From positions 1 through 64,000 of the forward strand of contig JAQTYU010000002.1 of NCBI GenBank assembly GCA_028688145.1: a stretch of 64,000 bases of DNA. Reading direction: 5' to 3'. Shown piece after piece: positions 1-64,000 of the stretch (position 1 is the stretch's first letter; each line of letters starts with the position of its first letter). The notes beneath the pieces are model-generated. The model worked only from the letters and a program-made list of their open reading frames with translations. It was not told where the DNA came from and did no database searches. The position numbers were made by a program, and so were the translations under genes. Source of the DNA: Thiotrichaceae bacterium (GTDB lineage Bacteria > Pseudomonadota > Gammaproteobacteria > Beggiatoales > Beggiatoaceae).

Positions 1-347
1 AGAAGTCATCGTTTAGTTCCAAGGAGACGTTCCTCTGCCACGAGTTTGCTCCTATATGCTAAACAGAGTAAGAAATCTTGCTTTTAGTCCTTAACTTAAT
101 GGCTGTGAAACAGAGTTTGGGAACGAGGAAAAAATGTTTTTAGTTTTTGTAGCCCGTATGCAGCATAGCGGAATGCGGGGAATTTAAATCATCGTCACCT
201 CAATATATCCGCATGACACATGTATTTCATGTGGACTTACTCGGAACTCGCCGCTGGAGCGACGAGGTAGGCATTCCCACGCTGAAGCGTTGGAACGAGA
301 CAAATTATCGTGTTTCGTGGTGGAATACGCTACGCTATTCCACCCTA
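1..347. other. Intergenic stretch with degenerate dispersed repeats
   Basis: I see no credible gene here. The stretch holds degenerate copies of a dispersed repeat built around the words GTTCCCA and GGAACGAG (about 37-57, 110-127 and 265-300). Related text occurs near 27500-27535 and 42860-42890. The ORFs running through it are short and low in complexity, and they lack convincing ribosome-binding sites. Confidence 0.5.
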
Positions 348-986
348 CTACGGATTCTGACAATCCTTTTCAGCTTCAGGCAGCACCGCATCCCATTCAA
401 ACCAAGTATCTAAACGTTGATGCGCCTCTTCAATTCCCGTGCGCTTCAACGAAGAAAACAATTGCACGGTGTAAGGCATTTCATGTTTTGCCAAATCCCG
501 AACCACGCCTTGCAAACTCGCACAGGCTTTGCCATAACTTAACTTGTCCGCCTTAGTCAGCAAAATATGTGCGGGTAAATTGGAAGCCTTACACCAAAAT
601 AATAAACCTTGGTCTAAATCCGTCATCGGGTGGCGAATGTCCATCATCAAAATTAAGCCACGTAAACTTTGACGCTGTTCTAAATATTTTTGTAGCGTGC
701 GTTCCCAATGTAATTTCACAGGCACAGGCACTTTTGCAAAACCATAGCCCGGTAAATCGGCTAAACGCCGATGTGCATCCAAGGTAAAAATATTAATTTG
801 TTGGGTACGTCCTGGGGTTTTACTGGTGCGTGCTAATTGATGATGATCGGTAATCACATTGATTGCACTGGATTTGCCCGCGTTAGAACGCCCCGCAAAC
901 GCGACTTCATAGCCCACATCTTCGGGTAATTGATGCAGGGTATGCGCCCCACTTTGAAACTCTGCCCGACGGTAAATATTCGCCAC
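348..986 (-). CDS. engB: Ribosome biogenesis GTPase EngB (YihA/YsxC)
   Basis: This is an essential-type TRAFAC GTPase that helps late assembly of the 50S ribosomal subunit in the cytoplasm. The sequence shows the P-loop GRSNAGKSS, the G3 motif DLPGYGF and the G4 motif TKAD, in family order. The open frame extends upstream to an ATG at 1037. A GTG at 986 is preferred because AGGAG lies seven bases before it and it gives 212 residues, close to the usual 200-215, with the typical start VANIYRRAEF. The gene is divergent from glyA with a short shared upstream region. Identification is firm; only the start is debatable. Confidence 0.93.
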   Translation of the reverse strand: MANIYRRAEFQSGAHTLHQLPEDVGYEVAFAGRSNAGKSSAINVITDHHQLARTSKTPGRTQQINIFTLDAHRRLADLPGYGFAKVPVPVKLHWERTLQKYLEQRQSLRGLILMMDIRHPMTDLDQGLLFWCKASNLPAHILLTKADKLSYGKACASLQGVVRDLAKHEMPYTVQLFSSLKRTGIEEAHQRLDTWFEWDAVLPEAEKDCQNP

Positions 987-1039
987 TGCTTTACTCCTAC
1001 AACTGCTTTCGTTATTACGCTGTTCTAAGCACGACATGG

Positions 1040-1045
1040 TATAAT
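1040..1045 (+). promoter_or_regulatory. Possible -10 box for glyA
   Basis: A TATAAT hexamer sits 36 bases before the glyA start in the engB/glyA divergent region. No good -35 box was found at 16-18 bases upstream, so this is only a weak sigma-70 promoter suggestion. Confidence 0.25.
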
Positions 1046-1080
1046 TTAACTTTTCTCTCTACAAATAGACAGGGTAGCCC

Positions 1081-2334
1081 ATGTTTTCAAAACAAATGTC
1101 CATTGCTGATTTCGACCCAGAATTATGGCAAGCCATGCAAAATGAGCACACACGGCAAGAAACCCATTTGGAGTTAATTGCTTCTGAAAACTACACCAGT
1201 CCGCGCGTATTGGCGGCACAAGGCTCAGTTCTCACCAACAAATATGCTGAAGGCTACCCCAGTAAACGTTATTACGGGGGCTGTGAGTTTGTAGATATTG
1301 CCGAACAGCTCGCCATCGACCGCGCTAAACAATTATTTGGCGCAGCTTATGCCAACGTACAACCGCATTCTGGCTCACAAGCCAATGCAGCGGTGTATAT
1401 GGCATTGCTCGAACCTCATGACACGGTGCTTGGGATGAGTCTCGCCCACGGGGGGCATTTAACCCACGGCGCAAAAGTCAATTTCTCAGGCAAAATCTAC
1501 AATGCAGTGCAATATGGTTTAGACACTGCCACGGGTGAAATCGATTACGCCCAAGTGGAAGCCCTCGCCTTAGAACACAAGCCTAAAATGATTGTGGCAG
1601 GATTCAGCGCGTATTCTCGCGTGGTGGATTGGCAACGTTTCCGTGACATCAGCGACAAAGTCGGCGCGTATCTCATGGTTGATATGGCACACGTCGCAGG
1701 TTTAGTGGCGGCAGGTCAATATCCCAGCCCGATTAATATTGCAGATGTGACCACGACCACGACCCATAAAACTTTACGCGGTCCACGCGGGGGGCTTATT
1801 CTAGCACGAGCCAATCCTGAAATTGAAAAGAAACTGAATTCTATCGTATTTCCTGGAATTCAGGGCGGCCCCTTAATGCACGTTATCGCCGCAAAAGCGG
1901 TCGCTTTCAAAGAAGCTTTAGAACCTGAATTCAAAGTTTATCAAAAGCAAGTGGTGGATAATGCCCGTGCAATGGTGGCAGTGTTGCAAAAGCGTGGTTA
2001 TAAAATTGTTTCAGGCGGCACCGACAATCATTTATTCCTGCTCGATTTAATCGACAAAGGTTTAACGGGTAAAGCAGCAGATGCGGCTTTAAGCAATGCC
2101 CACATTACCGTCAATAAAAATGCCGTGCCCAATGACCCCCAATCACCTTTTGTCACCAGCGGGATTCGTATCGGCACGCCCGCCATGACCACGCGCGGCT
2201 TAGGCATTGCCGAAGTTGAACAAGTCGCCACTTGGATTGCTGATATTTTAGACGATATTACCAATACTGAAGTGCAAACCCGTGTCAGCGAACAAGTTTC
2301 AGCCCTTTGTGCACGTTTCCCCGTTTATGGCTGA
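1081..2334 (+). CDS. glyA: Serine hydroxymethyltransferase
   Basis: This PLP enzyme interconverts serine and glycine and charges tetrahydrofolate with a one-carbon unit in the cytoplasm. At 417 residues it has the normal bacterial length. Visible family signatures are ELIASENY near the N-terminus, NKYAEGYP, and the PLP-lysine stretch [14 protein letters not shown], in which the lysine forms the Schiff base. The ATG at 1081 follows an AGGG about seven bases upstream. Its 3' end overlaps ribD by eight bases, so the two are probably co-transcribed and translationally coupled. In many proteobacteria nrdR lies between glyA and ribD; it is absent here. Confidence 0.97.
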
Positions 2335-3460
2335 ACTCACCCCTAACGACCATTTTTATATGGCGCGGGCTTTACAACTCGCAGAACGCGGCTTGTGGAG
2401 CACCAACCCCAATCCCCGCGTGGGCTGTGTCATCGTCCGCGATGGGGAAATTGTGGGCGAGGGCTGGCATCAAGTCGCGGGCGAACCCCATGCTGAAATC
2501 TACGCGCTGCAAATGGCGAAAGACAAAGCAAAGGGCGCGACTTGTTACGTAACCTTAGAGCCCTGTTGTCATTATGGGCGCACGCCGCCTTGCACGGATG
2601 CTTTAATTAAAGCAGGAATTACCCGTGTCGTCGCCGCCACCACCGACCCTAATCCCGTGGTTGCCAGCAAAGGCATTGATAAGTTAGAACTGGCAGGGAT
2701 TGCCGTGGAAACTTCGGTGCTCAGCGGACAAGTGGAAAAACTCAATGCGGGTTTTTTCATGCGGATGCGTCACGGTCGCCCTTATATTCGTTGCAAAATG
2801 GCAATGAGTTTAGACGGGCGTACCGCGATGGCTTCTGGAGAAAGTCGCTGGATTACTTCCAAAGAAGCGCGCAGCGATGTGCAAGCTTTACGCGCCCGCA
2901 GTTCTGCGATTATGACGGGCGCGGGCACGGTGTTGGCGGACGACCCAATGTTGACAGTGCGCGAGTCGGAATTGCCCACGCATTTGTTTCGCCCTGCGAA
3001 AATCAAGCAGCCGTTGCGGGTGATTGTGGACGCGCATTTAAGCACGCCGCCCACCGCAAGAATGTTGGGTTTACCCGGGGAAACCGTGATTTTCACCGCC
3101 TCCAGCAGCGAAAGCGTCAAGCAAATTCTGGAAAAAGCGGGCGCGAAAGTGATTTATTTGCCAACTCGCGAACGTGATATAGACTTACCTGCAATGTGTG
3201 AAATTCTGGCGCGTGATTTTGAGGTCAATGAATTGCTGCTAGAAACGGGTTCAACTTTAAGCGGTTCAATGCTGAAGGCGGGTTTAGTCGATGAATTGGT
3301 GATTTACATGGCTCCAATTTTAATGGGCAACAAAGCCCGTGCCTTGTTTAATTTGCCATTTATTGAAAATCTAAAACAGAAAATGCGTTTAGACATTGCC
3401 GACGTGCGCGCCATTGGCGACGATTGGCGTATTACCGCTTATCCGAAGTACGAGGACTAA
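2327..3460 (+). CDS. ribD: Bifunctional riboflavin biosynthesis protein RibD (deaminase/reductase)
   Basis: RibD performs the second and third steps of riboflavin synthesis: deamination of the pyrimidine and reduction of the ribosyl side chain. The N-terminal half carries the zinc deaminase motifs HAE and [11 protein letters not shown]; the C-terminal half is the RibD_C reductase, with [10 protein letters not shown] at its start. The frame is open further upstream into glyA, but the ATG at 2327 is chosen because it gives 377 residues and the usual N-terminal spacing before [11 protein letters not shown]. It overlaps the glyA stop by eight bases and is followed at once by ribE. Confidence 0.95.
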
Positions 3461-4117
3461 ATGTTTACAGGAATTATTCAAGCCGTGGGCAAACTTGCCC
3501 AACGTGAACAGCGTGGAGTGGATGCGCGTTTATTCATCGACACTGCCGAGTTGCCGTTAAACAATGTGCAATTGGGCGACAGCATCGCAGTGAATGGCAC
3601 TTGTCTCACCGTGGTCAGTTTAGAAACGCGCGGTTTTTGGGCGGATGTCTCCACCGAAACTTTAAGCTATACCACGCTCGGCGCAATCAGCTTGAATAGC
3701 CCTGTGAATTTAGAAAAAGCCCTGACCCTGCAAACCCATCTCGGCGGACATTTGGTCAGCGGGCATGTGGACGGGGTTGGGAGCATTCAACAAGTGTATA
3801 GCGAAGGACGTTCGATTAGAATTCAGATCGCCGCCCCGCCCGAATTAGCAAAATACATCGCGCACAAAGGCTCAATCTGCGTCGATGGGATTAGTTTGAC
3901 CGTGAACAGCGTCGAAGGTGCAAGCTTTAGTTTAAACATTGTGCCGCATACCTTGGCAAAAACCACCTTGGCAAAAGCGGCGGTGGGGCAAAAAGTTAAT
4001 TTAGAAGTTGATATTATTGCACGCTATTTAGAACGTTTATTGCTCGGTACTGCGGCACAGAGTTCACAAGCCGCCCCAATTGACTTACAATTTTTACAAC
4101 AACATGGTTTTGCATAA
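3461..4117 (+). CDS. ribE: Riboflavin synthase alpha subunit
   Basis: This enzyme catalyses dismutation of two lumazine molecules to riboflavin, the last step of the pathway. It has the two tandem lumazine-binding (lipocalin-like) repeats, residues about 1-97 and 98-200, starting with the classic MFTGIIQAVG and containing LGGHLVSGHVDGVG. The length of 218 residues is normal. The start codon directly follows the ribD stop, with GAGG just upstream, which indicates one operon. No ribBA or ribH follows, so the pathway is split elsewhere in the genome. Confidence 0.96.
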   Translation: MFTGIIQAVGKLAQREQRGVDARLFIDTAELPLNNVQLGDSIAVNGTCLTVVSLETRGFWADVSTETLSYTTLGAISLNSPVNLEKALTLQTHLGGHLVSGHVDGVGSIQQVYSEGRSIRIQIAAPPELAKYIAHKGSICVDGISLTVNSVEGASFSLNIVPHTLAKTTLAKAAVGQKVNLEVDIIARYLERLLLGTAAQSSQAAPIDLQFLQQHGFA

Positions 4118-4155
4118 ACCACGTTTACCCTCCCCAAAAATTATGTGATAAGTCT

Positions 4156-5169
4156 ATGATTCTTGCTGGCGACATTGGCGGTACTAAAACATATCTGGCT
4201 TTGTACTCACCCGAATTGTCACTGCTGGTCAGCGCAATTTATCCCAGCCAAAACTATCCAAGTTTATTCCCCATTCTGCAACAGTTCTTGAGTGAACATG
4301 TTGTGCTTAGTTCTAAAATTACCGCCGTTTGTTTAGGCATAGCAGGCACGATTTGTGCAGAAAATTGCACATTACCCAATTTGCCACACTGGTCAAGTAT
4401 TTCGCTGACTGCCTTAAAACAGTTTTTTAAACTAGAACAAGTTAAATTACTCAATGACTTAGAGGCGATGGGCTGGGGGATTTCACGCATCACAGCGGGA
4501 CAAATACACGTATTACAAATGGGACAATCCCATGAAAATGGTAATGCTGTTTTATTGGCAGCGGGCACGGGCTTGGGTGAATCTTGTTTATATTGGGATG
4601 GCTCGCAGCATTTACCGATTGCTACCGAAGGTGGACACAGCGATTTCGCACCGCGTAATACGCTAGAAATAGGATTATTGCAATATTTAACCCGTTATTA
4701 TCCGCGTGTCAGTTATGAGCGCGTGTTATCAGGGACAGGGCTTGTGCATATTTATCAATATTTATGCGAGTTGCACCAACACACGCCCTTGGTTGGAGTG
4801 CAAACGGCACTACAGCAAGGCGCGGATCCCAGCGCGCTGATTACCGAATTGGGTTTAGCGAAGGCAGATTATTTATGTCAAGAAAGTTTACGCGTGTTTG
4901 TGAGTATTTACGGAGCAGAGGCAGGTAATTTTGCCTTAAAATTTATGGGGCGGGCGGGAGTTTATTTGGGCGGTGGGATTGCGCCTAAAATCCTACCACA
5001 GATGATGGATGGAACTTTCATTCAAGCCTTTAATGATAAGGGGCGTTTTGCAGGTTTAATGCAAACGATTCCCGTCTCGGTCATCCTGATGCCAGAAGTT
5101 GGATTATGGGGAGCCGCACATTATGCACGCGTATCGTTTTCCGATTCATCACGAGAGCAGCTTAGTTAA
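4156..5169 (+). CDS. glk: Glucokinase
   Basis: The predicted product phosphorylates glucose with ATP. The N-terminus MILAGDIGGTKTYLALY carries the phosphate-1 motif of the Glk family, and further motifs LLAAGTGLGES and ATEGGHSDFAPR match the glucokinase (Pfam Glucokinase) signature rather than the ROK family. At 337 residues it is close to the usual 320-340. It lies 38 bases after ribE on the same strand and directly abuts the next gene (stop at 5167-5169, TTG at 5170). With glgB further on, it suggests glucose and glycogen metabolism. The function call is by family; substrate range is not proven. Confidence 0.92.
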   Translation: MILAGDIGGTKTYLALYSPELSLLVSAIYPSQNYPSLFPILQQFLSEHVVLSSKITAVCLGIAGTICAENCTLPNLPHWSSISLTALKQFFKLEQVKLLNDLEAMGWGISRITAGQIHVLQMGQSHENGNAVLLAAGTGLGESCLYWDGSQHLPIATEGGHSDFAPRNTLEIGLLQYLTRYYPRVSYERVLSGTGLVHIYQYLCELHQHTPLVGVQTALQQGADPSALITELGLAKADYLCQESLRVFVSIYGAEAGNFALKFMGRAGVYLGGGIAPKILPQMMDGTFIQAFNDKGRFAGLMQTIPVSVILMPEVGLWGAAHYARVSFSDSSREQLS

Positions 5170-6144
5170 TTGAAAAAACATGATGTTTCTCTTATTCTGA
5201 TATTGGTCATCGGCTTTAGTTTATCGCTGACGGCGTTTGTCTATGTAAAAAACTGGGGTCGCGAAAGCGTCTTGCAAGATAAACGACTCAAAACTGATGG
5301 CTATGTGCGCAGTTTGCGTCAAACCTTTCTCAGCTTCAGTAGCGTGTTGTATTCAACACGGGGTTTGTACAATATCCATAATGGTCTGGACCATGCCGAC
5401 TTTAAAAACTTCTTTAAACAGAATACCAGTATTCTAGGACAGGATATTTTACAAGGGGTTGCATGGGTTCCCTCAGTCGCTCCTCCAGAAGTGCCCTATG
5501 TAACTGATATTGCTCAGCGCGATAATCCTACTCTGCATTTTTGGGAATTGGGTGCAGACGGTCAAGCCCAATCCTTACAATCTCGTCCTGTTCACTATCC
5601 GATTTTATATTTAGAAAGCAGCAAATTAAGCACCTTGGCAGGTTTTGACCTTGCTTCAAATCCACAGCTTCGTCAAACCTTGGAGCTGGCGCGTAATCAG
5701 TCACAATTGCTGATGAGTGATGCAACCTATTTGCCCGCAAGTTCGGGTAATGTATTAGGCGTGTACTTGGTCTTGCCCGTATATCTACGTGAGGTCAATA
5801 CCATACCTGAACGTCAACGGGAACTGCGCGGTTTTATCGTGGGCATTGTGGTTTTAGAACCTTTGATCGATCAAGAATTACGCCCCAACAAATTACGTTC
5901 AGATACCTTCTGGAAAGTCACTGACGAAACCCCCAACACCAAAATTACCCAGTTATACACTCCTTCTTGGTTGTCGCACGAACACGGTCAAACCGCAACT
6001 GAGCTGGTGTCTACGCCCTTGGAATTTTCGGATTTCGGTAAACGTTCATGGCGTATTGGTTTATACAGTTTGCAGGGGGAAACCTCTGAAATTGAATGGC
6101 GTTATGCGTGGATTGTGTTGCTGACAGGGATTTTGTTCAGCTAG
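5170..6144 (+). CDS. CHASE-domain N-terminal part of a frameshifted c-di-GMP signalling protein
   Basis: This frame encodes an N-terminal membrane helix (residues about 6-26) and an extracytoplasmic CHASE sensor domain (about 55-250). It then enters a second membrane helix (YAWIVLLTGILF), where it stops early. The stop results from a frame change near 6141: adding one base there would join it to the next frame (6096-8393) as GILFS-LGVLRYAH. The intact product would be a membrane-anchored CHASE-PAS-PAS-GGDEF-EAL protein of about 1070 residues. Translation starts at a TTG that abuts the glk stop. Either a real mutation or a sequencing error could explain the break. Confidence 0.8.
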   Translation: MKKHDVSLILILVIGFSLSLTAFVYVKNWGRESVLQDKRLKTDGYVRSLRQTFLSFSSVLYSTRGLYNIHNGLDHADFKNFFKQNTSILGQDILQGVAWVPSVAPPEVPYVTDIAQRDNPTLHFWELGADGQAQSLQSRPVHYPILYLESSKLSTLAGFDLASNPQLRQTLELARNQSQLLMSDATYLPASSGNVLGVYLVLPVYLREVNTIPERQRELRGFIVGIVVLEPLIDQELRPNKLRSDTFWKVTDETPNTKITQLYTPSWLSHEHGQTATELVSTPLEFSDFGKRSWRIGLYSLQGETSEIEWRYAWIVLLTGILFS

Positions 6145-8393
6145 GGGTATTGCGTTATGCCCATATTATTCTGACGCGGGCGCGCTGGGCAGAAACGATG
6201 GTGGCAGAACGCACGCAAGGTTTACTGGTTGCCAATGAATCTTTGAACACTGAAATTGAAGCCCGCAATCAAATCACCCGCGATCTCACCATCAGCCAAC
6301 AACGTTTTCAGTCAATCTTTAACGAAGCTGCCTTAGGGATTGCCCAAATTGATTTGGAAGGGCGGATTATCAGTAGCAATAAATCCTTGCAAAACATGCT
6401 TGGTTTTAGTGAGGCAGAATTACACAATCGCTTGTTACATGAATTGGCGTATGCGGAAGATGCTGAAACTGAACAAGAAATGTTGCGAAATTTACTCAAT
6501 GGCAAATATGACACTTTCCTCGTGGCGCAGCGTTATCAATGTAAAGATCACAGCATTGTCTGGACCAATCAAAGCTGTTCGATTGTACGCAGTGCAGGCG
6601 AGCCTTTTATTATTTGCATGATGGAAGACATTACTGAGCGCAAAGCGGCTGAAGAAGCACGGATTCAGGCAGAGCAGCGTTATCGGGATATTTTTGAAAA
6701 TGCGATTGAAGGTATTTTCCAAACCACGCCCGACGGACATTATATTAACGTGAATCCTGCCTTTGTGCGGATTTTCGGATATGAATCTGCTGAGCAAATG
6801 CACTATGAAATTAATGATGTGCAAACTCAGCTCTATGTTGATCCCAAAGAACGAATGCGTTTTATTGAGCTTTTAGAAACCCATTCAGAAGTACAGAATT
6901 TTGAATATCAGGCTCATCGACGCGATCAAAGTATTATTTGGGTGAATGAGACTGCGCGGCTGGTGCGCGATGAACACGGTAATATCGCCTATTACGAAGG
7001 CATGGTTGAAGACATCACTAAACGTAAGTATGCAGAAGCTAAGTTGCTTTATGATGCTTCACACGACCAGTTAACGGGTTTATTCAACCGCAATACTTTC
7101 ATCAACAAACTTGCTGAAACCTTGGCGATTTATCACCAGCATCCCACGCCACAACATTCTGCTTTTGCGGTGCTGTTTGTCGATTTAGATCGTTTTAAAG
7201 TGGTCAACGACAGTATGGGGCATTGGGCGGGCGATCAATTGCTCACCGAAATTGCTCACCGTTTATTGCAAGAAACTGATATGGAACGCGATGTGGTGGC
7301 GCGTTTTGGGGGTGATGAATTTGCGCTGATTCTGCATCATTTGGACGAAGCCGAGACTTTGGAACAGCGGGTTGAAAAAATTCAGCATCAACTCAGCAAG
7401 CCTTACACCTTAGAACAGCAGATTTTTAATACCACGGCGAGTATTGGGATTGCTTTGGGTACGCAAGAATATCAAGACCCTGAAGAAATGTTGCGCGATG
7501 CCGATATTGCGATGTATGAAGCAAAATATCGCGGGCGTGGACGGATCATGATCTTTCAAGAAGGGATGCATACCCAAGTCGTCAACCTGTTGCGCATGGA
7601 ATCTGATTTGCGCAGGGCCTTGGAACGCAACGAATTTCGTTTATATTACCAGCCCATTATTTCACTGAAGACGCGGCAAATAGTCAGCCTTGAAGCTTTG
7701 GTGCGCTGGGAACATCCTGATCAAGGTTTGGTGATGCCTGATAAATTCATTCCTGTGGCAGAAGAAACGGGCTTAATTCGCGAATTGGGTTTATGGGTGT
7801 TTCAAGAAGCTTGTGAACAGTTGAAACGTTGGCAGTTGCAATTCCCTGAGTTTGAAGATTTGGGTATGAATATCAATGTGTCACCCATTCAATTAAAACA
7901 AGTAGATTTAGTGCAAGTCTTTCAGAATATTATTGAAAAAACAGGGATTGCGGGCGAAAGCTGTCGGATTGAAATTACTGAAAGTGCGATTATGCAAGAC
8001 CCTGAATATTTATTAGAAATGTTAAAAGAGTTGAAAAAACTCAAGGTTAAACTTTATATTGATGATTTTGGAACGGGTTATTCTTCTTTGAGTTATCTGC
8101 AACAATTCCCGATTGATGCGTTGAAAATTGATAAGGGTTTTATTCGCGAAATTGATACGCATGGTAAATCTGCCAAAATTGCGAAGGCGATTATTTCTTT
8201 GGGTGAGGCGTTTGGAATTAAAGTGGTGGCAGAGGGGGTGGAAACTAACTTTCAAGTCACGGTGCTGGAAGCTGCGGGCTGTCATCATGTGCAAGGATTT
8301 TTCTTTTCTCGTCCGCAAGATGCACAAGGCATTGAACGTTATTTGCAACAACAGTTGTTGGCGGTTCAGCTGGGGGAATTACCTGTGCATTGA
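6096..8393 (+). CDS. PAS-PAS-GGDEF-EAL c-di-GMP enzyme, C-terminal part of a frameshifted gene
   Basis: This is the cytoplasmic part of the same signalling protein. In order it has a short coiled segment, PAS 1 (about residues 65-185), PAS 2 (about 190-310), a diguanylate cyclase domain with intact DQLTGLFNR and RFGGDEF, and an EAL phosphodiesterase domain with EALVRWEHP, EITES, DDFGTGYSSL and EGVET. Both catalytic halves therefore look active. The RxxD product-inhibition site is not evident (MERD sits at its place). The first 15 or so residues of this frame are out-of-frame text ahead of the junction at about 6141. If the frameshift is real, an internal start would yield a soluble, sensor-less enzyme. 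Confidence 0.88.
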   Translation: MALCVDCVADRDFVQLGVLRYAHIILTRARWAETMVAERTQGLLVANESLNTEIEARNQITRDLTISQQRFQSIFNEAALGIAQIDLEGRIISSNKSLQNMLGFSEAELHNRLLHELAYAEDAETEQEMLRNLLNGKYDTFLVAQRYQCKDHSIVWTNQSCSIVRSAGEPFIICMMEDITERKAAEEARIQAEQRYRDIFENAIEGIFQTTPDGHYINVNPAFVRIFGYESAEQMHYEINDVQTQLYVDPKERMRFIELLETHSEVQNFEYQAHRRDQSIIWVNETARLVRDEHGNIAYYEGMVEDITKRKYAEAKLLYDASHDQLTGLFNRNTFINKLAETLAIYHQHPTPQHSAFAVLFVDLDRFKVVNDSMGHWAGDQLLTEIAHRLLQETDMERDVVARFGGDEFALILHHLDEAETLEQRVEKIQHQLSKPYTLEQQIFNTTASIGIALGTQEYQDPEEMLRDADIAMYEAKYRGRGRIMIFQEGMHTQVVNLLRMESDLRRALERNEFRLYYQPIISLKTRQIVSLEALVRWEHPDQGLVMPDKFIPVAEETGLIRELGLWVFQEACEQLKRWQLQFPEFEDLGMNINVSPIQLKQVDLVQVFQNIIEKTGIAGESCRIEITESAIMQDPEYLLEMLKELKKLKVKLYIDDFGTGYSSLSYLQQFPIDALKIDKGFIREIDTHGKSAKIAKAIISLGEAFGIKVVAEGVETNFQVTVLEAAGCHHVQGFFFSRPQDAQGIERYLQQQLLAVQLGELPVH

Positions 8394-8412
8394 GTTTTAT
8401 ACTCGGTCACTA

Positions 8413-8445
8413 CCTTCCAAATTATCGTAATTTGGAAGGCTTACT
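8413..8445 (+). terminator. Rho-independent terminator after the GGDEF-EAL gene
   Basis: There is a perfect 12-base stem: CCTTCCAAATTA, loop TCG, then the exact complement. It is followed by a T-rich run, 20 bases after the stop codon. Confidence 0.75.
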
Positions 8446-8468
8446 TTTAAGCTCTAAATCTGTACGGC

Positions 8469-8618
8469 TTATCTAAACCCAGTAAATCCCGTCAACCCAG
8501 TAATACCGATAATAATCAAATAAATAGCGACCACGTAATTCAATAATTTGGGTTGCAGTAAAATCAAAATACCTGCAATCAGTGCAACAACTGCATTAAT
8601 ATCCGCATGAAAACTCAT
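8469..8618 (-). CDS. Small DUF3096-like membrane protein
   Basis: This is a 49-residue ORF missed by length cut-offs. It encodes two hydrophobic helices, INAVVALIAGILILL and YVVAIYLIIIGITGL, separated by QPKLLN. That pattern fits the DUF3096 family of tiny bacterial membrane proteins (LxxPIxxLIAGILIL...PRLLNYIVAIYLI). AAAGGAT lies eight bases before the ATG at 8618. The gene is convergent with the GGDEF-EAL gene and ends in a Gly/Phe-rich tail. Function is unknown, and no partner gene is adjacent. Confidence 0.7.
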   Translation of the reverse strand: MSFHADINAVVALIAGILILLQPKLLNYVVAIYLIIIGITGLTGFTGFR

Positions 8619-8811
8619 TGCTTTATCCTTTCAAGTTGTGGCGTGCGACCAAGTTTAGCTTGGTGATTTTTGAGTCAACAGCTGGCTCTTTGATTAACAT
8701 AGCACGGTTTGGGTGGGAATGCTGTGAATACTTATGAAAAGAAAGTGAATTAAACTTGAGGGTTATGGATGATCTTGTTTGAAAGCTAATAATGAACCGT
8801 TCTTATTCTAA

Positions 8812-8974
8812 CCTGAGTTCGGGATAAGCTATTAGAACAAAGGAATCAAATCCATTCTGGCAATATCCAAGGAAGGTTTGTTATCCTGCTAAGAATAAGC
8901 GACCAAGCCTGCGACAATGTTAATCATATAATTGCTTAAAGAACGATGCCGTGAGTGTTCTAGGGTGTGTCATC
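8812..8974 (-). mobile_element. IS982-type transposase remnant (3' end)
   Basis: About 110 bases here (8865-8974) match the C-terminal coding end of the IS982-like transposase remnant at 46759-47052, in the same orientation. The outer sequence TAACCTGAGTTCGGGATAAG (8812-8831) is the inverted counterpart of the element end at 47140-47163. Only the distal tip of the element survives, and no intact ORF remains. Confidence 0.65.
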
Positions 8975-9033
8975 AAATGAGTATTAAGGTTATTCTAAAG
9001 GACAAGGAATAGAGTCTCACAAGGAAACAAAGA

Positions 9034-9096
9034 ATGAGTTGCCGTTACGCATTAACAGATGAACAATGGGCTAGATTAGAACCCCTCTTACCAGGG
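9034..9096 (+). pseudogene. IS5-family transposase N-terminal fragment
   Basis: The fragment starts MSCRYALTDEQWARLEPLLPG, the hallmark N-terminus of IS5-group transposases (DUF4096 region), after AAGGAAACAAAGA as a ribosome-binding site. It is cut off after 21 codons where the element at 9095-9457 begins. No continuation of the transposase is visible beyond the right end of that element. Confidence 0.65.
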
Positions 9097-9457
9097 AGGG
9101 CTGAATCATTCACGTTATTTCATTTATAGAACATTAGGTTAAGCTACTTTCTACTTTTTCTTTTTGAGACTGTTAGAAAAAACTCAGTGCGCTGTACACT
9201 TTTTCTTAAGAGTCGCATAAACTGCTGTATAGTCTATTCTTTCACGCTATATCAAGTAGTTACAAGACTGTAAAAATATAACTCTTAACTTTCATAAAAG
9301 TATTACGACTAAAAACAGCCCTGCAATTTTCACGAAAGTAAAAATTAGCCCGTCAACTTTGTCAAAATGAAAACTAGAAAAATAGTGCTCAGTCGAAAAA
9401 TAGATGTAACCTAATGTTCTTAAATAGAATAACCGTGAATGATTCAGCCCTCCCCCT
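9095..9457. mobile_element. Non-coding element with about 47-bp terminal inverted repeats
   Basis: The left end (9095-9142) and right end (9410-9457) are near-perfect inverted copies. GAGGGCTGAATCATTCACG is matched exactly by CGTGAATGATTCAGCCCTC, and the inner part ending GAACATTAGGTT matches with a few differences. The interior of about 270 bases has no gene. It contains three similar AT-rich words, AACTTTCATAAAAG (9287), AATTTTCACGAAAG (9325) and AACTTTGTCAAAATG (9355), which could be transposase-binding sites. It interrupts an IS5-type transposase fragment. It looks like a MITE or a mini-transposon; its family was not recognised. Confidence 0.6.
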
Positions 9458-9480
9458 TCAGGGGGTTGAGGGCGCATTAA

Positions 9481-9520
9481 AAAAGCCCCAACAGATTTCA
9501 AAACCTGTCGGGGCTTTTTT
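9481..9520. terminator. Bidirectional terminator downstream of gatA
   Basis: The stem AAGCCCCAACAG/CTGTCGGGGCTT (one G-T mismatch) is flanked by A and T runs on both sides. It lies 12 bases beyond the gatA stop. Confidence 0.85.
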
Positions 9521-9531
9521 ATACAGCAGAA

Positions 9532-10986
9532 TTACGCGAAACTTGCTGGGGTGCGACTATGCCAATCGGTACGTTGTTGATATTGATGCGCAATATTTAA
9601 CAAACGTCCTTCACTGAAATAATTGCCAATCAACTGCATCCCTACGGGGCGATTGTGGGCAAAACCTGCTGGCAAGGACAACGCAGGAATTCCCGCCAAA
9701 TTCACCGCAATCGTATAAATATCCGATAAATACATGGTGACAGGGTCATCCACTTTTTCACCGATATTAAACGCCACCGTGGGCGAAGTCGGCCCAAACA
9801 ACACGTCGACTTGTTTAAAAGCGTCGGTAAAATCTTGGGTCAAAACGCGGCGTAATTGTTGGGCTTTCAAATAATACGCATCGTAATAACCTGCGGATAA
9901 CGCGTAAGTTCCAATCATAATACGGCGTTTCACTTCCGCGCCAAAACCTTCACCGCGTGAACGCTTGTATAAGTCAATTAAATCTTTAGGATTTTCACAG
10001 CGATAGCCAAAACGCACGCCATCAAAACGCGATAAGTTAGAAGAACATTCCGCAGGCGCGATAATGTAATAAACAGGAATCGCTAATTGATTATTCGGTA
10101 AATGCACTTCGTGAATCGTTGCGCCCGCTTGTTCAAATTCTTTGAGCGAGGTTTCCAACACTTTGGCAACTTCAGGGTCTAAACCTTCGCCAAAATATTC
10201 TTTCGGCACACCAATGCGTAAACCTTCAATGCTTTGATTTAATTGGTTACTGTAGTTTTCAACGGGGCGGTCTAACGAAGTCGAATCACGTTTATCAAAA
10301 CCTGTCATCGTTTCCATCAGCAGCGCGACATCTTCCGCACTGTGCGCCATCGGGCCGCCTTGGTCTAAGCTTGACGCAAACGCAATCATGCCATAACGCG
10401 ACACTAAACCATAAGTTGGTTTTAAACCCGTTAAATTGCACAATGCCGCAGGTTGGCGAATTGAACCGCCCGTGTCTGTGCCTGTGGCAATCGGGGCAAG
10501 ACGTGCTGCAACCGCAGCCGCAGAACCGCCTGAAGAGCCACCGGGCACGGCTTTCACATCCCAAGGATTTTTGACTGCGCCGTAATAACTGGTTTCATTG
10601 GATGAACCCATTGCAAACTCGTCCATATTGGTTTTTCCCAACATGACCATGCCTGCGGCATTACATTTTTCGACCACCGTCGCATTATACGGGGCAATAA
10701 AATTGTCTAACATTTTAGAACCGCAGGTGGTTTTCACCCCTGCCGTGCAGAAAATATCTTTTTGAGCCAGTGGAATCCCTGTCAATTTCCCTGCCGTGCC
10801 AGCCTGCAAACGTGCATCCGCAGCGCGTGCCTGTTCTAAAGCCAGTTCGGGAGTGACAGTGACAAAGCTATTCAACTGCCCATCATAACGTTCAATCCGT
10901 TGTAAAAAATGTTGAGTCAGTTCTACGCTAGAAATTTTGCGTTGATGTAAGAGTTCAGAAAGTTCGGCAAGCGTTTTTTCGTGCAT
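9532..10986 (-). CDS. gatA: Glutamyl-tRNA(Gln)/aspartyl-tRNA(Asn) amidotransferase subunit A
   Basis: GatA hydrolyses glutamine and supplies ammonia to convert Glu-tRNA(Gln) or Asp-tRNA(Asn). The amidase-signature catalytic residues are visible in LAQKDIF (Lys), [11 protein letters not shown] and [12 protein letters not shown] (Ser-cisSer). The frame begins at a TTG at 10995, but the ATG three codons on (10986) is the likelier start and gives 484 residues, the normal size. It lies 16 bases after gatC on the same strand. GatB, which binds the tRNA, is not in the window; it would be expected elsewhere, or upstream of a rearranged operon. Confidence 0.95.
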
Positions 10987-11002
10987 GATCGTCAACTAGG
11001 GT

Positions 11003-11290
11003 CTATTCGATAACTTTGGGGACTAAATACAAACCCGCTTCTACTTGCGGCGCGATGCTTTGAAACGAATCCCGTTGATTGGTTTCGCTGACTTCATCGG
11101 TGCGTAGGCGGGCGGTTGCGTCCAAGGGGTGTGCCATTGGGGTGATACCCGTGGTATCGATACTGTTCATTTGTTCGACTAAGGCGAAAATATCCGATAA
11201 AGTCCGTGTATAAACAGGAATATCCTCTTCGGACAGGGCAATCCGTGCCAAGTGGGCTATTTTCTCTACATCAGTTCGTTGCAAAGACAT
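11003..11290 (-). CDS. gatC: Glutamyl-tRNA(Gln) amidotransferase subunit C
   Basis: GatC is the small stabilising subunit of the GatCAB complex. The 95 residues show the family pattern at the N-terminus, [16 protein letters not shown], and the C-terminal LRTDEVSE followed by [21 protein letters not shown] lies ten bases before the ATG. It is the first gene of a gatC-gatA pair transcribed leftward. Confidence 0.94.
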
Positions 11291-11391
11291 TTTGGAAAAA
11301 CTCCCAGTGAAAATACTGTGGGTAGTTTACCCGATTCTGTGCGGCGTTAGAATGTTAATCTTGAAAATTCGCGGAATTCGGGGCTAATCTC

Positions 11392-11814
11392 TCAATCCAA
11401 AAAAATCTTATTCATGTTCAAAGTAATCCCTAATGCCTTATCAATAACCTTATCATTGGCGTAGGTCAATGGCGTTTCTTCCAAATTATTAAAGACTGTG
11501 ATCGCATGGGAAATCGGCAATAATAACCAACAAGATTGCACGCCAAATTCAAAATAAATTTTGAACTTATCAAGCAACTCTTGAATATTCTGCGTGGGCG
11601 AAAGTATTTCGACAATCAACAAGGGGGGTTCAGAAACGCTTATTTTATCGTTTAGCAAATTAATCGGCTGCATGGGATAGATGGCTATATTAGGCACAAA
11701 CTCTTTGCCTTGTATATCTATCGATAATTCAGAATAGACCGCGTAATTATTCAAGCCCAAAAAAGCAGCCCCTAATGCCACTTGTAAGCGACTATGATTC
11801 ATGGATGGACTCAT
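11392..11814 (-). CDS. Uma2-family (DUF820) restriction-endonuclease-fold protein, short form
   Basis: The sequence matches the core of the Uma2 family, a PD-(D/E)xK nuclease fold abundant in cyanobacteria and filamentous sulfur bacteria. It shows MSPSMNHSRLQ, a strand with FVPNIAIYP (family usually PDxxV), then LLIVEILSPTQN, which carries the conserved Glu and Ser-Pro. The frame extends upstream to 11919, but that part resembles repeat DNA. The ATG at 11814, preceded by GGGAG, gives 140 residues against a usual 180-195, so the first 40 or so family residues are missing. FVPNIA has Asn where the family has Asp, which suggests loss of the catalytic site. Function in this family is unclear. Confidence 0.7.
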   Translation of the reverse strand: MSPSMNHSRLQVALGAAFLGLNNYAVYSELSIDIQGKEFVPNIAIYPMQPINLLNDKISVSEPPLLIVEILSPTQNIQELLDKFKIYFEFGVQSCWLLLPISHAITVFNNLEETPLTYANDKVIDKALGITLNMNKIFLD

Positions 11815-11959
11815 TTTTTCTCCCACGTTGGATGGGCATTGCCCACCAAAATTCGCCAAATTAGAAAGTAGCTTGCATGGAACGTAACAATAACTTAACT
11901 CCTGCTCGCTCAAGTGCATGGCGGCTTACACCTTATGCGCCCTACTTTTAAACGTTAAA

Positions 11960-14137
11960 TCATTCCGCCCGCCATTCCAACACAATACCCGCCAAGGGTG
12001 GCAAAGTTAAACTGATAGAATTGCTTTGCCCCATCCATGCCACAGCGTCCGATTGCACTGAACTATTTCCCAAATTGCTGCCGCCGTAATACATTGAATC
12101 AGAATTAAAAATTTCCTGATAATTGCCCGCACTGGGCACACCAATTCGATAATCATGGCGCGGGGTTGGGGTGAAATTTAACACTACCAGCACGAAACTA
12201 TCCGTACTGCGCCGCAAATATGCCAGCACCGATTGATGCGCATCATGGCAATCAATCCACGCAAAACCTTGTCCTTCAAAATCCGCATAATGCAGGGCAG
12301 TTTTTTGGCAATACAATTGATTCAAATCCCGCACCAGCGATTGCATTCCCGAATGTGCAGGAATTTCCGTCAATTCCCAATCCAAACCCCGCGCCTCACT
12401 CCATTCCCGCCCTTGGGCAAATTCACAGCCCATAAACAGCAATTTCTTCGCGGGATAAGTCCATAAATAGGTGTAAAGTAAGCGTAAATTGGCGAAACGT
12501 TGCCATGAATCGCCCGCCATTTTATCCAGCAAAGAAAGTTTGCCATGCACCACTTCATCATGCGAGAACGGCGCAACAAAGTTTTCCGTGAACGCATACA
12601 GCAAGCCAAAAGTTAAGATATTGTGGTGATAGCTGCGATAAATCGGGTCTTTCTCCATGTAGGTCAAAGTGTCGTGCATCCAACCCATATTCCACTTCAT
12701 GCTGAAACCCAAGCCGCCGCGCCATGTGGGACGGGTGACTTGCGCCCAACTGGTGGACTCTTCCGCAATCATCAAAGTGCCTGCATATTCACTGTGGGTG
12801 ATGTTGTTCAACTCTTGAAAAAACGCAATCGCTTCTAAATTTTCATTGCCGCCATAACGGTTAAGCAAGGACTCGCCTGCTTCGCGGGAATAATCTAAAT
12901 ATAACATTGAAGCCACGGCATCGACGCGCAAACCATCAATATGAAACTCATCCAACCAGTAAACCGCATTGGCAATAAGAAAGTTTTTGACTTCGAGCCG
13001 CGCATAATTAAACACTAAAGTGCCCCATTCCTTATGCTCGCCTTGACGTGGATCGGCATATTCATACAAGGCAGTGCCATCGAAACGCGCTAAAGCGTGT
13101 GCATCTTTGGGGAAATGCGAGGGCACCCAGTCTAAAATCACCCCAATATTATTTTGATGGCAATAGTCCACAAAATAGCGAAAATCATCAGGCGTTCCAA
13201 AGCGGCTGGTGGGCGCGTAATAACCTGTAGTTTGATAACCCCATGATTCATCTAAGGGATGTTCGCTGATGGGCAATAATTCGATGTGAGTGAAACCGAG
13301 TTTCAGCACATACTCCACCAGCCGCCGCGCCAATTCCCGATAATTTAAAAAATTGCCATCTGCGTCGCGTTGCCATGAACCGAGATGCACTTCATAAATA
13401 CTAAACGGCAGATGCAACCAATCTTGTTGCCGCCGTGCGATTAACCACGCATTATCGCGCCACGGATAACTGGAACTGGGAGTGACATAAGCGGCGGTTT
13501 GCGGACGACGTTCAAAAGCTTTGGCGTAAGGGTCGATTTTGGTTAAGATTTCGCCCGTTTCGCGGTTGCGTAATTCAAATTTATACAAGCTGCCCATCGG
13601 CAATTCAGGAATGAATAATTCCCAAATCCCGCTGCTGCCTAAAACCCGCATCGGGTGACAACGTCCATCCCATTGATTGAAATCGCCCACCACGCTGACG
13701 CGCTCGGCATTGGGTGCCCACACCGCGAATAATACGCCTGCAATGCCGTGTACTAAATGCGGATGTGCACCGAGAAAACGGTAGGCGTGCCAATGTTTGC
13801 CCTCGCCAAATAAGTGCAAATCAAAATCGTTGAGTTGCGGCGGAAAACTGTACGGGTCATAAGTAACGCGGTGATTGCCTTCTGAATCGATGGATTCTAA
13901 TTGGTAATGTTCTTCAACTTGGCTGGCATCGCCTTCCCAAACAAACAGGTCACTGTTTTCTATCCGCTGCAATGCGTCGCCATTGGGCAATAAATTGACG
14001 CTTTGGGTGTGTGGCATGAAGACCCGTATCAGCGTCTGATTTTCGGAAAGTGGATGCTTTCCTAACACCGCAAACGGATCATAATGACGGGCTTCTAGGA
14101 TTTTTTGTAACTCAGTCGTTAATTCAGGTGTATCCAT
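11960..14137 (-). CDS. glgB: 1,4-alpha-glucan branching enzyme
   Basis: This enzyme makes alpha-1,6 branches in glycogen. The 725-residue protein has an N-terminal CBM48-type carbohydrate-binding region ([21 protein letters not shown]) and a GH13 catalytic barrel with YEVHLGSW, the nucleophile stretch [18 protein letters not shown], the acid/base region MIAEESTSW and [11 protein letters not shown] beta-sandwich closes the C-terminus. Size is normal for type 1 bacterial GlgB. No other glycogen gene is adjacent, so the pathway is scattered. Confidence 0.96.
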
Positions 14138-14599
14138 GATGTTTAGATTCGCATTATTGGTTTAGTTGTTGCGGGGATAAACTTTTTTGAGCCTTGAGAA
14201 TGGCTTATCTCGCTGGTGGGGGAGATACGAATCTCAGACCTAAATAATTAAATTTTGGAGAATATTTGTAGCTTCACTATACGCCATCTCAGAAGTCTGA
14301 GATATGAAACCCTGACAAATTATAGCAACTGCGTTTAAAAATCGGAATTTGCCCTTAACGCTATGAAAATTAAGTGGGGAATTTGAAATGTTTGTAAAAT
14401 ATTGGGTTTTCCTAAAACAAAGCCGTGTCATCGGTTCGCTATTACTAATCGGCGATGTCTGGTGGTTTAATTATAATGCTATTTTGAACACCCACTTTAT
14501 TGAATTTAAGCTAAAAAAAGTCCCTAAATACCTTGTCAATCTCGCTAATCTGTTTAATCTTAGTCACACTCTAAATTTGATTACACGGATTAAACCCAT
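14138..14599. other. Intergenic region between glgB and anmK
   Basis: These 460 bases separate two divergently transcribed genes and should hold both promoters. A short ORF on the plus strand (14388-14624) runs into anmK in another frame and shows no recognisable protein. An imperfect repeat of TCTCAGA occurs at 14231-14239 and 14286-14303. I found no RNA gene. Confidence 0.4.
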
Positions 14600-15709
14600 A
14601 TGCCACCCTATTTCATCGGTTTAATGTCAGGCACAAGCATTGATGCAATTGATGCTGCACTTATCAGCTTTAACGCAGGTAAACTCCAATTACACCACAC
14701 CTATCGTCATGCTTTTCCCTCGGTGGTTCGCAGTGAATTGTTGACGATTAGTCAAGAAAGTCGCGAATTTACACCTTTACACCGTATTGCTTTTTTGGAT
14801 ATTCAACTGGCAAAACTTTATTCAGAAGTGGTGCTGAAATTATTACGACAGGCAAATTTAAGCCCTAGCAAAATTACGGCTATTGGATGTCATGGACAAA
14901 CGATTGTACACAGCCCCGATAGTAATCCGCCCTATACTTGGCAACTGGGCGACCCCAACACTTTGGCAGAACTGACAGGCATCACCACGGTGGCGGATTT
15001 TCGGCGACGTGATCTTGCCGCAGGCGGACAAGGTGCACCGCTCGCGCCTGCCTGTCATCAAGCCCTGTTTCAAACACCCACAGAAAACCGCATTGTGCTG
15101 AATATTGGCGGCATTGCAAATATCACCGTCTTGCCTGCCGAGACTCAACAGCCCGTGGTTGGATTTGACACAGGTGTAGGCAATGCGTTACTAGATGCTT
15201 GGTGCTTAAAACATCAACAACAAATCTGTGATTATGAAGGCAAATGGGCAAAGAGCGGCACAGTTCAAACCCAATTATTAAACGATCTTATTAAAGACTC
15301 TTATTTTTCCCGTACTGCTCCCAAAAGTACAGGACGTGATTACTTTAATATCAACTGGTTAAACTCATATCTTGGCTTGCAAAACTATCGTCTTGAAGAC
15401 GTGCAAGCCACCCTAGTCGCGCTAACCGTAGAAAGCATTGCTGCCGCCGCCCGTCCCTATCATCCACAACGCCTGATTGTGTGCGGTGGCGGAGTGCACA
15501 ATCCACTATTAATGCAGGGGCTGGCACAATCTTTGCCAAATTGTAGCGTTGAATCCAGTATTGCTTTTGGAATTCATCCTGATTGGATAGAAGCGATTTG
15601 TTTTGCATGGTTAGCGCGGCAAACGCTGACCCGCCAAACGGGGAATTTGCCCAGTGTGACTGGCGCACGCAGCCCCGTGATTTTGGGTGGGATTTATTAC
15701 GGACGTTGA
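14600..15709 (+). CDS. anmK: Anhydro-N-acetylmuramic acid kinase
   Basis: AnmK phosphorylates 1,6-anhydro-MurNAc released during peptidoglycan turnover, which allows recycling. The N-terminus FIGLMSGTSIDAIDAAL is the family signature, followed by the ATPase-type segments IGCHGQTIVHSP, TVADFRRRDLAAGGQGAPL and VLNIGGIANI, and near the C-terminus GGGVHNPLLM. The length of 369 residues is typical. With dacB and mltF further on, the window holds several cell-wall turnover functions, but they are not an operon. Confidence 0.95.
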   Translation: MPPYFIGLMSGTSIDAIDAALISFNAGKLQLHHTYRHAFPSVVRSELLTISQESREFTPLHRIAFLDIQLAKLYSEVVLKLLRQANLSPSKITAIGCHGQTIVHSPDSNPPYTWQLGDPNTLAELTGITTVADFRRRDLAAGGQGAPLAPACHQALFQTPTENRIVLNIGGIANITVLPAETQQPVVGFDTGVGNALLDAWCLKHQQQICDYEGKWAKSGTVQTQLLNDLIKDSYFSRTAPKSTGRDYFNINWLNSYLGLQNYRLEDVQATLVALTVESIAAAARPYHPQRLIVCGGGVHNPLLMQGLAQSLPNCSVESSIAFGIHPDWIEAICFAWLARQTLTRQTGNLPSVTGARSPVILGGIYYGR

Positions 15710-15778
15710 AAATTCGCACATCCAGCATAAAACAGCTATGCTATAAACAAGTTCAATAAATCAAGGGAGAACAACAAG

Positions 15779-18700
15779 ATGTTTTCCAAATTATCAGCAC
15801 ATCTTAATACGAATTCTACACCTGAAGTGGCGCAAAATAGTCCCGCAGAAAGTTCATCAAATCTGCCTGCCTTAGCATTAGGGTCGGATGCGCATTACTC
15901 ACGTTTAGGTGATGATCTCAGCATCAAAGTGGCGGGCGAAAAATTCGTCGTCACCGATTATTTTTTGCACCCTACACCGCTGAAAACCGCACAGGGCGAA
16001 ACCCTCAGCGTGGATCAGGTTCACACTCAGTTATTACCCGCCCCCGTGATGGTTGCCGATAATAGCAACAGCGTGCCTTTAGAAAAAATAGGCACGGTCA
16101 GTATGCTGCTCAAAGAACCTGTTGAAGCCAAAGGCTTGGATGGGGCAGTACGTTTATTAAAACAGGGCGATGCGGTGTATTTACACGACACCATCACCAC
16201 CCCTGTGGGCGGCTATCTGAAAATTATGTTGCACGATGGCACGACCTTTCAGTTAGGGCCATTGTCGCGCGCAACTTTAGATAAATACTCCTACGATCCC
16301 ACTCATGCCAATGCAGGCGGACATTTTGAAACCACGGTGGCGGCTGGGGTTTTCCGTTTTGTCAGTGGCAAAATTAGCGGTAACAATCAGGGGCAGCACA
16401 CCCTAATCAAAACGCCTTCCGCAGTGATTGGGATTCGCGGCAGTGAATTAGATATTCATGTTAATGCCGATGGCTCTGTGGTCGTGGTGCATAGTTCGGG
16501 TTTTGTCGATGTCACCTCGTTATTTCACCCCGAACAACATTTGTCTTTATTTGAACACGGCACCACGGTTTATATTCCTGCGGATGCGGGCGGTACGCCC
16601 ACGGTGGGCATCAGTGCCCCAGCATTTGTCCAAGAATTTCGCAATCAATTATTACCCAACAATCCTTACGCGCCCGCGCCTTCAGGGGCTGATGCTTTAA
16701 GACATGAAGGACATGGTTTTGAAGGTGACCCGAATAGACCCTCGCCCTTGTCAGCTGAAGAACGTTTTGAACATGGGTCACACGGTGAGGGCAAAGAACC
16801 GCCGCCGCCTCCTGGTAGTCGTCCCCCCGAAATTATGGAATTTGCAAAAGACCATCCTGAATTCCGTCCCCCGATGCCTGATGACATCGGGAAAGCTCGT
16901 TGGGTGATGGCGGGGAAAAATGCGTGGATCGATGAACATGTCAATGGTGAGCGCCTCGCTTTTCTAGCGTTAAACTTATCGGATCGTTTGCAACTCGATT
17001 TGCCACCCAATTTGCTCAAAGATTATGATCCACGAGTCTTGAACGGTCTTTTAGAAAAAATCGATAAAATAGAGCATCACGACGAACCTCTCGATCATCT
17101 CGATCCCAATAAACCCTTGCCTCTTGCAATGTTCACCGAAGACAACGCGCTGGTGACACCAGAATTAATTACCCCCGAACAAGCGGAATTGGTAACCTTA
17201 ATTCAGCCGCAATTCGGAACAGTCATTAATAATTACGACGGCACGTTTACTTATCGTCCAAATTCAATTGGTTTTACGGGTGAAGATCATTTTAGTTATC
17301 GTGTCGAAACCCCACTTGGGCAACGTGTAAACCCCGTTCGCCTGAACACAGTGGCTGATAATTTTACCGAAGTGACCGTTGATATTGCTCCGATGGTGAG
17401 TTTTAAACTGGGGATGACCGTCACAGGCAGTGACAGCACAGGTAATAATCTCACAGGCACGATTACCGAATTTACCCAGCCTGAACATGGCAAACTTGTG
17501 CTTGATGAGAAAACGGGCGCAGTGGTTTATGTGCCTTCAGAACGCAATTTTAACGGCGATGACAGTTTTACCTATCTCCTGAAAACCAGTGACAGCGATC
17601 CCGGTGTTTGGGTTCATGCTGAGATATTAGTCACCCATGTGAATAATGAGCCTGTCGCCGTGGCTGACCGTTTTGACGAAATCAATCCAGTCATTCCCAA
17701 CAAAGTCGAGTTATTGACGACCTTGGAAGATAATGCGCTGCTGATTTCTCAAGAAACTTTGCTGAAAAATGACAGCGATGTTGATAAATATGATGTGTTA
17801 CAGGTGTTGCGGGTCGAGCCTGTCGTACCGACAGAGGGTGTAACCTCAACTGATGTTGCAACTCACGGCAGCGTGTTTATCAATCCTGAAGGCAATATTA
17901 TTTACACCCCTGATCCTGATTATTATGGACCTGCGACATTCAAATACACCACTGTAGATCAGTTTGGGGCGCGTTCCACAGCATTCGTTACGGTGAATGT
18001 GTTGCCTGTCAATGATGCACCTGTCGCCAAACCGATTGCTTTTGTTTTAAATGCTCAAAATACTGTCGATGTGCCCAGCGTTGCGGTGCTCGCCAATGTC
18101 ACCGATGTGGACAACGAACCCAGTAGTTTAAAACTGGTTGGGGTTTCCGATGCCTTACACGGGCAAGTGAGTTTAACGGCGGATAATCGGGTAGTGTTTG
18201 TGCCCGATGCGCTTGGGGATAAATTCATCACCGGTGAGTTTAATTACACCGTCAGCGATGGGCAACTCAGCAGCACAGGACATGTCTTGGTGCTACGCGA
18301 TACCACCAGTTTGCCAAATATCCCCGACATCATTATCCCCACCGATACCTCAAAACTCCAAGTTATTCCCGATATTGTGCAATTATCCACGGTGCAAACC
18401 AGCATCATTTCTGCACAGCAATTATTAAGCAATGATAGCGTGCCGCAAGGGCGAGTGCTGAGTATTACTTCAGTTTCTGAGGGCGTTAATGCAGCGGTCG
18501 CTTTGACCAGCAGCGGTGATATTCAAATTACCCCCGATGCTCTCGGGACAAAATTGGGTGTTGCCAGTTTCAAATACACTGTCACCGACAATTTAGGCAA
18601 CAGTGATGTCGGCATTGTGGCAGTGAATATTCCCGCAGACACGAGCAATCCTTTAACTTTATTGGCGCATGATGATGCGCTTAACATCGCCCCCGACAAT

Positions 18701-21409
18701 GTGATTAAAATTGCTGCCAGCAGTTTATTAAGCAATGATTTCAATCCCACAGGTGAGTTGATCAAAATCACGGCACTCGGCACCGCGTTAAAAGGCACTG
18801 TCAGTTTAGACAGCAATAACGACGTGATTTTTACCAAAGCCGCTGATTTTAATGGCTTAGCTGAATTTGATTATCAAATTACCAGTACATCGGGAAAAAC
18901 CAGCAGTGCCCATGTGGTGCTCACGGGACTTGTCAGCAATAATGCTCTGCCCGATGCCCAAGCCGACAATTTAGGGGCGCAAGCCAAAAATCAGCCTGTG
19001 ACGATTCCTGTCAGTCAATTGCTTGCCAATGACAGCGATCCGCAAGGCGCGGTTTTGAATGTACAACGGGTCTTAACCCCAGTGCATGGCACAGTGCAGC
19101 TCGATGCCACTGCCCAGAATGTGATTTTTACCCCTGATCCCAATTATGTGGGCAAGGCTGGATTTAGCTATCTGATTAATAACGGCACCAATAACAGCTT
19201 GCCCGCCATTGTCACGCTGGATATTGTCAACACGCCCCCCCAAGCCACCGCAATTACGGGTTTAAACACAGGCGTTAATCACCCCTTACAAATTGCAGGC
19301 AAAGATATTTTAGCGGCGGTCAGCGATGCCGATAAGGGCGATGTTTTGACCTTGAAAACTGTCGGCAATGCGGTCAATGGCAGCGTGGAATTAACTCCCA
19401 CAGGCGATGTGATTTTCACCCCGAATAAAGATTATCAGGGCGCGGCAAGCTTTCAATACACCGTGGTGGATAGCAGTCAAGCCAGCAGCAGCGCGGCGGT
19501 TGAAGTGAAAGTGTCTTCAGGTATATTAATTGCCAATCCTGATACTTTCACCGTGCCGAAAAATGTGGAAAGCACTTTAGCTGCCAAAGATTTGTTAGCC
19601 AATGATAGCGCGATTAATCCCCTGACCGATAAACTCAGCATCATTGCGGCAAGCCAGCCCACTCAAGGCGGCACCAGCATTTCCAGTGCGGGCGATGTGG
19701 TGTTTATCCCGCATCCTGGTTTCGTGGGCAAGACTGAATTTCAATATACCTTGCAAGATAATAATGGCAATCAAAGTGTTGCCAAGGTGACGCTGGATGT
19801 GGCGAATCACGCGCCTATCGCCCAGCCTGATAATTTTACCGAGCCTGCCAACACGTCCACGATTACTTTAAAAGTCGCGGATTTGCTGGTGAATGACACT
19901 GACCCCGACGGCGATGTGTTGAAACTGACCGCCGTGAGCGATTTGAGCAATGGCAAGGTCAGTTTAGACGCGGCAAATGGGGTGATCAGTCTCGCGCCCG
20001 ATGCAGCAGTCACCCACACAGGCGGCATTGCCAGTTTTAACTACACCGTTGATGATGGCACAGGCGGCACGGCACAAGGCGTTGTTAATTTTAATTTTGC
20101 GCCCAATCAAGCCCCCGTGGTCAGTTTGTCTAGCACCTCTGCGTTGACTTATCATCTGGGTGATGCGGCGTTGACGGTGGATTCTGCCGCCCGCATCAGC
20201 GATATTGACACTAGTATTTTTAATCAAGGCTTGTTAAAAATCAGTTTGCGCAATCCCTTATCGGGCGACAGTTTAGAAGTTCATAATATTGGCGGGATCA
20301 GTACCGTCAGTCCGAGTGGCGGCGCGCTGGTCTTCGATGGCAAAACTATCGGTAGCTTCAGCAGTTCCTCTAGCGATTTGTCAATACAGCTTAACGAAAA
20401 TGCGGATATTTCCGCCACCACTGCCTTATTACAAGCCGTGACTTATAAAAACACCACGGTGGATAATTCTGCGCTTGCCTTGCCAACAGGCATACGCACC
20501 TTGGATATTAGTTTAAATGATGGTGCGGGCGGAGTTAGCGCGCTGGTCAGTCGTGATATTAATGTAGAATCCACCAGCAAACCGCCGACAGCCGTTGCCG
20601 ACACCTTGAGTAAATCATTTGGAGTGGTGACTTCTATCGCTGCCAGCGAATTATTAGCCAATGACGTAAATCCCAATCCCAGCGAATTATTAACATTAAG
20701 TAATGTGAGTAATTTGAGTGCGGGGGTGAATGCACGTTTGGTAAATAATGAAGTACAATTATTCATTGATGCGTTCAGTGGCAGCACTGACGCGCATTTT
20801 GACTACAGTATTGTCAATGGCAGTGGTCAAAGCTCTACTGCGACCGTCACCATCAAAGCGGATAATCTAGTGATTGGCACGCCAAATGCTGATACCCTAC
20901 TCGACTATAACAAAGCCAACTTCACCCTTGTTGAAGGTTTAGATGGCAATGATAGTTTTGGTTTGAGCAGTGGCGCGGCTAAATTATTTGGGGGTGCGGG
21001 TAACGATAGTTTTAATTTTGATCCCAGTGCTTCCGCAGGACTGAGCATTGATGGGGGAACAGGCACTGATACTGTGAGCTTAAACAATGCCACAGGGAAA
21101 ACCATTGACCTGACGCAAAATGCAAGCCTTCCCAGTGATCAGCAATATAGCTTGCGTAACATTGATGTAATCAATATTGCCACAGGTTCGACAGGCAACA
21201 ACACGCTACGTCTGGGTCTCAGTGATGTCTTGAATATCACGGATAATAAGAGCCTGACTATTGAAGGCAATGCAGGCAGTGTGGTGATTTCTCCCGGACA
21301 AGGTTGGAGCAATCAAGGTGCTTCCGCAACGGGCAATTACACGCACTATAGTGCAGGCGGTGCGGATTTGTTAGTGAGTAATGAGATTAACGCACAGTTT
21401 ATTAGCTGA
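15779..21409 (+). CDS. Giant secreted FecR/cadherin-like repeat protein with RTX-like C-terminus
   Basis: This is a surface or extracellular adhesin-like protein of 1876 residues. It has no classical signal peptide. A FecR-type domain lies at about residues 120-245 (GDAVYLHDTITTPVGG, IKTPSAVIGIRGSELDI). A Pro/His/Glu-rich linker follows at about 290-370. About a dozen Ig/cadherin-like repeats cover about 450-1690, each with phrases such as LLANDSDPQGAVL and FTPDPNYVGKAGFSY. The end has RTX-like nonapeptides (GLDGNDSFG, LFGGAGNDSFNF, DGGTGTDTV), then a short tail. AAGGGAGA precedes the ATG. This layout is typical of type I secreted proteins, and a TolC channel gene follows. No ABC transporter or membrane-fusion gene is adjacent. 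Confidence 0.85.
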   Translation: MFSKLSAHLNTNSTPEVAQNSPAESSSNLPALALGSDAHYSRLGDDLSIKVAGEKFVVTDYFLHPTPLKTAQGETLSVDQVHTQLLPAPVMVADNSNSVPLEKIGTVSMLLKEPVEAKGLDGAVRLLKQGDAVYLHDTITTPVGGYLKIMLHDGTTFQLGPLSRATLDKYSYDPTHANAGGHFETTVAAGVFRFVSGKISGNNQGQHTLIKTPSAVIGIRGSELDIHVNADGSVVVVHSSGFVDVTSLFHPEQHLSLFEHGTTVYIPADAGGTPTVGISAPAFVQEFRNQLLPNNPYAPAPSGADALRHEGHGFEGDPNRPSPLSAEERFEHGSHGEGKEPPPPPGSRPPEIMEFAKDHPEFRPPMPDDIGKARWVMAGKNAWIDEHVNGERLAFLALNLSDRLQLDLPPNLLKDYDPRVLNGLLEKIDKIEHHDEPLDHLDPNKPLPLAMFTEDNALVTPELITPEQAELVTLIQPQFGTVINNYDGTFTYRPNSIGFTGEDHFSYRVETPLGQRVNPVRLNTVADNFTEVTVDIAPMVSFKLGMTVTGSDSTGNNLTGTITEFTQPEHGKLVLDEKTGAVVYVPSERNFNGDDSFTYLLKTSDSDPGVWVHAEILVTHVNNEPVAVADRFDEINPVIPNKVELLTTLEDNALLISQETLLKNDSDVDKYDVLQVLRVEPVVPTEGVTSTDVATHGSVFINPEGNIIYTPDPDYYGPATFKYTTVDQFGARSTAFVTVNVLPVNDAPVAKPIAFVLNAQNTVDVPSVAVLANVTDVDNEPSSLKLVGVSDALHGQVSLTADNRVVFVPDALGDKFITGEFNYTVSDGQLSSTGHVLVLRDTTSLPNIPDIIIPTDTSKLQVIPDIVQLSTVQTSIISAQQLLSNDSVPQGRVLSITSVSEGVNAAVALTSSGDIQITPDALGTKLGVASFKYTVTDNLGNSDVGIVAVNIPADTSNPLTLLAHDDALNIAPDNVIKIAASSLLSNDFNPTGELIKITALGTALKGTVSLDSNNDVIFTKAADFNGLAEFDYQITSTSGKTSSAHVVLTGLVSNNALPDAQADNLGAQAKNQPVTIPVSQLLANDSDPQGAVLNVQRVLTPVHGTVQLDATAQNVIFTPDPNYVGKAGFSYLINNGTNNSLPAIVTLDIVNTPPQATAITGLNTGVNHPLQIAGKDILAAVSDADKGDVLTLKTVGNAVNGSVELTPTGDVIFTPNKDYQGAASFQYTVVDSSQASSSAAVEVKVSSGILIANPDTFTVPKNVESTLAAKDLLANDSAINPLTDKLSIIAASQPTQGGTSISSAGDVVFIPHPGFVGKTEFQYTLQDNNGNQSVAKVTLDVANHAPIAQPDNFTEPANTSTITLKVADLLVNDTDPDGDVLKLTAVSDLSNGKVSLDAANGVISLAPDAAVTHTGGIASFNYTVDDGTGGTAQGVVNFNFAPNQAPVVSLSSTSALTYHLGDAALTVDSAARISDIDTSIFNQGLLKISLRNPLSGDSLEVHNIGGISTVSPSGGALVFDGKTIGSFSSSSSDLSIQLNENADISATTALLQAVTYKNTTVDNSALALPTGIRTLDISLNDGAGGVSALVSRDINVESTSKPPTAVADTLSKSFGVVTSIAASELLANDVNPNPSELLTLSNVSNLSAGVNARLVNNEVQLFIDAFSGSTDAHFDYSIVNGSGQSSTATVTIKADNLVIGTPNADTLLDYNKANFTLVEGLDGNDSFGLSSGAAKLFGGAGNDSFNFDPSASAGLSIDGGTGTDTVSLNNATGKTIDLTQNASLPSDQQYSLRNIDVINIATGSTGNNTLRLGLSDVLNITDNKSLTIEGNAGSVVISPGQGWSNQGASATGNYTHYSAGGADLLVSNEINAQFIS

Positions 21410-21443
21410 ACAATAATCCTCTGAATGAGACTTTGAAGCTTTC

Positions 21444-21530
21444 ACTGCGCCCCCAACCCCCTAAAGGGGATTTTACAGACAAAACTCTTTGATGTTTAGC
21501 CCCCTTTGCGGGGTTGGGGGCGCAGTTGAG
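21444..21530. repeat. Palindromic GC-rich intergenic repeat
   Basis: Long imperfect inverted repeat: CTGCGCCCCCAACCCCCTAA at the left is mirrored by GGGTTGGGGGCGCAG at the right, with a short inner hairpin CCCCTAAAGGGG. It is a copy of the family also at 23022-23076, 25255-25305 and 28440-28520. Confidence 0.75.
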
Positions 21531-21688
21531 ATTTTCAAATCCAAAAGAATAGAATTGTTATCAAATTAAGGCAAGTTCGATAGTGCAGGTTTATAAAATA
21601 GGTCGAAATCCCGTCCAACAAGCTAACCCGAAAATGATCCCCTTTGTAATTTTTACAGTGGTCATTTTCTGAGCAAGTGAGAAAGATA

Positions 21689-23014
21689 ATGCAGTTACGG
21701 TATTCAGTCATCGCAAGTTTAGGTTTATTGCTGAGCAGCTTAGCCTCTGCTGAGAGTTTGAAGGATGTGCTTCAGCAAACCTTAGACACCAATCCCGATG
21801 TATTAATCAGCACTACTACGCGTCGCGCAGTCGAGCAAGAATTGGAGCAAGCACGCGGTGGATATTTACCCAGTGTGGATTTAGTGGGGGGTTATGGGCG
21901 CGAAATGAGTAATAATCCTTCAACTCGTACAGCAGGCAACAGCGGTAATGTCTCGCTGACACGGCGCGAGGTGGGTTTAAGTATTTCACAAATGTTGTTT
22001 GATGGTTTTGGGGTGAAAAGCAGTGTGGATCGTCAACAGTCCCGCACCGAAGCCGCAGCACATCGTGTCTATAGCACCAGTGAAAGTGTCGGTTTACGGG
22101 TAGTGGAAGTTTATTTAGAAATCTTGAATCGCAATGAATTACTAGATTTAGCAAAAGATAATTTAGTACGCCATCAAAAAATGTACTCACGAATTCAACA
22201 AATTGTGGCAGGTGGCACGCGCACCCGCGCCGATTTGCAACAAAGTCAAAGCCGTTTGTCTTTGTCAGAATCCAGCGTGGTCAGTGCGCAAGGTTCGGCT
22301 CGTGATGCAGAAAGCAGTTATCAACGCGTTACTGGTAATATGCCCAAGGCTTTGAGTAAACCTGATTTAAGTGCTATCAGCGAATTATTGCCAAACAGCC
22401 TTGAAGCGGCGTTGACTTTAGCAACTCAAAATCATCCCTCGTTGCGGGCGGCTAATGCTGATTTAGCGGCGGCTGAGGCGGATAAACGTCAAGCTAAATC
22501 CAGTTACATGCCGCGTTTGAGTTTGGAATTGGGAGCCACTAAAAATAATAATTTGGATGGGGTGACGGGTAAAAATGATGATGTGAATGCCTCACTCAGA
22601 TTACGTTATAACTTGTATCGGGGTGGCGCGGATCACGCTCGGGTGCAAGAAACGGCTGAACGTATTGTGGTGGCAAAAGAAAACTTGCGGCGCACGCAGC
22701 GTATTGTTGAGGAAGAGGTTCGTTTGTCTTGGAATAGTTTGATTACCATGCGCGAACGTTTGAGATTTCTAACACGTCATGTTCAGGCGAGTAGTGAAGT
22801 TGCAGATTCTTACAAAGAACAGTTTGATAAACAAGGGCAGCGCAGTTTATTAGATGTTTTAAATGCGGAAAACGAAGTGTTTAATGCACGGGCGGCATTC
22901 ACTGTGGGACAGTACACAGAACTGTTTGCGACCTATAAAGTGTTGGCAAGCATGGGCATGTTACTGAATAGTATGGCGGTTAAAGTGCCTGATGAAGCTA
23001 GTGTGAAGCAGTAA
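21689..23014 (+). CDS. TolC-family outer-membrane efflux/secretion channel
   Basis: This is an outer-membrane channel of the TolC superfamily, the exit duct of type I secretion. The start has a signal peptide (LRYSVIASLGLLLSSLASAES). The rest shows two OEP repeats with long amphipathic helices, conserved segments such as NPDVLIS, LSISQMLFDGFG and LRYNLYRGGADHARVQE, and the C-terminal LLDVLNAENEVFNARAAF. The frame opens at a GTG at 21677; the ATG at 21689 is preferred, giving 441 residues. Its place right after the giant RTX-like protein suggests it exports that protein. The name follows family resemblance to secretion-type TolC (LapE/AggA), not an assay. Confidence 0.88.
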   Translation: MQLRYSVIASLGLLLSSLASAESLKDVLQQTLDTNPDVLISTTTRRAVEQELEQARGGYLPSVDLVGGYGREMSNNPSTRTAGNSGNVSLTRREVGLSISQMLFDGFGVKSSVDRQQSRTEAAAHRVYSTSESVGLRVVEVYLEILNRNELLDLAKDNLVRHQKMYSRIQQIVAGGTRTRADLQQSQSRLSLSESSVVSAQGSARDAESSYQRVTGNMPKALSKPDLSAISELLPNSLEAALTLATQNHPSLRAANADLAAAEADKRQAKSSYMPRLSLELGATKNNNLDGVTGKNDDVNASLRLRYNLYRGGADHARVQETAERIVVAKENLRRTQRIVEEEVRLSWNSLITMRERLRFLTRHVQASSEVADSYKEQFDKQGQRSLLDVLNAENEVFNARAAFTVGQYTELFATYKVLASMGMLLNSMAVKVPDEASVKQ

Positions 23015-23021
23015 GATTGAC

Positions 23022-23076
23022 TGCGCCCCCAATAAAAACAATAACCCCCTTTCAGGAGGTTGGGGGCGCAGTTAAA
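23022..23076. repeat. Palindromic GC-rich intergenic repeat
   Basis: CTGCGCCCCCAA at the left pairs with TTGGGGGCGCAG at the right, with CCCCCTTTCAGGAGG inside. It lies between the tolC-type gene and the next signalling gene and belongs to the family seen at 21444 and 28440. Confidence 0.7.
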
Positions 23077-23144
23077 AGATTTTATAAAATATGCTTTCTA
23101 CAAAATAATGGAGTGAGAGAAAATGATTTATCGAGGGCACAGCA

Positions 23145-25217
23145 GTGCATATCTTATTAGTTGAAGAAGATGTTCAGACATACTTAACCACACGTCAATT
23201 ATTGGACATTCCTGAACACCCTGTGAGCGTCGATTGGGCACCCAATTATGATATGGCAACTAAATTTGTCAGACAACACACTCACACTCTGTGCTTGATT
23301 GGCTATCACCCTTCTCATAAAAATCAGCATCAATTTTTAACTTGGCTCTATGCACAAGATACGCAAGTCCCTGTGGTGTTATTAGTCAATTCACCTTTAA
23401 ACGCCGAAGAAATTTTTCTCCATCCCTACCGTGCGGATTTTATTTATAGAAATCAGTTTAGTTGGGATATGTTGCTGCGTTCCTTACGCTACTTACAACA
23501 GATTAAAAATGTACAAAATCAACAAAATAATGCACAAGTTATTTTAGAAAATTGCCGCACGCTGATGAGCTTATTAGACAAATCAGGCAAAATCATCAGC
23601 ATTAATCAGGCAGCATTGCGGCTGATGCAGCTCAAAAATGCCAGTTCCTTAAAAAATCGCGTATTTTGGGAAATCCCTCTGATTAGCAGTCTTCCACACG
23701 TCCAAGCCGAAATGAAAAGTGTGATTGAAGCGGCATTGGAAGGGGAAATGGGCGAACTGGAAATTTTGACTAAAAATGTCGATGAACATCCGCTGTCATT
23801 CAAAATGTACATTACGCCCTTGTTGGAAAATAACGGTGGGGTTCGTGGCATTTTGGTGGAAGGCTGTGATCTCACGGCGCAAAAACAAGTCGAAAAAGAA
23901 TTAATTTATGCCACTTTGCACGATGATTTAACGGGTTTACCCAATCGCACCTTGTTTATTGAATTGTTAGAACGCGCCATGAGTCGCGCCCAAAATCACA
24001 AAGATTACCATCTTGCTGTGTTGTATATCGATCTCGACCGATTCAAAGTGATTAATGAAAGTCTTGGGCATGATATGGGCGACTGGTTGCTGATGGAGGT
24101 TTCACGGCGTTTGCAAACCTGTCTGGGCGATGATGTGGTGCTGGCGCGTTCGGGTGGCGATGAGTTTTTAATTCTGCTCGATAATTTAAAAGAATTGAAT
24201 GAAGCCACTCGCTTGGCGGCAGAAATCAGCGAAGAACTGGCGAATCCATTCCCTTTACACGGCTATGAAGTGGTGACCTCGGCAAGCATCGGGATTGCTT
24301 ATGGTAATGAACGCACGGATAGCGCGGATTTATTGCGCGATGCGGATACCGCAATGTATCGCGCCAAAACCGCCCGTTCAGGGTTCACGGTGTTTAACAG
24401 TGGAATGCACACCCAAGCGGTGTCGCGAATGCAGATTGAATCCGATTTGCACAAAGCCTTAGAACAAGAAAATTTTGTGCTGTTTTATCAGCCACAAACT
24501 GATTTAATCACCGAACATTTGGTGGGCGCAGAAGCATTAATTCGTTTCCAACATCCTATTAATGGTTTAATGGCTCCGAATCATTTCATCCCGATTTTAG
24601 AAGACACGGGCATTATTATTCGTTTGGGCGAGTGGATTTTGCACACTGCCTGCCAACAATTTAAAGTGTGGCTGGATAATGATTTTCCGATTGAACATAT
24701 TTCGGTGAATCTGTCGCCGCACCAATTCCGCAGCAAACGTTTAACGAAAATGGTGGCAGAAGCGATTGAAGCCTCGAATATTCCTGCGCATTGTTTGGAA
24801 TTGGAAATTACCGAAAGTCTACTGCTTGAAGATACCAAAAATGCGATGCACACCTTGCACAGCTTCCAAGAAATGGGGGTGCGGGTGACCATTGATGACT
24901 TTGGAACGGGCTATGCCTCGCTGAATTATTTGAAGCGTTTCCCTGTGGATTGCTTAAAAATTGATAAGTCATTTATTGATGGGGTTGCCGTCGATCCGCA
25001 AGATGCCGCGATTACTGTCGCCACGATTGACATGGCGCACGCACTGGGTTTGCGGGTGATTGCTGAAGGCGTGGAAACGATTGATCAGCGCGATTTCTTG
25101 CGGGATCATGGCTGTGATTTGGCGCAGGGATTTTTATATTCACCCCCGATTGAACAGCACGCCTTTCATGAATGGGCGACGCAATATCAAAAAGTAATGC
25201 AGCAGCCTAAGCGTTAA
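23145..25217 (+). CDS. Receiver-like/PAS/GGDEF-EAL c-di-GMP signalling protein
   Basis: This is a cytoplasmic protein of 690 residues. The N-terminus (about 1-125) resembles a response-regulator receiver (HILLVEEDVQTYL), but the expected phospho-acceptor Asp is replaced: the strand reads CLIGYHPSH. PAS follows (about 130-245), then GGDEF (DDLTGLPNR, RSGGDEF intact) and EAL (EALIRFQHP, EITES, DDFGTGYASL, EGVET intact). Both output domains therefore look catalytically competent, while the receiver is probably not phosphorylated. The start is GTG, with GAGGG eight bases upstream. It follows the adhesin and channel genes on the same strand, which suggests a role in surface attachment. Confidence 0.9.
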   Translation: MHILLVEEDVQTYLTTRQLLDIPEHPVSVDWAPNYDMATKFVRQHTHTLCLIGYHPSHKNQHQFLTWLYAQDTQVPVVLLVNSPLNAEEIFLHPYRADFIYRNQFSWDMLLRSLRYLQQIKNVQNQQNNAQVILENCRTLMSLLDKSGKIISINQAALRLMQLKNASSLKNRVFWEIPLISSLPHVQAEMKSVIEAALEGEMGELEILTKNVDEHPLSFKMYITPLLENNGGVRGILVEGCDLTAQKQVEKELIYATLHDDLTGLPNRTLFIELLERAMSRAQNHKDYHLAVLYIDLDRFKVINESLGHDMGDWLLMEVSRRLQTCLGDDVVLARSGGDEFLILLDNLKELNEATRLAAEISEELANPFPLHGYEVVTSASIGIAYGNERTDSADLLRDADTAMYRAKTARSGFTVFNSGMHTQAVSRMQIESDLHKALEQENFVLFYQPQTDLITEHLVGAEALIRFQHPINGLMAPNHFIPILEDTGIIIRLGEWILHTACQQFKVWLDNDFPIEHISVNLSPHQFRSKRLTKMVAEAIEASNIPAHCLELEITESLLLEDTKNAMHTLHSFQEMGVRVTIDDFGTGYASLNYLKRFPVDCLKIDKSFIDGVAVDPQDAAITVATIDMAHALGLRVIAEGVETIDQRDFLRDHGCDLAQGFLYSPPIEQHAFHEWATQYQKVMQQPKR

Positions 25218-25254
25218 GTTTAAGATTTAAAACCAGCCCCTAAATTCCCTAAAG

Positions 25255-25305
25255 AAGACTTAAAAAATAATGGTTTAGCTCCCTTTAGGGGGTTGGGGGC
25301 GCAGT
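25255..25305. repeat. Palindromic GC-rich intergenic repeat, decayed copy
   Basis: The right arm TTAGGGGGTTGGGGGCGCAG is intact. The left arm (from about 25234, AGCCCCTAAATTCCCTAAAG) is degraded compared with the copies at 21444 and 28440. Confidence 0.6.
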
Positions 25306-25345
25306 TAAAATTTTCTTCCTTCTCCCGAAACCTTAAAAGCCACCT

Positions 25346-27001
25346 ATGAACACATCCGCCTTATTGCATGTTGAACAACTTTCGATTGCTTTTGGACGCT
25401 ATGCAAATAACCGCAGTGAAGTGGTGCATGGCATTAGTTTTGATATTCAAGCAGGGGAAAAACTCGCTCTTGTGGGAGAATCAGGCTCGGGGAAATCGGT
25501 GACTGCGCTGTCGATTTTACAATTGCATGACCCGCAGCAAGTGCACTATCCCACGGGCAAAATTTTATTTGAAGATAAAGAATTGCTGAGTTTGCCCGAG
25601 CCTGAATTGCGACGCATTCGCGGCAAAGAAATTGCGATGATTTTCCAAGAACCAATGACCTCGCTGAACCCCGTCTATCCCATTGGTACGCAACTCATTG
25701 AGCCTTTATTAATTCATGAAAACATGAGCAAAGCCGCCGCCAAAACGCGGGCATTAGAACTTTTAGAACTTACAGGAATTCCCGAGCCACAACGCCGTTT
25801 TGATGCGTATCCGCACATGCTTTCAGGCGGACAACGCCAGCGGGTGATGATTGCGATGGCGCTCGCCTGTCATCCAAAATTATTAATTGCCGATGAACCC
25901 ACCACCGCGCTGGATGTCACCATTCAACTGCAAATTTTAGAATTATTGGAAAATATGCAGCGTGAATTTCAAATGGCAGTGCTGTTAATTACCCATGATT
26001 TGAATTTAGTGCGCCGTTTTGCAGACCGTATTTGTGTGATGCAAAAAGGATATTTAGTCGAACAAGCCCCCACCGCCCAGCTTTTTGAAGCCCCACAACA
26101 TCCCTACACCCAGCAATTGCTGAATAGCCAACCGACGCAATTGCAAACCCCGTTTGATTACGAAGCCAATCCCAAAGTTTTGCTGAATGCGGCTGGGATT
26201 AATTGCCATTTTCCTGTGAAACAAGGCATGTTTTTTAAACGCCAAGTTGCCACGATTAAAGCCGTCAATAATGTGGATTTAAAACTCTACGCGGGGGAAA
26301 CGCTGGGGATTGTTGGCGAGTCGGGGTCGGGTAAAACTACTTTGGGGATGTGTTTGTTACGCCTGCAAACTTGCAGCGGCATGATTGAATTTGACGGCAC
26401 ACGTTTGGACAATTTACCTAATCGTAGCCTGCGCCCCTTGCGTCGAAACTTTCAAGTGGTGTTTCAAGACCCGTATTCTTCGCTGTCGCCGCGCATGACC
26501 ATTGAGCAAATCATTGGTGAAGGCTTGGAAATTCATTTCCCAGAACTCAATCGCCAGCAACGCCATGAACGTATTCTGAAAGTTTTAGGCGAAGTCGGTT
26601 TAGAAGAATCGATGTTGTGGCGGTATCCACACGAGTTTTCGGGCGGGCAGCGGCAACGCATTGCAATTGCGCGAGTGATTATTTTAGAGCCACAATTAAT
26701 TCTGTTAGACGAACCCACCAGCGCGCTGGATGTTTCCGTACAAAAGCAGGTTTTAGAATTATTAATTCAATTGCAACACACTCACCACATCAGCTATTTG
26801 TTTATCAGCCATGATTTGAAAGTGATTCGGGCAATGTCGCACCGCATTATTGTGATGCGCAATGGGCAATTTGTGGAACAAGGCGAAACCGAGGCTTTAT
26901 TCACCGAACCTAAACATCCGTATACCCAAAATTTATTACAAGCCTCGCTGCTCACGCAGCACGCCAGTTATGCCGCTGCGCAGTTGGGTCAAAGTCATTA
27001 G
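25346..27001 (+). CDS. yejF: Fused duplicated ABC transporter ATPase, YejF type
   Basis: Two ABC ATPase domains are fused in one 551-residue chain, as in YejF of the peptide/microcin C importer. Domain 1 has Walker [14 protein letters not shown], signature [12 protein letters not shown] and Walker [13 protein letters not shown]. Domain 2 has [23 protein letters not shown] and [12 protein letters not shown]. Each domain ends in the oligopeptide-type HPYTQ extension. The YejABE partners (binding protein and permeases) are not adjacent, which is unusual because they normally form an operon, so they should lie elsewhere. The start lacks a strong ribosome-binding site, but the alignment from residue 1 is good. 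Confidence 0.9.
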
Positions 27002-27114
27002 GCTTTCAAAAAGTGTAAAGTTTTGCATCCTAAACCACGCACTGACAAACCATATTTTCAAAAAAAAGATATAATTAATAATATATCGATTTGTTTAAAC
27101 CAGTGGAAAAATCA

Positions 27115-27384
27115 ATGCGTGTTATATTTAGTGTATTAGCTTTGTTATGCAGTTTATCGGCTTATGCCCAGTCACTGAGTTCGGATGCGTTTCTGGAACG
27201 CCCTTTCTTTCATGACGACCGTCCGATTTCTCGAGAAGAACAATACCGACGCGAACGTTTTCGTGAGGAAGAACGCTTGCGGCGTGAACGTGCACATGAA
27301 TACAGACGGGAACACAGACGGGAACATCGTCGTGAAGAGTGGCGGGAACGTCATCATCATGGTGATCGTGAATATAGACGTTAA
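27115..27384 (+). CDS. Small exported Arg/His/Glu-rich protein
   Basis: This 89-residue ORF begins with a clear signal peptide (MRVIFSVLALLCSLSAYAQ). The mature part becomes a highly charged run rich in Arg, Glu and His, with repeated EHRR and RREE units and an HHHGD cluster near the end. An upstream TTG (27091) is in frame, but the ATG at 27115, with GGAAAA before it, fits the signal peptide. I do not recognise a family. The composition suggests a periplasmic polyanion- or metal-binding peptide, but that is a guess. It stands alone between yejF and the convergent protease gene. Confidence 0.6.
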   Translation: MRVIFSVLALLCSLSAYAQSLSSDAFLERPFFHDDRPISREEQYRRERFREEERLRRERAHEYRREHRREHRREEWRERHHHGDREYRR

Positions 27385-27602
27385 TTTTTTATAACGTCCT
27401 CTTGCGATAGCTTTAAACACCACAGAGAGGGTAGGGTGTATAAGCGTAGCGTCATACACCTTAACCCACTAAACTTATTTTCAGTCAACCCCGTGCAGCT
27501 GGATCGACGAAGTAGGCGTTCCCACGCGGGAGCATGGAAACATTATTATCAATTAAGATAAAGCTTAAACTGACGGGCAGTGACATGAAATTTAGAAACG
27601 CG
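27385..27602. repeat. Intergenic region with dispersed repeat fragments
   Basis: It contains GTAGGGTGTATAAGCG (about 27430), the same words that bound the repeat at 36507-36624, and a GTTCCCACGCGGGAGC block (about 27508) related to the text near 275-295. No gene is seen. Confidence 0.5.
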
Positions 27603-28328
27603 CTAGTGACGTTGTTTTAATTCTAAAATACCGTTGGGTTGACGCTGCATGTCCACATGTTTTAAAAAACTCATTCCCAATAAGATGTTACGGGGAAAAT
27701 TTCCCTGAACCACCACGGCTTCAACATAACGTTGGCGCACGCCATTGAGAGACACTTCATCTAAAGACACGGTGTAACCCTCAGCAACACCCGAAGCCGT
27801 AGACACATTGACAATGCCATTGTGATGTTTTTTATAATCCAAGCCTAAAGAACTGGCATGAGACTCATTCATTGCCACATCACTTGCACCCGTGTCCACA
27901 ATCACTTCTATCGAATGTCCATTGAGTTTGGCGGTGGTGAAATACATGCCTTGGGAATTTGGGGAAATACGAATACTGGCATTTTCTGGGGCGGGCGGGG
28001 CAACATTGCTGAGCGGGGCATTGAGTCCATAACTCACTTGTTTGCCTTCAATTTCTAATACCGCAGCTTCGCTGTCAGCAGAAATCAACTTCACGCCATC
28101 AGAGCTGGTTTGTCCGACGGCAAGCCGTTGATAACGTCCACCAATCATCACCACAATATTATCTTGCGACAAGGCAACCACATAAATGGTTTTGTTAAAT
28201 ACGGCAGAACTGGGCGCGGAGGCAAAACACAATCCAACTAAACCCAGTGTGCGAATATTTCGAGACAAAACACGAGCCAACCCTCGGAAAGGGGCAGAGG
28301 AAAATGTAGAAAAAGAGATGGAATTCAA
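27603..28328 (-). CDS. Retropepsin-like aspartic protease, TIGR02281 type
   Basis: This is a clan AA (retroviral-type) aspartic peptidase with an N-terminal export region. The catalytic motif VDTGASDV is present, flanked by the family pattern GMYFTTAKLNGHSIEV before it, and VSLNGVRQRYVEA and ILLGMSFLKHVD after it, as in TIGR02281. The first 45 residues hold a basic stretch and a hydrophobic segment (LGLVGLCFASAPSSA), so the protein is probably periplasmic or membrane-anchored. The only in-frame starts before the hydrophobic segment are TTG codons (28328, or internal TTGs such as 28268), so the exact start is uncertain. It probably acts as a homodimer. Substrates are unknown. Confidence 0.8.
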   Translation of the reverse strand: MNSISFSTFSSAPFRGLARVLSRNIRTLGLVGLCFASAPSSAVFNKTIYVVALSQDNIVVMIGGRYQRLAVGQTSSDGVKLISADSEAAVLEIEGKQVSYGLNAPLSNVAPPAPENASIRISPNSQGMYFTTAKLNGHSIEVIVDTGASDVAMNESHASSLGLDYKKHHNGIVNVSTASGVAEGYTVSLDEVSLNGVRQRYVEAVVVQGNFPRNILLGMSFLKHVDMQRQPNGILELKQRH

Positions 28329-28439
28329 TCGAGGGGCTACTAAAAATCATGGAACATGAGATTAAGCATAAACAGCATTTCACGAAATGTACAGTTTTTT
28401 CTCAAGGGAATAATTTTAAATTTTGAGACTTATTTTAAC

Positions 28440-28520
28440 TGCGCCCCCACCCCCTAAAGGGGGTTTTAAAGACTAAACATTTGTTTATGTTTAGCCCCCT
28501 AAAGGGGATTGGGGGCGCAG
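28440..28520. repeat. Palindromic GC-rich intergenic repeat, best copy
   Basis: CTGCGCCCCCACCCCCTAAA and its mirror TTGGGGGCGCAG enclose a second inner inverted pair, CCCCTAAAGGGGG...AGCCCCCTAAAGGGG. It lies just downstream of potD, where it could act as a terminator or mRNA-stabilising hairpin. Confidence 0.75.
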
Positions 28521-28534
28521 TCAAATTTTAAAAG

Positions 28535-29575
28535 TTACTGTTTACCCGCTGCAACTTTGAGTTTTTGCCAATACTTTTCAAATAGTACGAGGGAATCACC
28601 CACATCTTGTTGCAATTGCGCGTTTTTCAAATCGTCCGCACTGGGATAAGCGATACGATTTTCAGTGACTTTCTTCGGTAACAATTTGATAACTTCAAGG
28701 TTTGGCGAAGCATAGCCGATTTCTTCAGCAATAATTTTACCAATTTCAGGACGTAAAATGAAATTGATAAATTTATAGGCATTTTCTAAATGTTTCGCGC
28801 CTTGGGGAATCACCAAATTATCCACCCATAAAGTCACACCTTCCGCAGGATAGACATATTGAATATCCGCATTTTCACGGTTGGCGATGAAAGCTTCACC
28901 GTTCCAAATCATGCCTGATTTTACTTCGCCTTCCAAAAACATCACTTTTGGAGACTCAGCATAGAACATTTTGATATTAGGCAGCAATTCTTTCAGTTTT
29001 TCATACGCCTGATTCAAGTGTTCTTCATTGGTATCGTTGGCAGCATACCCCAGAACTTTTAAACCCATCCCCATGACTTCGCGCATGTCGTCTAGCATTA
29101 GCAATGAATTTTTGTATTTAATATCCCATAAGTCAGCCCATTTGCTAATCGCACCCATTTTAATCTGTTTGCTGTTAAACCCGATGCCCGTCGTTCCCCA
29201 AGTATAGGGCACACTGAACTGATTATTGGGGTCATAGGTTTGGTTCAGTAATTTGGAGTCAAGATTTTTGAAGTTAGAAAGCTTAGATAAATCTAACTTG
29301 GTGAGCATGTTTTCACGAATCATGCGGCTGACGTAATAATTCGAGGGCACGACTAAATCGTAACCTTCGCCGCGCAGAGTTTTGACCTTGGCATACATCA
29401 CTTCATTGGTGTCATAGGTGGCATAATTCACCTTGATACCTGTTTCTTGGGTAAACTTGTCCAAAACTGCTTTAGGCAAATATTCTGCCCAATTGTACAA
29501 ATTTAACTCTTTGGCTTCTTCTGCAAATGAAGGTGTGCTCAAAGCGAAGAGCAGCATAAACAACAGTTTTTTCAC
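28535..29575 (-). CDS. potD: Spermidine/putrescine ABC transporter, periplasmic binding protein
   Basis: This is the polyamine-binding subunit of the PotABCD importer. A signal peptide (KKLLFMLLFALSTPSFA) is followed by the family start LNLYNWAEYLPKAVLDKFTQ. Further PotD/PotF signatures are DLVVPSNYYVSRM, VPYTWGTTGIGFN and AYKFINFILRPE. At 346 residues it has the normal size. It is the last gene of a leftward potA-potB-potC-potD group, separated from potC by 147 bases that contain a large inverted repeat. Whether it prefers putrescine or spermidine cannot be told from sequence alone. Confidence 0.93.
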   Translation of the reverse strand: MKKLLFMLLFALSTPSFAEEAKELNLYNWAEYLPKAVLDKFTQETGIKVNYATYDTNEVMYAKVKTLRGEGYDLVVPSNYYVSRMIRENMLTKLDLSKLSNFKNLDSKLLNQTYDPNNQFSVPYTWGTTGIGFNSKQIKMGAISKWADLWDIKYKNSLLMLDDMREVMGMGLKVLGYAANDTNEEHLNQAYEKLKELLPNIKMFYAESPKVMFLEGEVKSGMIWNGEAFIANRENADIQYVYPAEGVTLWVDNLVIPQGAKHLENAYKFINFILRPEIGKIIAEEIGYASPNLEVIKLLPKKVTENRIAYPSADDLKNAQLQQDVGDSLVLFEKYWQKLKVAAGKQ

Positions 29576-29610
29576 GTTGTAAACTCCTTGTTAATGAAAG
29601 TTAAATTGTG

Positions 29611-29705
29611 CTCCCCCTTTGAAAAAGGGGGCTGGGGGGATTTAAAAATCTCAAAAGTTTGCACGATCTTAAATCCCCCTCATTCCCCCTTTTTCAAAGG
29701 GGGAG
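29611..29705. repeat. Large inverted repeat between potC and potD
   Basis: The arms of about 40 bases, CTCCCCCTTTGAAAAAGGGG at the left and its near-complement ending AAAGGGGGAG at the right, can form one long hairpin or two small ones. It sits inside the transport operon just upstream of potD. It belongs to a second palindrome type; a half copy lies at 34386-34412. Confidence 0.75.
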
Positions 29706-29722
29706 GTATAGTCACATTTGCT

Positions 29723-30496
29723 TTACTTTTTCTCACGCAACAAACTTTGTGCAATTATCACTATTATCAAAGTGATAATAAACATAATTGTTGAAAGTGC
29801 GTTAATTTCAGGTTTCACCCCCAATTTCACCATAGAATAAATTTTCAAGGGCAATAATTGGAAGTTTGGCCCGGTCACGAAAAAGCTAATAATCACGTCA
29901 TCCATCGACAGCGTAAAACTCAGCAACCAGCCCGCAATCACCGCAGGCATCAGCATCGGCAACACCACCAAGCGAAAAGTGGCAAACTCGCTCGCGCCCA
30001 AATCTTTCGCGGCTTCAATAATCGCTTTGTTAAAACCACTCAGCCGCCCAAACACCGTAATCACCACAAACGGAATACAAAAAGTGATATGTGACAATAA
30101 TAATGTCCAGAATCCCAAAGGCATACTGAGCGCAATGAACAAAATCAGCAATGAAATCCCCATCACGATTTCAGGCGACATAATTAAAATATAAATCAAA
30201 CCATACAATACTTTTTTGCCAAAAAAGTGATAACGATACAGCGCGACCGCCGTCAATGTGCCGATTAAAGTCGCCACCGAAGCAGACACCACTGCAACCA
30301 TAAGCGAATTTAATGCCACTTCTAACAATTCTTGATTATCGAATAATTGATGATACCAATTTAAAGTAAAACCTTTCCAAGCAAAGGAATACTTTGAATC
30401 ATTAAACGAGTAAATAATCAGAATTAAGATAGGAAAATATAAGAATCCATAAATCAGACTCATATATGAAATTTTACTGAGACGCTTAAGACTCAT
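29723..30496 (-). CDS. potC: Spermidine/putrescine ABC transporter permease PotC
   Basis: This inner-membrane permease has 257 residues and about six hydrophobic helices. It carries the binding-protein-dependent transport EAA loop EAAKDLGASEFATFRLVVLP. The start SYMSLIYGFLYFPILILIIYSFND is typical of PotC. Its ATG overlaps the potB stop by four bases (ATGA), so translation is coupled. Confidence 0.94.
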   Translation of the reverse strand: MSLKRLSKISYMSLIYGFLYFPILILIIYSFNDSKYSFAWKGFTLNWYHQLFDNQELLEVALNSLMVAVVSASVATLIGTLTAVALYRYHFFGKKVLYGLIYILIMSPEIVMGISLLILFIALSMPLGFWTLLLSHITFCIPFVVITVFGRLSGFNKAIIEAAKDLGASEFATFRLVVLPMLMPAVIAGWLLSFTLSMDDVIISFFVTGPNFQLLPLKIYSMVKLGVKPEINALSTIMFIITLIIVIIAQSLLREKK

Positions 30497-31362
30497 AAGC
30501 CCACCTTATCACGATTATTGCTGTTACGCAGAATACTGAAATAATATAAAACTAACAGCAAACTCATCACCAATACCAAAATAATGCTGACTGCTGCGCC
30601 AAAAGGCCAGTCACGCGCTGAAAGGAATTGATTTTGAATGAGATTACCGATTAATAACGCCTTTGCACCGCCCAATAAATCGGGAATATAGAACATGCCG
30701 AGTGCGGGTAAAAACACCAGCATACTGCCTGCGATAATGCCGGGCATGGTCAGCGGAATGATAATGCTCCAAAAAATCCGAACATTGCGCGCCCCTAGGT
30801 CTTTCGCCGCTTCAATCAAACGTATATCCAGTTTTTCAATGGTGGCATAGAGCGGTAATACCATGAAAGGCAACAAAGAATAGACCAAACCTACCACCAC
30901 CGCCGCTGGGGTATACAGCAATTGAATCGGTTCTTGAATCAGCCCTAACCACTGCAAAAAGCTATTCATCACGCCATTGGTTTTGAGAATAATCACCATC
31001 GCATAGGTGCGAATTAATGAGCTAGTCCAAAACGGGATAATGACGAATAATAGCAATAAATGCTTATACTTACCTGTGACCCGTGCCAATAAAAATGCGA
31101 AGGGATAGCCTAATAGTAAGCAAAATAAGGTGGTCATGGCAGCGAGGTAAAATGAATTCCAGAACACGTCCAAATAAATGGGATTGAAAATGCGCTGGTA
31201 ATTTTCCAAGGTGAAAGCAAACTTTACAAATTCGGTTTCACCGCGTTGTAAAAAGCTGGCGGTCAAAAGCATTAATAGGGGGACTAAAACGAATAATCCC
31301 AGCCAAAACCAAATTAAGCCCGCTGAAAACCATTTAAACGAAAACAGAGGATTTACTCGCAT
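30493..31362 (-). CDS. potB: Spermidine/putrescine ABC transporter permease PotB
   Basis: This is the second inner-membrane permease of the polyamine importer, with 289 residues and about six helices. The EAA loop is EAAKDLGARNVRIFWSIIIP. AGGA lies seven bases before the ATG. It starts nine bases after potA and overlaps potC by four, so the operon is tightly packed up to potC. Confidence 0.94.
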   Translation of the reverse strand: MRVNPLFSFKWFSAGLIWFWLGLFVLVPLLMLLTASFLQRGETEFVKFAFTLENYQRIFNPIYLDVFWNSFYLAAMTTLFCLLLGYPFAFLLARVTGKYKHLLLLFVIIPFWTSSLIRTYAMVIILKTNGVMNSFLQWLGLIQEPIQLLYTPAAVVVGLVYSLLPFMVLPLYATIEKLDIRLIEAAKDLGARNVRIFWSIIIPLTMPGIIAGSMLVFLPALGMFYIPDLLGGAKALLIGNLIQNQFLSARDWPFGAAVSIILVLVMSLLLVLYYFSILRNSNNRDKVGL

Positions 31363-31371
31363 GACGTGTTC

Positions 31372-32493
31372 CTAGGGGCTGACGGGTGCGGAGTTTTCAG
31401 CCGCTTCACTGGGCAATAAGGCTTCCCAACCTTCTAACCAACCCGCAAAAACGCGTTCTCCCATGCGAAAATCTAATTTCGGATCGTCTTCATTAAAGAA
31501 CTGGGTGGCGGCGATTTGTTTGCCACTGTCGAGCCGAATCAGTAAATCTACCGTTGTGCCTTTGTAAATCACTTCCTCGATAATTCCATGTAAATAGGGT
31601 TCAGGTGGAATACCTTCATCTTCATCATAAACATGTAAATCTTCGGGACGCAATAATAAATTAACTGACTGAGATACTTGAAAATTTTTAGTATTTTTTA
31701 AAGAAATGATTTTATTTTCTAAACGCATTTCTACACAGTCATCACCAACTTTTATGACCTCTCCCACTAAAATATTGCTTTCTCCCACAAATCGCGCCAC
31801 AAATAAACTATTGGGGGACTCATAAATATTTTTAGGCGTGCCCAATTGTTCAATTTTGCCTGCGTTCATCACGGCAATTCTATCCGACATCGACAGAGCT
31901 TCTTCTTGGTCGTGGGTGACGAAAATGAAGGTAATGCCAAGACGGCGTTGCAGTTGTTTCAATTCAATCTGCATTTCTTTACGCAATTTGTAATCTAAGG
32001 CACTCAGCGGCTCATCGAGCAATAACACCAGCGGTTTATTGACCACAGCACGCGCAATCGCAACCCGTTGTTGTTGTCCACCGCTGAGTTGCGCAGGTTT
32101 GCGATCTGCGAGATGTTCCAATTTGACCATGCGCAAGGCATCCATCACTTGCGTCGCAATTTCTGCCTTGGGCACGCCACGAATTTTTGGACCAAAGGCG
32201 ACATTATCAAATACGCTCATATGGGGAAACAGCGCGTAACTTTGAAATACGGTGTTGATATGGCGGTCTTCGGGTTCAATTTGCAACATATCCTCCCCAT
32301 TGATCAGCACCGTGCCTGAACTTGGGGTTTCAAAACCTGCTAATAAGCGCAAAATCGTGGTTTTACCGCAGCCTGAGGGGCCTAATAAGGTGAGAAATTC
32401 ACCTTTTTTAATCTCAAGATCAATGTTCTTGAGAATCGCAACGCCATCAAAGGACTTACTGACTTGTTTGAGTTCAATAACCAAATCGTTCAT
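31372..32493 (-). CDS. potA: Spermidine/putrescine ABC transporter ATPase PotA
   Basis: This ATPase powers polyamine import. It shows Walker A GPSGCGKTT, signature LSGGQQQRVAIARA, Walker B LVLLLDEPLSALD, switch His in FVTHDQEEAL, and a C-terminal TOBE domain (about 280-360) that binds the regulatory site of this subfamily. The frame extends to a TTG at 32514. The ATG at 32493 (MNDLVIELKQVSKSFDG) matches the family start and gives 373 residues. It is the first gene of the leftward pot operon. Confidence 0.94.
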   Translation of the reverse strand: MNDLVIELKQVSKSFDGVAILKNIDLEIKKGEFLTLLGPSGCGKTTILRLLAGFETPSSGTVLINGEDMLQIEPEDRHINTVFQSYALFPHMSVFDNVAFGPKIRGVPKAEIATQVMDALRMVKLEHLADRKPAQLSGGQQQRVAIARAVVNKPLVLLLDEPLSALDYKLRKEMQIELKQLQRRLGITFIFVTHDQEEALSMSDRIAVMNAGKIEQLGTPKNIYESPNSLFVARFVGESNILVGEVIKVGDDCVEMRLENKIISLKNTKNFQVSQSVNLLLRPEDLHVYDEDEGIPPEPYLHGIIEEVIYKGTTVDLLIRLDSGKQIAATQFFNEDDPKLDFRMGERVFAGWLEGWEALLPSEAAENSAPVSP

Positions 32494-32809
32494 AGTGATT
32501 TTTATTCGCTCCAAATATAAATAAAAACAGTAAGATAAGCTTAATTATCCCTGTCCGTTTTTGCGGGCAATAATTACAAAAGTTTGGCGTGCATTTATCG
32601 CGTAAATTGGCGCATTTGTAAATATGTTGCGGTGCGAATTTTTGATGTTTTTCAGTATTACATAAACCTCATTCGCTGTCAGCGATACCTTACGCTTAAC
32701 TATTTGGACTGTAAGGCTTTAATAAAAAACAAGCTGATGGTAGTGTTTTTGTCAAAACTGAGGATTATGCTGTTCTTATTCTTTTAAGGTATTTAGGGCA
32801 AATCTATTT
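32494..32809. other. Divergent intergenic region between potA and the histidine kinase gene
   Basis: These 316 bases should carry the pot operon promoter and that of the kinase gene. No repeat, RNA gene or riboswitch was recognised. Confidence 0.35.
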
Positions 32810-34360
32810 ATGCCTAAATCAAGTGATGAAATTATGGAGCACAAAATTATGCTGCCTGAAACAGTCTTATTCGCACGTCATGGCTTATTTAAAGCGGGTC
32901 TCGGAATTATTGTGTTGAGTTTTATGGTGTTCAGTTATGAAAGCCCGGTCAGTATTAACTGGATATTGGGTTTGTCTGCTTTAATAAGTTTAGCGGGCAT
33001 GTTTTGGTTGGTGAAGCACGCTCAACACACGGTAAAAATTGCGCCCACGCCACAAGCTGAGTTTAATTTACCCGCTGATTTTTCTACAAAACAAGAAGAA
33101 ATTATGAGATTGGTGCGCTCTGCGGAAGCGTTAAAAACTGCGTTCGAGAGCTTGGAAGCCATCAACAATGAATTGCAGGAAGAAAAGAATCGTTACCGCA
33201 CTTTGTTCGACAATGCCAATGATGCAATTTTGATCATCGAGCAAGAAATTATTGTGGAATGCAATCTGAAAGCTCTGGAGCTGTTTGGATGTCATCGGGT
33301 GTGGATTGTGGGGAAAACCTTAGATTTGCTCTCGCCCCCAACCCAAATTGTAGGATCAGACTCGGTGACTCAAATGCACGAGTGGACCATCCAGATTTTG
33401 TCGGGTGAATTACAATCCTTTGAATTTGAATGTTTATATTCTAGACAAGACGAAAGCTTATTTGATGCGGAAGTGAGTTTTAATCGGGTTGAATTTAACG
33501 GACATATTTATATTCAAGTGCTGATCCGAGATATTACCGAGCGCAAGCAAATTGCATCCAATCGTTTGCGCCTTGCTCAAGAACAAGAGGCTAAACATAT
33601 TGCCTTGCTTTACGGTCAAGAAATTGAAGCCAAGAATCAAGATTTATTGCGCCTGAATCAGGAAAAAAACGAATTTCTGGGGATTGTCGCCCACGACTTA
33701 AAAAATCCGCTGTTTTGTATTTTGGGTCTGTCGGACATCCTGCGCAATACTTCGGGACAAGTTAGCCTTGAAAAAATTGTGGATTATGCGGGCATGATTG
33801 AAAATTCCGCTCAAAATATGTTGTTATTAATCAGTAATTTGTTGGACGTAAACAAAATAGAGTCGGGAGAGTTTGAGCTGAAATTAGCGCATTTGGATTT
33901 GCAGCCCTTGCTCAAAAAAGTGGTCAGTACTTATTCAGAACGCGCTCAGCTAAAACAGCTTAAAATTCAAGTGAGTAGTATGCCTGCTTTGGCGTATGTG
34001 GATGAAAGTATGATGCAAGAAATTTTAGAAAATCTGCTTTCTAATGCTATTAAATATTCACCGCCCGCCCATAATATTTACATTGCTCTGAGTATTACGT
34101 CTGAAGACAAAGTGCGTTGTGAAATTCAAGATGAAGGTCAGGGTTTGACTGAGGCAGATCAGGCAAAACTTTTTGGCAAATTTACCCGCTTGAGTGCCAA
34201 ACCCACGGGCGGCGAACATTCCACAGGCTTGGGTTTATTCATTGTCAAAAAGCTGGTGACTGCCTTGCACGGTGAAGTGTGGTGTGAAAGTGAACTGGGG
34301 AAAGGGGCGCGATTTATTGTGGAGTTTAATCGGGATCGCTCGTTAATTTATGTAGCGTGA
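32810..34360 (+). CDS. Membrane-bound PAS sensor histidine kinase (orphan)
   Basis: The 516-residue protein has two N-terminal hydrophobic helices (about residues 25-44 and 48-68), a coiled segment, a PAS domain (about 125-245), a further coiled coil, HisKA with the H-box IVAHDLKNPL, and HATPase with NLLSNAIKY, DEGQGL and STGLGLFIVKKL. All kinase motifs are intact. The periplasmic loop is only a few residues long, so sensing is probably cytoplasmic through PAS or within the membrane. No response regulator is adjacent. The ATG at 32810 has a modest AGGG upstream; an ATG at 32834 is an alternative. Confidence 0.9.
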   Translation: MPKSSDEIMEHKIMLPETVLFARHGLFKAGLGIIVLSFMVFSYESPVSINWILGLSALISLAGMFWLVKHAQHTVKIAPTPQAEFNLPADFSTKQEEIMRLVRSAEALKTAFESLEAINNELQEEKNRYRTLFDNANDAILIIEQEIIVECNLKALELFGCHRVWIVGKTLDLLSPPTQIVGSDSVTQMHEWTIQILSGELQSFEFECLYSRQDESLFDAEVSFNRVEFNGHIYIQVLIRDITERKQIASNRLRLAQEQEAKHIALLYGQEIEAKNQDLLRLNQEKNEFLGIVAHDLKNPLFCILGLSDILRNTSGQVSLEKIVDYAGMIENSAQNMLLLISNLLDVNKIESGEFELKLAHLDLQPLLKKVVSTYSERAQLKQLKIQVSSMPALAYVDESMMQEILENLLSNAIKYSPPAHNIYIALSITSEDKVRCEIQDEGQGLTEADQAKLFGKFTRLSAKPTGGEHSTGLGLFIVKKLVTALHGEVWCESELGKGARFIVEFNRDRSLIYVA

Positions 34361-34385
34361 TGGTTTTAAATTAAGACTGACTTTC

Positions 34386-34412
34386 CCCTCCTTTGAAAAA
34401 GGGGGGGAGGTT
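34386..34412. repeat. Short GC-rich hairpin, possible terminator
   Basis: CCCTCCTTTGAAAAAGGGGG forms a hairpin just after the kinase gene and just beyond the gcvT fragment. It is a half copy of the palindrome at 29611-29705. Confidence 0.5.
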
Positions 34413-34415
34413 TAC

Positions 34416-34625
34416 TTACTTCTGCACCGCGTCCAAATCAATACACGCTTTGCCGTGGCGCACAAAGGGCAATTTCACAATTTTTGCGGGCAAACGTTTG
34501 TCACCAATTCCCACAGAAACTTCTTCAGCAGTGGTTGCAGCGGGTAAACGCGCCATCGCAATGGCAACGCCCAAAGTTGGGGAAAATGTGCCGCTGGTAA
34601 TCATGCCCTCGCCCGCGTCATCTTT
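34416..34625 (-). pseudogene. gcvT: Glycine cleavage T protein, C-terminal fragment
   Basis: About 70 residues of GcvT (aminomethyltransferase) remain. [20 protein letters not shown] is the conserved segment near the C-terminus of the family, followed by [16 protein letters not shown] at the very end. The upstream part, nearly 300 residues, is missing exactly where the IS element at 34625 begins. The remaining frame has no internal stop, which suggests recent disruption. No gcvT sequence is recognisable on the far side of the IS, so a deletion accompanied or followed the insertion. Other gcv genes are not in the window. Confidence 0.85.
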
Positions 34626-35236
34626 ATAGAACCGATTTGAAGTCTTGTGTAAGATGTAAAAGATGAGGGATAGAGAATCAAAGCGAGATAAAATGAGTTC
34701 TTATTCCAGATTCAACAGTCTATTGGCATTACAAACAATGGCGGGCTACGGGTGTCATCATAATGGTGGATTCCCAAGCGGTGAAAAACCACCTGTCTCG
34801 CCAGTCTTCAAAGCAAGGGCTTTTGTTTTTACAAAGCCACCCATGGTATTAAAAGACACTTAGCGGTGGATAGTTTAGGCTTTCCCTTGTTCACGCACTG
34901 TACAAAAGCCAATATTAGTGATGACGTAGGTTTGATTGAGATGTTCAAGCAGCCCCTCGATTATTTCAGGGAGAAACCGCTAAAGAATTAGAGAAGTTTT
35001 ATCCTGAAATCAGGGATAAACTCCAATTTGAGCTATCAGCTAAACCCTGTAAAACAGGTTTTGTACCCGTCAAGGCAAGGTCGGTAGTCGAACGTTCCAA
35101 TGCTTGGGTAGAGAGATGTAAGTCGTTAGTTAAGAACTTTGAGCGCAGTCTTGAGAACGCTAATACCAAACTGTGCTTTATCAGGCTTATCATTAAACAA
35201 CTCGCTTCTCTTTAATGATTCCAAATCGGTTCTATA
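34625..35236 (+). mobile_element. Decayed IS5-type insertion sequence
   Basis: The element is bounded by inverted repeats of about 17 bases: TATAGAACCGATTT at the left and AAATCGGTTCTATA at the right. Inside, in shifting frames, are recognisable transposase pieces: MSSYS start, VYWHYKQWRATGV, MVDSQAVKN (catalytic DSQ) and, near the right end, VERSNAWVERCKSLVKNFER, typical of the IS5-family C-terminus. Internal deletions, frameshifts and stops make it inactive. At 612 bp it is shorter than a usual copy of 800-900 bp. A fragment of the same element is at 46644-46757. Confidence 0.8.
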
Positions 35237-35244
35237 AGCAGCGC

Positions 35245-35330
35245 GCCATACAGCTTACGATTTAAAAGCTGTGCAGTCACAAAGCATGGAATGAGTGTTT
35301 TTTAAGTCTGCACAATTAAGGCGTATGGCA
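35245..35330. repeat. Repeat copy flanking the methyltransferase gene, right of the IS
   Basis: This stretch of about 80 bases shares GCAGTCACAAAGCATGGAAT and the following TTTTTTAAG...AATTAAGGCGTATGGC with the repeat at 36527-36602 in the same orientation. The two copies bracket the methyltransferase gene as imperfect direct repeats. Confidence 0.65.
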
Positions 35331-35335
35331 CTTGC

Positions 35336-36397
35336 TTAAAATTTAAGCGCATTCTGAAATATATCCGTATCCCATAATGTTTCATGCAGGCTATTTGCCC
35401 GTGTATACTTGTCCGCCTTATTTTCTAACTGAGCCTTAATTGCATTGGCTAAATGATAGGCAAAACGCACAGGAACAGCATTACCAATCATTTTGTAACC
35501 ATCAGCAACCATCTGATAATGAAAAATAAAACTATCTGGGAACGTTTGAATACGTGCACATTCCCGCACGCTTAAGCGACGATATTGATTTTCGCTTTCT
35601 ACTGCAAAGGCAAATTTATCTTTAGCTACATACTGCATTTTTGGAGCTTGAGGGTGAAGCGGTGCATGTCTGCCACCCGCTTGAATGGTAAAAGAAGGCT
35701 CATTCCACATACGTACACGGTTACGTGACATGAATATACTGGAAAATCCACCAATCATATATTCATGATTAGCAATGCTCATCGCAGGATTGGTTCTATT
35801 TTTTTCCAGGGCAGCAACTTCTTTGGTATGTAAATCAAAAATAGCGTCTTTCAAACATAATTTTTTTGGTATTGAAGAGGGAAAAATAAATTTTTTTCCT
35901 AAATCCTTGCGAAATCCAACAAAAATAAGCCGTTTTCTATCTTGTGGCACTTCATAATCATAAGCATTTAATAAGCGGTACTCGACGTAGTAATTCGCTT
36001 GGTCAAAAGCCTGCAAAATATTTTCTAAGGCTTGTTTATGCTTATGATGTAGCATACCTGAGACATTTTCAGCCAAAAAGAATAAAGGCTGTTTTTCAGA
36101 GAGTAAACGCACATAGTCTAAAAATAATTGTCCACGCGCATCTTTAATACCACGTTGTGTACCAGCCTCACTCCAGCTTTGACAAGGAGGTCCGCCAATC
36201 ATTCCGATAACATCAGGAATCTCATTGGGTTCAATTTGTACAATACTGCGGGTGTCTAAATGGGTTTCAGGAAAATTAGCGCGATGAGTTTCCCAAATAC
36301 TGGAATCGTATTCATTAGCCCAAACAATATTAAAACCCGCTTGTGTAAAACCTAAATCCAAACCACCTGCACCTGAGAAGAAAGAAGCGATTTTCAT
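35336..36397 (-). CDS. C5-cytosine DNA methyltransferase, M.HaeIII-like
   Basis: This S-adenosylmethionine-dependent enzyme methylates cytosine in DNA. Motif I is FFSGAGGLDLGF, the catalytic Cys72 lies in GGPPCQSW, motif VI is ENVSGM, motif VIII is DRKRLIFVGFR, and motifs IX/X are RRLSVRECARIQTFP and GYKMIGNAVPVRFA. The variable region (FMSRNRVRMWNEPSFTIQA, LHPQAPKM) strongly resembles that of M.HaeIII, so GGCC is the predicted site (inference from remembered sequence). It has the full length of 353 residues. No restriction endonuclease gene is adjacent. Flanking repeats and neighbouring IS debris indicate an acquired gene. Confidence 0.92.
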   Translation of the reverse strand: MKIASFFSGAGGLDLGFTQAGFNIVWANEYDSSIWETHRANFPETHLDTRSIVQIEPNEIPDVIGMIGGPPCQSWSEAGTQRGIKDARGQLFLDYVRLLSEKQPLFFLAENVSGMLHHKHKQALENILQAFDQANYYVEYRLLNAYDYEVPQDRKRLIFVGFRKDLGKKFIFPSSIPKKLCLKDAIFDLHTKEVAALEKNRTNPAMSIANHEYMIGGFSSIFMSRNRVRMWNEPSFTIQAGGRHAPLHPQAPKMQYVAKDKFAFAVESENQYRRLSVRECARIQTFPDSFIFHYQMVADGYKMIGNAVPVRFAYHLANAIKAQLENKADKYTRANSLHETLWDTDIFQNALKF

Positions 36398-36506
36398 GAG
36401 GTAAAACTCAATACTGTAGCCTGTATGGTGTGAAATGGAATGAGGGAGAATTTTTCACATTCCGTAAGGTTTCACGCAGTTACAAGTGGAAATACTGGAA
36501 ATCAGT

Positions 36507-36624
36507 GTAGGGTGTATAAGCATCGCGTCATACACCTCACAATTTAAGAGTTGTACAGTCACAAAGAATGGGATGCGTGGTTTTTTAATTAAGGTGTATG
36601 GCGGCTGCGCCTTATACACCCTAC
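36507..36624. repeat. Inverted-repeat element overlapping the XRE gene stop
   Basis: The ends GTAGGGTGTATAAG (36507-36520) and CTTATACACCCTAC (36611-36624) are perfect inverted copies bounding 118 bases without a gene. The right end supplies the TAG stop of the leftward XRE gene (36621-36623). Confidence 0.75.
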
Positions 36625-37010
36625 GCTTGTTGTTTATTCAATAAACCCAGCATCATTCTTAAATCTTCAATTTGTTGTGTCAATAAAGCTATTTCGCTAT
36701 CTTTCTTTTCAACTAATAAGTGCATTTTTTCTAGCTCTTGAGTCAATTCTATTGCCGAATTTATATGACTTTGATAATACTGAATACTCCGATCATGAAA
36801 TGAGAAGTTATTTTTCTCATCCTCAAATAAATCTTTCAATTCAATACCAAGCACGTCAGCGATTTTTTCTAATCGAGGAATATGTAATTTAGTTTCTCCC
36901 CTTTCAATTTTTGCATAGCCTGTTACCGACATGTTTAGTTTTTCTGCCATCTCTTCTTGACTCCAGCCTCTTAATGTCCGAACTAAATTCATTTTTTTCC
37001 CAATATCCAT
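36621..37010 (-). CDS. XRE-family transcriptional regulator with C-terminal coiled coil
   Basis: The N-terminal helix-turn-helix (about residues 7-62: MNLVRTLRGWSQEEMAEKLN, then GYAKIERGE, IPRLEKIADVLGIELKDLF) is a Cro/CI type. Residues about 80-125 form a Glu/Leu-rich coiled coil, a likely dimerisation region. At 129 residues it is longer than typical restriction-modification controller proteins. It is divergent from a 61-residue ORF and lies upstream of the methyltransferase gene on the same strand. It may control either of them, but the target is unknown. Confidence 0.85.
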   Translation of the reverse strand: MDIGKKMNLVRTLRGWSQEEMAEKLNMSVTGYAKIERGETKLHIPRLEKIADVLGIELKDLFEDEKNNFSFHDRSIQYYQSHINSAIELTQELEKMHLLVEKKDSEIALLTQQIEDLRMMLGLLNKQQA

Positions 37011-37087
37011 AATGGTGCTCTTTTTTGGTAGATCACTGTAACAACAAAGGTAGCTGAAAGTAAGTAGCCATGGGTGTTTATTTAATC

Positions 37088-37097
37088 ATGATATCAT
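37088..37097. promoter_or_regulatory. Candidate operator palindrome
   Basis: A perfect ATGATATCAT palindrome sits in the divergent region between the XRE regulator and the 61-residue ORF, at a place suitable for autoregulation. There is no direct evidence of binding. Confidence 0.3.
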
Positions 37098-37161
37098 CAT
37101 AATTTAAATAGGGTTTAATTTGAACCTAAAGATAATTTATTCAATATAATGGAGCTGCTAA

Positions 37162-37347
37162 ATGTCACAAGTAACCATATCTCTTGAAGAGATCAACAAA
37201 GACTTGAAGGAACGAGGTTTAAGACCATTTACTATGGGCTCTTTTAGTTTTGATGCTAGAGATGAAAAGCATCTGGAACTTTCGGTTATGGATTTCATGA
37301 AGTTGGTTCACGATTGGATATTACAACAAGAATTTAAACAACCATAA
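37162..37347 (+). CDS. Small acidic protein of unknown function
   Basis: The ORF has 61 residues with a good ribosome-binding site (GGAG seven bases before ATG), divergent from the XRE regulator. The sequence has an amphipathic start (SLEEINKDLKERGL), a middle FTMGSFSFDAR and a helical end (LSVMDFMKLVHDWILQQEF). I recognise no family. The divergent pairing with a regulator resembles small accessory or antitoxin-like loci, but no toxin partner is visible. Confidence 0.6.
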   Translation: MSQVTISLEEINKDLKERGLRPFTMGSFSFDARDEKHLELSVMDFMKLVHDWILQQEFKQP

Positions 37348-37387
37348 TATATCTGGCATCACGAACCAGATTGATCAATAACTGTTA

Positions 37388-37428
37388 GAAAAAAACCCAC
37401 CCCCTAAAACTAGGCAGGTGGGTGTTTT
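37388..37428 (-). terminator. Terminator of ppsA
   Basis: Read leftward, CCCACC and GGTGGG enclose a loop of 16 or so bases, followed by a run of T (A run at 37389-37395 on the plus strand). It lies 25 bases beyond the ppsA stop. Confidence 0.7.
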
Positions 37429-37452
37429 CAAAGAGCTAAAACTGCTTAAATC

Positions 37453-39831
37453 TTAAGCATTTTCAGACAAATACAACCACGTCGAAATCACCGTGTCAGG
37501 ATTTAAAGACACGCTTTCAATGCCTTCTTCCATTAACCACTTGGCAAAGTCAGGGTGATCCGAAGGGCCTTGACCACAAATCCCCACGTATTTACCCGCC
37601 TTACGACACGCTTGAATTGCCAAATGTAACAACGCTTTCACCGCAGGATTGCGTTCATCAAACAAGTGCGCAATCAAGCCTGAGTCACGGTCTAAGCCCA
37701 AGGTCAATTGGGTCATGTCGTTAGAACCAATCGAGAAACCATCAAAATATTCTAAGAATTGGTCAGCTAACAAAGCGTTAGAAGGCAATTCGCACATCAT
37801 GATTAAACGTAAACCATTTTTGCCGCGTTCTAAACCAAACTTCTTCAGAATTTCCACGACTTGACGCGCTTCGTCCACAGTGCGCACGAAAGGAATCATC
37901 AGCTCAACATTGGTTAAACCCATTTCGTCACGCACTTTGCGCATCGCACGGCATTCTAATTCAAAGCAATCTTGGAAAGATTCAGCAATATAACGCGATG
38001 CGCCACGGAAACCGATCATCGGATTTTCTTCATGGGGTTCGTAATCACGCCCACCGATTAAGTTCGCGTATTCATTCGACTTAAAGTCCGATAAACGCAC
38101 GATCACGGTTTTGGGAGAAAATGCCGCCGCCAAAGTTGCCACGCCTTCCGCTAATTTATCCACGTAGAAACTCACAGGATCAGCATAACCGCCAATGTGT
38201 TGCTGAATCGTGGCTTGCAATTCGGGGCTTTGTTTGTCGAAATTTAACAAGGCTTTGGGGTGAATGCCGATCATGCGGTTGATTATGAATTCTAAACGCG
38301 CCAAGCCCACACCTTCGTTAGGAATGCCTGCGAAGTCAAAAGCGCGGTCAGGGTTGCCGACGTTCATCATAATTTTGAAGGACAATTCGGGCATCGCATT
38401 GGCGTTTGAGGTTTGAATTTCAAAAGCTAACGCGCCTTCATAAATATAACCCGTGTCGCCTTCTGCACAAGACACCGTCACCATTTGACCCGTGCTTAAT
38501 TTTTTGGTGGCATCGCCGCAACCCACCACCGCAGGAATACCCAATTCACGCGCAATAATTGCCGCATGACAGGTTCTGCCGCCACGGTTAGTGACAATTG
38601 CAGAAGCGCGTTTCATCACGGGTTCCCAATCAGGATCGGTCATGTCGGTGACTAAGACATCGCCCGCTTGAACCTGTGCCATATCTTTGATGCTGCTGAT
38701 ATTACGTACTGCACCCACGCCAATACGTTGCCCAATGCTGCGCCCCGTTGCCAAAATTTCAGCAGAGTGCGCTTTCAATTCAAAGCGTTCAATGGTATTG
38801 GTTTGGGTTTGACGGCTTTTCACAGTTTCAGGACGGGCTTGTAAAATGTAAATTTTGCCGTCGTTGCCATCTTTGCCCCATTCAATATCCATCGGGCGTT
38901 GATAATGCTTTTCAATAATCAGGGCTTGACGCGCCAATTCTTCAATTTCTGCGTCGTTTAAGGAGAAGGTCAGGCGATCTGCTTCGGGCACATCGATGAT
39001 TTCGGTGCTTCGGCTGTAACCTGCATTCGCACTGTACACCATTTTAATTAATTTGCTGCCACGGTTGCGGCGCAATACTGCAGGGCGACCCGCTCTCAAA
39101 GTGTCTTTGTGCACGTAGAATTCGTCAGGGTTCACAGAACCTTGCACCACGGTTTCCCCTAAACCATAGGAGGAAGTGATAAATACCACTTCTTTAAAAC
39201 CAGATTCGGTGTCCAAGGTAAACATCACGCCACTTGCGCCGATGTCGCTACGCACCATGCGTTGAATCCCTGCGGATAAGGCGACATCTGCATGGGCAAA
39301 ACCTTGGTGAACCCGATAAGAAATTGCGCGGTCGTTGAATAAAGAAGCGAACACATGTTTCACCGCGAGCAATACGTTATCAATGCCGGTGATATTCAGA
39401 TAAGTTTCTTGTTGTCCTGCAAAAGAAGCATCGGGCAAATCTTCAGCGGTGGCAGAAGAACGCACCGCAACCGACACAGGCTTGCCACCTGATTCTGCAA
39501 CCATTTGTGCATAAGATTCAGTAATTGCTTTTTCTAATTCAGGTTGTAAAGGTGTATCAATCACCCATTGACGAATTTGTGCGCCGACTTCTGCAAGCTT
39601 GACCACATCGCTGACATCCAAAGCGTCCAAGCTGTCATTGATACGTTTCTTCAAACCACTTTGATCGAGATAATCCGTAAACGCAACTGCCGTGGTCGCA
39701 AAGCCATTGGGTACGCTCACCCCGACATTTGCCAAGTGACTGACCATTTCACCCAGAGAGGCATTTTTGCCCCCGACACGAGCGACATCATGCATACCCA
39801 GTTTTGCAAACTCAATGACATATTCTTGCAC
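37453..39831 (-). CDS. ppsA: Phosphoenolpyruvate synthase
   Basis: This gluconeogenic enzyme makes PEP, AMP and phosphate from pyruvate and ATP in the cytoplasm. The 792-residue protein has the N-terminal ATP-binding domain ([27 protein letters not shown]), the swivelling phospho-histidine domain ([21 protein letters not shown]) and the C-terminal PEP-utilising barrel ([24 protein letters not shown]). The start is GTG with AGGGGA eight bases upstream. The gene is divergent from ppsR, whose product regulates it by phosphorylation, a common arrangement. Confidence 0.97.
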
Positions 39832-39991
39832 TTCGTTATTCCCCTTAAACGCTTATTTTCATTTGTTGAGACGATAACCCCGAAATAATGGTTTTTATCA
39901 TCTTGTTAAATGTGTAAAATTTTAACACTGCACGCGAGTGTAGCGTTATAAAAAATTACGTATTTTACCTGAATTAATGAGTATCTCCATA

Positions 39992-40825
39992 ATGTATAGC
40001 GCAAAACGTGTTATTTTCTTTGTGTCCGACAGCACAGGGATCACCGTCAAAACTTTGGGCGAGAGCCTGTTAGCCCAATTTGACACCATCAAGACCGAAC
40101 AAAAAATCCTGCCCTTCGTCAATAATTTAAGCGAAGCGCACGCCGCTGTTGAACATATCAATAACGCCGCTAAAGAATGTCCTTATCGTCCAATCGTGTT
40201 TGCAACCCTCACTGACCCCGCTTTGCGCGACATTATTGCCGCCAGCAACTGCATGTTTATTGACCTGTTTGGTGCATTTATTGAGCCACTCGAGCGCGAA
40301 TTTGAAACCAAATCCAATCATGCAGTGGGGCGCAGCCATGCGATTCAACAAGCCAATGGCAGTTATGATTCGCGCATTGCCGCTATCAATTTTACCCTAC
40401 AACATGATGACGGTGCGTATATTGATCGTTATAAAGAAGCCGATGTGATTTTAGTCGGTGCCTCGCGTTCAGGGAAAACCCCGACTTGCGTGTATTTGGC
40501 GATTCAGTTTGGGGTGTCTGCGGCAAATTATCCGCTCACCGATGAAGATGTGGAAGGCATGAAACTGCCTGCGATTTTAGAGCCATTCCGTCATAAATTA
40601 TTCGGTCTGACGATAAAGCCCGAACGTTTGCACCAAATCCGTCAAGACCGCCGCCCGAATAGTCGTTATTCTTCCTTGCAACAATGCAGCTTTGAAATTC
40701 AAAAAATCGAAGCTTTGTATCGCAAAATTAACCTGCCGTTTATCGACACCACCAGCACCTCTGTTGAAGAAATCGCAAGCAGAATCCTGCAAAGAACCAA
40801 GCTTGAGCATTTTTGCGAGGTGTAG
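39992..40825 (+). CDS. ppsR: PEP synthase regulatory protein (bifunctional kinase/pyrophosphorylase)
   Basis: PpsR (DUF299 family) inactivates PEP synthase by ADP-dependent threonine phosphorylation and reactivates it by phosphate-dependent removal. Typical motifs are VIFFVSDSTGITVKTLGESL, the P-loop GASRSGKTPTCVYLA, and the C-terminal ASRILQRT. The frame also has an ATG at 39977; the one at 39992 (MYSAKRVIFF) matches the usual distance to the FFVSD motif and gives 277 residues. It is divergent from ppsA, so the enzyme and its regulator are co-located. Confidence 0.93.
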   Translation: MYSAKRVIFFVSDSTGITVKTLGESLLAQFDTIKTEQKILPFVNNLSEAHAAVEHINNAAKECPYRPIVFATLTDPALRDIIAASNCMFIDLFGAFIEPLEREFETKSNHAVGRSHAIQQANGSYDSRIAAINFTLQHDDGAYIDRYKEADVILVGASRSGKTPTCVYLAIQFGVSAANYPLTDEDVEGMKLPAILEPFRHKLFGLTIKPERLHQIRQDRRPNSRYSSLQQCSFEIQKIEALYRKINLPFIDTTSTSVEEIASRILQRTKLEHFCEV

Positions 40826-40898
40826 GGCTGTGAGGATTGAGAAGGGCGAATGTGCTACCATAGCGCCATCCTTTTGGGCTTCTAGGCAAGTTTAAAAA

Positions 40899-42257
40899 AT
40901 GACAGCGAGTGAATTGCGTGCAACCCTAGCCCTTGCCAGCATTATGGTGATGCGCATGTTGGGCTTATTTATGGTGCTCCCTGTGTTTGCGATTTACGCG
41001 TCACAGCTTGAGGGCGTAACCCCTACCTTAGCAGGGATCGCGATTGGGGTTTATGGTTTAACCCAAACCTTCCTACAAATTCCCTTCGGCATGTTATCTG
41101 ACCGTTTTGGCAGAAAGCCGATTATCAGTTTAGGTTTAGGCATTTTCGCGCTGGGCAGTGTGATTGCGGCTTTGTCACATGGCATCGTCGGGATTATTAT
41201 CGGGCGAGCCTTACAAGGCACAGGCGCAATTTCATCGGCTTTATTAGCTTTGACGGCGGATTTAACCCAAGAAGAACATCGCACCAAAGCGATGGCAATC
41301 ATGGGGATTAGTATCGGCATGTCGTTTGTGGTCGCCTTGGTTTTAGGGCCTGTGCTCAGCAGATGGATTGGGGTGTTGGGCTTATTTTGGGTCAGCGCGG
41401 TGTTGGCGATTATTGCAATTGTGGTGCTTTATAAAGTCGTGCCGCAGCCGCTGCAATCCCGTTTTCACAGCGATGCTGAACCCGTACCCGCCAAGTTTAA
41501 GCGCGTGTTGCAAGACCCTGAATTATTGCGTTTAGATGCGGGAATTTTCCTGCTACATTTATTGCTCACCGCCTTGTTTGTCACCTTGCCTATGAGTTTA
41601 AAAGACGTACTACCGCCTGAACAGCATTGGCTGGTGTATTTATCCACCTTGGTGGCAGCGGTGATTGCGATGATGCCGTTTATGATGATTGCAGAACGCT
41701 ATCGGCGTTTAAAACAAGTGTTTATCGGTGCAATTGCAGTGCTCGCTTTATCACAGCTCGGCTTAGGTTTTGTGCAGCATAGTTTGTGGGGCATGGTGAT
41801 TATGCTATTTTTATTTTTCACGGCATTCACTTTATTGGAAGCGACTTTACCCTCACTCATCAGCAAAATTGCCCCCGCAGACAGCAAAGGCACAGCGATG
41901 GGGGTTTATGCGAGCACCCAATTTTTTGGCGCGTTTTTAGGCGGTGTACTTGGCGGTTGGCTGCAACAACATTACAGTCACAGTGCGGTGTTTTTAATCG
42001 GTTCAGGTTTAGCCACAATTTGGCTTGGGTTAGCAATCACTATGAAAAATCCGCGTTATTTGAGTAGTCAATTATTAAATGTCGGTGTTTTAGAAGCCCA
42101 TCAAGCCCAATTATTAGTTAAAAAATTGCTTGAAATTCGCGGCGTTGTCGAGGCGGCAATTGCAGCGGAAGAAGGCGTGGCTTATCTAAAAATAGACAAA
42201 GCGGCCGTCAATATGGCTGAGCTGACACATTATTCGGTTGCAATGGAACAAAGGTAA
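40899..42257 (+). CDS. yajR: MFS transporter of the YajR type
   Basis: This is a major facilitator protein with 12 predicted helices. It has the motif-A loop GMLSDRFGRKPII between helices 2 and 3 and the drug/H+ antiporter-type GRALQGTGAISSALLAL. After helix 12 a soluble tail of about 70 residues (LLNVGVLEAHQAQLLVKKLL to the end) fits the ferredoxin-like YAM domain that defines YajR. The length of 452 residues matches. Transported substrate is unknown. It sits between ppsR and ssb; the six-base gap to ssb suggests co-transcription. Confidence 0.88.
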   Translation: MTASELRATLALASIMVMRMLGLFMVLPVFAIYASQLEGVTPTLAGIAIGVYGLTQTFLQIPFGMLSDRFGRKPIISLGLGIFALGSVIAALSHGIVGIIIGRALQGTGAISSALLALTADLTQEEHRTKAMAIMGISIGMSFVVALVLGPVLSRWIGVLGLFWVSAVLAIIAIVVLYKVVPQPLQSRFHSDAEPVPAKFKRVLQDPELLRLDAGIFLLHLLLTALFVTLPMSLKDVLPPEQHWLVYLSTLVAAVIAMMPFMMIAERYRRLKQVFIGAIAVLALSQLGLGFVQHSLWGMVIMLFLFFTAFTLLEATLPSLISKIAPADSKGTAMGVYASTQFFGAFLGGVLGGWLQQHYSHSAVFLIGSGLATIWLGLAITMKNPRYLSSQLLNVGVLEAHQAQLLVKKLLEIRGVVEAAIAAEEGVAYLKIDKAAVNMAELTHYSVAMEQR

Positions 42258-42263
42258 TTTGGT

Positions 42264-42761
42264 ATGTCTTCAGTAAATAAAGTAATTTTGGTGGGGCGTT
42301 TGGGCAATGATCCCGAAGTGCGTTATACCGCCACGGGTTCTGCGGTGGCAAATATCAGTCTTGCGACCTCTGAAAACTGGAAAGATAAGCAAACCGGTGA
42401 AAAACAAGAACGTACCGAATGGCATCGTATCGTTTTTTTTAATAAGTTGGCGGAAATCGTTGCCCAATATTTGCGCAAAGGTTCGCTGATTTATGTGGAA
42501 GGGGCGTTGCAAACCCGTAAATGGCAAGATAAAAATGGTGAAGATCGTTACACCACCGAAATCGTTGCCAATGAAATGCGAATGTTGGGTAGCAAATCTG
42601 AAAATTCGGGTACGGCAAGTTATTCTGCCCCTGCTGCGCCTAGCAGTTACGCGCCCGCCGCCTCTAGCAATATGGGTTCACAACAACAAAGTGCGCCGCG
42701 TCAATCAGCACCACCGCCCAGCAGCTCGCCTGATAATTTTGATGATGATGTGCCGTTTTAA
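42264..42761 (+). CDS. ssb: Single-stranded DNA-binding protein
   Basis: SSB coats single-stranded DNA in replication, recombination and repair. The N-terminal OB fold (about 1-110) starts [21 protein letters not shown] and contains [21 protein letters not shown] Pro/Ser/Ala/Gln-rich linker follows, and the acidic partner-binding tip is DDDVPF. The length of 165 residues is usual. AAAGG precedes the ATG. Confidence 0.97.
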
Positions 42762-43288
42762 GGCTTAAGGACTGGCAGTCTTTTGAGGACTGCCAGTCCT
42801 TAAACTCGATCTCACTCAAGACCTGCTAGGTTTCTAAAACCTAGCAGGTCTAATCGTTTCTCTCGTTCCCAAACTCCGTTTGGGAATGCCTGTCGGTCAA
42901 GCTCTGCTTGACGATTCGGAAAACCTGAAGCATCGTTCAATAAATGACGAGTGAATAGGATGTGCCGACAACAGGAGGCTCATCAATCGAGATTCATTGA
43001 GTTCTCTCACGAATGATGCGCTTCGTTCCTCAGCACATCCTATTAGCACTATTAGAATTCGTAGGTTGGGTTGGCGATTAGTCAACCCAACAAAAATAGA
43101 GCACGGAAATTAGGATTGTAGATAATTTGGAATTAATGTTGGGTTGCAGAGAGCAACCCAACCTACGTGGCTCAAACCCATAAAATAATTTCAGGAATTA
43201 ATGCGATTTTGATATGATGAAAACGACACCAAATAATAAACTAAAAATTAAAACTAGCATCAAGTAAAACTTACTTCTGGATATTTTT
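42762..43288. repeat. Repeat-dense intergenic region upstream of the GHKL/nuclease gene
   Basis: It has no gene but at least four palindromic blocks: AAGGACTGGCAGTC and its mirror (42767-42801, possibly the ssb terminator); GACCTGCTAGGTTT and its mirror (42820-42850); ATAGGATGTGC and GCACATCCTAT (42956-43043); and GTAGGTTGGGTTG with CAACCCAACCTAC (43061-43166). The first two form a composite unit repeated at 45610-45681. Confidence 0.75.
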
Positions 43289-45286
43289 ATGGCTAAGGTT
43301 AGCGTTTCCGTAAAAGCTGATTTTCTCAAATCCCTCGCATCCGCAAAACCACTACCTGCATTGGCTGAGCTGATCTGGAATGGTTTTGACGCAGGCTCAA
43401 AACATGTTGATGTTTTTATTAATAAAAATGAGCTGGGTGGAGTTCACTCTATTACTGTCAGAGATGATGGGAATGGGATTGATCATGCCAAAATTAACGA
43501 ACTATTTGGAAGCTTGGGAGAGTCTTGGAAAAAAGAGCATCCCAAACTACATGGCAGAGCTCTTCATGGTAAAAAAGGACGAGGACGGCTTCAAGCATTT
43601 GCTTTAGGGTCTTATGTTGAGTGGAAAACCACTTATGAAGAATCAGGAAAGAGTTATTCCTATCGGATTACAGGCAAAGCTGAAGAACTAGAAGATTTCG
43701 ACGTTACTGAACCGAAGGAAGTTAATACGTCCGTAGGAACAACTGTCACTATCAGTAATATCGAGAAAAATTTTATTTCTTTGAAAGCTGAAGATCGTCC
43801 TCAGCAAAAATTAGCCGAGATGTTTTCGGTATACCTGACGGAATATCCAGAGTTACATCTCCAATATGACGGTAAAACCATCGATCCAAAATCGGTTCAA
43901 AATGATCGCAAAGATTATATTTTAGATGAGATAACATTAACGGATGGTAAAAAGCTTACACCAGCACCTGTTGTATCCATTATTGAGTGGAAAAGTCGCA
44001 CCGAACGTAGGATTCATTTCTGTGATGCCAAAGGAATTTCACTACATGAGATACCCGTTGAGCACAAGATTCCAGCACCTGGTTTTAACTTTACTGTTTA
44101 TATCAAGACGGATCACTTTAAAGAGTTAGACAAAAATAATTGTCTTTCTGAATTAAATAATGACGTTAAACGCATTTTAGATGTCGCTGTCAGTACGGTT
44201 AAAACCCACTTTAAAGAACGTAAAGAGGCAGCAGCAAGTGAGATAGTCGCCAGTTGGAAAAAGGATAATATTTATCCATATCCTGACAAACCCAATATTG
44301 ATCCCATTGAATTAGCCGAAAGACAATTTTTTGACATTTTTGCGGTTAATGTTCAAGAGTATTTACCTAATTTTGAAAAATCAGACTTCAAATCAAAGAA
44401 GTTTACATTTTCTCTTCTTGCTCAAGCTCTTAAACAGAACACTGACTCTGTCCAAACCATTATCAGTGAAGTGCTGGGATTAACTAAAGACAAACAAGAT
44501 GACCTTGCTGAGTTGCTCAAGAACACTAAACTTTCAGCAATAATCAGTGCATCTAAAGTAGTGGCTAACCGTCTTGATTTTCTCAAAGCGCTTGAGATAC
44601 TTGTATTTGATCCTGAAAGTAAGCGTAACTGTTTAGAGCGCGATCAACTACATAAAATCTTAGAAAAAGAAGCATGGATATTTCACGAAGAATTTAGTTT
44701 AGCAGGAAGCGAACAACGGCTTGATGAGGTACTTAAGAAACACCTTGATAAGTTGGGAAACAGATCAGACGATGATGTACATATCGGTAATGCAGGGGAC
44801 AAACGTGTCGATTTAATGCTCCACAAGACTATTCAGCCTAGGTCTGGGGAATTTGATTATCTGATTGTTGAGCTAAAAAGACCCTCGAAAAAGATTAATG
44901 CTCAGGTTTTGATGCAGATCGAAGAGTATGCGATGGCAGTTGCAGAAGATGAAAGGTTTCAAGCGGGAAAGACTCGTTGGACATTCATGGCAATTTCCAA
45001 TGAAATTGATACGTATGCAAGGAATAAATCTCGACAACGTGATAAACCTCAGGGGCAGATCTATGATGATGGGGAGAGAAATATCACAGTTTGGGTTAAA
45101 ACTTGGTCTGAGATTATAGGTGATGCCCGAGCCAAACTTCAATTTATCAACAAGCAGCTTGAATATCAGGCTGATGATGATTCTGCAAAGGATTATCTTC
45201 GGGAAAAACACGAAAAGTTCATTCCTAACGCCCCTGTTTTTCAAACTGCAAATGACACAAACTCGTCTTCAGCAGTAACCGTTTAG
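43289..45286 (+). CDS. GHKL ATPase fused to a Shedu-like PD-(D/E)xK nuclease domain; candidate defence protein
   Basis: The 665-residue protein joins two recognisable parts. Residues about 1-190 are a GHKL/HATPase domain of the MutL/Hsp90 type: N-box ELIWNGFDAGS (Glu27, Asn31), G1 box DDGNGI (59-64), and G2-like loop HGKKGRGRLQAFALG (93-107). Residues about 450-640 resemble the DUF4263 (Shedu SduA-type) nuclease: EKEAWIFHEEF, Asp508 in KRVDLML, then Glu528-x-Lys530 in LIVELKRP, followed by QIEEYAMAV. The middle is helical and not recognised. GGAT precedes the ATG. Its codon use looks more AT-rich than its neighbours, and repeats and a broken 5S gene flank it, so transfer is likely. Function is inferred: an ATP-gated nuclease, perhaps anti-phage. 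Confidence 0.8.
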   Translation: MAKVSVSVKADFLKSLASAKPLPALAELIWNGFDAGSKHVDVFINKNELGGVHSITVRDDGNGIDHAKINELFGSLGESWKKEHPKLHGRALHGKKGRGRLQAFALGSYVEWKTTYEESGKSYSYRITGKAEELEDFDVTEPKEVNTSVGTTVTISNIEKNFISLKAEDRPQQKLAEMFSVYLTEYPELHLQYDGKTIDPKSVQNDRKDYILDEITLTDGKKLTPAPVVSIIEWKSRTERRIHFCDAKGISLHEIPVEHKIPAPGFNFTVYIKTDHFKELDKNNCLSELNNDVKRILDVAVSTVKTHFKERKEAAASEIVASWKKDNIYPYPDKPNIDPIELAERQFFDIFAVNVQEYLPNFEKSDFKSKKFTFSLLAQALKQNTDSVQTIISEVLGLTKDKQDDLAELLKNTKLSAIISASKVVANRLDFLKALEILVFDPESKRNCLERDQLHKILEKEAWIFHEEFSLAGSEQRLDEVLKKHLDKLGNRSDDDVHIGNAGDKRVDLMLHKTIQPRSGEFDYLIVELKRPSKKINAQVLMQIEEYAMAVAEDERFQAGKTRWTFMAISNEIDTYARNKSRQRDKPQGQIYDDGERNITVWVKTWSEIIGDARAKLQFINKQLEYQADDDSAKDYLREKHEKFIPNAPVFQTANDTNSSSAVTV

Positions 45287-45303
45287 AATTACAGTACCTC
45301 AAT

Positions 45304-45336
45304 AAAAAAGCGGCTGAGAGATCAAGCCGCTTTTTT
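45304..45336. terminator. Bidirectional terminator
   Basis: AAAAAAGCGGCT and AGCCGCTTTTTT form a stem with A and T runs on both sides, 17 bases after the stop of the GHKL/nuclease gene. Confidence 0.85.
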
Positions 45337-45453
45337 CATTGTTGATCATATGGAAAATCCACCAATTCGTAATCAGTAGGTCGGAGTGGGGAATGCGGTT
45401 TTAGAGTGCAGTCAGCTAGGTAAAGAGTAAAAGAAGTAGACAGGCGAAAGAGA

Positions 45454-45485
45454 AACCCCCGCATCTTTTGCAAGATGATGGGGTT
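45454..45485 (-). terminator. Terminator of the 5S rRNA gene
   Basis: Read leftward, AACCCCATCATCTT, a short loop, and AAGATGCGGGGGTTT are followed by a T-rich run. It lies just beyond the 3' end of the 5S sequence, as expected for an rrn operon terminator. Confidence 0.7.
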
Positions 45486-45494
45486 AGGTATTAA

Positions 45495-45592
45495 AGCCCT
45501 GGCAGTGACCTACTTTCACATGGGGAGAGCCCACACTATCATCGGCGCTAAGTGGTTTCACTACCGAGTTCGAAATGGTATCGGGTGGTACC
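45495..45592 (-). rRNA. rrf: 5S ribosomal RNA gene, 5'-truncated
   Basis: Read on the minus strand, the sequence shows the 5S core ACCATTTCGAACTCGGTAGT, then GTGAAACC, AGCGCCGATGATAGTGTGGG, CTCCCCATGTGAAAGTAGGT and the 3' end CACTGCCAGGGC. The expected 5' strand of helix I (complement of the 3' end) and the first 20 or so bases are not found upstream of 45592. The text there becomes CCTTCTTG and then the composite repeat at 45610. No 23S gene lies upstream. This looks like a relic of an rrn operon end rather than a working gene. Confidence 0.8.
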
Positions 45593-45609
45593 CAAGAAGG
45601 CTAAGTCTC

Positions 45610-45681
45610 AAGGACTGGCAGTCCTGAATCTCGATCCCACTAAAAAGAAAGACCTGCTAGGTTTTAAAAAGCTAGCAGGTC
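45610..45681. repeat. Composite palindromic repeat, second copy
   Basis: AGGACTGGCAGTCCT, then a spacer with CTCGATCCCACT, then GACCTGCTAG...CTAGCAGGTC. The same order and spacer (CTCGATCTCACT) occur at 42767-42850. A third, partial relative is at 48547-48579. Confidence 0.75.
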
Positions 45682-45724
45682 TGATTCAAGATTTACATTC
45701 AAAAAAAGTGATAATCAGAAACGC

Positions 45725-46045
45725 TTATTCCTTAATATCTACTTCAGCGGAATCGGTTTCGCCTAAATTATCTTTCCAAGACAATTTAATTTTGTCACCG
45801 ATTTTGCCACCCTTAAACTGAAAAGCACAGTAAGGATTTTTGGAAATTCCAAAACTCCAAACCGCCGTTAATAAAGGCTTGCCATTACTCAGCACGGCTA
45901 CATCTTCAATATATTGCGCTGGAATCAGTTTTCCCGATTTCAAATCTTTACGAGAACCTGTTTCCATTGGGTGATTAATCAGAGCCTTAACTTCCGTCAG
46001 CCCATCTTTAAACTTTGCTTGTAAGCGAATGCTATTTGTTGCCAT
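45725..46045 (-). CDS. soxZ: Thiosulfate oxidation carrier complex protein SoxZ
   Basis: SoxZ pairs with SoxY in the periplasm to hold sulfur intermediates during thiosulfate oxidation. The 106 residues match the family: IRLQAKFKDGLTEVKALINH near the start, HPMETG, AVWSFGISKNPY and GDKIKLSWKDN. The frame opens at 46078, but the ATG at 46045, with AGGAG ten bases upstream, is clearly the start. It has no signal peptide of its own, as expected, since SoxZ is exported with Tat-borne SoxY. It lies 22 bases after soxY. Confidence 0.95.
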   Translation of the reverse strand: MATNSIRLQAKFKDGLTEVKALINHPMETGSRKDLKSGKLIPAQYIEDVAVLSNGKPLLTAVWSFGISKNPYCAFQFKGGKIGDKIKLSWKDNLGETDSAEVDIKE

Positions 46046-46067
46046 TATGATGCTCCTAACTGTCTGA

Positions 46068-46535
46068 TTAACCGCCACAACCGCCGATGGTCACTTTCAC
46101 TTCCTTGCGGGCAACATACAGTTTCCCTTCGGATTTGAGCACCGCCACTACATTCGAGGTTTCACTCATTTTAATGCGGGTTGCAATAAAAGGCTGCACT
46201 GCATCGCTTTCAAATTTGAACTGAGCGACCAAAGGAACTGGATTTTTTTCGGAAATCAGGGTAATCGATTCCACTTTAGGCAAGGTCGAACTGACTTTCA
46301 CAGGAACAACTGCGCCATTTTCTGCAATTTCAGGCACTTCAATCGTAATTGCGGTGCTAACCACAGTATCAGGGCTGCCCAGCAATGCCATAATGGCATC
46401 TTCAACCGTTTTCGCTTCAAAAGCCGCTTTGGGCCAGTCAGCCATCGCAGAAAACGGTAATACAGTCGCAGCAACAGCCGCTGCACCAGTCGCCAGCGTG
46501 CCCTTCAAAAAGCTTCTGCGGGGTAAATTTGTCAT
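46068..46535 (-). CDS. soxY: Thiosulfate oxidation carrier protein SoxY
   Basis: SoxY carries the sulfur substrate on a C-terminal cysteine. The N-terminus has a Tat signal (PRRSFLKGTLATGAAAVAA), and the protein ends with the invariant IGGCGG. The ATG at 46535 follows GAAGGAT and gives 155 residues. With soxZ it forms a two-gene leftward unit. SoxXAB and SoxCD are not nearby, so the pathway is split. IS remnants begin about 110 bases upstream and may have separated soxYZ from former neighbours. Confidence 0.95.
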   Translation of the reverse strand: MTNLPRRSFLKGTLATGAAAVAATVLPFSAMADWPKAAFEAKTVEDAIMALLGSPDTVVSTAITIEVPEIAENGAVVPVKVSSTLPKVESITLISEKNPVPLVAQFKFESDAVQPFIATRIKMSETSNVVAVLKSEGKLYVARKEVKVTIGGCGG

Positions 46536-46643
46536 GCTTAATCCTTCTCTAGGCAATAATTTTGTGCAAAGCAAAAAACTAATAGTAGGATGTTATCTAA
46601 TATGGGGCAAGTTTTTTAAAACCAGCGGGATGAGAAAATAAGT

Positions 46644-46757
46644 TATAGAACCGATTTGGAATCTTTAAAGAGAAGCAAGTTATTTAATGATAAGCCTGAT
46701 AAAGCACAGTTTGAGTTTGGTATTAGCGTTCTCAAGACTGCGCTCAAAGTTCTTATT
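46644..46757 (-). mobile_element. IS5-type element fragment (terminal 110 bases)
   Basis: It begins TATAGAACCGATTTGGAAT and contains, on the minus strand, the transposase C-terminal coding text found at about 35125-35236 in the element at 34625 (inverted relative to it). It abuts the IS982-type fragment at 46759, so one element has landed in or recombined with the other. Confidence 0.75.
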
Positions 46758-46758
46758 T

Positions 46759-47163
46759 AGCAATATTCAAGGAAGGTAATTTATCCTGATAAGAATAAGC
46801 GACCAAACCTGCAACAATATTAATCATATAATTGCTTAGTGAACGATGCCACGAGTGTTCTAGGTCAAAGATGTTTTTCAACTGGTCATTAATAGTTTCT
46901 ATAATACAACGCTTACGTAACAAGAGCTTATCAAAAGCGGCTAGTACTCTAGGCTTCATGTTTTTCTTTAAAGTGGTAATCAGTTCTATGTCATCTAAAG
47001 CGAGTAACTCGGAAATGCTTGAGACAGATGTTGATGACGGGTGTAAAACCATATAATCGTGTTAAATTCATGGTAGGCAAGCTCATTGAGAATTATAAAA
47101 TAGAGACTTTATATTTTCTCAAATTTTATTCAGCTTGCCTTCCTTATCCCGAACTCAGGTTAC
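46759..47163 (-). mobile_element. IS982-type element remnant with partial transposase
   Basis: A 99-residue frame (46753-47052) encodes the IS982-family C-terminal region: LITTLKKNMKPRVLAAFDKL, KRCIIETINDQLKN, HSWHRSLSNYMINIVAGLVAY. The N-terminal two-thirds is lost. The outer end, CCTTATCCCGAACTCAGGTT (to 47163), matches in inverse the end at 8812-8831. It is not functional. Confidence 0.75.
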
Positions 47164-47177
47164 ATACGGGCTACTTT

Positions 47178-48413
47178 TTAATACCCACCCGCCTGAATAC
47201 AATTATCCAAATCACCCGCCGCGATAATTTGCCCCGAGCTGTTTTGAAACACCGTTGCCCACCATGCCGCCTCAGGTGCGGGCAACGGTCCTCGATAAAA
47301 CTCTTTGCCTGTCAAATCCAAGCCCACATAATACAAGCTGATATGTGCAGTGCTACGGTCTGCAAAGCTCACCGCATTGCCCACTTGGAAAACGACCCCA
47401 ATGCTGGTCTCATTGGTGTTCGGGATTTTCAGGAAAGCTGCAGTGGGTGCACCCGAATAGGCGATAGGCACACCTTGATTGTCGGTAAATTTCTTGCCCA
47501 CCGTGTCAAACACCATAATCCCTGAGGGCAACCAAGTTTTACCCGCATCTTGCGAAACTGTGCCGCGAATACTCCATTGCCACACCGCCGTTTTTTTGTA
47601 AAAAGGCAACCAGTCATATTTAGGCAAGGGGGTCAAATCGACCTGCTCATAAAACACCACAAAAGTATCACCCGCACCAATAATTGCAGGCATTCCAAAG
47701 CGTTGATGCAAAGTCAGCGGCGTAACTTCAGTTGGGAAAGACCAGTTAAAACCCAAATCGCTGGATTTTTGTATCAAAATCACTTGTTCCCCATTGGCGA
47801 AAGGCTCGTTGCGATTTGCCGAAACTTCCGAGGCAAATACTACCGCCACAGTTTCATTGCCATCGGGATTTAAGCCGTTGTGCGAAACCCACAACATGGG
47901 TTCATAAACCCCGACATCGACTTGTGTCTCTAAGTTATCACTTTCACCACTGGTTTTATCCGATAGATTTTCTAAGAAAATCTGCGAGCGAAATTTCCAA
48001 GTTTTACCTTGGTCTTCACTTTGCAACAAGTCAATCCACGAAGTTGAACCTTGCCAAGCACGCACTGCCATCAACACCGTTTCGGGGCGTGAACCTTTTG
48101 CCCGCAACACCGCCATTTGTGCATTGCTATAATTCACAGGCGGCGCAAACGCAGGAATACTCAACGCCTGCCAATTTTGCAAATTTTTATCGCCTTGATA
48201 GACGCGAATCGCCTGCCCTATGCGTCCTTCTGCATCGGTATTGCTGAAGTCGGTGGACATTAACACCGATCCATTTGACAGCTCCACAAAACGTGGATAA
48301 TGCCCTGTAATTGCCTCGTTCTGAGCGGTGAATAGTGAGCACGCAAGCGCGGGCACGCCGCTTAACAGATAGCAAAGTCCTATGACACATGCCTGTTTAA
48401 ATCGAAGGTTCAT
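47178..48413 (-). CDS. Exported sialidase-fold (BNR/Asp-box) protein
   Basis: A signal peptide (ACVIGLCYLLSGVPALA) precedes a six-bladed propeller-type protein of 411 residues. At least three Asp-box-like motifs are visible: SEDQGKTW, SSDLGFNW and SQDAGKTW. Such folds occur in exo-sialidases, exo-arabinases and many non-enzymatic surface proteins. I cannot see the full sialidase Arg triad, so activity is uncertain. The ATG at 48413 is chosen over 48425 because GGAAA lies about eight bases before it. It ends just inside IS debris (stop at 47178, IS end at 47163). Confidence 0.75.
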   Translation of the reverse strand: MNLRFKQACVIGLCYLLSGVPALACSLFTAQNEAITGHYPRFVELSNGSVLMSTDFSNTDAEGRIGQAIRVYQGDKNLQNWQALSIPAFAPPVNYSNAQMAVLRAKGSRPETVLMAVRAWQGSTSWIDLLQSEDQGKTWKFRSQIFLENLSDKTSGESDNLETQVDVGVYEPMLWVSHNGLNPDGNETVAVVFASEVSANRNEPFANGEQVILIQKSSDLGFNWSFPTEVTPLTLHQRFGMPAIIGAGDTFVVFYEQVDLTPLPKYDWLPFYKKTAVWQWSIRGTVSQDAGKTWLPSGIMVFDTVGKKFTDNQGVPIAYSGAPTAAFLKIPNTNETSIGVVFQVGNAVSFADRSTAHISLYYVGLDLTGKEFYRGPLPAPEAAWWATVFQNSSGQIIAAGDLDNCIQAGGY

Positions 48414-48546
48414 GATATTTTCCATTTTATAAATGATTACTGAATAAACATAAATATACTTATCTCAACTCATAATTTCGAGGGGGTTTATAGTTTTATT
48501 TGCGTAATTCCTTACAAATTAAAATATTAGAAACATAATAAAATAA

Positions 48547-48579
48547 GACCTTCTAAGTTTTAAAAGCCTAAGAAGGTCT
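48547..48579. repeat. Palindrome related to the composite repeat
   Basis: GACCTTCTAAGTTTTAAAAG and AAGAAGGTC form a hairpin downstream of dacB. The layout matches the second half of the composite repeat at 42820 and 45651. Confidence 0.55.
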
Positions 48580-48609
48580 GGGGTTCGCCAAACTTTGAGA
48601 ATGCCTGTT

Positions 48610-50076
48610 TTAAGGCTTCGGCGTATTTGTCACCGTTAATTGATAAATTGCATTCACAATCTTATCTTCAATCGCATCTGCGCCGCTGTAACCACAACGG
48701 TTATTATTCAACAAGAACGCGTAGGCAAACACTGCGCCTTGTGTATTTGCCACATAGCCCGCCAAACCGCTCATACCCGTTAATGTCCCTGTTTTAGCAC
48801 GAATTTGGGCGCGGGCGGGTGAATGTGATAAACGCGGTGATAATGCCCCTTGCGCTCCCATCACCCGTAATGCCGTCAAAAAATCAGGACCAATATCAAA
48901 ACGATTACTAACCGCCGTAAAAAAATCGGTCATGGCTTGCGCGGTTATACGGTTTTTGCGTGATAAACCCGAACCATCCACCAAATTCACGCCCGCCAAA
49001 CGTACCCCTAAAGCTTGTAAAAATGTTTGCACCAGTCGCAAACCTTCTGCGTGTGAACCCGCTTGTTTTGACACTTCCGCTGCGATAGTTTTTAAAACTT
49101 GCTCCGCGATAAAGTTATTAGAAAATGTATTTAATTCTTTTAAAATCATGGATAAAGGTGGCGAGAGATGACGGTGTAAGAGTTGCGTTTTTTCAGGCAT
49201 TTTTCCCAAGACCGTTGTTCCCAAGACCTCAATCCCCACTTGTTTTAACACGCTCCGAAAACTTTCTGCTGCGTAACGTGTCGGATCATCCACATTGAGA
49301 TAAATCACTTTCTCTTCGGCGGTCAATGAGACTTTGCCCTGTACATAAAGCTGTACATTATTTTGTTCATCTTGTTCGCGAGAAAGTGCGACTGAGTTGC
49401 CGCCTTGGCTGCTGGTGGTGGTTTTATTGTGCAATTGCAAATAAGGGGGTTGCGATTCAAGCCAAACCTGTGCCGCCGCGCCTGCCACTTGGGCGGGGGA
49501 AACGTGCACTGCCAAGGTATTAAAATTCACTGCAAACGCACTGAGACGCGCATCATAAGCCCATTGACTGCTTTCATCTTCACCCCATTCGGGAGCTTGG
49601 GTTAAATTATCGAAAAATTGGCTATCAATCAATAAGCTTCCCGTGACTTGTCGAATGCCCATGCCATGTAAATGCTGGGCTATTTGCCAGAGATTTTCTA
49701 AAGTTAATTTAGGATCGCCGCCTGCTTTAACAATCAAATCGCCGTGAATAATTGCGCCTTGCCGTGTGCCACTGTACAAAAACTGGGTGATAAAACGGTA
49801 TTCGGGGCTGAGATAGCGCAGGGCTGCTGCAGTGGTCACGGTTTTCAAAGTCGAAGCGGGTAAGAGAGGCGTGTCTGCATGATGGCTATAAATAGCTTTC
49901 CCACTGGGCAAGGCAACAATGCTTATTCCTGTTTGCGCCTCATCTAAGCAGCGTGCGCTGAGCACTTCATCCAAGGTATTTTGCAGGTCTTGTGCAAGCG
50001 CATGAGGCATATAAGCCCATAAAATACTTAAAAAAATGGCATAGCAAAGACGGAACTTCTGGGGTAAATATGACAT
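48610..50076 (-). CDS. dacB: D-alanyl-D-alanine carboxypeptidase/endopeptidase PBP4
   Basis: This is a periplasmic class C penicillin-binding protein that trims or cuts peptidoglycan cross-links. A signal peptide (about 1-28) is followed by the serine motif PASTLK, the second motif TFSNNFIAE and the third motif AKTGTLTGMSG. A large insert between motifs one and two is typical of PBP4, as is the length of 488 residues. AGGAA precedes the ATG. The final RCGYSG region is near the C-terminus. Confidence 0.94.
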   Translation of the reverse strand: MSYLPQKFRLCYAIFLSILWAYMPHALAQDLQNTLDEVLSARCLDEAQTGISIVALPSGKAIYSHHADTPLLPASTLKTVTTAAALRYLSPEYRFITQFLYSGTRQGAIIHGDLIVKAGGDPKLTLENLWQIAQHLHGMGIRQVTGSLLIDSQFFDNLTQAPEWGEDESSQWAYDARLSAFAVNFNTLAVHVSPAQVAGAAAQVWLESQPPYLQLHNKTTTSSQGGNSVALSREQDEQNNVQLYVQGKVSLTAEEKVIYLNVDDPTRYAAESFRSVLKQVGIEVLGTTVLGKMPEKTQLLHRHLSPPLSMILKELNTFSNNFIAEQVLKTIAAEVSKQAGSHAEGLRLVQTFLQALGVRLAGVNLVDGSGLSRKNRITAQAMTDFFTAVSNRFDIGPDFLTALRVMGAQGALSPRLSHSPARAQIRAKTGTLTGMSGLAGYVANTQGAVFAYAFLLNNNRCGYSGADAIEDKIVNAIYQLTVTNTPKP

Positions 50077-50557
50077 ATTAATTTCCTAATGATTAGTAAT
50101 CTTAATCACACTGCGCAAAAAATAATGATTGTTTTGCATATTAAAGGGATATTTTGTAGAGGGATTTTACGCTTTACCGATAAAATCCATGCGATAATAC
50201 GAGATGTTAGAAGGTCTTTATCTGTGGGTCTTTAGAGAAGGATTATGAATAATTTGCTAAGCTTAAAACTAGCAATAAAGCTTTACAAGACTTCAGGATA
50301 TTGATTATAAACCGAGTGTAGTTTGTTGCATTCAGTTTTAAAGCTAACCATGATGCTGTTTATTTCCCTCCAGATAGATGTACAGCAGGTAGTGTAGGTT
50401 TAGATTTTTTCACAACAGTGTCTACAATATTCATCAGATGATGAATATTAATAGACCCTAAATAGACTCGGTGTGTTCATTCAAGCTTAGAGCAGTCTGT
50501 TGTTGAATGACAGTAACCGCTTCAAGCCTTGCGATAATCGCATTACAGGTGATTCTT
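50077..50557. other. Intergenic region before the modular secreted-protein cluster
   Basis: These 481 bases without a convincing gene separate dacB from the divergent cluster. They are AT-rich with local inverted words (for example ATTCATCAGATGATGAAT at about 50430-50447). They should hold the promoter of the first cluster gene. I could not recognise a riboswitch. Confidence 0.4.
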
Positions 50558-51808
50558 ATGAATAAAAAGATTGTATCCCTTCTTTTTGCAACCAGCCTTG
50601 CGCTTAGCCCTTGGGCAAGTCAAGCAGAGGTGACAACACCTCCTGTGACGCAAACCACTGCTCACACATGGTGTGCGAGTGATGCCCATAACGACAGTTA
50701 TTCCTTTAATACCAGTCAAGGTCATGCTGTGTGGTTACCCGGTGTAGTCACCAGTTTAGTGTTTGATAACAAGGGTGGCAAATTCGTTGAAAATGCTGAT
50801 GGTACGGCGGATTTCACAGGCACTTTAGTCGTTCCTGGTGATGCGAATAAAAGCTTTACCTTGAATGTAAAATTTACGGGTCTTCAAACCACCGCGCCTG
50901 AACCCCCTAAAAAGGAATTGGATGCTAAAGCCTATAACGAAGGCAAAGCAGACATGACCAAGTGGTATTTCTACACAGGTTTTACAGGCACATTGACCGG
51001 GGTAGGTGATTTCGCAGGTTCTAAATTGAGCTTAAGCCGTATGGGTCCTGCTTTCCAAATTGGGGCGGGCGCAAACGGTAAAAATATCCAGTTTGGGGCT
51101 TCAGGTTGGTTCAATTTCAACATTGATGCACAACCCACCAACACCAACTTTAAGTTCTACAAAATTGGCGAACATGGCGACTTTAACATCGACTTAAATC
51201 CTTGCGTCGTTGAAAAAACCACGATGTGCGTGTATGCAGCTCCCGGCAGCATTTATAACACCAGTGGCGGTCATGCATTGTGGTTGCCCAGTATGCAAAC
51301 CAATACCAGTGCCAGCGTTGACATGATTTTCTTGGATTCTGCTCCCGGAATTTTAGTTGAAGACGGCAACACTGGCACCGCAACTTTGAAAGGCACTTTG
51401 GTCAGAGCTGATAATCCTAATTACAGTTTCTACTTAGATGTCTTCTTGTCGGGCTTTAAAACGGCTCTGTTACCTGGTGAAAAGAACAAGCAAGAATTAA
51501 GCTCTAAAGCTTATAGCACGGGCTTGGTCAAACCTTCGACTTGGTATTATTACACCGACTTTACAGGCACGTTGACAGGCTTGGGTTACTACGAAGGTCT
51601 GAAAGCTTCCTTATCTCGTAGAGGACCTTCTCCTCAGTTTGGGATTGGGGCTAATGGGAAAAATCTTAACTTTGGCGGTTCTTGGTGGTTGAATTACACG
51701 ATTATCAGCCAGTCTACCAGCAAGTTGCATTACCTTTACGGGGATAATGGTGACATCAATTTAGACATCAGAATTTGCCCTCCTTCCATTTTAAGCAAGT
51801 TAAAATAA
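50558..51808 (+). CDS. Exported two-module (B-B) protein of unknown function
   Basis: The product is 416 residues: signal peptide (SLLFATSLALSPWASQAE), then two copies of a module of about 180 residues (called B), roughly 35-225 and 228-412. Hallmarks of B are a Cys at the start, SQGHAVWLPG, DGTADFTGTLV, KELDAKAYNEGK, WYFYTGFTGTLTG, RMGPAFQIGAGANGKN, and a closing FNIDLNPC. Paired Cys at both ends of each module suggest a disulfide. The ATG is 50558, set by AGGTGATT. I do not recognise the module. Paralogous copies occur in the next genes, so this is the first member of a five-gene cluster. Confidence 0.8.
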   Translation: MNKKIVSLLFATSLALSPWASQAEVTTPPVTQTTAHTWCASDAHNDSYSFNTSQGHAVWLPGVVTSLVFDNKGGKFVENADGTADFTGTLVVPGDANKSFTLNVKFTGLQTTAPEPPKKELDAKAYNEGKADMTKWYFYTGFTGTLTGVGDFAGSKLSLSRMGPAFQIGAGANGKNIQFGASGWFNFNIDAQPTNTNFKFYKIGEHGDFNIDLNPCVVEKTTMCVYAAPGSIYNTSGGHALWLPSMQTNTSASVDMIFLDSAPGILVEDGNTGTATLKGTLVRADNPNYSFYLDVFLSGFKTALLPGEKNKQELSSKAYSTGLVKPSTWYYYTDFTGTLTGLGYYEGLKASLSRRGPSPQFGIGANGKNLNFGGSWWLNYTIISQSTSKLHYLYGDNGDINLDIRICPPSILSKLK

Positions 51809-51868
51809 TTGGTTAGTCACACCTAATTTGCATGGGATTTGTGATAACTAAACACGCGCAGTAAGATG

Positions 51869-51904
51869 AACTTGCACACGAACTAGTGTGCAAGTTTTGT
51901 TTTG
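51869..51904 (+). terminator. Terminator or attenuator between cluster genes 1 and 2
   Basis: AACTTGCACAC and GTGTGCAAGTT form a perfect 11-base stem followed by TTGTTTTG. It ends only about 30 bases before the start of the next gene, so it may attenuate read-through. Confidence 0.7.
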
Positions 51905-51932
51905 AATGGGTAACCTACTAAGGAATTTCATA

Positions 51933-53897
51933 TTGAATACTTCAAAACTTTCACTAGTTTCTAGCCTGCTATTGCTCTCTTTAGGGCAAAATACTTGGGC
52001 TGCACCTAGCAATGATGCCCTTGCAAGTGCTATTGATTTTACAGGAAAAATTCCGTATACCACCCAGCAAAATACGCTAGGCGCGACCACGGAAGCGGGC
52101 GAATTAATGTCCACATGCTCCAATGACAACAAGGCGACGGTTTGGTATAAATTTATCCCCAGCGTCGATCAACAATTGTCTTTAGATGCTTTCGGCTCGG
52201 ACTATGACACCAACCTTTCAGTATGGACGGGGACTAGCCATCCTTTAACTGAAGTCGCTTGTAATGATGACTCCAGCCGCGTCAAACAATCTCAATTGAA
52301 TTGGCAGTTTAAAGCAGGCATTACTTATTACATCGCTATTGGGGGTTATACTGGGGAAACAGGCAACTTAATTTTTAATGTCACCCCCGTTGCCGCTCTG
52401 AGCAATGATAAATTCAGCGATGCGATTAACATCACTAAATTCCCCTTCACCACAATTCAAACGACGGTTAATGCTACGGTCGATGCGAATGAAGTCACTC
52501 CTGATTGCGCTATTTCAGGCAGTGGTAGCACGGTTTGGTATAAATATACCCCGAGCATCAATCAAACCGTGGTTTTCGATACCTTTGATTCCGATTACAA
52601 CACTGTGTTATCGCTGTGGACAGGTTCAACCCAGCCTTTAACTCAACTGGCTTGTAATGACAACATGGGGGCGCAACAATCCCAAGTGATTGCCAATTTA
52701 ACCGCAGGCACGACGTATTTTGTCAATGTGGGTGGTGTATTAAGCAATGGCGTGGTGGCTGAATCAGGCAATTTAGTGCTGCATTTATCCGCTCCCCCAG
52801 TAAATGACAATATTCTTGCTGCGAAAGTTATCAACAGCTTACCTTTTGATGACAGCATGAATGCCGCTGGCGCAAGCAATGAAACCGCTGAAGTTTCCCC
52901 CAGTTGCGGCGTGAGCAGTAACAGCGTTTGGTATAAATTCACACCAAGCACCACACAAAACGTGAGCTTTGCTAGCCTTAAATCCAATTATGACACGGTG
53001 TTGTCCGTGTGGACGGGAAGCACGCATCCCTTGACCGAAGTGTTGTGCAATGATGATGCAATCACCAGCGATGACCAAGAAAAAACCTCGCAAGTTGCAC
53101 TAACTTTGACCGCAGGCACGCCCTATTTCATTAATGTGTCAGGGAATTATGGGGCTTCAGGCAGCTTAATTCTCCATGCAGAAACTGTGGTTAGCGATCT
53201 GAAAATTACCCAACAACCCAGCGCAACTGTGTTAAAAATTGGACAAACGGCAACCTTAGTGGTGTCGATTACCAGCACCAGTGCTTCCAAAAATATCACC
53301 TACCAATGGTTTGAAGGCGGCGCAGGTAATACCACTCGCGCAGTGGGCGACAGCAGCAATGTATACACCACGCCAGAATTGACGGGAAACACCAGTTACT
53401 GGGTACGCATCACCTCTGCTAAAGGCAGCGTAGACAGTGATGTGGCAACGGTCACAGTGGATGGCGCAACCAATGGTGTTGGCATCGATTTACAAGGTAA
53501 ATCCTTATCCACAACGGCTAATTTTGGTTTGAAAGTTGCATCAAATCAGCGTACAGGGAATAACATTAAAGTCGCACAAACCGATAATATCAGTTTGGGT
53601 GCGACGATTAATGTAGACCCAGCACATATTGGTAAAACCGCCGATATTATTATGGTTGGGATTTATAATGGCACTGCCTTTATGCGCAAGGGCGCAACGT
53701 GGACAGTGTGGGATGGCAGCATTAGCGGTCTGAGCAGTGCACAATCAAACGTGACTTTAACGACGGTCGTGCCTGTCTCAATTTTTGATGGCAGTTTTAA
53801 TGGTTTGCCCGGCAACTTTAAGGTTTATGTAGGCTACCGTGTGGACAACAGCATCATGTTCAACGGCAATGAACCGATTAGTTTCCTCGTGCAATAA
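51933..53897 (+). CDS. Exported PPC-repeat/Ig/C-module protein
   Basis: A signal peptide (SLVSSLLLLSLGQNTWAAP) is followed by three PPC-like (bacterial pre-peptidase C-terminal) domains at about 25-155, 156-285 and 286-415. Each has VWYKFTPS, FGSDYDTNLSVWTG and CNDDS-type calcium-like motifs. An Ig-like domain follows (about 420-515, YQWFEGGAG, SYWVRIT), then a C-terminal module called C (about 520-654, ADIIMVGIYNGTAFMR, YVGYRVDN). The likely start is TTG at 51933, with AAGGAA nine bases upstream; its paralog at 59021 uses the same layout. It has no protease domain. It is probably a surface or matrix protein; binding partners are unknown. Confidence 0.82.
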   Translation: MNTSKLSLVSSLLLLSLGQNTWAAPSNDALASAIDFTGKIPYTTQQNTLGATTEAGELMSTCSNDNKATVWYKFIPSVDQQLSLDAFGSDYDTNLSVWTGTSHPLTEVACNDDSSRVKQSQLNWQFKAGITYYIAIGGYTGETGNLIFNVTPVAALSNDKFSDAINITKFPFTTIQTTVNATVDANEVTPDCAISGSGSTVWYKYTPSINQTVVFDTFDSDYNTVLSLWTGSTQPLTQLACNDNMGAQQSQVIANLTAGTTYFVNVGGVLSNGVVAESGNLVLHLSAPPVNDNILAAKVINSLPFDDSMNAAGASNETAEVSPSCGVSSNSVWYKFTPSTTQNVSFASLKSNYDTVLSVWTGSTHPLTEVLCNDDAITSDDQEKTSQVALTLTAGTPYFINVSGNYGASGSLILHAETVVSDLKITQQPSATVLKIGQTATLVVSITSTSASKNITYQWFEGGAGNTTRAVGDSSNVYTTPELTGNTSYWVRITSAKGSVDSDVATVTVDGATNGVGIDLQGKSLSTTANFGLKVASNQRTGNNIKVAQTDNISLGATINVDPAHIGKTADIIMVGIYNGTAFMRKGATWTVWDGSISGLSSAQSNVTLTTVVPVSIFDGSFNGLPGNFKVYVGYRVDNSIMFNGNEPISFLVQ

Positions 53898-54232
53898 GCA
53901 TTAAACTCGCGGTGTTGCCAGATTTGGTAACACCGCATCCCTTCTGAAATCCCCTCCTTTATAAATCCCTCCATATAGATAACCTTTTGTAATTAATGTA
54001 TTTTTATTACAAGATTGTATTATATACTTAAGTCAATACAGCCTTATATAAAGCATTCAAACTTCACACGACGAAAGTTTGAACATAATTAAATGCCCAG
54101 AACTGCATCTTCCCCGTCATTAGAAACATGGGGAGGCGCACTAATGTGCTACACCGATTATTTAAGCAAAATTGCGTGAATAATCAAAAAATTTCCCAAG
54201 CAATGTAATTACCACGGTAGAAGGTGATTTAT
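53898..54232. other. Intergenic region before the stalk-protein gene
   Basis: It holds a hairpin GCGGTGTTGCCA/TGGTAACACCGC (53910-53937, probably the end of the previous transcript), an AT-rich promoter-like stretch (53995-54050) and a small hairpin CCCCGTCATTAGAAACATGGGG (54113-54134). No gene was found. Confidence 0.45.
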
Positions 54233-57010
54233 ATGAAGAACAAAGTGCTATATACAGCCATCAGTGCTGCCCTCATGAGCCCTCTTTCCGCTCATGCGGT
54301 TAATATCTTGATTCCAAATGACGCAAAACAATCCACGTATGCGGTCAATTTAGTTTCTCACGTCGGCAAAACTTGGACTTATAGCGTAAGCCAAGTTCAA
54401 GGACGTACCCTAAGCCACTGGGTTTTAGGGATTAACAACTGTCTGGATAAGGTTACCAGTTCAAAACCTGAATATGATGAACTTGGAAAAGACCCAAGCA
54501 CCGCCGCAAATTTTGTAGGTATTAAGTGGAATACCGCAGGTGGCACGTTCTCTTTCACGCTAGATAAAGAGTACGCAGAAACCACGCTGCAAGCTTTCGT
54601 AAAAACCGCAACTGTTTACAATACTGGGAATATTACGGGTCCTGACTGTTCTAAACCTGTAAGCTCCACCGCTGATGCAGCAGCTAAAGCCGCAGCCGAT
54701 AAGGCAGCCGCTGATGCAGCAGCCAAAGCCGCAGCCGATAAGGCAGCCGCTGATGCAGCAGCCAAAGCCGCAGCCGATAAGGCAGCCGCTGATGCAGCAG
54801 CCAAAGCTGCAGCTGATAAGGTAGCAGCCGACGCAGCAGCTAAAGCCGCAGCTGATAAGGCAGCAGCCGACGCAGCTAAAGCAGCCGCTGACAAAGCCGC
54901 AGCTGATAAAGAAGCTGCCGACAAGAAAGCCGCAGCTGACAAAGAAGCCGCTGATAAAGCAGCCGCTGCCAAATCAGAAGCTGAAAAAGCCGCTGCTGAA
55001 AAAGAAGCGTCTGACAAGAAGGCAACCGCTGAAAAAGAAGCCGCTGATAAGAAAGCTGCGATCGAAAAAGCCGCTGCTGAAAAAGCACTTGCCGACAAGG
55101 TTGCTGCTGAAAAAGACAAGGCAGATAAGGAAGCCGAAAACAAGAAAGCTTCTGCAAAGTCTGAAGCTGAAAAAGAAGCCGCTGAAAAAGAAGCTTCTGA
55201 CAAGAAAGCTGCTTCTGAAAAAGAAGCTGCGGATAAAAATGCAGCAAACAACGAGTCTTCAGACAAGAAGGCTAAAGCTGAAAAAGAAGCTGCTGACAAA
55301 AAAGCGGAAGCTGACAAAGAAGCTTCCGATAAGAAAGCCGCTACCAATTCAGATGCTGACAAAGAGGCTGCTGACAAAGAAGCCGCTGCTAAGAAAGCTG
55401 TCGTAGAGAAAGAAGCCGCTGACAAGAAAGCTGAAGCTGATAAGGAAGCCGCTGACAAGAGAGCCACGGCTGAAAAAGAATCCGCTGATAAGAAAGCCGC
55501 TGCTGAAAAAGAAGCTGCTAGCAAGCAAACACCTGAAAAAGCTGCAATAGATAATGATGCTGCTGATAAGAAGGCAAATGCTGAGAAAGAAGCTGCTAAT
55601 AAGAAAGCTGCTGCTGATAAAGATTGTGCTAACAAGAAAGCCGACATCGAAAAAGAAGCCGCTGACAAGAAAGCCAATCTGAAGACCGATGCTGAGAAAG
55701 AAGCTGTCGATAAAGAAGCAGAAGACAAGAAAACTGCGGCTGACAAAGACTGCGCCAGCAAAAAAGGCGACTTAGACAAGGAAGCTTCTGACAAGAAGGA
55801 TGCTGCTGATAAAGAAGCCTCCGACAAGAAAGATGCCACTGACAAAGCTAAATCTGACAAAGAAACCGCTGATAAAGCCCAAGCCGACAAGGCAAAGTCT
55901 GATAAAGACGCTGCTGATAAAGCCAAAGCTGACAAGGAAAAGGCTGACAAAGAAGCTGCTGACAAAGCTGACAAGGAAAAGGCTACCAAAGATGCTGTTG
56001 GTAAAACTTCCAATACGCTGTGTGCAAGCTCTGCCAACATGGACAGCTATGCTTTCAGCAACAGCCAAGGACATTCTGCTTGGATTCCTGGGATTGCAAC
56101 GGACTTAGTGTTTGCGGATGATACCCCTGGTCATTTCACTGAAAACACTGATGGCACTGCAAAGTTTACGGGTAATTTAGCGCGCAGAGGCGATGCTAAA
56201 CAAGGTTTGATCGTCGATGTGACTTTCACGGGTGCTCAAGCGACTGCGCCTGGCGAACCTAAGAAAGAACTGAATGCCAAAGCCTACAACGAAGGCAAGG
56301 CTGACATGAGCAAGTGGTACTTCTACACGGGCTTTGAAGGCACGCTGACAGGAACGGGCAACTACGAAGGCGGCAAGATTCATATCGTGCGTATGGGTCC
56401 TGCATTCCAAATCGGGAACGGCGCAAACGGTAAGAACATCAACTTTGGTGCATCTGGCTGGTTCAGCTATGACATCGTGTCACAACCTAGCAATCGCAAG
56501 TATGTGTTCTACAAGACCAGCGAACATGCTGACTTTAACGTTGACTTAAGCCCTTGTTCTGAAAAAGGCACGGCAACCAGTCCTGCCAGCAGTGTAGACT
56601 CTGAAGGTAAGAGTAAGCACAGTAATGCGAGCTTTGGCTTACGTGTCACCACGCCTAGAGCTTCTGGCAACGACCTCGAAGTCGAACAAGATGACGACAT
56701 CAGCGTAGATGCTTCAATTATTGCGGATGCTGAACATGTGGGTAAAGCCGCTGACATCATCATGGTCGGTATTCATGGCAACATGGCATTTATGCGCGAT
56801 GGCGACGACTGGAAAGAATGGGACGGAAAGCTTGAACATCTGACCGTTGCTAAGAAAGCTGTCACTTTACCCAGCAGCCCCTTACCTGCCAATGTTCTCA
56901 AAGGCAAGATGACGGGTATGTCTGGTGCTTGTCAGGTTCGTGTGGGTTATCGTGTTGATGGCAAGCTCATCTATAACGATGAAGCACTCAAGTTCACAGT
57001 TAAGAAATAA
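54233..57010 (+). CDS. Exported protein with a long Ala/Lys/Asp/Glu helical stalk between modules A and B-C
   Basis: The 925-residue product has a signal peptide (about 1-22) and module A (about 23-140: LIPNDAKQSTYAV, HWVLGINNCL, GIKWNTAGGTFSFTLDKEY). A charged helical stalk of about 440 residues (about 145-590) is made of AADKAAADAAAKAA-like and EKEAADKKA-like units, similar in composition to the TolA middle domain. Module B (about 595-780) and module C (about 790-925) follow. Two cysteines lie within the stalk (KDCANKK, KDCASKK). The ATG is fixed by AGGTGATT. Modules A and B recur in the next gene and C in the PPC proteins. It could span the periplasm or project from the cell; the function is not known. 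Confidence 0.82.
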   Translation: MKNKVLYTAISAALMSPLSAHAVNILIPNDAKQSTYAVNLVSHVGKTWTYSVSQVQGRTLSHWVLGINNCLDKVTSSKPEYDELGKDPSTAANFVGIKWNTAGGTFSFTLDKEYAETTLQAFVKTATVYNTGNITGPDCSKPVSSTADAAAKAAADKAAADAAAKAAADKAAADAAAKAAADKAAADAAAKAAADKVAADAAAKAAADKAAADAAKAAADKAAADKEAADKKAAADKEAADKAAAAKSEAEKAAAEKEASDKKATAEKEAADKKAAIEKAAAEKALADKVAAEKDKADKEAENKKASAKSEAEKEAAEKEASDKKAASEKEAADKNAANNESSDKKAKAEKEAADKKAEADKEASDKKAATNSDADKEAADKEAAAKKAVVEKEAADKKAEADKEAADKRATAEKESADKKAAAEKEAASKQTPEKAAIDNDAADKKANAEKEAANKKAAADKDCANKKADIEKEAADKKANLKTDAEKEAVDKEAEDKKTAADKDCASKKGDLDKEASDKKDAADKEASDKKDATDKAKSDKETADKAQADKAKSDKDAADKAKADKEKADKEAADKADKEKATKDAVGKTSNTLCASSANMDSYAFSNSQGHSAWIPGIATDLVFADDTPGHFTENTDGTAKFTGNLARRGDAKQGLIVDVTFTGAQATAPGEPKKELNAKAYNEGKADMSKWYFYTGFEGTLTGTGNYEGGKIHIVRMGPAFQIGNGANGKNINFGASGWFSYDIVSQPSNRKYVFYKTSEHADFNVDLSPCSEKGTATSPASSVDSEGKSKHSNASFGLRVTTPRASGNDLEVEQDDDISVDASIIADAEHVGKAADIIMVGIHGNMAFMRDGDDWKEWDGKLEHLTVAKKAVTLPSSPLPANVLKGKMTGMSGACQVRVGYRVDGKLIYNDEALKFTVKK
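54671..54865 (+). repeat. Five tandem 39-bp coding repeats in the stalk
   Basis: Five units of 39 bases start GCTGATGCAGCAGC and encode the 13-residue unit ADAAAKAAADKAA. The first three are nearly identical, and later units drift into the irregular KEAADKKA pattern. The identity suggests recent expansion. Confidence 0.85.
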
Positions 57011-57031
57011 CTGTTGAGTGTATAAATTAGT

Positions 57032-57075
57032 CCCTTTCGTCATATTTTTTGCAAAGTATGATGGAGGGGACTCCT
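57032..57075 (+). terminator. Hairpin after the stalk-protein gene
   Basis: AGTCCCTTTCGTCATA pairs with TATGATGGAGGGGACT with a few mismatches, 22 bases after the stop. The T run sits in the loop rather than after the stem, so termination is less sure. Confidence 0.45.
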
Positions 57076-57192
57076 AAATGTGCTAAATTTAAGACGAGTC
57101 CTATTTTTAAATTTGATTCGCTATACCCCTAAAAATAATAATAAATTAATCTCGGTAAAAAATTAATTCAAGCAAGCTAGAAGGTGATTTTC

Positions 57193-58866
57193 ATGAAAAA
57201 TACATTACTATATTCGGCGATGGTTGCCGTTCTTATGACTCCCGTAGCGCACGCCGTCGTTACACCGCCCACATCCGCAACCATTTTAATTCCAAACGAC
57301 GCAAAACAATCTACGTATGCTGTGAGTTTGGTTTCTCATGTTGGTAAAACTTGGACGTACAGCGTTAGCCAAGTTCAAGGTCGTACTTTGAGCCACTGGG
57401 TTTTAGGCATTAACAACTGCTTAAGCAATGTTGTCAGCTCCAGCCCCAAGGCTGATCAAGTTGGCACAGACCCCAGCACCGATGCAAAGTTTGTCGGTAT
57501 TAAATGGAATACCGCAGGTGGCACGTTCTCCTTCACTTTAGATAAAGAATATGCAGAAACCACGCTGCAAGCTTTTGTGAAAACTGCCACGGTGTATAAC
57601 ACAGGTAGTATTGTCGGCCCTGATTGTTCTAGTCCTGTCGTAACAACCCCTACGACTCCGACTACACCCACAACGCCAACGACGACTCCAACGACTCCCA
57701 CAATGCCTGAGGTCACTGGTTCAACGGGACATATTTTCACCTCGCAAACCTTGTGCGCAAGCCAAGCCAGCACCGACAGCTATGCGTTTAGCAATAGCCA
57801 AGGACACGCTGCCTGGATTCCAGGTATTGCCACGGATTTAGTGTTCTCTAAAGAGGCTCCCGGTAAATTTGTTGAAAATGCCGACGGCACCGCAACGTTC
57901 ACAGGCACTTTAGTCCGCATCAGCGATCCTAAGCAAAGCTTCACCTTGAATGTCACTTTCACAGGCGCACAAGTCACGGCTCCTGGTGAAATCAAGAAGG
58001 AATTGGATGCCAAAGCCTATAACGAAGGCAAGGCAGACATCGCCTCTTGGTATTTCTACACGGGCTTCCAAGGTACTTTGACAGGAACGGGCAGCTACGC
58101 AGGCAGCCAAATCAAAGTGACCCGCGTCGGTCCTGCTTTCCAAGTGGGCACGGGCGCAAATGGCAAAAACGTGCATTTTGGCGCATCAGGCTGGTTCACG
58201 TTTGACATCGTTTCTCAACCCACCAACACCGCCTACAAGTTCTACAAAGGTGGCGAACATGGTGATTTCAACATTGACTTGAATCCTTGTGCAGTCCAAA
58301 GCACCACCACGACTTTATGTGCTTATCGTGCTTATACTGACAAGACTTACGGTCAATACAGTGGCGGTCACTCTGTTTGGATGCCTGACATTGCAACTGA
58401 CTTGATTTTCTTAGACTCCGCTCCCGGTGTTTTGGTAGAAGATTCTGCTAAAGGCAATGCTAAGTTGACGGGCACTTTAGTTCGCGCCAGCAATGCAAAG
58501 AACGGTTTCGTGTTGGATGCCAATTTATCAGGCTTACAAACCACCATGCCTTCTGGCAGCCCCAAGAAAGAGTTGGTTGCTAAAGCTTACTCTGAAAAAG
58601 TCGTCAAACCTGAAACTTGGTATTTCTACACAGGCTTTACAGGCACGTTGACGGGCTTCGGTGATTATGCCGGTGCGAAATTAAACTTCGTGCGCATGGG
58701 ACCTGCCTTACAATTGGGCAATGGCGCAAACGGCAAGAACCTCAACTTCGGTGGTTCTAGCTGGTTCAACTACACCGTGATTTCTCAACCCACGAAAAAA
58801 TCTGTTGTCTTAAAGGGCGACAGAGGCGATTTCAACTTAGATATTAAGACCTGTCCCACTAAGTAA
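57193..58866 (+). CDS. Exported A-B-B module protein of unknown function
   Basis: The 557-residue product has a signal peptide (LLYSAMVAVLMTPVAHA), module A (about 30-150), a Thr/Pro linker (TPTTPTTPTTTPTTPT, about 155-175), and two B modules (about 185-375 and 377-555). Module A is nearly identical to that of the stalk protein, and its two B modules parallel those of the first cluster gene. The start at 57193 follows AGAAGGTGATTTTC, a copy of the leader at 54217-54232. Cys pairs border each B module. No known enzyme motif is visible. Confidence 0.82.
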   Translation: MKNTLLYSAMVAVLMTPVAHAVVTPPTSATILIPNDAKQSTYAVSLVSHVGKTWTYSVSQVQGRTLSHWVLGINNCLSNVVSSSPKADQVGTDPSTDAKFVGIKWNTAGGTFSFTLDKEYAETTLQAFVKTATVYNTGSIVGPDCSSPVVTTPTTPTTPTTPTTTPTTPTMPEVTGSTGHIFTSQTLCASQASTDSYAFSNSQGHAAWIPGIATDLVFSKEAPGKFVENADGTATFTGTLVRISDPKQSFTLNVTFTGAQVTAPGEIKKELDAKAYNEGKADIASWYFYTGFQGTLTGTGSYAGSQIKVTRVGPAFQVGTGANGKNVHFGASGWFTFDIVSQPTNTAYKFYKGGEHGDFNIDLNPCAVQSTTTTLCAYRAYTDKTYGQYSGGHSVWMPDIATDLIFLDSAPGVLVEDSAKGNAKLTGTLVRASNAKNGFVLDANLSGLQTTMPSGSPKKELVAKAYSEKVVKPETWYFYTGFTGTLTGFGDYAGAKLNFVRMGPALQLGNGANGKNLNFGGSSWFNYTVISQPTKKSVVLKGDRGDFNLDIKTCPTK

Positions 58867-58898
58867 GCCTTAATCCCTCAAGTTATCTGTTTAACACG

Positions 58899-58932
58899 CC
58901 CCCAGTCGAAAAATCCTATTTTTCACTGGGGG
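58899..58932 (+). terminator. Hairpin between cluster genes 4 and 5
   Basis: CCCCCAGT plus GAAAAAT pairs with ATTTTTC plus ACTGGGGG around a CCT loop with one bulged base. It sits between the A-B-B gene and the second PPC gene, parallel to the hairpin at 51869. Confidence 0.65.
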
Positions 58933-59020
58933 ATAATTTGTGGACTTGCACATCTCAAATTTATTCTTTAAGGTGTTCATACTTCATACGTGTTGCAACC
59001 TGCCAGAAAGGAATTCCCGA

Positions 59021-60985
59021 TTGAACATTCACCCACGCACCCTACTCAGCAGTAGTTTATTATTTGTCCTGAGTCAAAGCACTTGGGCTGCTGCACCTGT
59101 CAACGATAGCTTAGTTGCTGCTATCGATTTTTCAGGGAAAATTCCGTATACCACGCAACAAAGCACCGTCAGCGCAACCACCGAAGCGGGCGAGTTGATG
59201 TCGAAGTGCTCCAGCAATAACACCGCCAGCGTGTGGTATAAATTCACCCCCAGTGCCGATCAAAATGTGATGTTGGACACGATGGGCTCTGATTATGACA
59301 CCACCTTGTCAATTTGGACGGGCACAGCTCATCCATTGAATGAACTGGCTTGTAATGATGATTCACAAGGTAAACAATCACAACTTGCTTATGCGTTCAA
59401 AGCAGGTACTAGCTATTATGTTGCTGTCACAGGTTACACGGGTGAAACAGGTAAATTAATCCTGAACGCTAAACCGATTACGGCATTAACGAATGATAAT
59501 TTGGTGAATGCGATTGCTGTCCCCTCTGCAAACTACAGCAATATTCAAGTGACCACGGGCGCAAGCATTGAACCCACTGAAATGGTTGCCGATTGCGCGC
59601 TCACCACCTTGGGCAATAGCGTCTGGTATAAATATACCCCCGCCACCAATCAAACCGCCGTCTTTAGTACCTTTGGTTCAGATTACAATACCTTATTATC
59701 TGTCTGGACGGGAACGCAACATCCGCTGACCCAAGTCGCTTGCAATGACGACAGCAATGGTATGCAATCTCAAATTGTGACCCCTTTAACAGCGGGCACG
59801 AGTTATTTTATTAATGTGGCAGGCGTTGCCTCTTCAGGCGGCAGTGCAGAAGCAGGCAATCTGATTTTCAAAGTCAGCACCCCGCCTGTCAATGATGCTT
59901 TAGCCAATGCGACCACGGTGAATGGCTTAACTTACATCGACACTATCAGCACCGCAGGCGCGAGCAATGACACGGGCGAACTGTCGCCAAGCTGCGCTGT
60001 GGGTTCTAACAGTGTTTGGTATAAATACACCGCCACCACCAGCCAAAACGTGAGCTTCGCCACGCTGAAATCCGATTATGACACCGTGATTTCTGTGTGG
60101 ACTGGCGCGGCGCATCCGCTGAAAGAAATCGCCTGTAATGATGATGCCATCACCAGCGATGACCAAGAAAAAGCCTCACAAGTCGCAGTTCCTGTCACCG
60201 CAGGCACAACGTATTATATTGGAATCACTGGGAATTATGGCGGCGCAGGGAAATTAGCTTTCCGTGCAGAAGCTGTGGTCAACAGCATCAAAATTACCCA
60301 ACAACCCACGGCAGCCACGGTAAATTATAACCAACCTGCCACTTTGGCAGTCAGCATCAGCAGCACCGATGGTAAAGCAGTTGCTTTCCAATGGTATGAA
60401 GGCAATGCAGGCGACATCAGCATTCCTGTGGGCGCAAATAGCAATTATTTCACCTCACCTGCTTTAACCCGCAATACCCGTTATTGGGTACGCATTACTA
60501 ATGCCAGCGGCAGCGTAGACAGCGAAGCGGTTTTTGTCAACGTGAAAGCGCCTAATAATGCGAAAGGCGTTGATTTAAATGGGAATACCGTCAGCACCGC
60601 TGCAAGCTTTGGTTTAGAAGTCACCACGCCTAAAGCGTCTGGCAACAATGTGAAGGCTGATCAAGCAGACAATATCAGTGTGGATGCCACCATCACCGCA
60701 GATGCAGCGCATGTGGGCAAAACCGCAGATATTCTCATGGTCGGCATTTATAACAATATCGCGTTTATGCGTAATGGCGATAATTGGACCGCTTGGGATG
60801 GCAGCATTGCCAGCATCGCCGTGGCAAAGAAAGCCGTGGCATTAACCAGCAGTGCCTTACCTGTCAATATTTTCAAAGGCAGTTTTAACGGTTTACCCGG
60901 TAACTTCCAAGTGTATGTAGGTTATCGTGTTGATAATCAAGTTATCTTTAATGGCGGTGAACCGATTAGTTTCCTCATTCAATAA
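59021..60985 (+). CDS. Exported PPC-repeat/Ig/C-module protein, second paralog
   Basis: This is 654 residues with the same layout as the product of 51933-53897: signal peptide (LLSSSLLFVLSQSTWAA), three PPC-like domains (VWYKFTPSADQ, GSDYDTTLSIWTG, CNDD motifs), an Ig-like domain (FQWYEGNAG, RYWVRIT) and the C module (ADILMVGIYNNIAFMR). The frame is open upstream to 58940, but the TTG at 59021, with AAAGGAA nine bases before it, matches the paralog and gives the same length. Sequence identity to the paralog is high throughout, which indicates a tandem duplication. Confidence 0.82.
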   Translation: MNIHPRTLLSSSLLFVLSQSTWAAAPVNDSLVAAIDFSGKIPYTTQQSTVSATTEAGELMSKCSSNNTASVWYKFTPSADQNVMLDTMGSDYDTTLSIWTGTAHPLNELACNDDSQGKQSQLAYAFKAGTSYYVAVTGYTGETGKLILNAKPITALTNDNLVNAIAVPSANYSNIQVTTGASIEPTEMVADCALTTLGNSVWYKYTPATNQTAVFSTFGSDYNTLLSVWTGTQHPLTQVACNDDSNGMQSQIVTPLTAGTSYFINVAGVASSGGSAEAGNLIFKVSTPPVNDALANATTVNGLTYIDTISTAGASNDTGELSPSCAVGSNSVWYKYTATTSQNVSFATLKSDYDTVISVWTGAAHPLKEIACNDDAITSDDQEKASQVAVPVTAGTTYYIGITGNYGGAGKLAFRAEAVVNSIKITQQPTAATVNYNQPATLAVSISSTDGKAVAFQWYEGNAGDISIPVGANSNYFTSPALTRNTRYWVRITNASGSVDSEAVFVNVKAPNNAKGVDLNGNTVSTAASFGLEVTTPKASGNNVKADQADNISVDATITADAAHVGKTADILMVGIYNNIAFMRNGDNWTAWDGSIASIAVAKKAVALTSSALPVNIFKGSFNGLPGNFQVYVGYRVDNQVIFNGGEPISFLIQ

Positions 60986-61004
60986 GGTAAACTAGCCGTT
61001 TTGG

Positions 61005-61037
61005 ACGCTCCTCAGTGTAAACTGGGGAGCGTTTTTG
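61005..61037 (+). terminator. Rho-independent terminator of the cluster
   Basis: ACGCTCCTCAGT and ACTGGGGAGCGT form a strong stem followed by TTTTTGTT, 19 bases after the last cluster gene. Confidence 0.85.
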
Positions 61038-61137
61038 TTGAAACTGAGACATGGGCAAGGGATGATTTCTGTGTTAAATTAACCGAGAATAACGCTACAT
61101 TGATAAGCTCATTCTCCCTTTAATTTTGAGTATTCTA

Positions 61138-61434
61138 ATGAGCGCGTTTTATCACTGGGATGGCGAAGATTTAATCCTTGCCGTACAAGTACAACCGCGT
61201 GCCAGTCAAATGGGCATCGTGGGTGTGCAAGGGGATCGTTTAAAAATTAAATTGACCGCAGCCCCCATCGAAGGGCAAGCGAATGCAGATTTATGTAAAT
61301 TTTTAGCCAAATTATTTGGCGTTGCAAAATCCAAAGTTATTTTATTAAACGGCGAAACCAGCCGCGAAAAAAGATTAAAGATTCAATCGCCTAAAAAAAC
61401 ACCTGAGTTTATGAATCAGTCCGAACTTTTTTAA
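61138..61434 (+). CDS. yggU: YggU/DUF167 family protein
   Basis: This is a small cytoplasmic protein of the UPF0235 family with unknown role. The pattern VQVQPRASQMGIVGVQGDRLKI, then AAPIEGQANADLCKFLAKLF and VILLNGETSREKRLKI is diagnostic. The ATG at 61138 is preferred over a TTG at 61126. The last 15 or so residues (PKKTPEFMNQSELF) extend beyond the usual end. Often found near yggT and proC, here it stands alone between the surface cluster and adk. Confidence 0.88.
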   Translation: MSAFYHWDGEDLILAVQVQPRASQMGIVGVQGDRLKIKLTAAPIEGQANADLCKFLAKLFGVAKSKVILLNGETSREKRLKIQSPKKTPEFMNQSELF

Positions 61435-62422
<988 letters not shown>

Positions 62423-62434
62423 TCGTATTAATCA

Positions 62435-62459
62435 AAGGGGCAGTTTGACTGCCCCTTGT
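62435..62459 (+). terminator. Terminator of adk
   Basis: AAGGGGCAGT and ACTGCCCCTT form a 10-base stem with a three-base loop, 13 bases after the stop codon. Only a short T run follows. Confidence 0.7.
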
Positions 62460-62572
62460 AATCCCTGTTTTTACCGTAACCAACAATCACGGTCAATCCT
62501 CTAAGAAGTGCGTGTACGGTCATCTGTGTTTTGGATGACGACGACTGAAATCTTTATGAGAGGTGTTGATTG

Positions 62573-64000
62573 ATGAAGTTTTTAACCGCTATGTTTTTTG
62601 GGCTGATCGCGAACTTTTTCGCCTCAGAACATACCTTATTGCAACAAATTCAAGCTCGTGGCGAGCTTCGCGTTGTGACGCGCCACAGTCCCACCACCTA
62701 TTATGAAAATGCGAAAGGTGAAGGGGTGGGTTTGGAATATGATTTGGTGCGCGCCTTTGCCGAAGAACTCGGCGTGACTCCTAAATTTATCATTGCCAAT
62801 AGCACTGATGAGATGCTGCGTATGGTCGCACATCATGAAGTGGATTTCGCAGCCGCAGGCTTGACGATTCACAGTGACTATTCTGCGCCCGTGCGTTTCA
62901 GTACCAGTTATCAGAGTATTAATCAGCATGTGGTGTATCGAGAGGGAAACCCGCCACCGTCTGAACTCACGACCCTGAATGAAAAATTTATTATTAATGT
63001 CGCCAGTGATAGCAGCCAATTAATGCAGTTAAAACGGCTGAAGAAACAATATCCTCAACTCACTTGGCAAGAAACCTCAGATACCGACAGTTCAGAATTA
63101 TTGGAACGGGTGTGGGATCAAGAAATCAATTACACCATCGGGCAGTCGCACGAAGTGGCTCGCCTGCAACACTTTTATCCTGAATTACAAATCGGTTTAA
63201 AACTTCCTGAAGCACAGCATTTAGGCTGGGCATTTCCGCGTTTTAGTCAAGATGACAGTTTGTATTTAGTTGCCAATCAATTTTTAGAACGTTTACGCCG
63301 TACAGGTGTGTTAGAACAAATCATGGATCGTTATTATGGGCATGTCACCGAAGATGGTTTTGATTATGTCAACATGCGCACTTATTACCGCCATATTCGG
63401 GAACGTTTGCCCTTATATCGCAATTTCTTTGAACAAATTGCCGCACGCCACGGCATGGATTGGCGATTGTTGGCAGCGATTGGCTATGAAGAATCGCAAT
63501 GGAATCCTAATGCAGAATCTGCCACAGGGGTACGCGGTTTGATGATGCTGACCCAATCCACCGCCCGTGAATTGGGGGTGAAAAATCGGGATGATCCTGC
63601 GGAAAGTATTGAAGGCGGGGCGCGTTATTTTGCCAGCCTGCAAGGACGGATGGAAGAAAAAATTCGTGAACCCGACCGCACTTGGCTTGCGTTAGCCTCT
63701 TACAATGTCGGTTTAGGGCATATCATCGATGCGCGCACTTTAACCGCCCAGCGCGGCGCAAATCCCAACCGTTGGATTGATGTGCGTAAAACTTTGCCGC
63801 TGTTGAGCAATCCGTATTGGTATGAACAAACTCGTCACGGTCAAGCACGCGGCTATGAACCTGTAAAATTTGTGCAAAACATTCGGCGGTTTTACGAAGT
63901 GTTGACGCGCTTTGAGAATAAACCGTTGCTCTCGGCTGCGGTGAGCAATCAACGCCCCTCAAAAGGGTTTATTCTTGCAAGACAAACGCCTATTTTATAA
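62573..64000 (+). CDS. mltF: Membrane-bound lytic murein transglycosylase F
   Basis: MltF cleaves peptidoglycan glycan strands, forming 1,6-anhydro-MurNAc ends. The 475-residue protein has a short hydrophobic export signal, a family 3 solute-binding-like regulatory domain (about 20-265, starting LLQQIQARGELRVVTRHSPT) and an SLT catalytic domain (about 290-440). The catalytic Glu (about residue 306) lies in IGYEESQWNP, followed by GLMMLTQSTARELG and SYNVGLGHI. The ATG at 62573, with GAGAGGTG upstream, is preferred to the TTG at 62570. The stop codon is the last three bases of the window. Its product sugar is the substrate of AnmK. Confidence 0.93.
   Translation: MKFLTAMFFGLIANFFASEHTLLQQIQARGELRVVTRHSPTTYYENAKGEGVGLEYDLVRAFAEELGVTPKFIIANSTDEMLRMVAHHEVDFAAAGLTIHSDYSAPVRFSTSYQSINQHVVYREGNPPPSELTTLNEKFIINVASDSSQLMQLKRLKKQYPQLTWQETSDTDSSELLERVWDQEINYTIGQSHEVARLQHFYPELQIGLKLPEAQHLGWAFPRFSQDDSLYLVANQFLERLRRTGVLEQIMDRYYGHVTEDGFDYVNMRTYYRHIRERLPLYRNFFEQIAARHGMDWRLLAAIGYEESQWNPNAESATGVRGLMMLTQSTARELGVKNRDDPAESIEGGARYFASLQGRMEEKIREPDRTWLALASYNVGLGHIIDARTLTAQRGANPNRWIDVRKTLPLLSNPYWYEQTRHGQARGYEPVKFVQNIRRFYEVLTRFENKPLLSAAVSNQRPSKGFILARQTPIL

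What the first reader, a model, noticed from the sequence alone, without database searches (positions are those of the whole stretch)
43289..45286. Single-gene GHKL-ATPase fused to a Shedu-like PD-(D/E)xK nuclease: candidate defence system
Seen: an N-terminal GHKL ATPase (ELIWNGFDAGS, DDGNGI, HGKKGRGRLQAFALG) and a C-terminal nuclease-like core (Asp508, Glu528-x-Lys530) in one chain. The gene stands alone, its codon use looks more AT-rich than the flanking core genes, and it sits between a repeat-dense tract and a broken 5S gene. Known: GHKL ATPases act as ATP-driven clamps (MutL, MORC, Hsp90), and DUF4263 nucleases (Shedu) act against phage. Inferred: ATP-gated dimerisation controls DNA cleavage in an immune or plasmid-exclusion role.
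Basis: partly seen in the sequence, partly recalled or inferred. Interest (0 to 1): 0.82.

Follow-up and report, generated by a model that had tools for sequence, protein, structure and literature searches.

The report
ATP-gated nuclease, likely anti-phage defence
A single foreign-looking gene encodes a MutL/MORC-type ATPase joined to a DNA-cutting domain; this build is already known (paraMORC3, of which the proven cholera phage-defence protein VcSduA is described as an example), so it is probably a one-gene defence against phages or plasmids rather than something new.

Summary
Window 43289-45286 (+) encodes one intact 665-residue protein: an N-terminal GHKL+S5 ATPase (predicted fold closest to MORC3, TRAP1/Hsp90 and MutL) and a C-terminal PD-(D/E)xK nuclease fold. 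In 67 aligned sequences the ATP-site residues (E27, N31, D59, G61, G63, HGxxGxGR 93-100) and D508, E528, K530, Y547 are invariant. The gene has low GC3 (32% against 41-49% in most neighbours) and is single-copy; 36 family relatives hold no close copy.

The build was described in 2008 as paraMORC3, and VcSduA of Vibrio cholerae, a "Shedu with a GHKL ATPase", was shown in 2025 to block phages. "Shedu-like" is fair but not exclusive: the nuclease fold matches Shedu, EndoMS/NucS and FokI-type domains about equally.

Added here: relatives sit in type I restriction operons (hsdS within 6 kb in 9 of 67 loci), in prophages, on plasmids, in the psu-int defence hotspot of an E. coli P4 satellite, and once beside a genuine Shedu gene. 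Best explanation: an ATP-gated clamp that licenses cleavage of invading DNA. Its trigger and biochemistry are untested, and the VcSduA sequence could not be fetched for direct comparison.

The parts
43289..45286 (+). Whole gene: GHKL ATPase-PD-(D/E)xK nuclease (paraMORC3-type), 665 aa
43289..44254 (+). Residues 1-322: GHKL ATPase plus S5-type transducer; ATP site E27, N31, D59-x-G61-x-G63, HGxxGxGR 93-100
   Evidence: Pfam HATPase_c_3; AF2 pLDDT 88.9; MORC3 5ix2 Z 19.3, MORC2 9cdj Z 18.4, TRAP1 7exp Z 18.3, MutL 1nhh Z 15.9; invariant residues
44255..44569 (+). Residues 323-427: helical linker/middle segment
   Evidence: helices in the AF2 model, some of lower confidence (pLDDT 64-95)
44570..45226 (+). 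Residues 428-646: PD-(D/E)xK nuclease domain; E450, D508, E528-x-K530, Q543-x3-Y547
   Evidence: AF2 of domain alone pLDDT 84.2; EndoMS 5gke Z 9.7, nickase BspD6I 9.6, E. coli SduA 8ps4 9.4, B. cereus Shedu 8ti9 9.4, FokI 9.1; hhalign to Shedu
45304..45336 (.). Terminator-like hairpin with A and T runs on both sides, ends the transcription unit (inferred)
   Evidence: sequence read directly, coordinates
42759..42854 (.). Left copy of the dispersed paired palindrome
45602..45685 (.). Right copy of the same paired palindrome, direct orientation (22 nt at 91%, 37 nt at 89%)

Best explanation
It is a horizontally acquired, single-gene defence protein of the paraMORC3 build. Shown here: an intact GHKL+S5 ATPase fused to an intact PD-(D/E)xK nuclease domain, all active-site residues invariant in relatives, and relatives enriched next to restriction genes and on mobile elements. 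Inferred: the protein works as a dimer; ATP binding closes the two N-terminal GHKL domains into a clamp around DNA, as in MutL, MORC and Hsp90; a feature of invading DNA is sensed through the S5/middle clamp; the closed state brings the two C-terminal nuclease domains onto the DNA, which is cut; ATP hydrolysis resets the clamp. The expected outcome is direct restriction of phage or plasmid DNA without killing the cell, as reported for VcSduA.
For: Domain and residue evidence. Context of relatives: Psychrobacter plasmid beside dcm + LlaMI + Drt2; Phaeobacter plasmid beside a type ISP enzyme and TA genes; Bradyrhizobium plasmid beside a helicase and an Abi gene; two Pasteurella prophages as cargo among tail genes; 61 loci on viral contigs; E. 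coli: 11 of 5426 genomes, the two inspected being in a P4-like satellite between psu and the integrase at ssrA (with 38% identity to the window protein), a locus published as an anti-phage hotspot (PMC9122126); type I R-M operons, hsdS within 6 kb in 9 of 67 loci, Poisson P at most 8e-8 even at 4 hsdS per 3.6 Mb, none seen among distant controls; canonical SduA next to the copy in Pseudoxanthomonas daejeonensis. Acquired: GC3; sporadic, 7 of 368 other Gammaproteobacteria at E <= 1e-10. Published: VcSduA E27A and K557A both abolish phage protection (PMC12137116).
Against: In the window itself no defence gene is adjacent; the nearest, a C5 methylase, is 7 kb away. Most relatives also stand alone. 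No activity, dimerisation or trigger was tested.
Confidence: 0.72

Rival explanations
1. It is an accessory subunit of type I restriction systems: it acts in trans with one of the host's own hsdMSR loci, as an ATP-driven clamp nuclease on DNA that the translocating HsdR has stalled on or looped.
For: hsdS-[gene]-hsdR operons with gaps of -13 to 59 bp, same strand, in Gammaproteobacteria, Lentisphaerae, Verrucomicrobia and Myxococcota relatives; four hsdS genes in the window's own genome.
Against: Most relatives lack linked R-M genes; in the window genome all four hsdS are far away; VcSduA works alone in E. coli (PMC12137116).
Confidence: 0.12
2. It is a DNA-repair protein: a MutL-like ATPase fused to an EndoMS/NucS-like nuclease that cuts mismatched or branched DNA.
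For: EndoMS is among the top fold matches of the C-terminal domain (Z 9.7) and NucS_C in profile comparison; the N-terminal half matches MutL (Z 15.9). Iyer et al. speculated on mismatch repair for standalone paraMORC3.
Against: Sporadic distribution, plasmid/prophage/satellite location and restriction-gene neighbours; no recurrent repair-gene neighbour; two other strong HATPase_c_3 proteins of MutL/HtpG size exist in the genome, though they were not identified one by one.
Confidence: 0.08
3. It is cargo of a mobile element that protects or stabilises that element (plasmid exclusion or superinfection exclusion) rather than the cell.
For: 47 plasmid records and many viral contigs carry relatives; two prophage copies; psu-int cargo in satellites.
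Against: In the window it sits on a 562-kb contig between ssb and sox genes with no integrase, transposase or phage gene within several kb.
Confidence: 0.06

Closest known systems
paraMORC3 family (Iyer, Abhiman and Aravind 2008, PMC2292703)
   Same: N-terminal GHKL, S5 domain and C-terminal RE-fold domain with E-D-ExK; mostly standalone, sporadic, mobile.
   Different: No defining feature differs. The 2008 paper reports no conserved neighbourhood for the nuclease-bearing standalone members; here a subset sits in type I R-M operons.
VcSduA, GHKL-ATPase Shedu (type I-D) of V. cholerae VSP-II WASA (Adams et al. 2025, PMC12137116)
   Same: Same architecture; catalytic Glu at residue 27 in both; a nuclease lysine essential there (K557) corresponds by motif to K530 here; single gene.
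   Different: E27-K557 spacing of 530 against 503 here (498-518 in the family); the Pfam Shedu domain is not detected in the window protein; no direct sequence comparison was possible.
Canonical Shedu SduA (E. coli 8ps4, B. cereus 8ti9)
   Same: Nuclease domain fold (Z 9.4 over 154 and 145 residues) and D/ExK/Q arrangement; hhalign probability 85-88%.
   Different: N-terminal region unrelated; about 10-14% identity; fold match tied with EndoMS, BspD6I and FokI.
MutL / MORC ATPases
   Same: GHKL+S5 module, ATP motifs, probably dimeric clamp.
   Different: The MORC-specific GhxhhpxxRhl motif is absent in all 67 sequences; MutL model scores 31 against a cut-off of 180.
BbrUII/HgiDII type II restriction enzymes (NF050001)
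   Same: GHKL N-terminal half recognised (E 3e-20).
   Different: 72 bits against a cut-off of 550; match confined mainly to the GHKL part; no adjacent cognate methylase.

Membership tests
paraMORC3 | N-terminal GHKL with motifs for ATP binding | tested here: met
   (67/67 HATPase_c_3)
paraMORC3 | S5-type domain after the GHKL domain | tested here: met
   Fold alignment spans residues 7-322 with MORC, MutL and Hsp90 N+middle domains
paraMORC3 | C-terminal RE-fold domain with E-D-ExK | tested here: met
   E450 66/67, D508 and E528-x-K530 67/67; PD-(D/E)xK fold
paraMORC3 | Lacks the MORC-specific S5 motif | tested here: met
   0 of 67
Shedu (signature DUF4263 / SduA_C) | Pfam SduA_C or PADLOC SduA match | tested here: not met
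   Window protein: no match at E <= 1. Relatives: SduA_C 2/67 at best E 0.022, PADLOC SduA 9/67 at best 9e-7
Shedu (signature DUF4263 / SduA_C) | Shared nuclease fold and active-site layout | tested here: inconclusive
   hhalign prob 85-88% with D, ExK and Q aligned, but NucS_C 83% and HSDR_N_2 69%; fold Z 9.4 tied with EndoMS 9.7 and FokI 9.1
GHKL-Shedu type I-D (VcSduA) | GHKL N-terminus, nuclease C-terminus, one gene | tested here: met
GHKL-Shedu type I-D (VcSduA) | Sequence homology to VcSduA itself | not tested
   V. cholerae A1552 sequence not in the collections used; only E27/K557 positions compared
GHKL-Shedu type I-D (VcSduA) | ATP- and nuclease-dependent phage protection | not testable with these tools
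   needs plaque assays
MutL | TIGR00585 above cut-off | tested here: not met
   30.8 bits against 180
BbrUII/HgiDII type II restriction enzyme | NF050001 above cut-off | tested here: not met
   72.4 bits against 550

The most novel reading that the evidence does not exclude
paraMORC3 nucleases are a recurrent add-on module of type I restriction systems: an ATP-clamp nuclease that works with HsdMSR, in cis where it sits between hsdS and hsdR and in trans elsewhere, for example against DNA that escapes or blocks the type I enzyme.
Probability: 0.12. Interest if true: 0.62.

Novelty: new member of a known kind. Interest (0 to 1): 0.36.

Why it matters
It gives one more, distantly placed case of GHKL ATPases as gates for nuclease immunity, the bacterial counterpart of MORC proteins that silence transposons in eukaryotes. 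The type I R-M linkage and the P4-satellite copy in E. coli, carried by otherwise ordinary strains, make the mechanism testable with laboratory E. coli tools.

Tried and rejected
Single-sequence scan of genome contigs found nothing; an alignment query was needed. The VcSduA sequence could not be reached: not in plasmids or phages by tblastn with the window protein, no Vibrio genome handle to centre on, supplementary files not available. Considered and dropped: MutL proper, MORC proper, BbrUII-type restriction enzyme. Considered and dropped: the C5 methylase at 35336-36397 as cognate methylase; it is 7 kb away with core genes between. The repeat copies on both sides were considered as element ends but the repeat is dispersed genome-wide (57 exact half-sites), so they are weak evidence for a mobile unit. 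Sequence search of the PDB with the nuclease profile gave nothing; only fold comparison did. Proteus copy found no E. coli relative. An empty site in relatives was not sought: no genome of the same genus is held.

Full report
Observation. The ORF at 43289-45286 (+) is intact and encodes 665 residues. The N-terminus matches HATPase_c_3 (E 2e-17) and the whole chain matches the phage protein family phrog_6203, function unknown, over residues 10-634. The gene is the only copy in its 3.63-Mb genome. Codon position 3 is 31.7% GC against 41-49% in most neighbours. None of 36 other genomes of the same family holds a close copy; the best is a distant relative in two weak segments (G020, E 4e-13). Among Gammaproteobacteria 7 of 368 others have a match at E <= 1e-10. 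This pattern fits horizontal acquisition.

Anatomy. An alignment of 67 sequences, 23-62% identical to the window protein, keeps without exception E27, N31, D34, D59, G61, G63, H93, G94, G97, G99 and R100, and in the C-terminal half D508, E528, K530 and Y547; E450 and Q543 are kept in 66 of 67. A model built from this alignment has mean pLDDT 88.9. Residues 7-322 match MORC3 (5ix2, Z 19.3, rmsd 4.1, 282 aligned), MORC2 (9cdj, Z 18.4), TRAP1 (7exp, Z 18.3) and MutL (1nhh, Z 15.9, rmsd 3.9, 263 aligned). The C-terminal domain modelled alone (residues 428-646, pLDDT 84.2) matches EndoMS (5gke, Z 9.7, rmsd 3.4, 112 aligned), nickase BspD6I (9.6), E. coli SduA (8ps4, Z 9.4, rmsd 3.7, 154 aligned), B. 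cereus Shedu (8ti9, Z 9.4, 145 aligned) and FokI (9.1); these are ties. Foldseek ranks EndoMS first (E 2e-4) and SduA fourth (E 3e-3).

Shedu or not. Profile comparison with 12 Shedu sequences gives probability 85-88% and aligns the catalytic Asp, Glu-x-Lys and Gln over 147 or more columns. Controls built here give NucS_C 83% over 43 columns and HSDR_N_2 69% over 70 columns, so Shedu is the longest and best-scoring match but not by a clear margin. The Pfam SduA_C model does not hit the window protein; PADLOC SduA hits 9 of 67 sequences. 'PD-(D/E)xK nuclease, Shedu-related' is the safe wording.

Context of relatives. I clustered 642 mechanically called ORFs within 6 kb of 67 copies from separate genomes. 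Only four families recur in more than two loci: an SF2 helicase cluster of 13 loci that includes HsdR, HsdM (9), HsdS (7 in the cluster, 9 counting two more found by Pfam) and a YgjP-like metallopeptidase (6). Pfam confirms these roles for the proteins scanned; some members of the helicase cluster (L050, L059) are other SF2 helicases. In several loci the gene is in one operon with them, for example hsdS, gene, hsdR with gaps of 7 and 17 bp (L046), or a SIR2-domain gene, gene, hsdR, overlapping (L056). Nine hsdS loci in 654 kb of flank are far above expectation at any plausible density (P at most 8e-8); ORFs more than 6.5 kb away show no Methylase_S among the families listed. The loci are the 80 best hits of one search with near-duplicates removed, so the fraction is not a population estimate, and defence genes cluster in general. 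Other contexts: plasmids beside R-M, Drt2, Abi and TA genes, two Pasteurella prophages, 61 viral contig loci, and in E. coli a P4-like satellite between psu and int at ssrA, the locus described as an anti-phage hotspot in PMC9122126. In Pseudoxanthomonas daejeonensis a canonical Shedu gene lies within 1 kb, on the opposite strand.

Mechanism. Inferred from the fold and from published relatives: ATP-dependent closure of a GHKL dimer gates a PD-(D/E)xK nuclease on invading DNA. For VcSduA, E27A and K557A abolish phage protection and cells survive at all tested multiplicities (PMC12137116); authors there propose the same gating. Nothing here shows the trigger, the dimer or cleavage. The rivals (type I R-M accessory, repair, element-centred exclusion) are weighed in their own sections.

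Novelty. The architecture is paraMORC3 (PMC2292703), which lists standalone nuclease-bearing members without conserved neighbours, and VcSduA is its tested example. The window gene is therefore a new member of a known kind. What may be new is the type I R-M operon linkage of a subset. Direct sequence comparison with VcSduA could not be made; its E-to-K spacing (530 residues) lies outside the range found here (498-518), so it may belong to a neighbouring subfamily.

Noticed in passing
window 42759-42854 and 45602-45685: A paired palindrome (AGGACTGGCAGTCCTT-type and AGACCTGCTAGGTTT/AAACCTAGCAGGTCT) flanks the gene in direct orientation; 57 exact half-sites of the second palindrome exist in the genome, so it is a REP-like dispersed repeat.
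   Followed up: partly
window 45497-45613 (-): A lone 5S rRNA match covering the full Rfam model but with mispairs in the outer helix, abutting the right repeat, without 16S or 23S; the only 5S found in the draft genome.
   Followed up: partly
window 35336-36397 (-) and 36621-37010 (-): C5 cytosine methylase and an RstR-like HTH regulator, both with GC3 of 28.5%, look acquired; no restriction enzyme seen beside the methylase.
   Followed up: partly
L043:12682-13932 (Pseudoxanthomonas daejeonensis): A canonical Shedu (SduA_C E 1e-27) gene within 1 kb of the paraMORC3 copy, opposite strand.
   Followed up: yes
L028, L032, L035, L046, L056, L058, L067, L068, L077, L100: Type I restriction genes beside the paraMORC3 copy in several phyla, some in one operon; other defence-type neighbours include SIR2_2 (L056), GmrSD_N (L068) and Schlafen AlbA_2 (L028).
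   Followed up: yes
L238 and L239 (E. coli): A 38%-identical relative (WP_021536577) sits at the psu-int hotspot of a P4-like satellite at ssrA; 11 of 5426 complete E. coli genomes carry it.
   Followed up: yes
L183 (genome G176): A 659-aa ORF with a GHKL-like N-terminus and a match to Pfam SduA_C, apparently a second GHKL-Shedu lineage closer to canonical Shedu.
   Followed up: no

Follow-up and report, generated by a model that had tools for sequence, protein, structure and literature searches.

Domain-shuffled surface proteins are already known; what is new in the locus described here is a set of undescribed modules, a family-wide pairing of genes and a module held at the C-terminus. The locus lies in a 64-kb window (the whole stretch of DNA that was analysed) and comprises five genes, the products of which are built from three recurring modules (A, B and C), PPC-like repeats and an Ig domain. 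Large filamentous sulfur bacteria are gliding, mat-building organisms with a mucous sheath, and a limited open-access search turned up no publication on the proteins that make up their surface.

Several described systems can be compared with the locus. Like module C, the type IX CTDs of Bacteroidota are short Ig-like beta domains at the extreme C-terminus of unrelated exported proteins, and a link by name exists in that Pfam calls the neighbouring domains GBD_T9SS_assoc and Ig_7 'CHU_C associated'. Unlike the CTDs, module C is about 130 aa long, sometimes occurs in tandem and has no match to a curated CTD profile in Pfam or NCBIfam. A likeness to PEP-CTERM/VPLPA-CTERM proteins lies in module B, of which the mature portion of a VPLPA-CTERM protein from Roseobacter (L008) is made; the five window proteins, in contrast, carry no CTERM motif and match no CTERM model, each B copy giving way to another B, to C or to the stop codon and the chains terminating in C or B. 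The ester-bond adhesins, multi-domain beta stalks, supplied the top structural rows for module C, although identity in the listed rows is 6-13% and the likeness seen is one of fold. SdrD_B and DUF11 repeats, typical of another group of surface proteins, are present in some B-bearing proteins and in some of the partner genes of relatives, but not in the window proteins. In pilin-type operons, major and minor subunit genes are separated by an attenuating hairpin. Terminator-like hairpins between paired genes recall this arrangement, whereas no pilin, usher or chaperone family was found among the five window proteins.

Architecture and origin of the five-gene locus

The host genome has a size of 3.63 Mb in 31 contigs. 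The ORF list of the window contains five adjoining frames, all on the + strand (50507-51808, 51906-53897, 54224-57010, 57184-58866 and 58940-60985), and all features given below are on the same strand. ORFs and module comparison bore out the order given in the original prediction for five consecutive genes, namely B-B, PPCx3-Ig-C, A-stalk-B-C, A-B-B and PPCx3-Ig-C. Sec-type signal peptides, also predicted, are readable from the sequence at all five N-termini; a signal-peptide heuristic, which passed 113 of 310 background ORFs and missed gene 3, was excluded from the evidence.

Gene 1 (50558..51808, in a frame open from 50507) starts with the ATG at 50558 (MNKKIVSLLFATSLALSPWASQA) and encodes a signal peptide and two B copies delimited by module comparison (1a, 50666..51220; 1b, 51221..51787). 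The gap to gene 2 contains a terminator-like hairpin of 12 pairs with a T-rich tail (51868..51897). Gene 2 (51933..53897) has the TTG at 51933 as an alternative start in a frame open from 51906; its signal peptide is followed by three PPC-like repeats of the PF23759 type (52008..53186; Pfam and module comparison), an Ig domain (PF19081 Ig_7, 53190..53465; Pfam) and module C (53511..53894), which runs up to the stop codon. Gene 3 (54233..57010, ORF from 54224) encodes a signal peptide, module A (54302..54667), a long charged stalk (54668..56014), module B (56015..56566; module comparison) and module C (56624..57007), again running up to the stop codon. Gene 4 (57193..58866, ORF from 57184) encodes a signal peptide, module A (57280..57645), a Thr/Pro linker and two B copies (4a, 57748..58305; 4b, 58312..58863), all three modules being delimited by module comparison, and is separated from gene 5 by a hairpin of 13 pairs without a T run (58899..58932). 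Gene 5 (59021..60985), with a likely TTG start at 59021 in a frame open from 58940, repeats the layout of gene 2: a signal peptide, three PPC-like repeats (59099..60274; Pfam and module comparison), Ig (PF19081 Ig_7, 60278..60550; Pfam) and module C up to the stop codon (60596..60982).

Nearly all residues of the 449-aa stalk of gene 3 are Ala, Lys, Asp or Glu. The stalk repeats with periods of about 5 and 11 residues and probably forms a single helix or a coiled coil. Matches of gene 3 to HC2/histone-like proteins come from this Lys/Ala stalk and miss the cut-offs, and a DNA-binding protein was rejected; long reverse-strand ORFs across the stalk (54616-56040 and others) were likewise regarded as an artefact of composition.

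The modules are alike between genes to a degree far above chance, as had been claimed. The two A copies (genes 3 and 4) share 85% of residues (104/122) and 79% of nucleotides, the five B copies 43-70% pairwise over about 180 aa, and the three C copies 44-64% over about 128 aa; identity is 41-69% among the six PPC-like repeats and 53% between the two Ig domains. The statement that only PPC and Ig are familiar families held for Ig, a PF19081 Ig_7 domain that passes the cut-off in gene 2 and misses it by 0.1 bit in gene 5, and for modules A, B and C, which found no match among the models of Pfam and NCBIfam, among solved structures compared by sequence or among described secretion and S-layer systems. 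For the label PPC the matches were mixed: Pfam assigned PF23759 (GBD_T9SS_assoc) above the cut-off in the window. This model matches 9 of 12 PPC3-Ig-C orthologues, and the PPC model PF04151 matches only 2 of the 12 (E up to 0.01), so 'PPC-like' is the safer name. Pfam and NCBIfam revealed no enzyme domain in any of the five, in agreement with the original prediction, and Pfam no peptidase or SLH domain. The similarity of module A to malaria P230 (E 0.015) is confined to a single short stretch and was taken as chance; matches of module B to RecA (E 0.55) and those to Protein L B1 and sortase GN fell below the cut-offs.

In the trees, genes 2 and 5 group together (100/100), as do the second B copies of genes 1 and 4 (99/97) and the first B copies of these two genes (92/97). 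Genes 1-2 and genes 4-5 are thus a duplicated two-gene block. Gene 3 is chimeric: a gene-4-like 5' end is joined with a gene-5-like C, and its C is as near to that of gene 5 as the C of gene 2 is (72%). It appears to have arisen by the joining of partner modules (A and B) to the C of the other protein of the pair. The predicted duplication and recombination of blocks in place is therefore supported. As read from the sequence, the locus is a lineage-specific expansion consisting of two pair copies and one fusion gene, and a search of the whole genome revealed no further copies of A or B. A viral origin was rejected, as viral contigs contained no relatives of A, B or C and PHROGs gave weak head-protein matches only, to the PPC-like part. 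Spread by plasmids was also rejected: A and PPC3-Ig-C had no plasmid match, and B matched a single plasmid, of Aureispira, and that weakly.

PPC3-Ig-C proteins and their upstream partners

PPC3-Ig-C is an orthologous protein family of about 680 aa. GTDB lists 25 genera of Beggiatoaceae (PMC11172852), and the genome collection used includes 42 genomes of the family from 25 genera. Full-length PPC3-Ig-C was found in 16 of these 42 genomes, spanning nine genera, and in none of the 271 other genomes of the class. At the threshold used it was missing from 26 family genomes, including the near-complete G010 and G028; given this patchy occurrence, it is not a universal sheath component.

The surroundings of the genes were annotated with profiles of the five modules. 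A same-strand exported gene encoding A, B or a propeller lies directly upstream of 19 of 21 PPC3-Ig-C genes and of 22 of 26 PPCn-C genes, with gaps from -52 to 532 nt; one partner split into two frames (L153) was included in these counts. The unpaired exceptions were L085 and L161, each with a divergent gene upstream, together with L164 and L165, two PPC-rich variants. In the window, both PPC3-Ig-C genes have an exported partner immediately upstream on their strand. The five genes of the predicted cluster are present, but the natural, conserved unit within it comprises two genes, one for a variable exported protein and, after it, one for the conserved PPC3-Ig-C.

Elsewhere, a beta-propeller-like domain ('YGVHDEGLNDSQF...DIEG', alignment A6) is nearly universal in the partners, sometimes on its own and sometimes combined with A, B, PA14, SdrD_B or DUF11. 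The paired partners of the window genome have no propeller, and the single copy found there belongs to an 842-aa protein encoded elsewhere in the genome. The joint occurrence of the modules in other genomes, on which the original prediction had depended, was observed in G022, a member of another genus, where proteins of the types PA14-B-propeller and A-B-propeller are each encoded directly upstream of PPC3-Ig-C. A and B consequently accompany PPC3-Ig-C outside the window as well.

The two modules differ in distribution. Module A was detected in 14 of 57 genomes searched, every one in Beggiatoaceae, and in none of the 397 other phylum-sample genomes. Module B is a general exported domain, found beyond the family in Myxococcota-type, Acidobacteria and Bacteroidota MAGs, in Roseobacter and in an uncultured proteobacterium.

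We give roughly even credence to the explanation that these genes form a paired surface unit of Beggiatoaceae, in which a conserved PPC3-Ig-C protein holds a variable display protein and C serves as the attachment or sorting end. The upstream gene would encode the exported display protein (B-B or A-B-B in the window; elsewhere the propeller-like domain, to which A, B, PA14 or SdrD_B repeats may be added), and the downstream gene its conserved exported partner with three PPC-like sandwiches, Ig and C. The two probably assemble extracellularly, with the conserved one as holder of the variable one, and gene 3, in which the stalk links partner modules to C within a single chain, might perform both jobs alone. 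Natural fusion of neighbouring genes is classical, if indirect, evidence of joint action by their products, and gene 3 is evidence of this kind that the partner and PPC3-Ig-C act together. The cell-surface or matrix complex suggested at the outset would fit the conserved pairing and the natural fusion.

The proteins might instead be independent adhesins or matrix fillers, in which sticky beta modules are interchangeable, the neighbourhood of the genes reflects tandem duplication and C is merely Ig-like; we regard this as rather unlikely. All modules look like adhesin-typical beta folds, B and C recur in tandem, and A and B are also present in many proteins with no PPC3-Ig-C neighbour. Tandem duplication is insufficient, however, to account for a pair order kept over nine genera by partners that share little beyond the propeller.

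Another alternative concerns the display part of the unit. In ligand-binding or sensing pairs, the B barrel or the propeller would capture a small molecule or glycan, and PPC3-Ig-C would keep it near the cell. The predicted structure of module B (pLDDT 89.1) is barrel-like, its nearest structural rows are designed ligand-binding barrels and streptavidin (Z 6-9), conservation within it is highest in the stretch GANGKN..FG.S.W, and PA14 and propellers occur in partners elsewhere. The structural similarity is nevertheless weak (best Foldseek E 0.046, with no strong solved-structure relative among the matches listed) and does not in itself indicate a function, and no receptor, transporter or enzyme belonging to the unit adjoins the five genes. 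In our judgement a ligand-binding role is very unlikely.

Module C at the C-terminus of exported proteins

The window genome contains 17 copies of module C in 16 ORFs, 13 of these ORFs in addition to the three of the window; two short ones (L115 and L119) may be fragments. In all 16 ORFs a C copy ends within 14 residues of the C-terminus, and one ORF has an additional internal copy. The regions that precede C are unrelated to one another and include fn3 and Calx-beta with a beta-helix, two BNR/sortilin propellers, PMP-type repeats, FG-GAP and PKD; the remaining regions matched nothing. The original prediction had overlooked both the pair as a unit and C as the C-terminal module of many other exported proteins.

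Module C was detected in 34 of 57 genomes searched, all of them within Beggiatoaceae, and in none of the 21 outside the family. A 35-member profile found it in none of the 397 other phylum-sample genomes. Among the genomes sampled, only Beggiatoaceae have module C. None of the families in Pfam and NCBIfam matched more than one of the 35 C copies, and the single matches bore chance-level names. The structure model, built from the three window copies, is an Ig-like sandwich (pLDDT 87.9). The best structural rows were adhesin ester-bond repeats (Z 9.1, rmsd 3.0, 109 residues), the matches at Z 7-9 being at a level that can reflect a common arrangement. This resemblance to adhesin repeat domains agrees with independent adhesins, whereas a terminal position in 16 of 16 ORFs is unexpected under random shuffling.

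The strict C-terminal place on unrelated cargo, the occurrence in one bacterial family in the samples searched and the predicted Ig-like fold could also mean that C is a dedicated signal for export or sorting, recognised by an outer-membrane machine of Beggiatoaceae that has yet to be described, with PPC3-Ig-C mainly a cargo. Type IX secretion was rejected as the explanation: SprA, the outer-membrane pore of that system (TIGR04189), was absent from the three Beggiatoaceae genomes G000, G019 and G002, and the Bacteroidota control (G313) gave 2070 bits. Against a dedicated signal, no other candidate machine was identified, and C is internal or tandem in L117 and L162 and present in three copies in one frame of G002; we consider such a signal quite improbable. 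Given these tandem and internal copies and the absence of SprA, a plain adhesive or docking role of C is as probable as sorting.

For the paired surface unit, an attachment or sorting module is the favoured reading of C, judged from its position and predicted fold. It would most likely dock proteins to a shared component of the outer surface or sheath, or mark them for export there. A bolder version, which we hold to be unlikely, would make C the cargo tag of an undescribed surface sorting or anchoring system confined to Beggiatoaceae, with PPC3-Ig-C as a dedicated adaptor that displays the partner encoded upstream.

The orthologous two-gene unit of nine genera and the three domain families outside Pfam and NCBIfam are testable candidates, and C may mark out an entire surface proteome. 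Should C prove to be a signal for sorting or docking, a single profile would retrieve the surface proteins encoded in any genome of Beggiatoaceae and would direct the search toward the machine that reads it. Should it not, the locus would nonetheless illustrate clearly how domains are shuffled and how two paired proteins can fuse naturally.

Hairpins between paired genes

Stable hairpins lie between the genes of many partner pairs. A T-tailed, terminator-like hairpin was found in 10 of 18 pairs versus 13 of 73 control gaps (p = 0.002; the genomes are related and the rows dependent). These gap sequences hint that the two products of a pair may be made in unequal dosage.

Module C and module B on other proteins

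Thirteen more ORFs of the same genome (loci L110-L121 on contigs C24, C31, C6, C3, C19, C5, and C10) carry module C at the end, preceded by unrelated domains, and represent a candidate surface proteome. Module C terminates two BNR proteins encoded elsewhere in this genome (L112), whereas the exported protein adjoining the cluster (window 47178-48425, minus strand), which has weak BNR-repeat similarity, lacks it. In one VPLPA-CTERM protein from Roseobacter (L008:7297-8001), module B on its own makes up the body; thus, an exosortase-type anchor is also used with B.

Paired genes and intergenic hairpins

Terminator-like hairpins were located between the paired genes at window 51868-51897 and 58899-58932, and were also found in the intergenic regions of pairs from several genera (L081, L082, L090, L091, L154, L157, and L160). 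The proposed holder protein is variable in repeat number, since two relatives encode 11 (L164:6857-11809) and 7 (L165:6038-9385) PPC-like repeats, both with terminal module C. The partner gene 5' of PPC3-Ig-C at L153:2591-5374 is split into two ORFs, reflecting either a broken gene or an assembly error. In the window genome, a partner-type propeller was found just once (L175:5562-8090, contig C31), in a secreted protein of 842 aa whose gene has no PPC3-Ig-C gene next to it.

Reverse ORF opposite the stalk

The 474-aa ORF (window 54616-56040, minus strand) opposite the Ala/Lys/Asp/Glu stalk of gene 3 is an artefact of composition.
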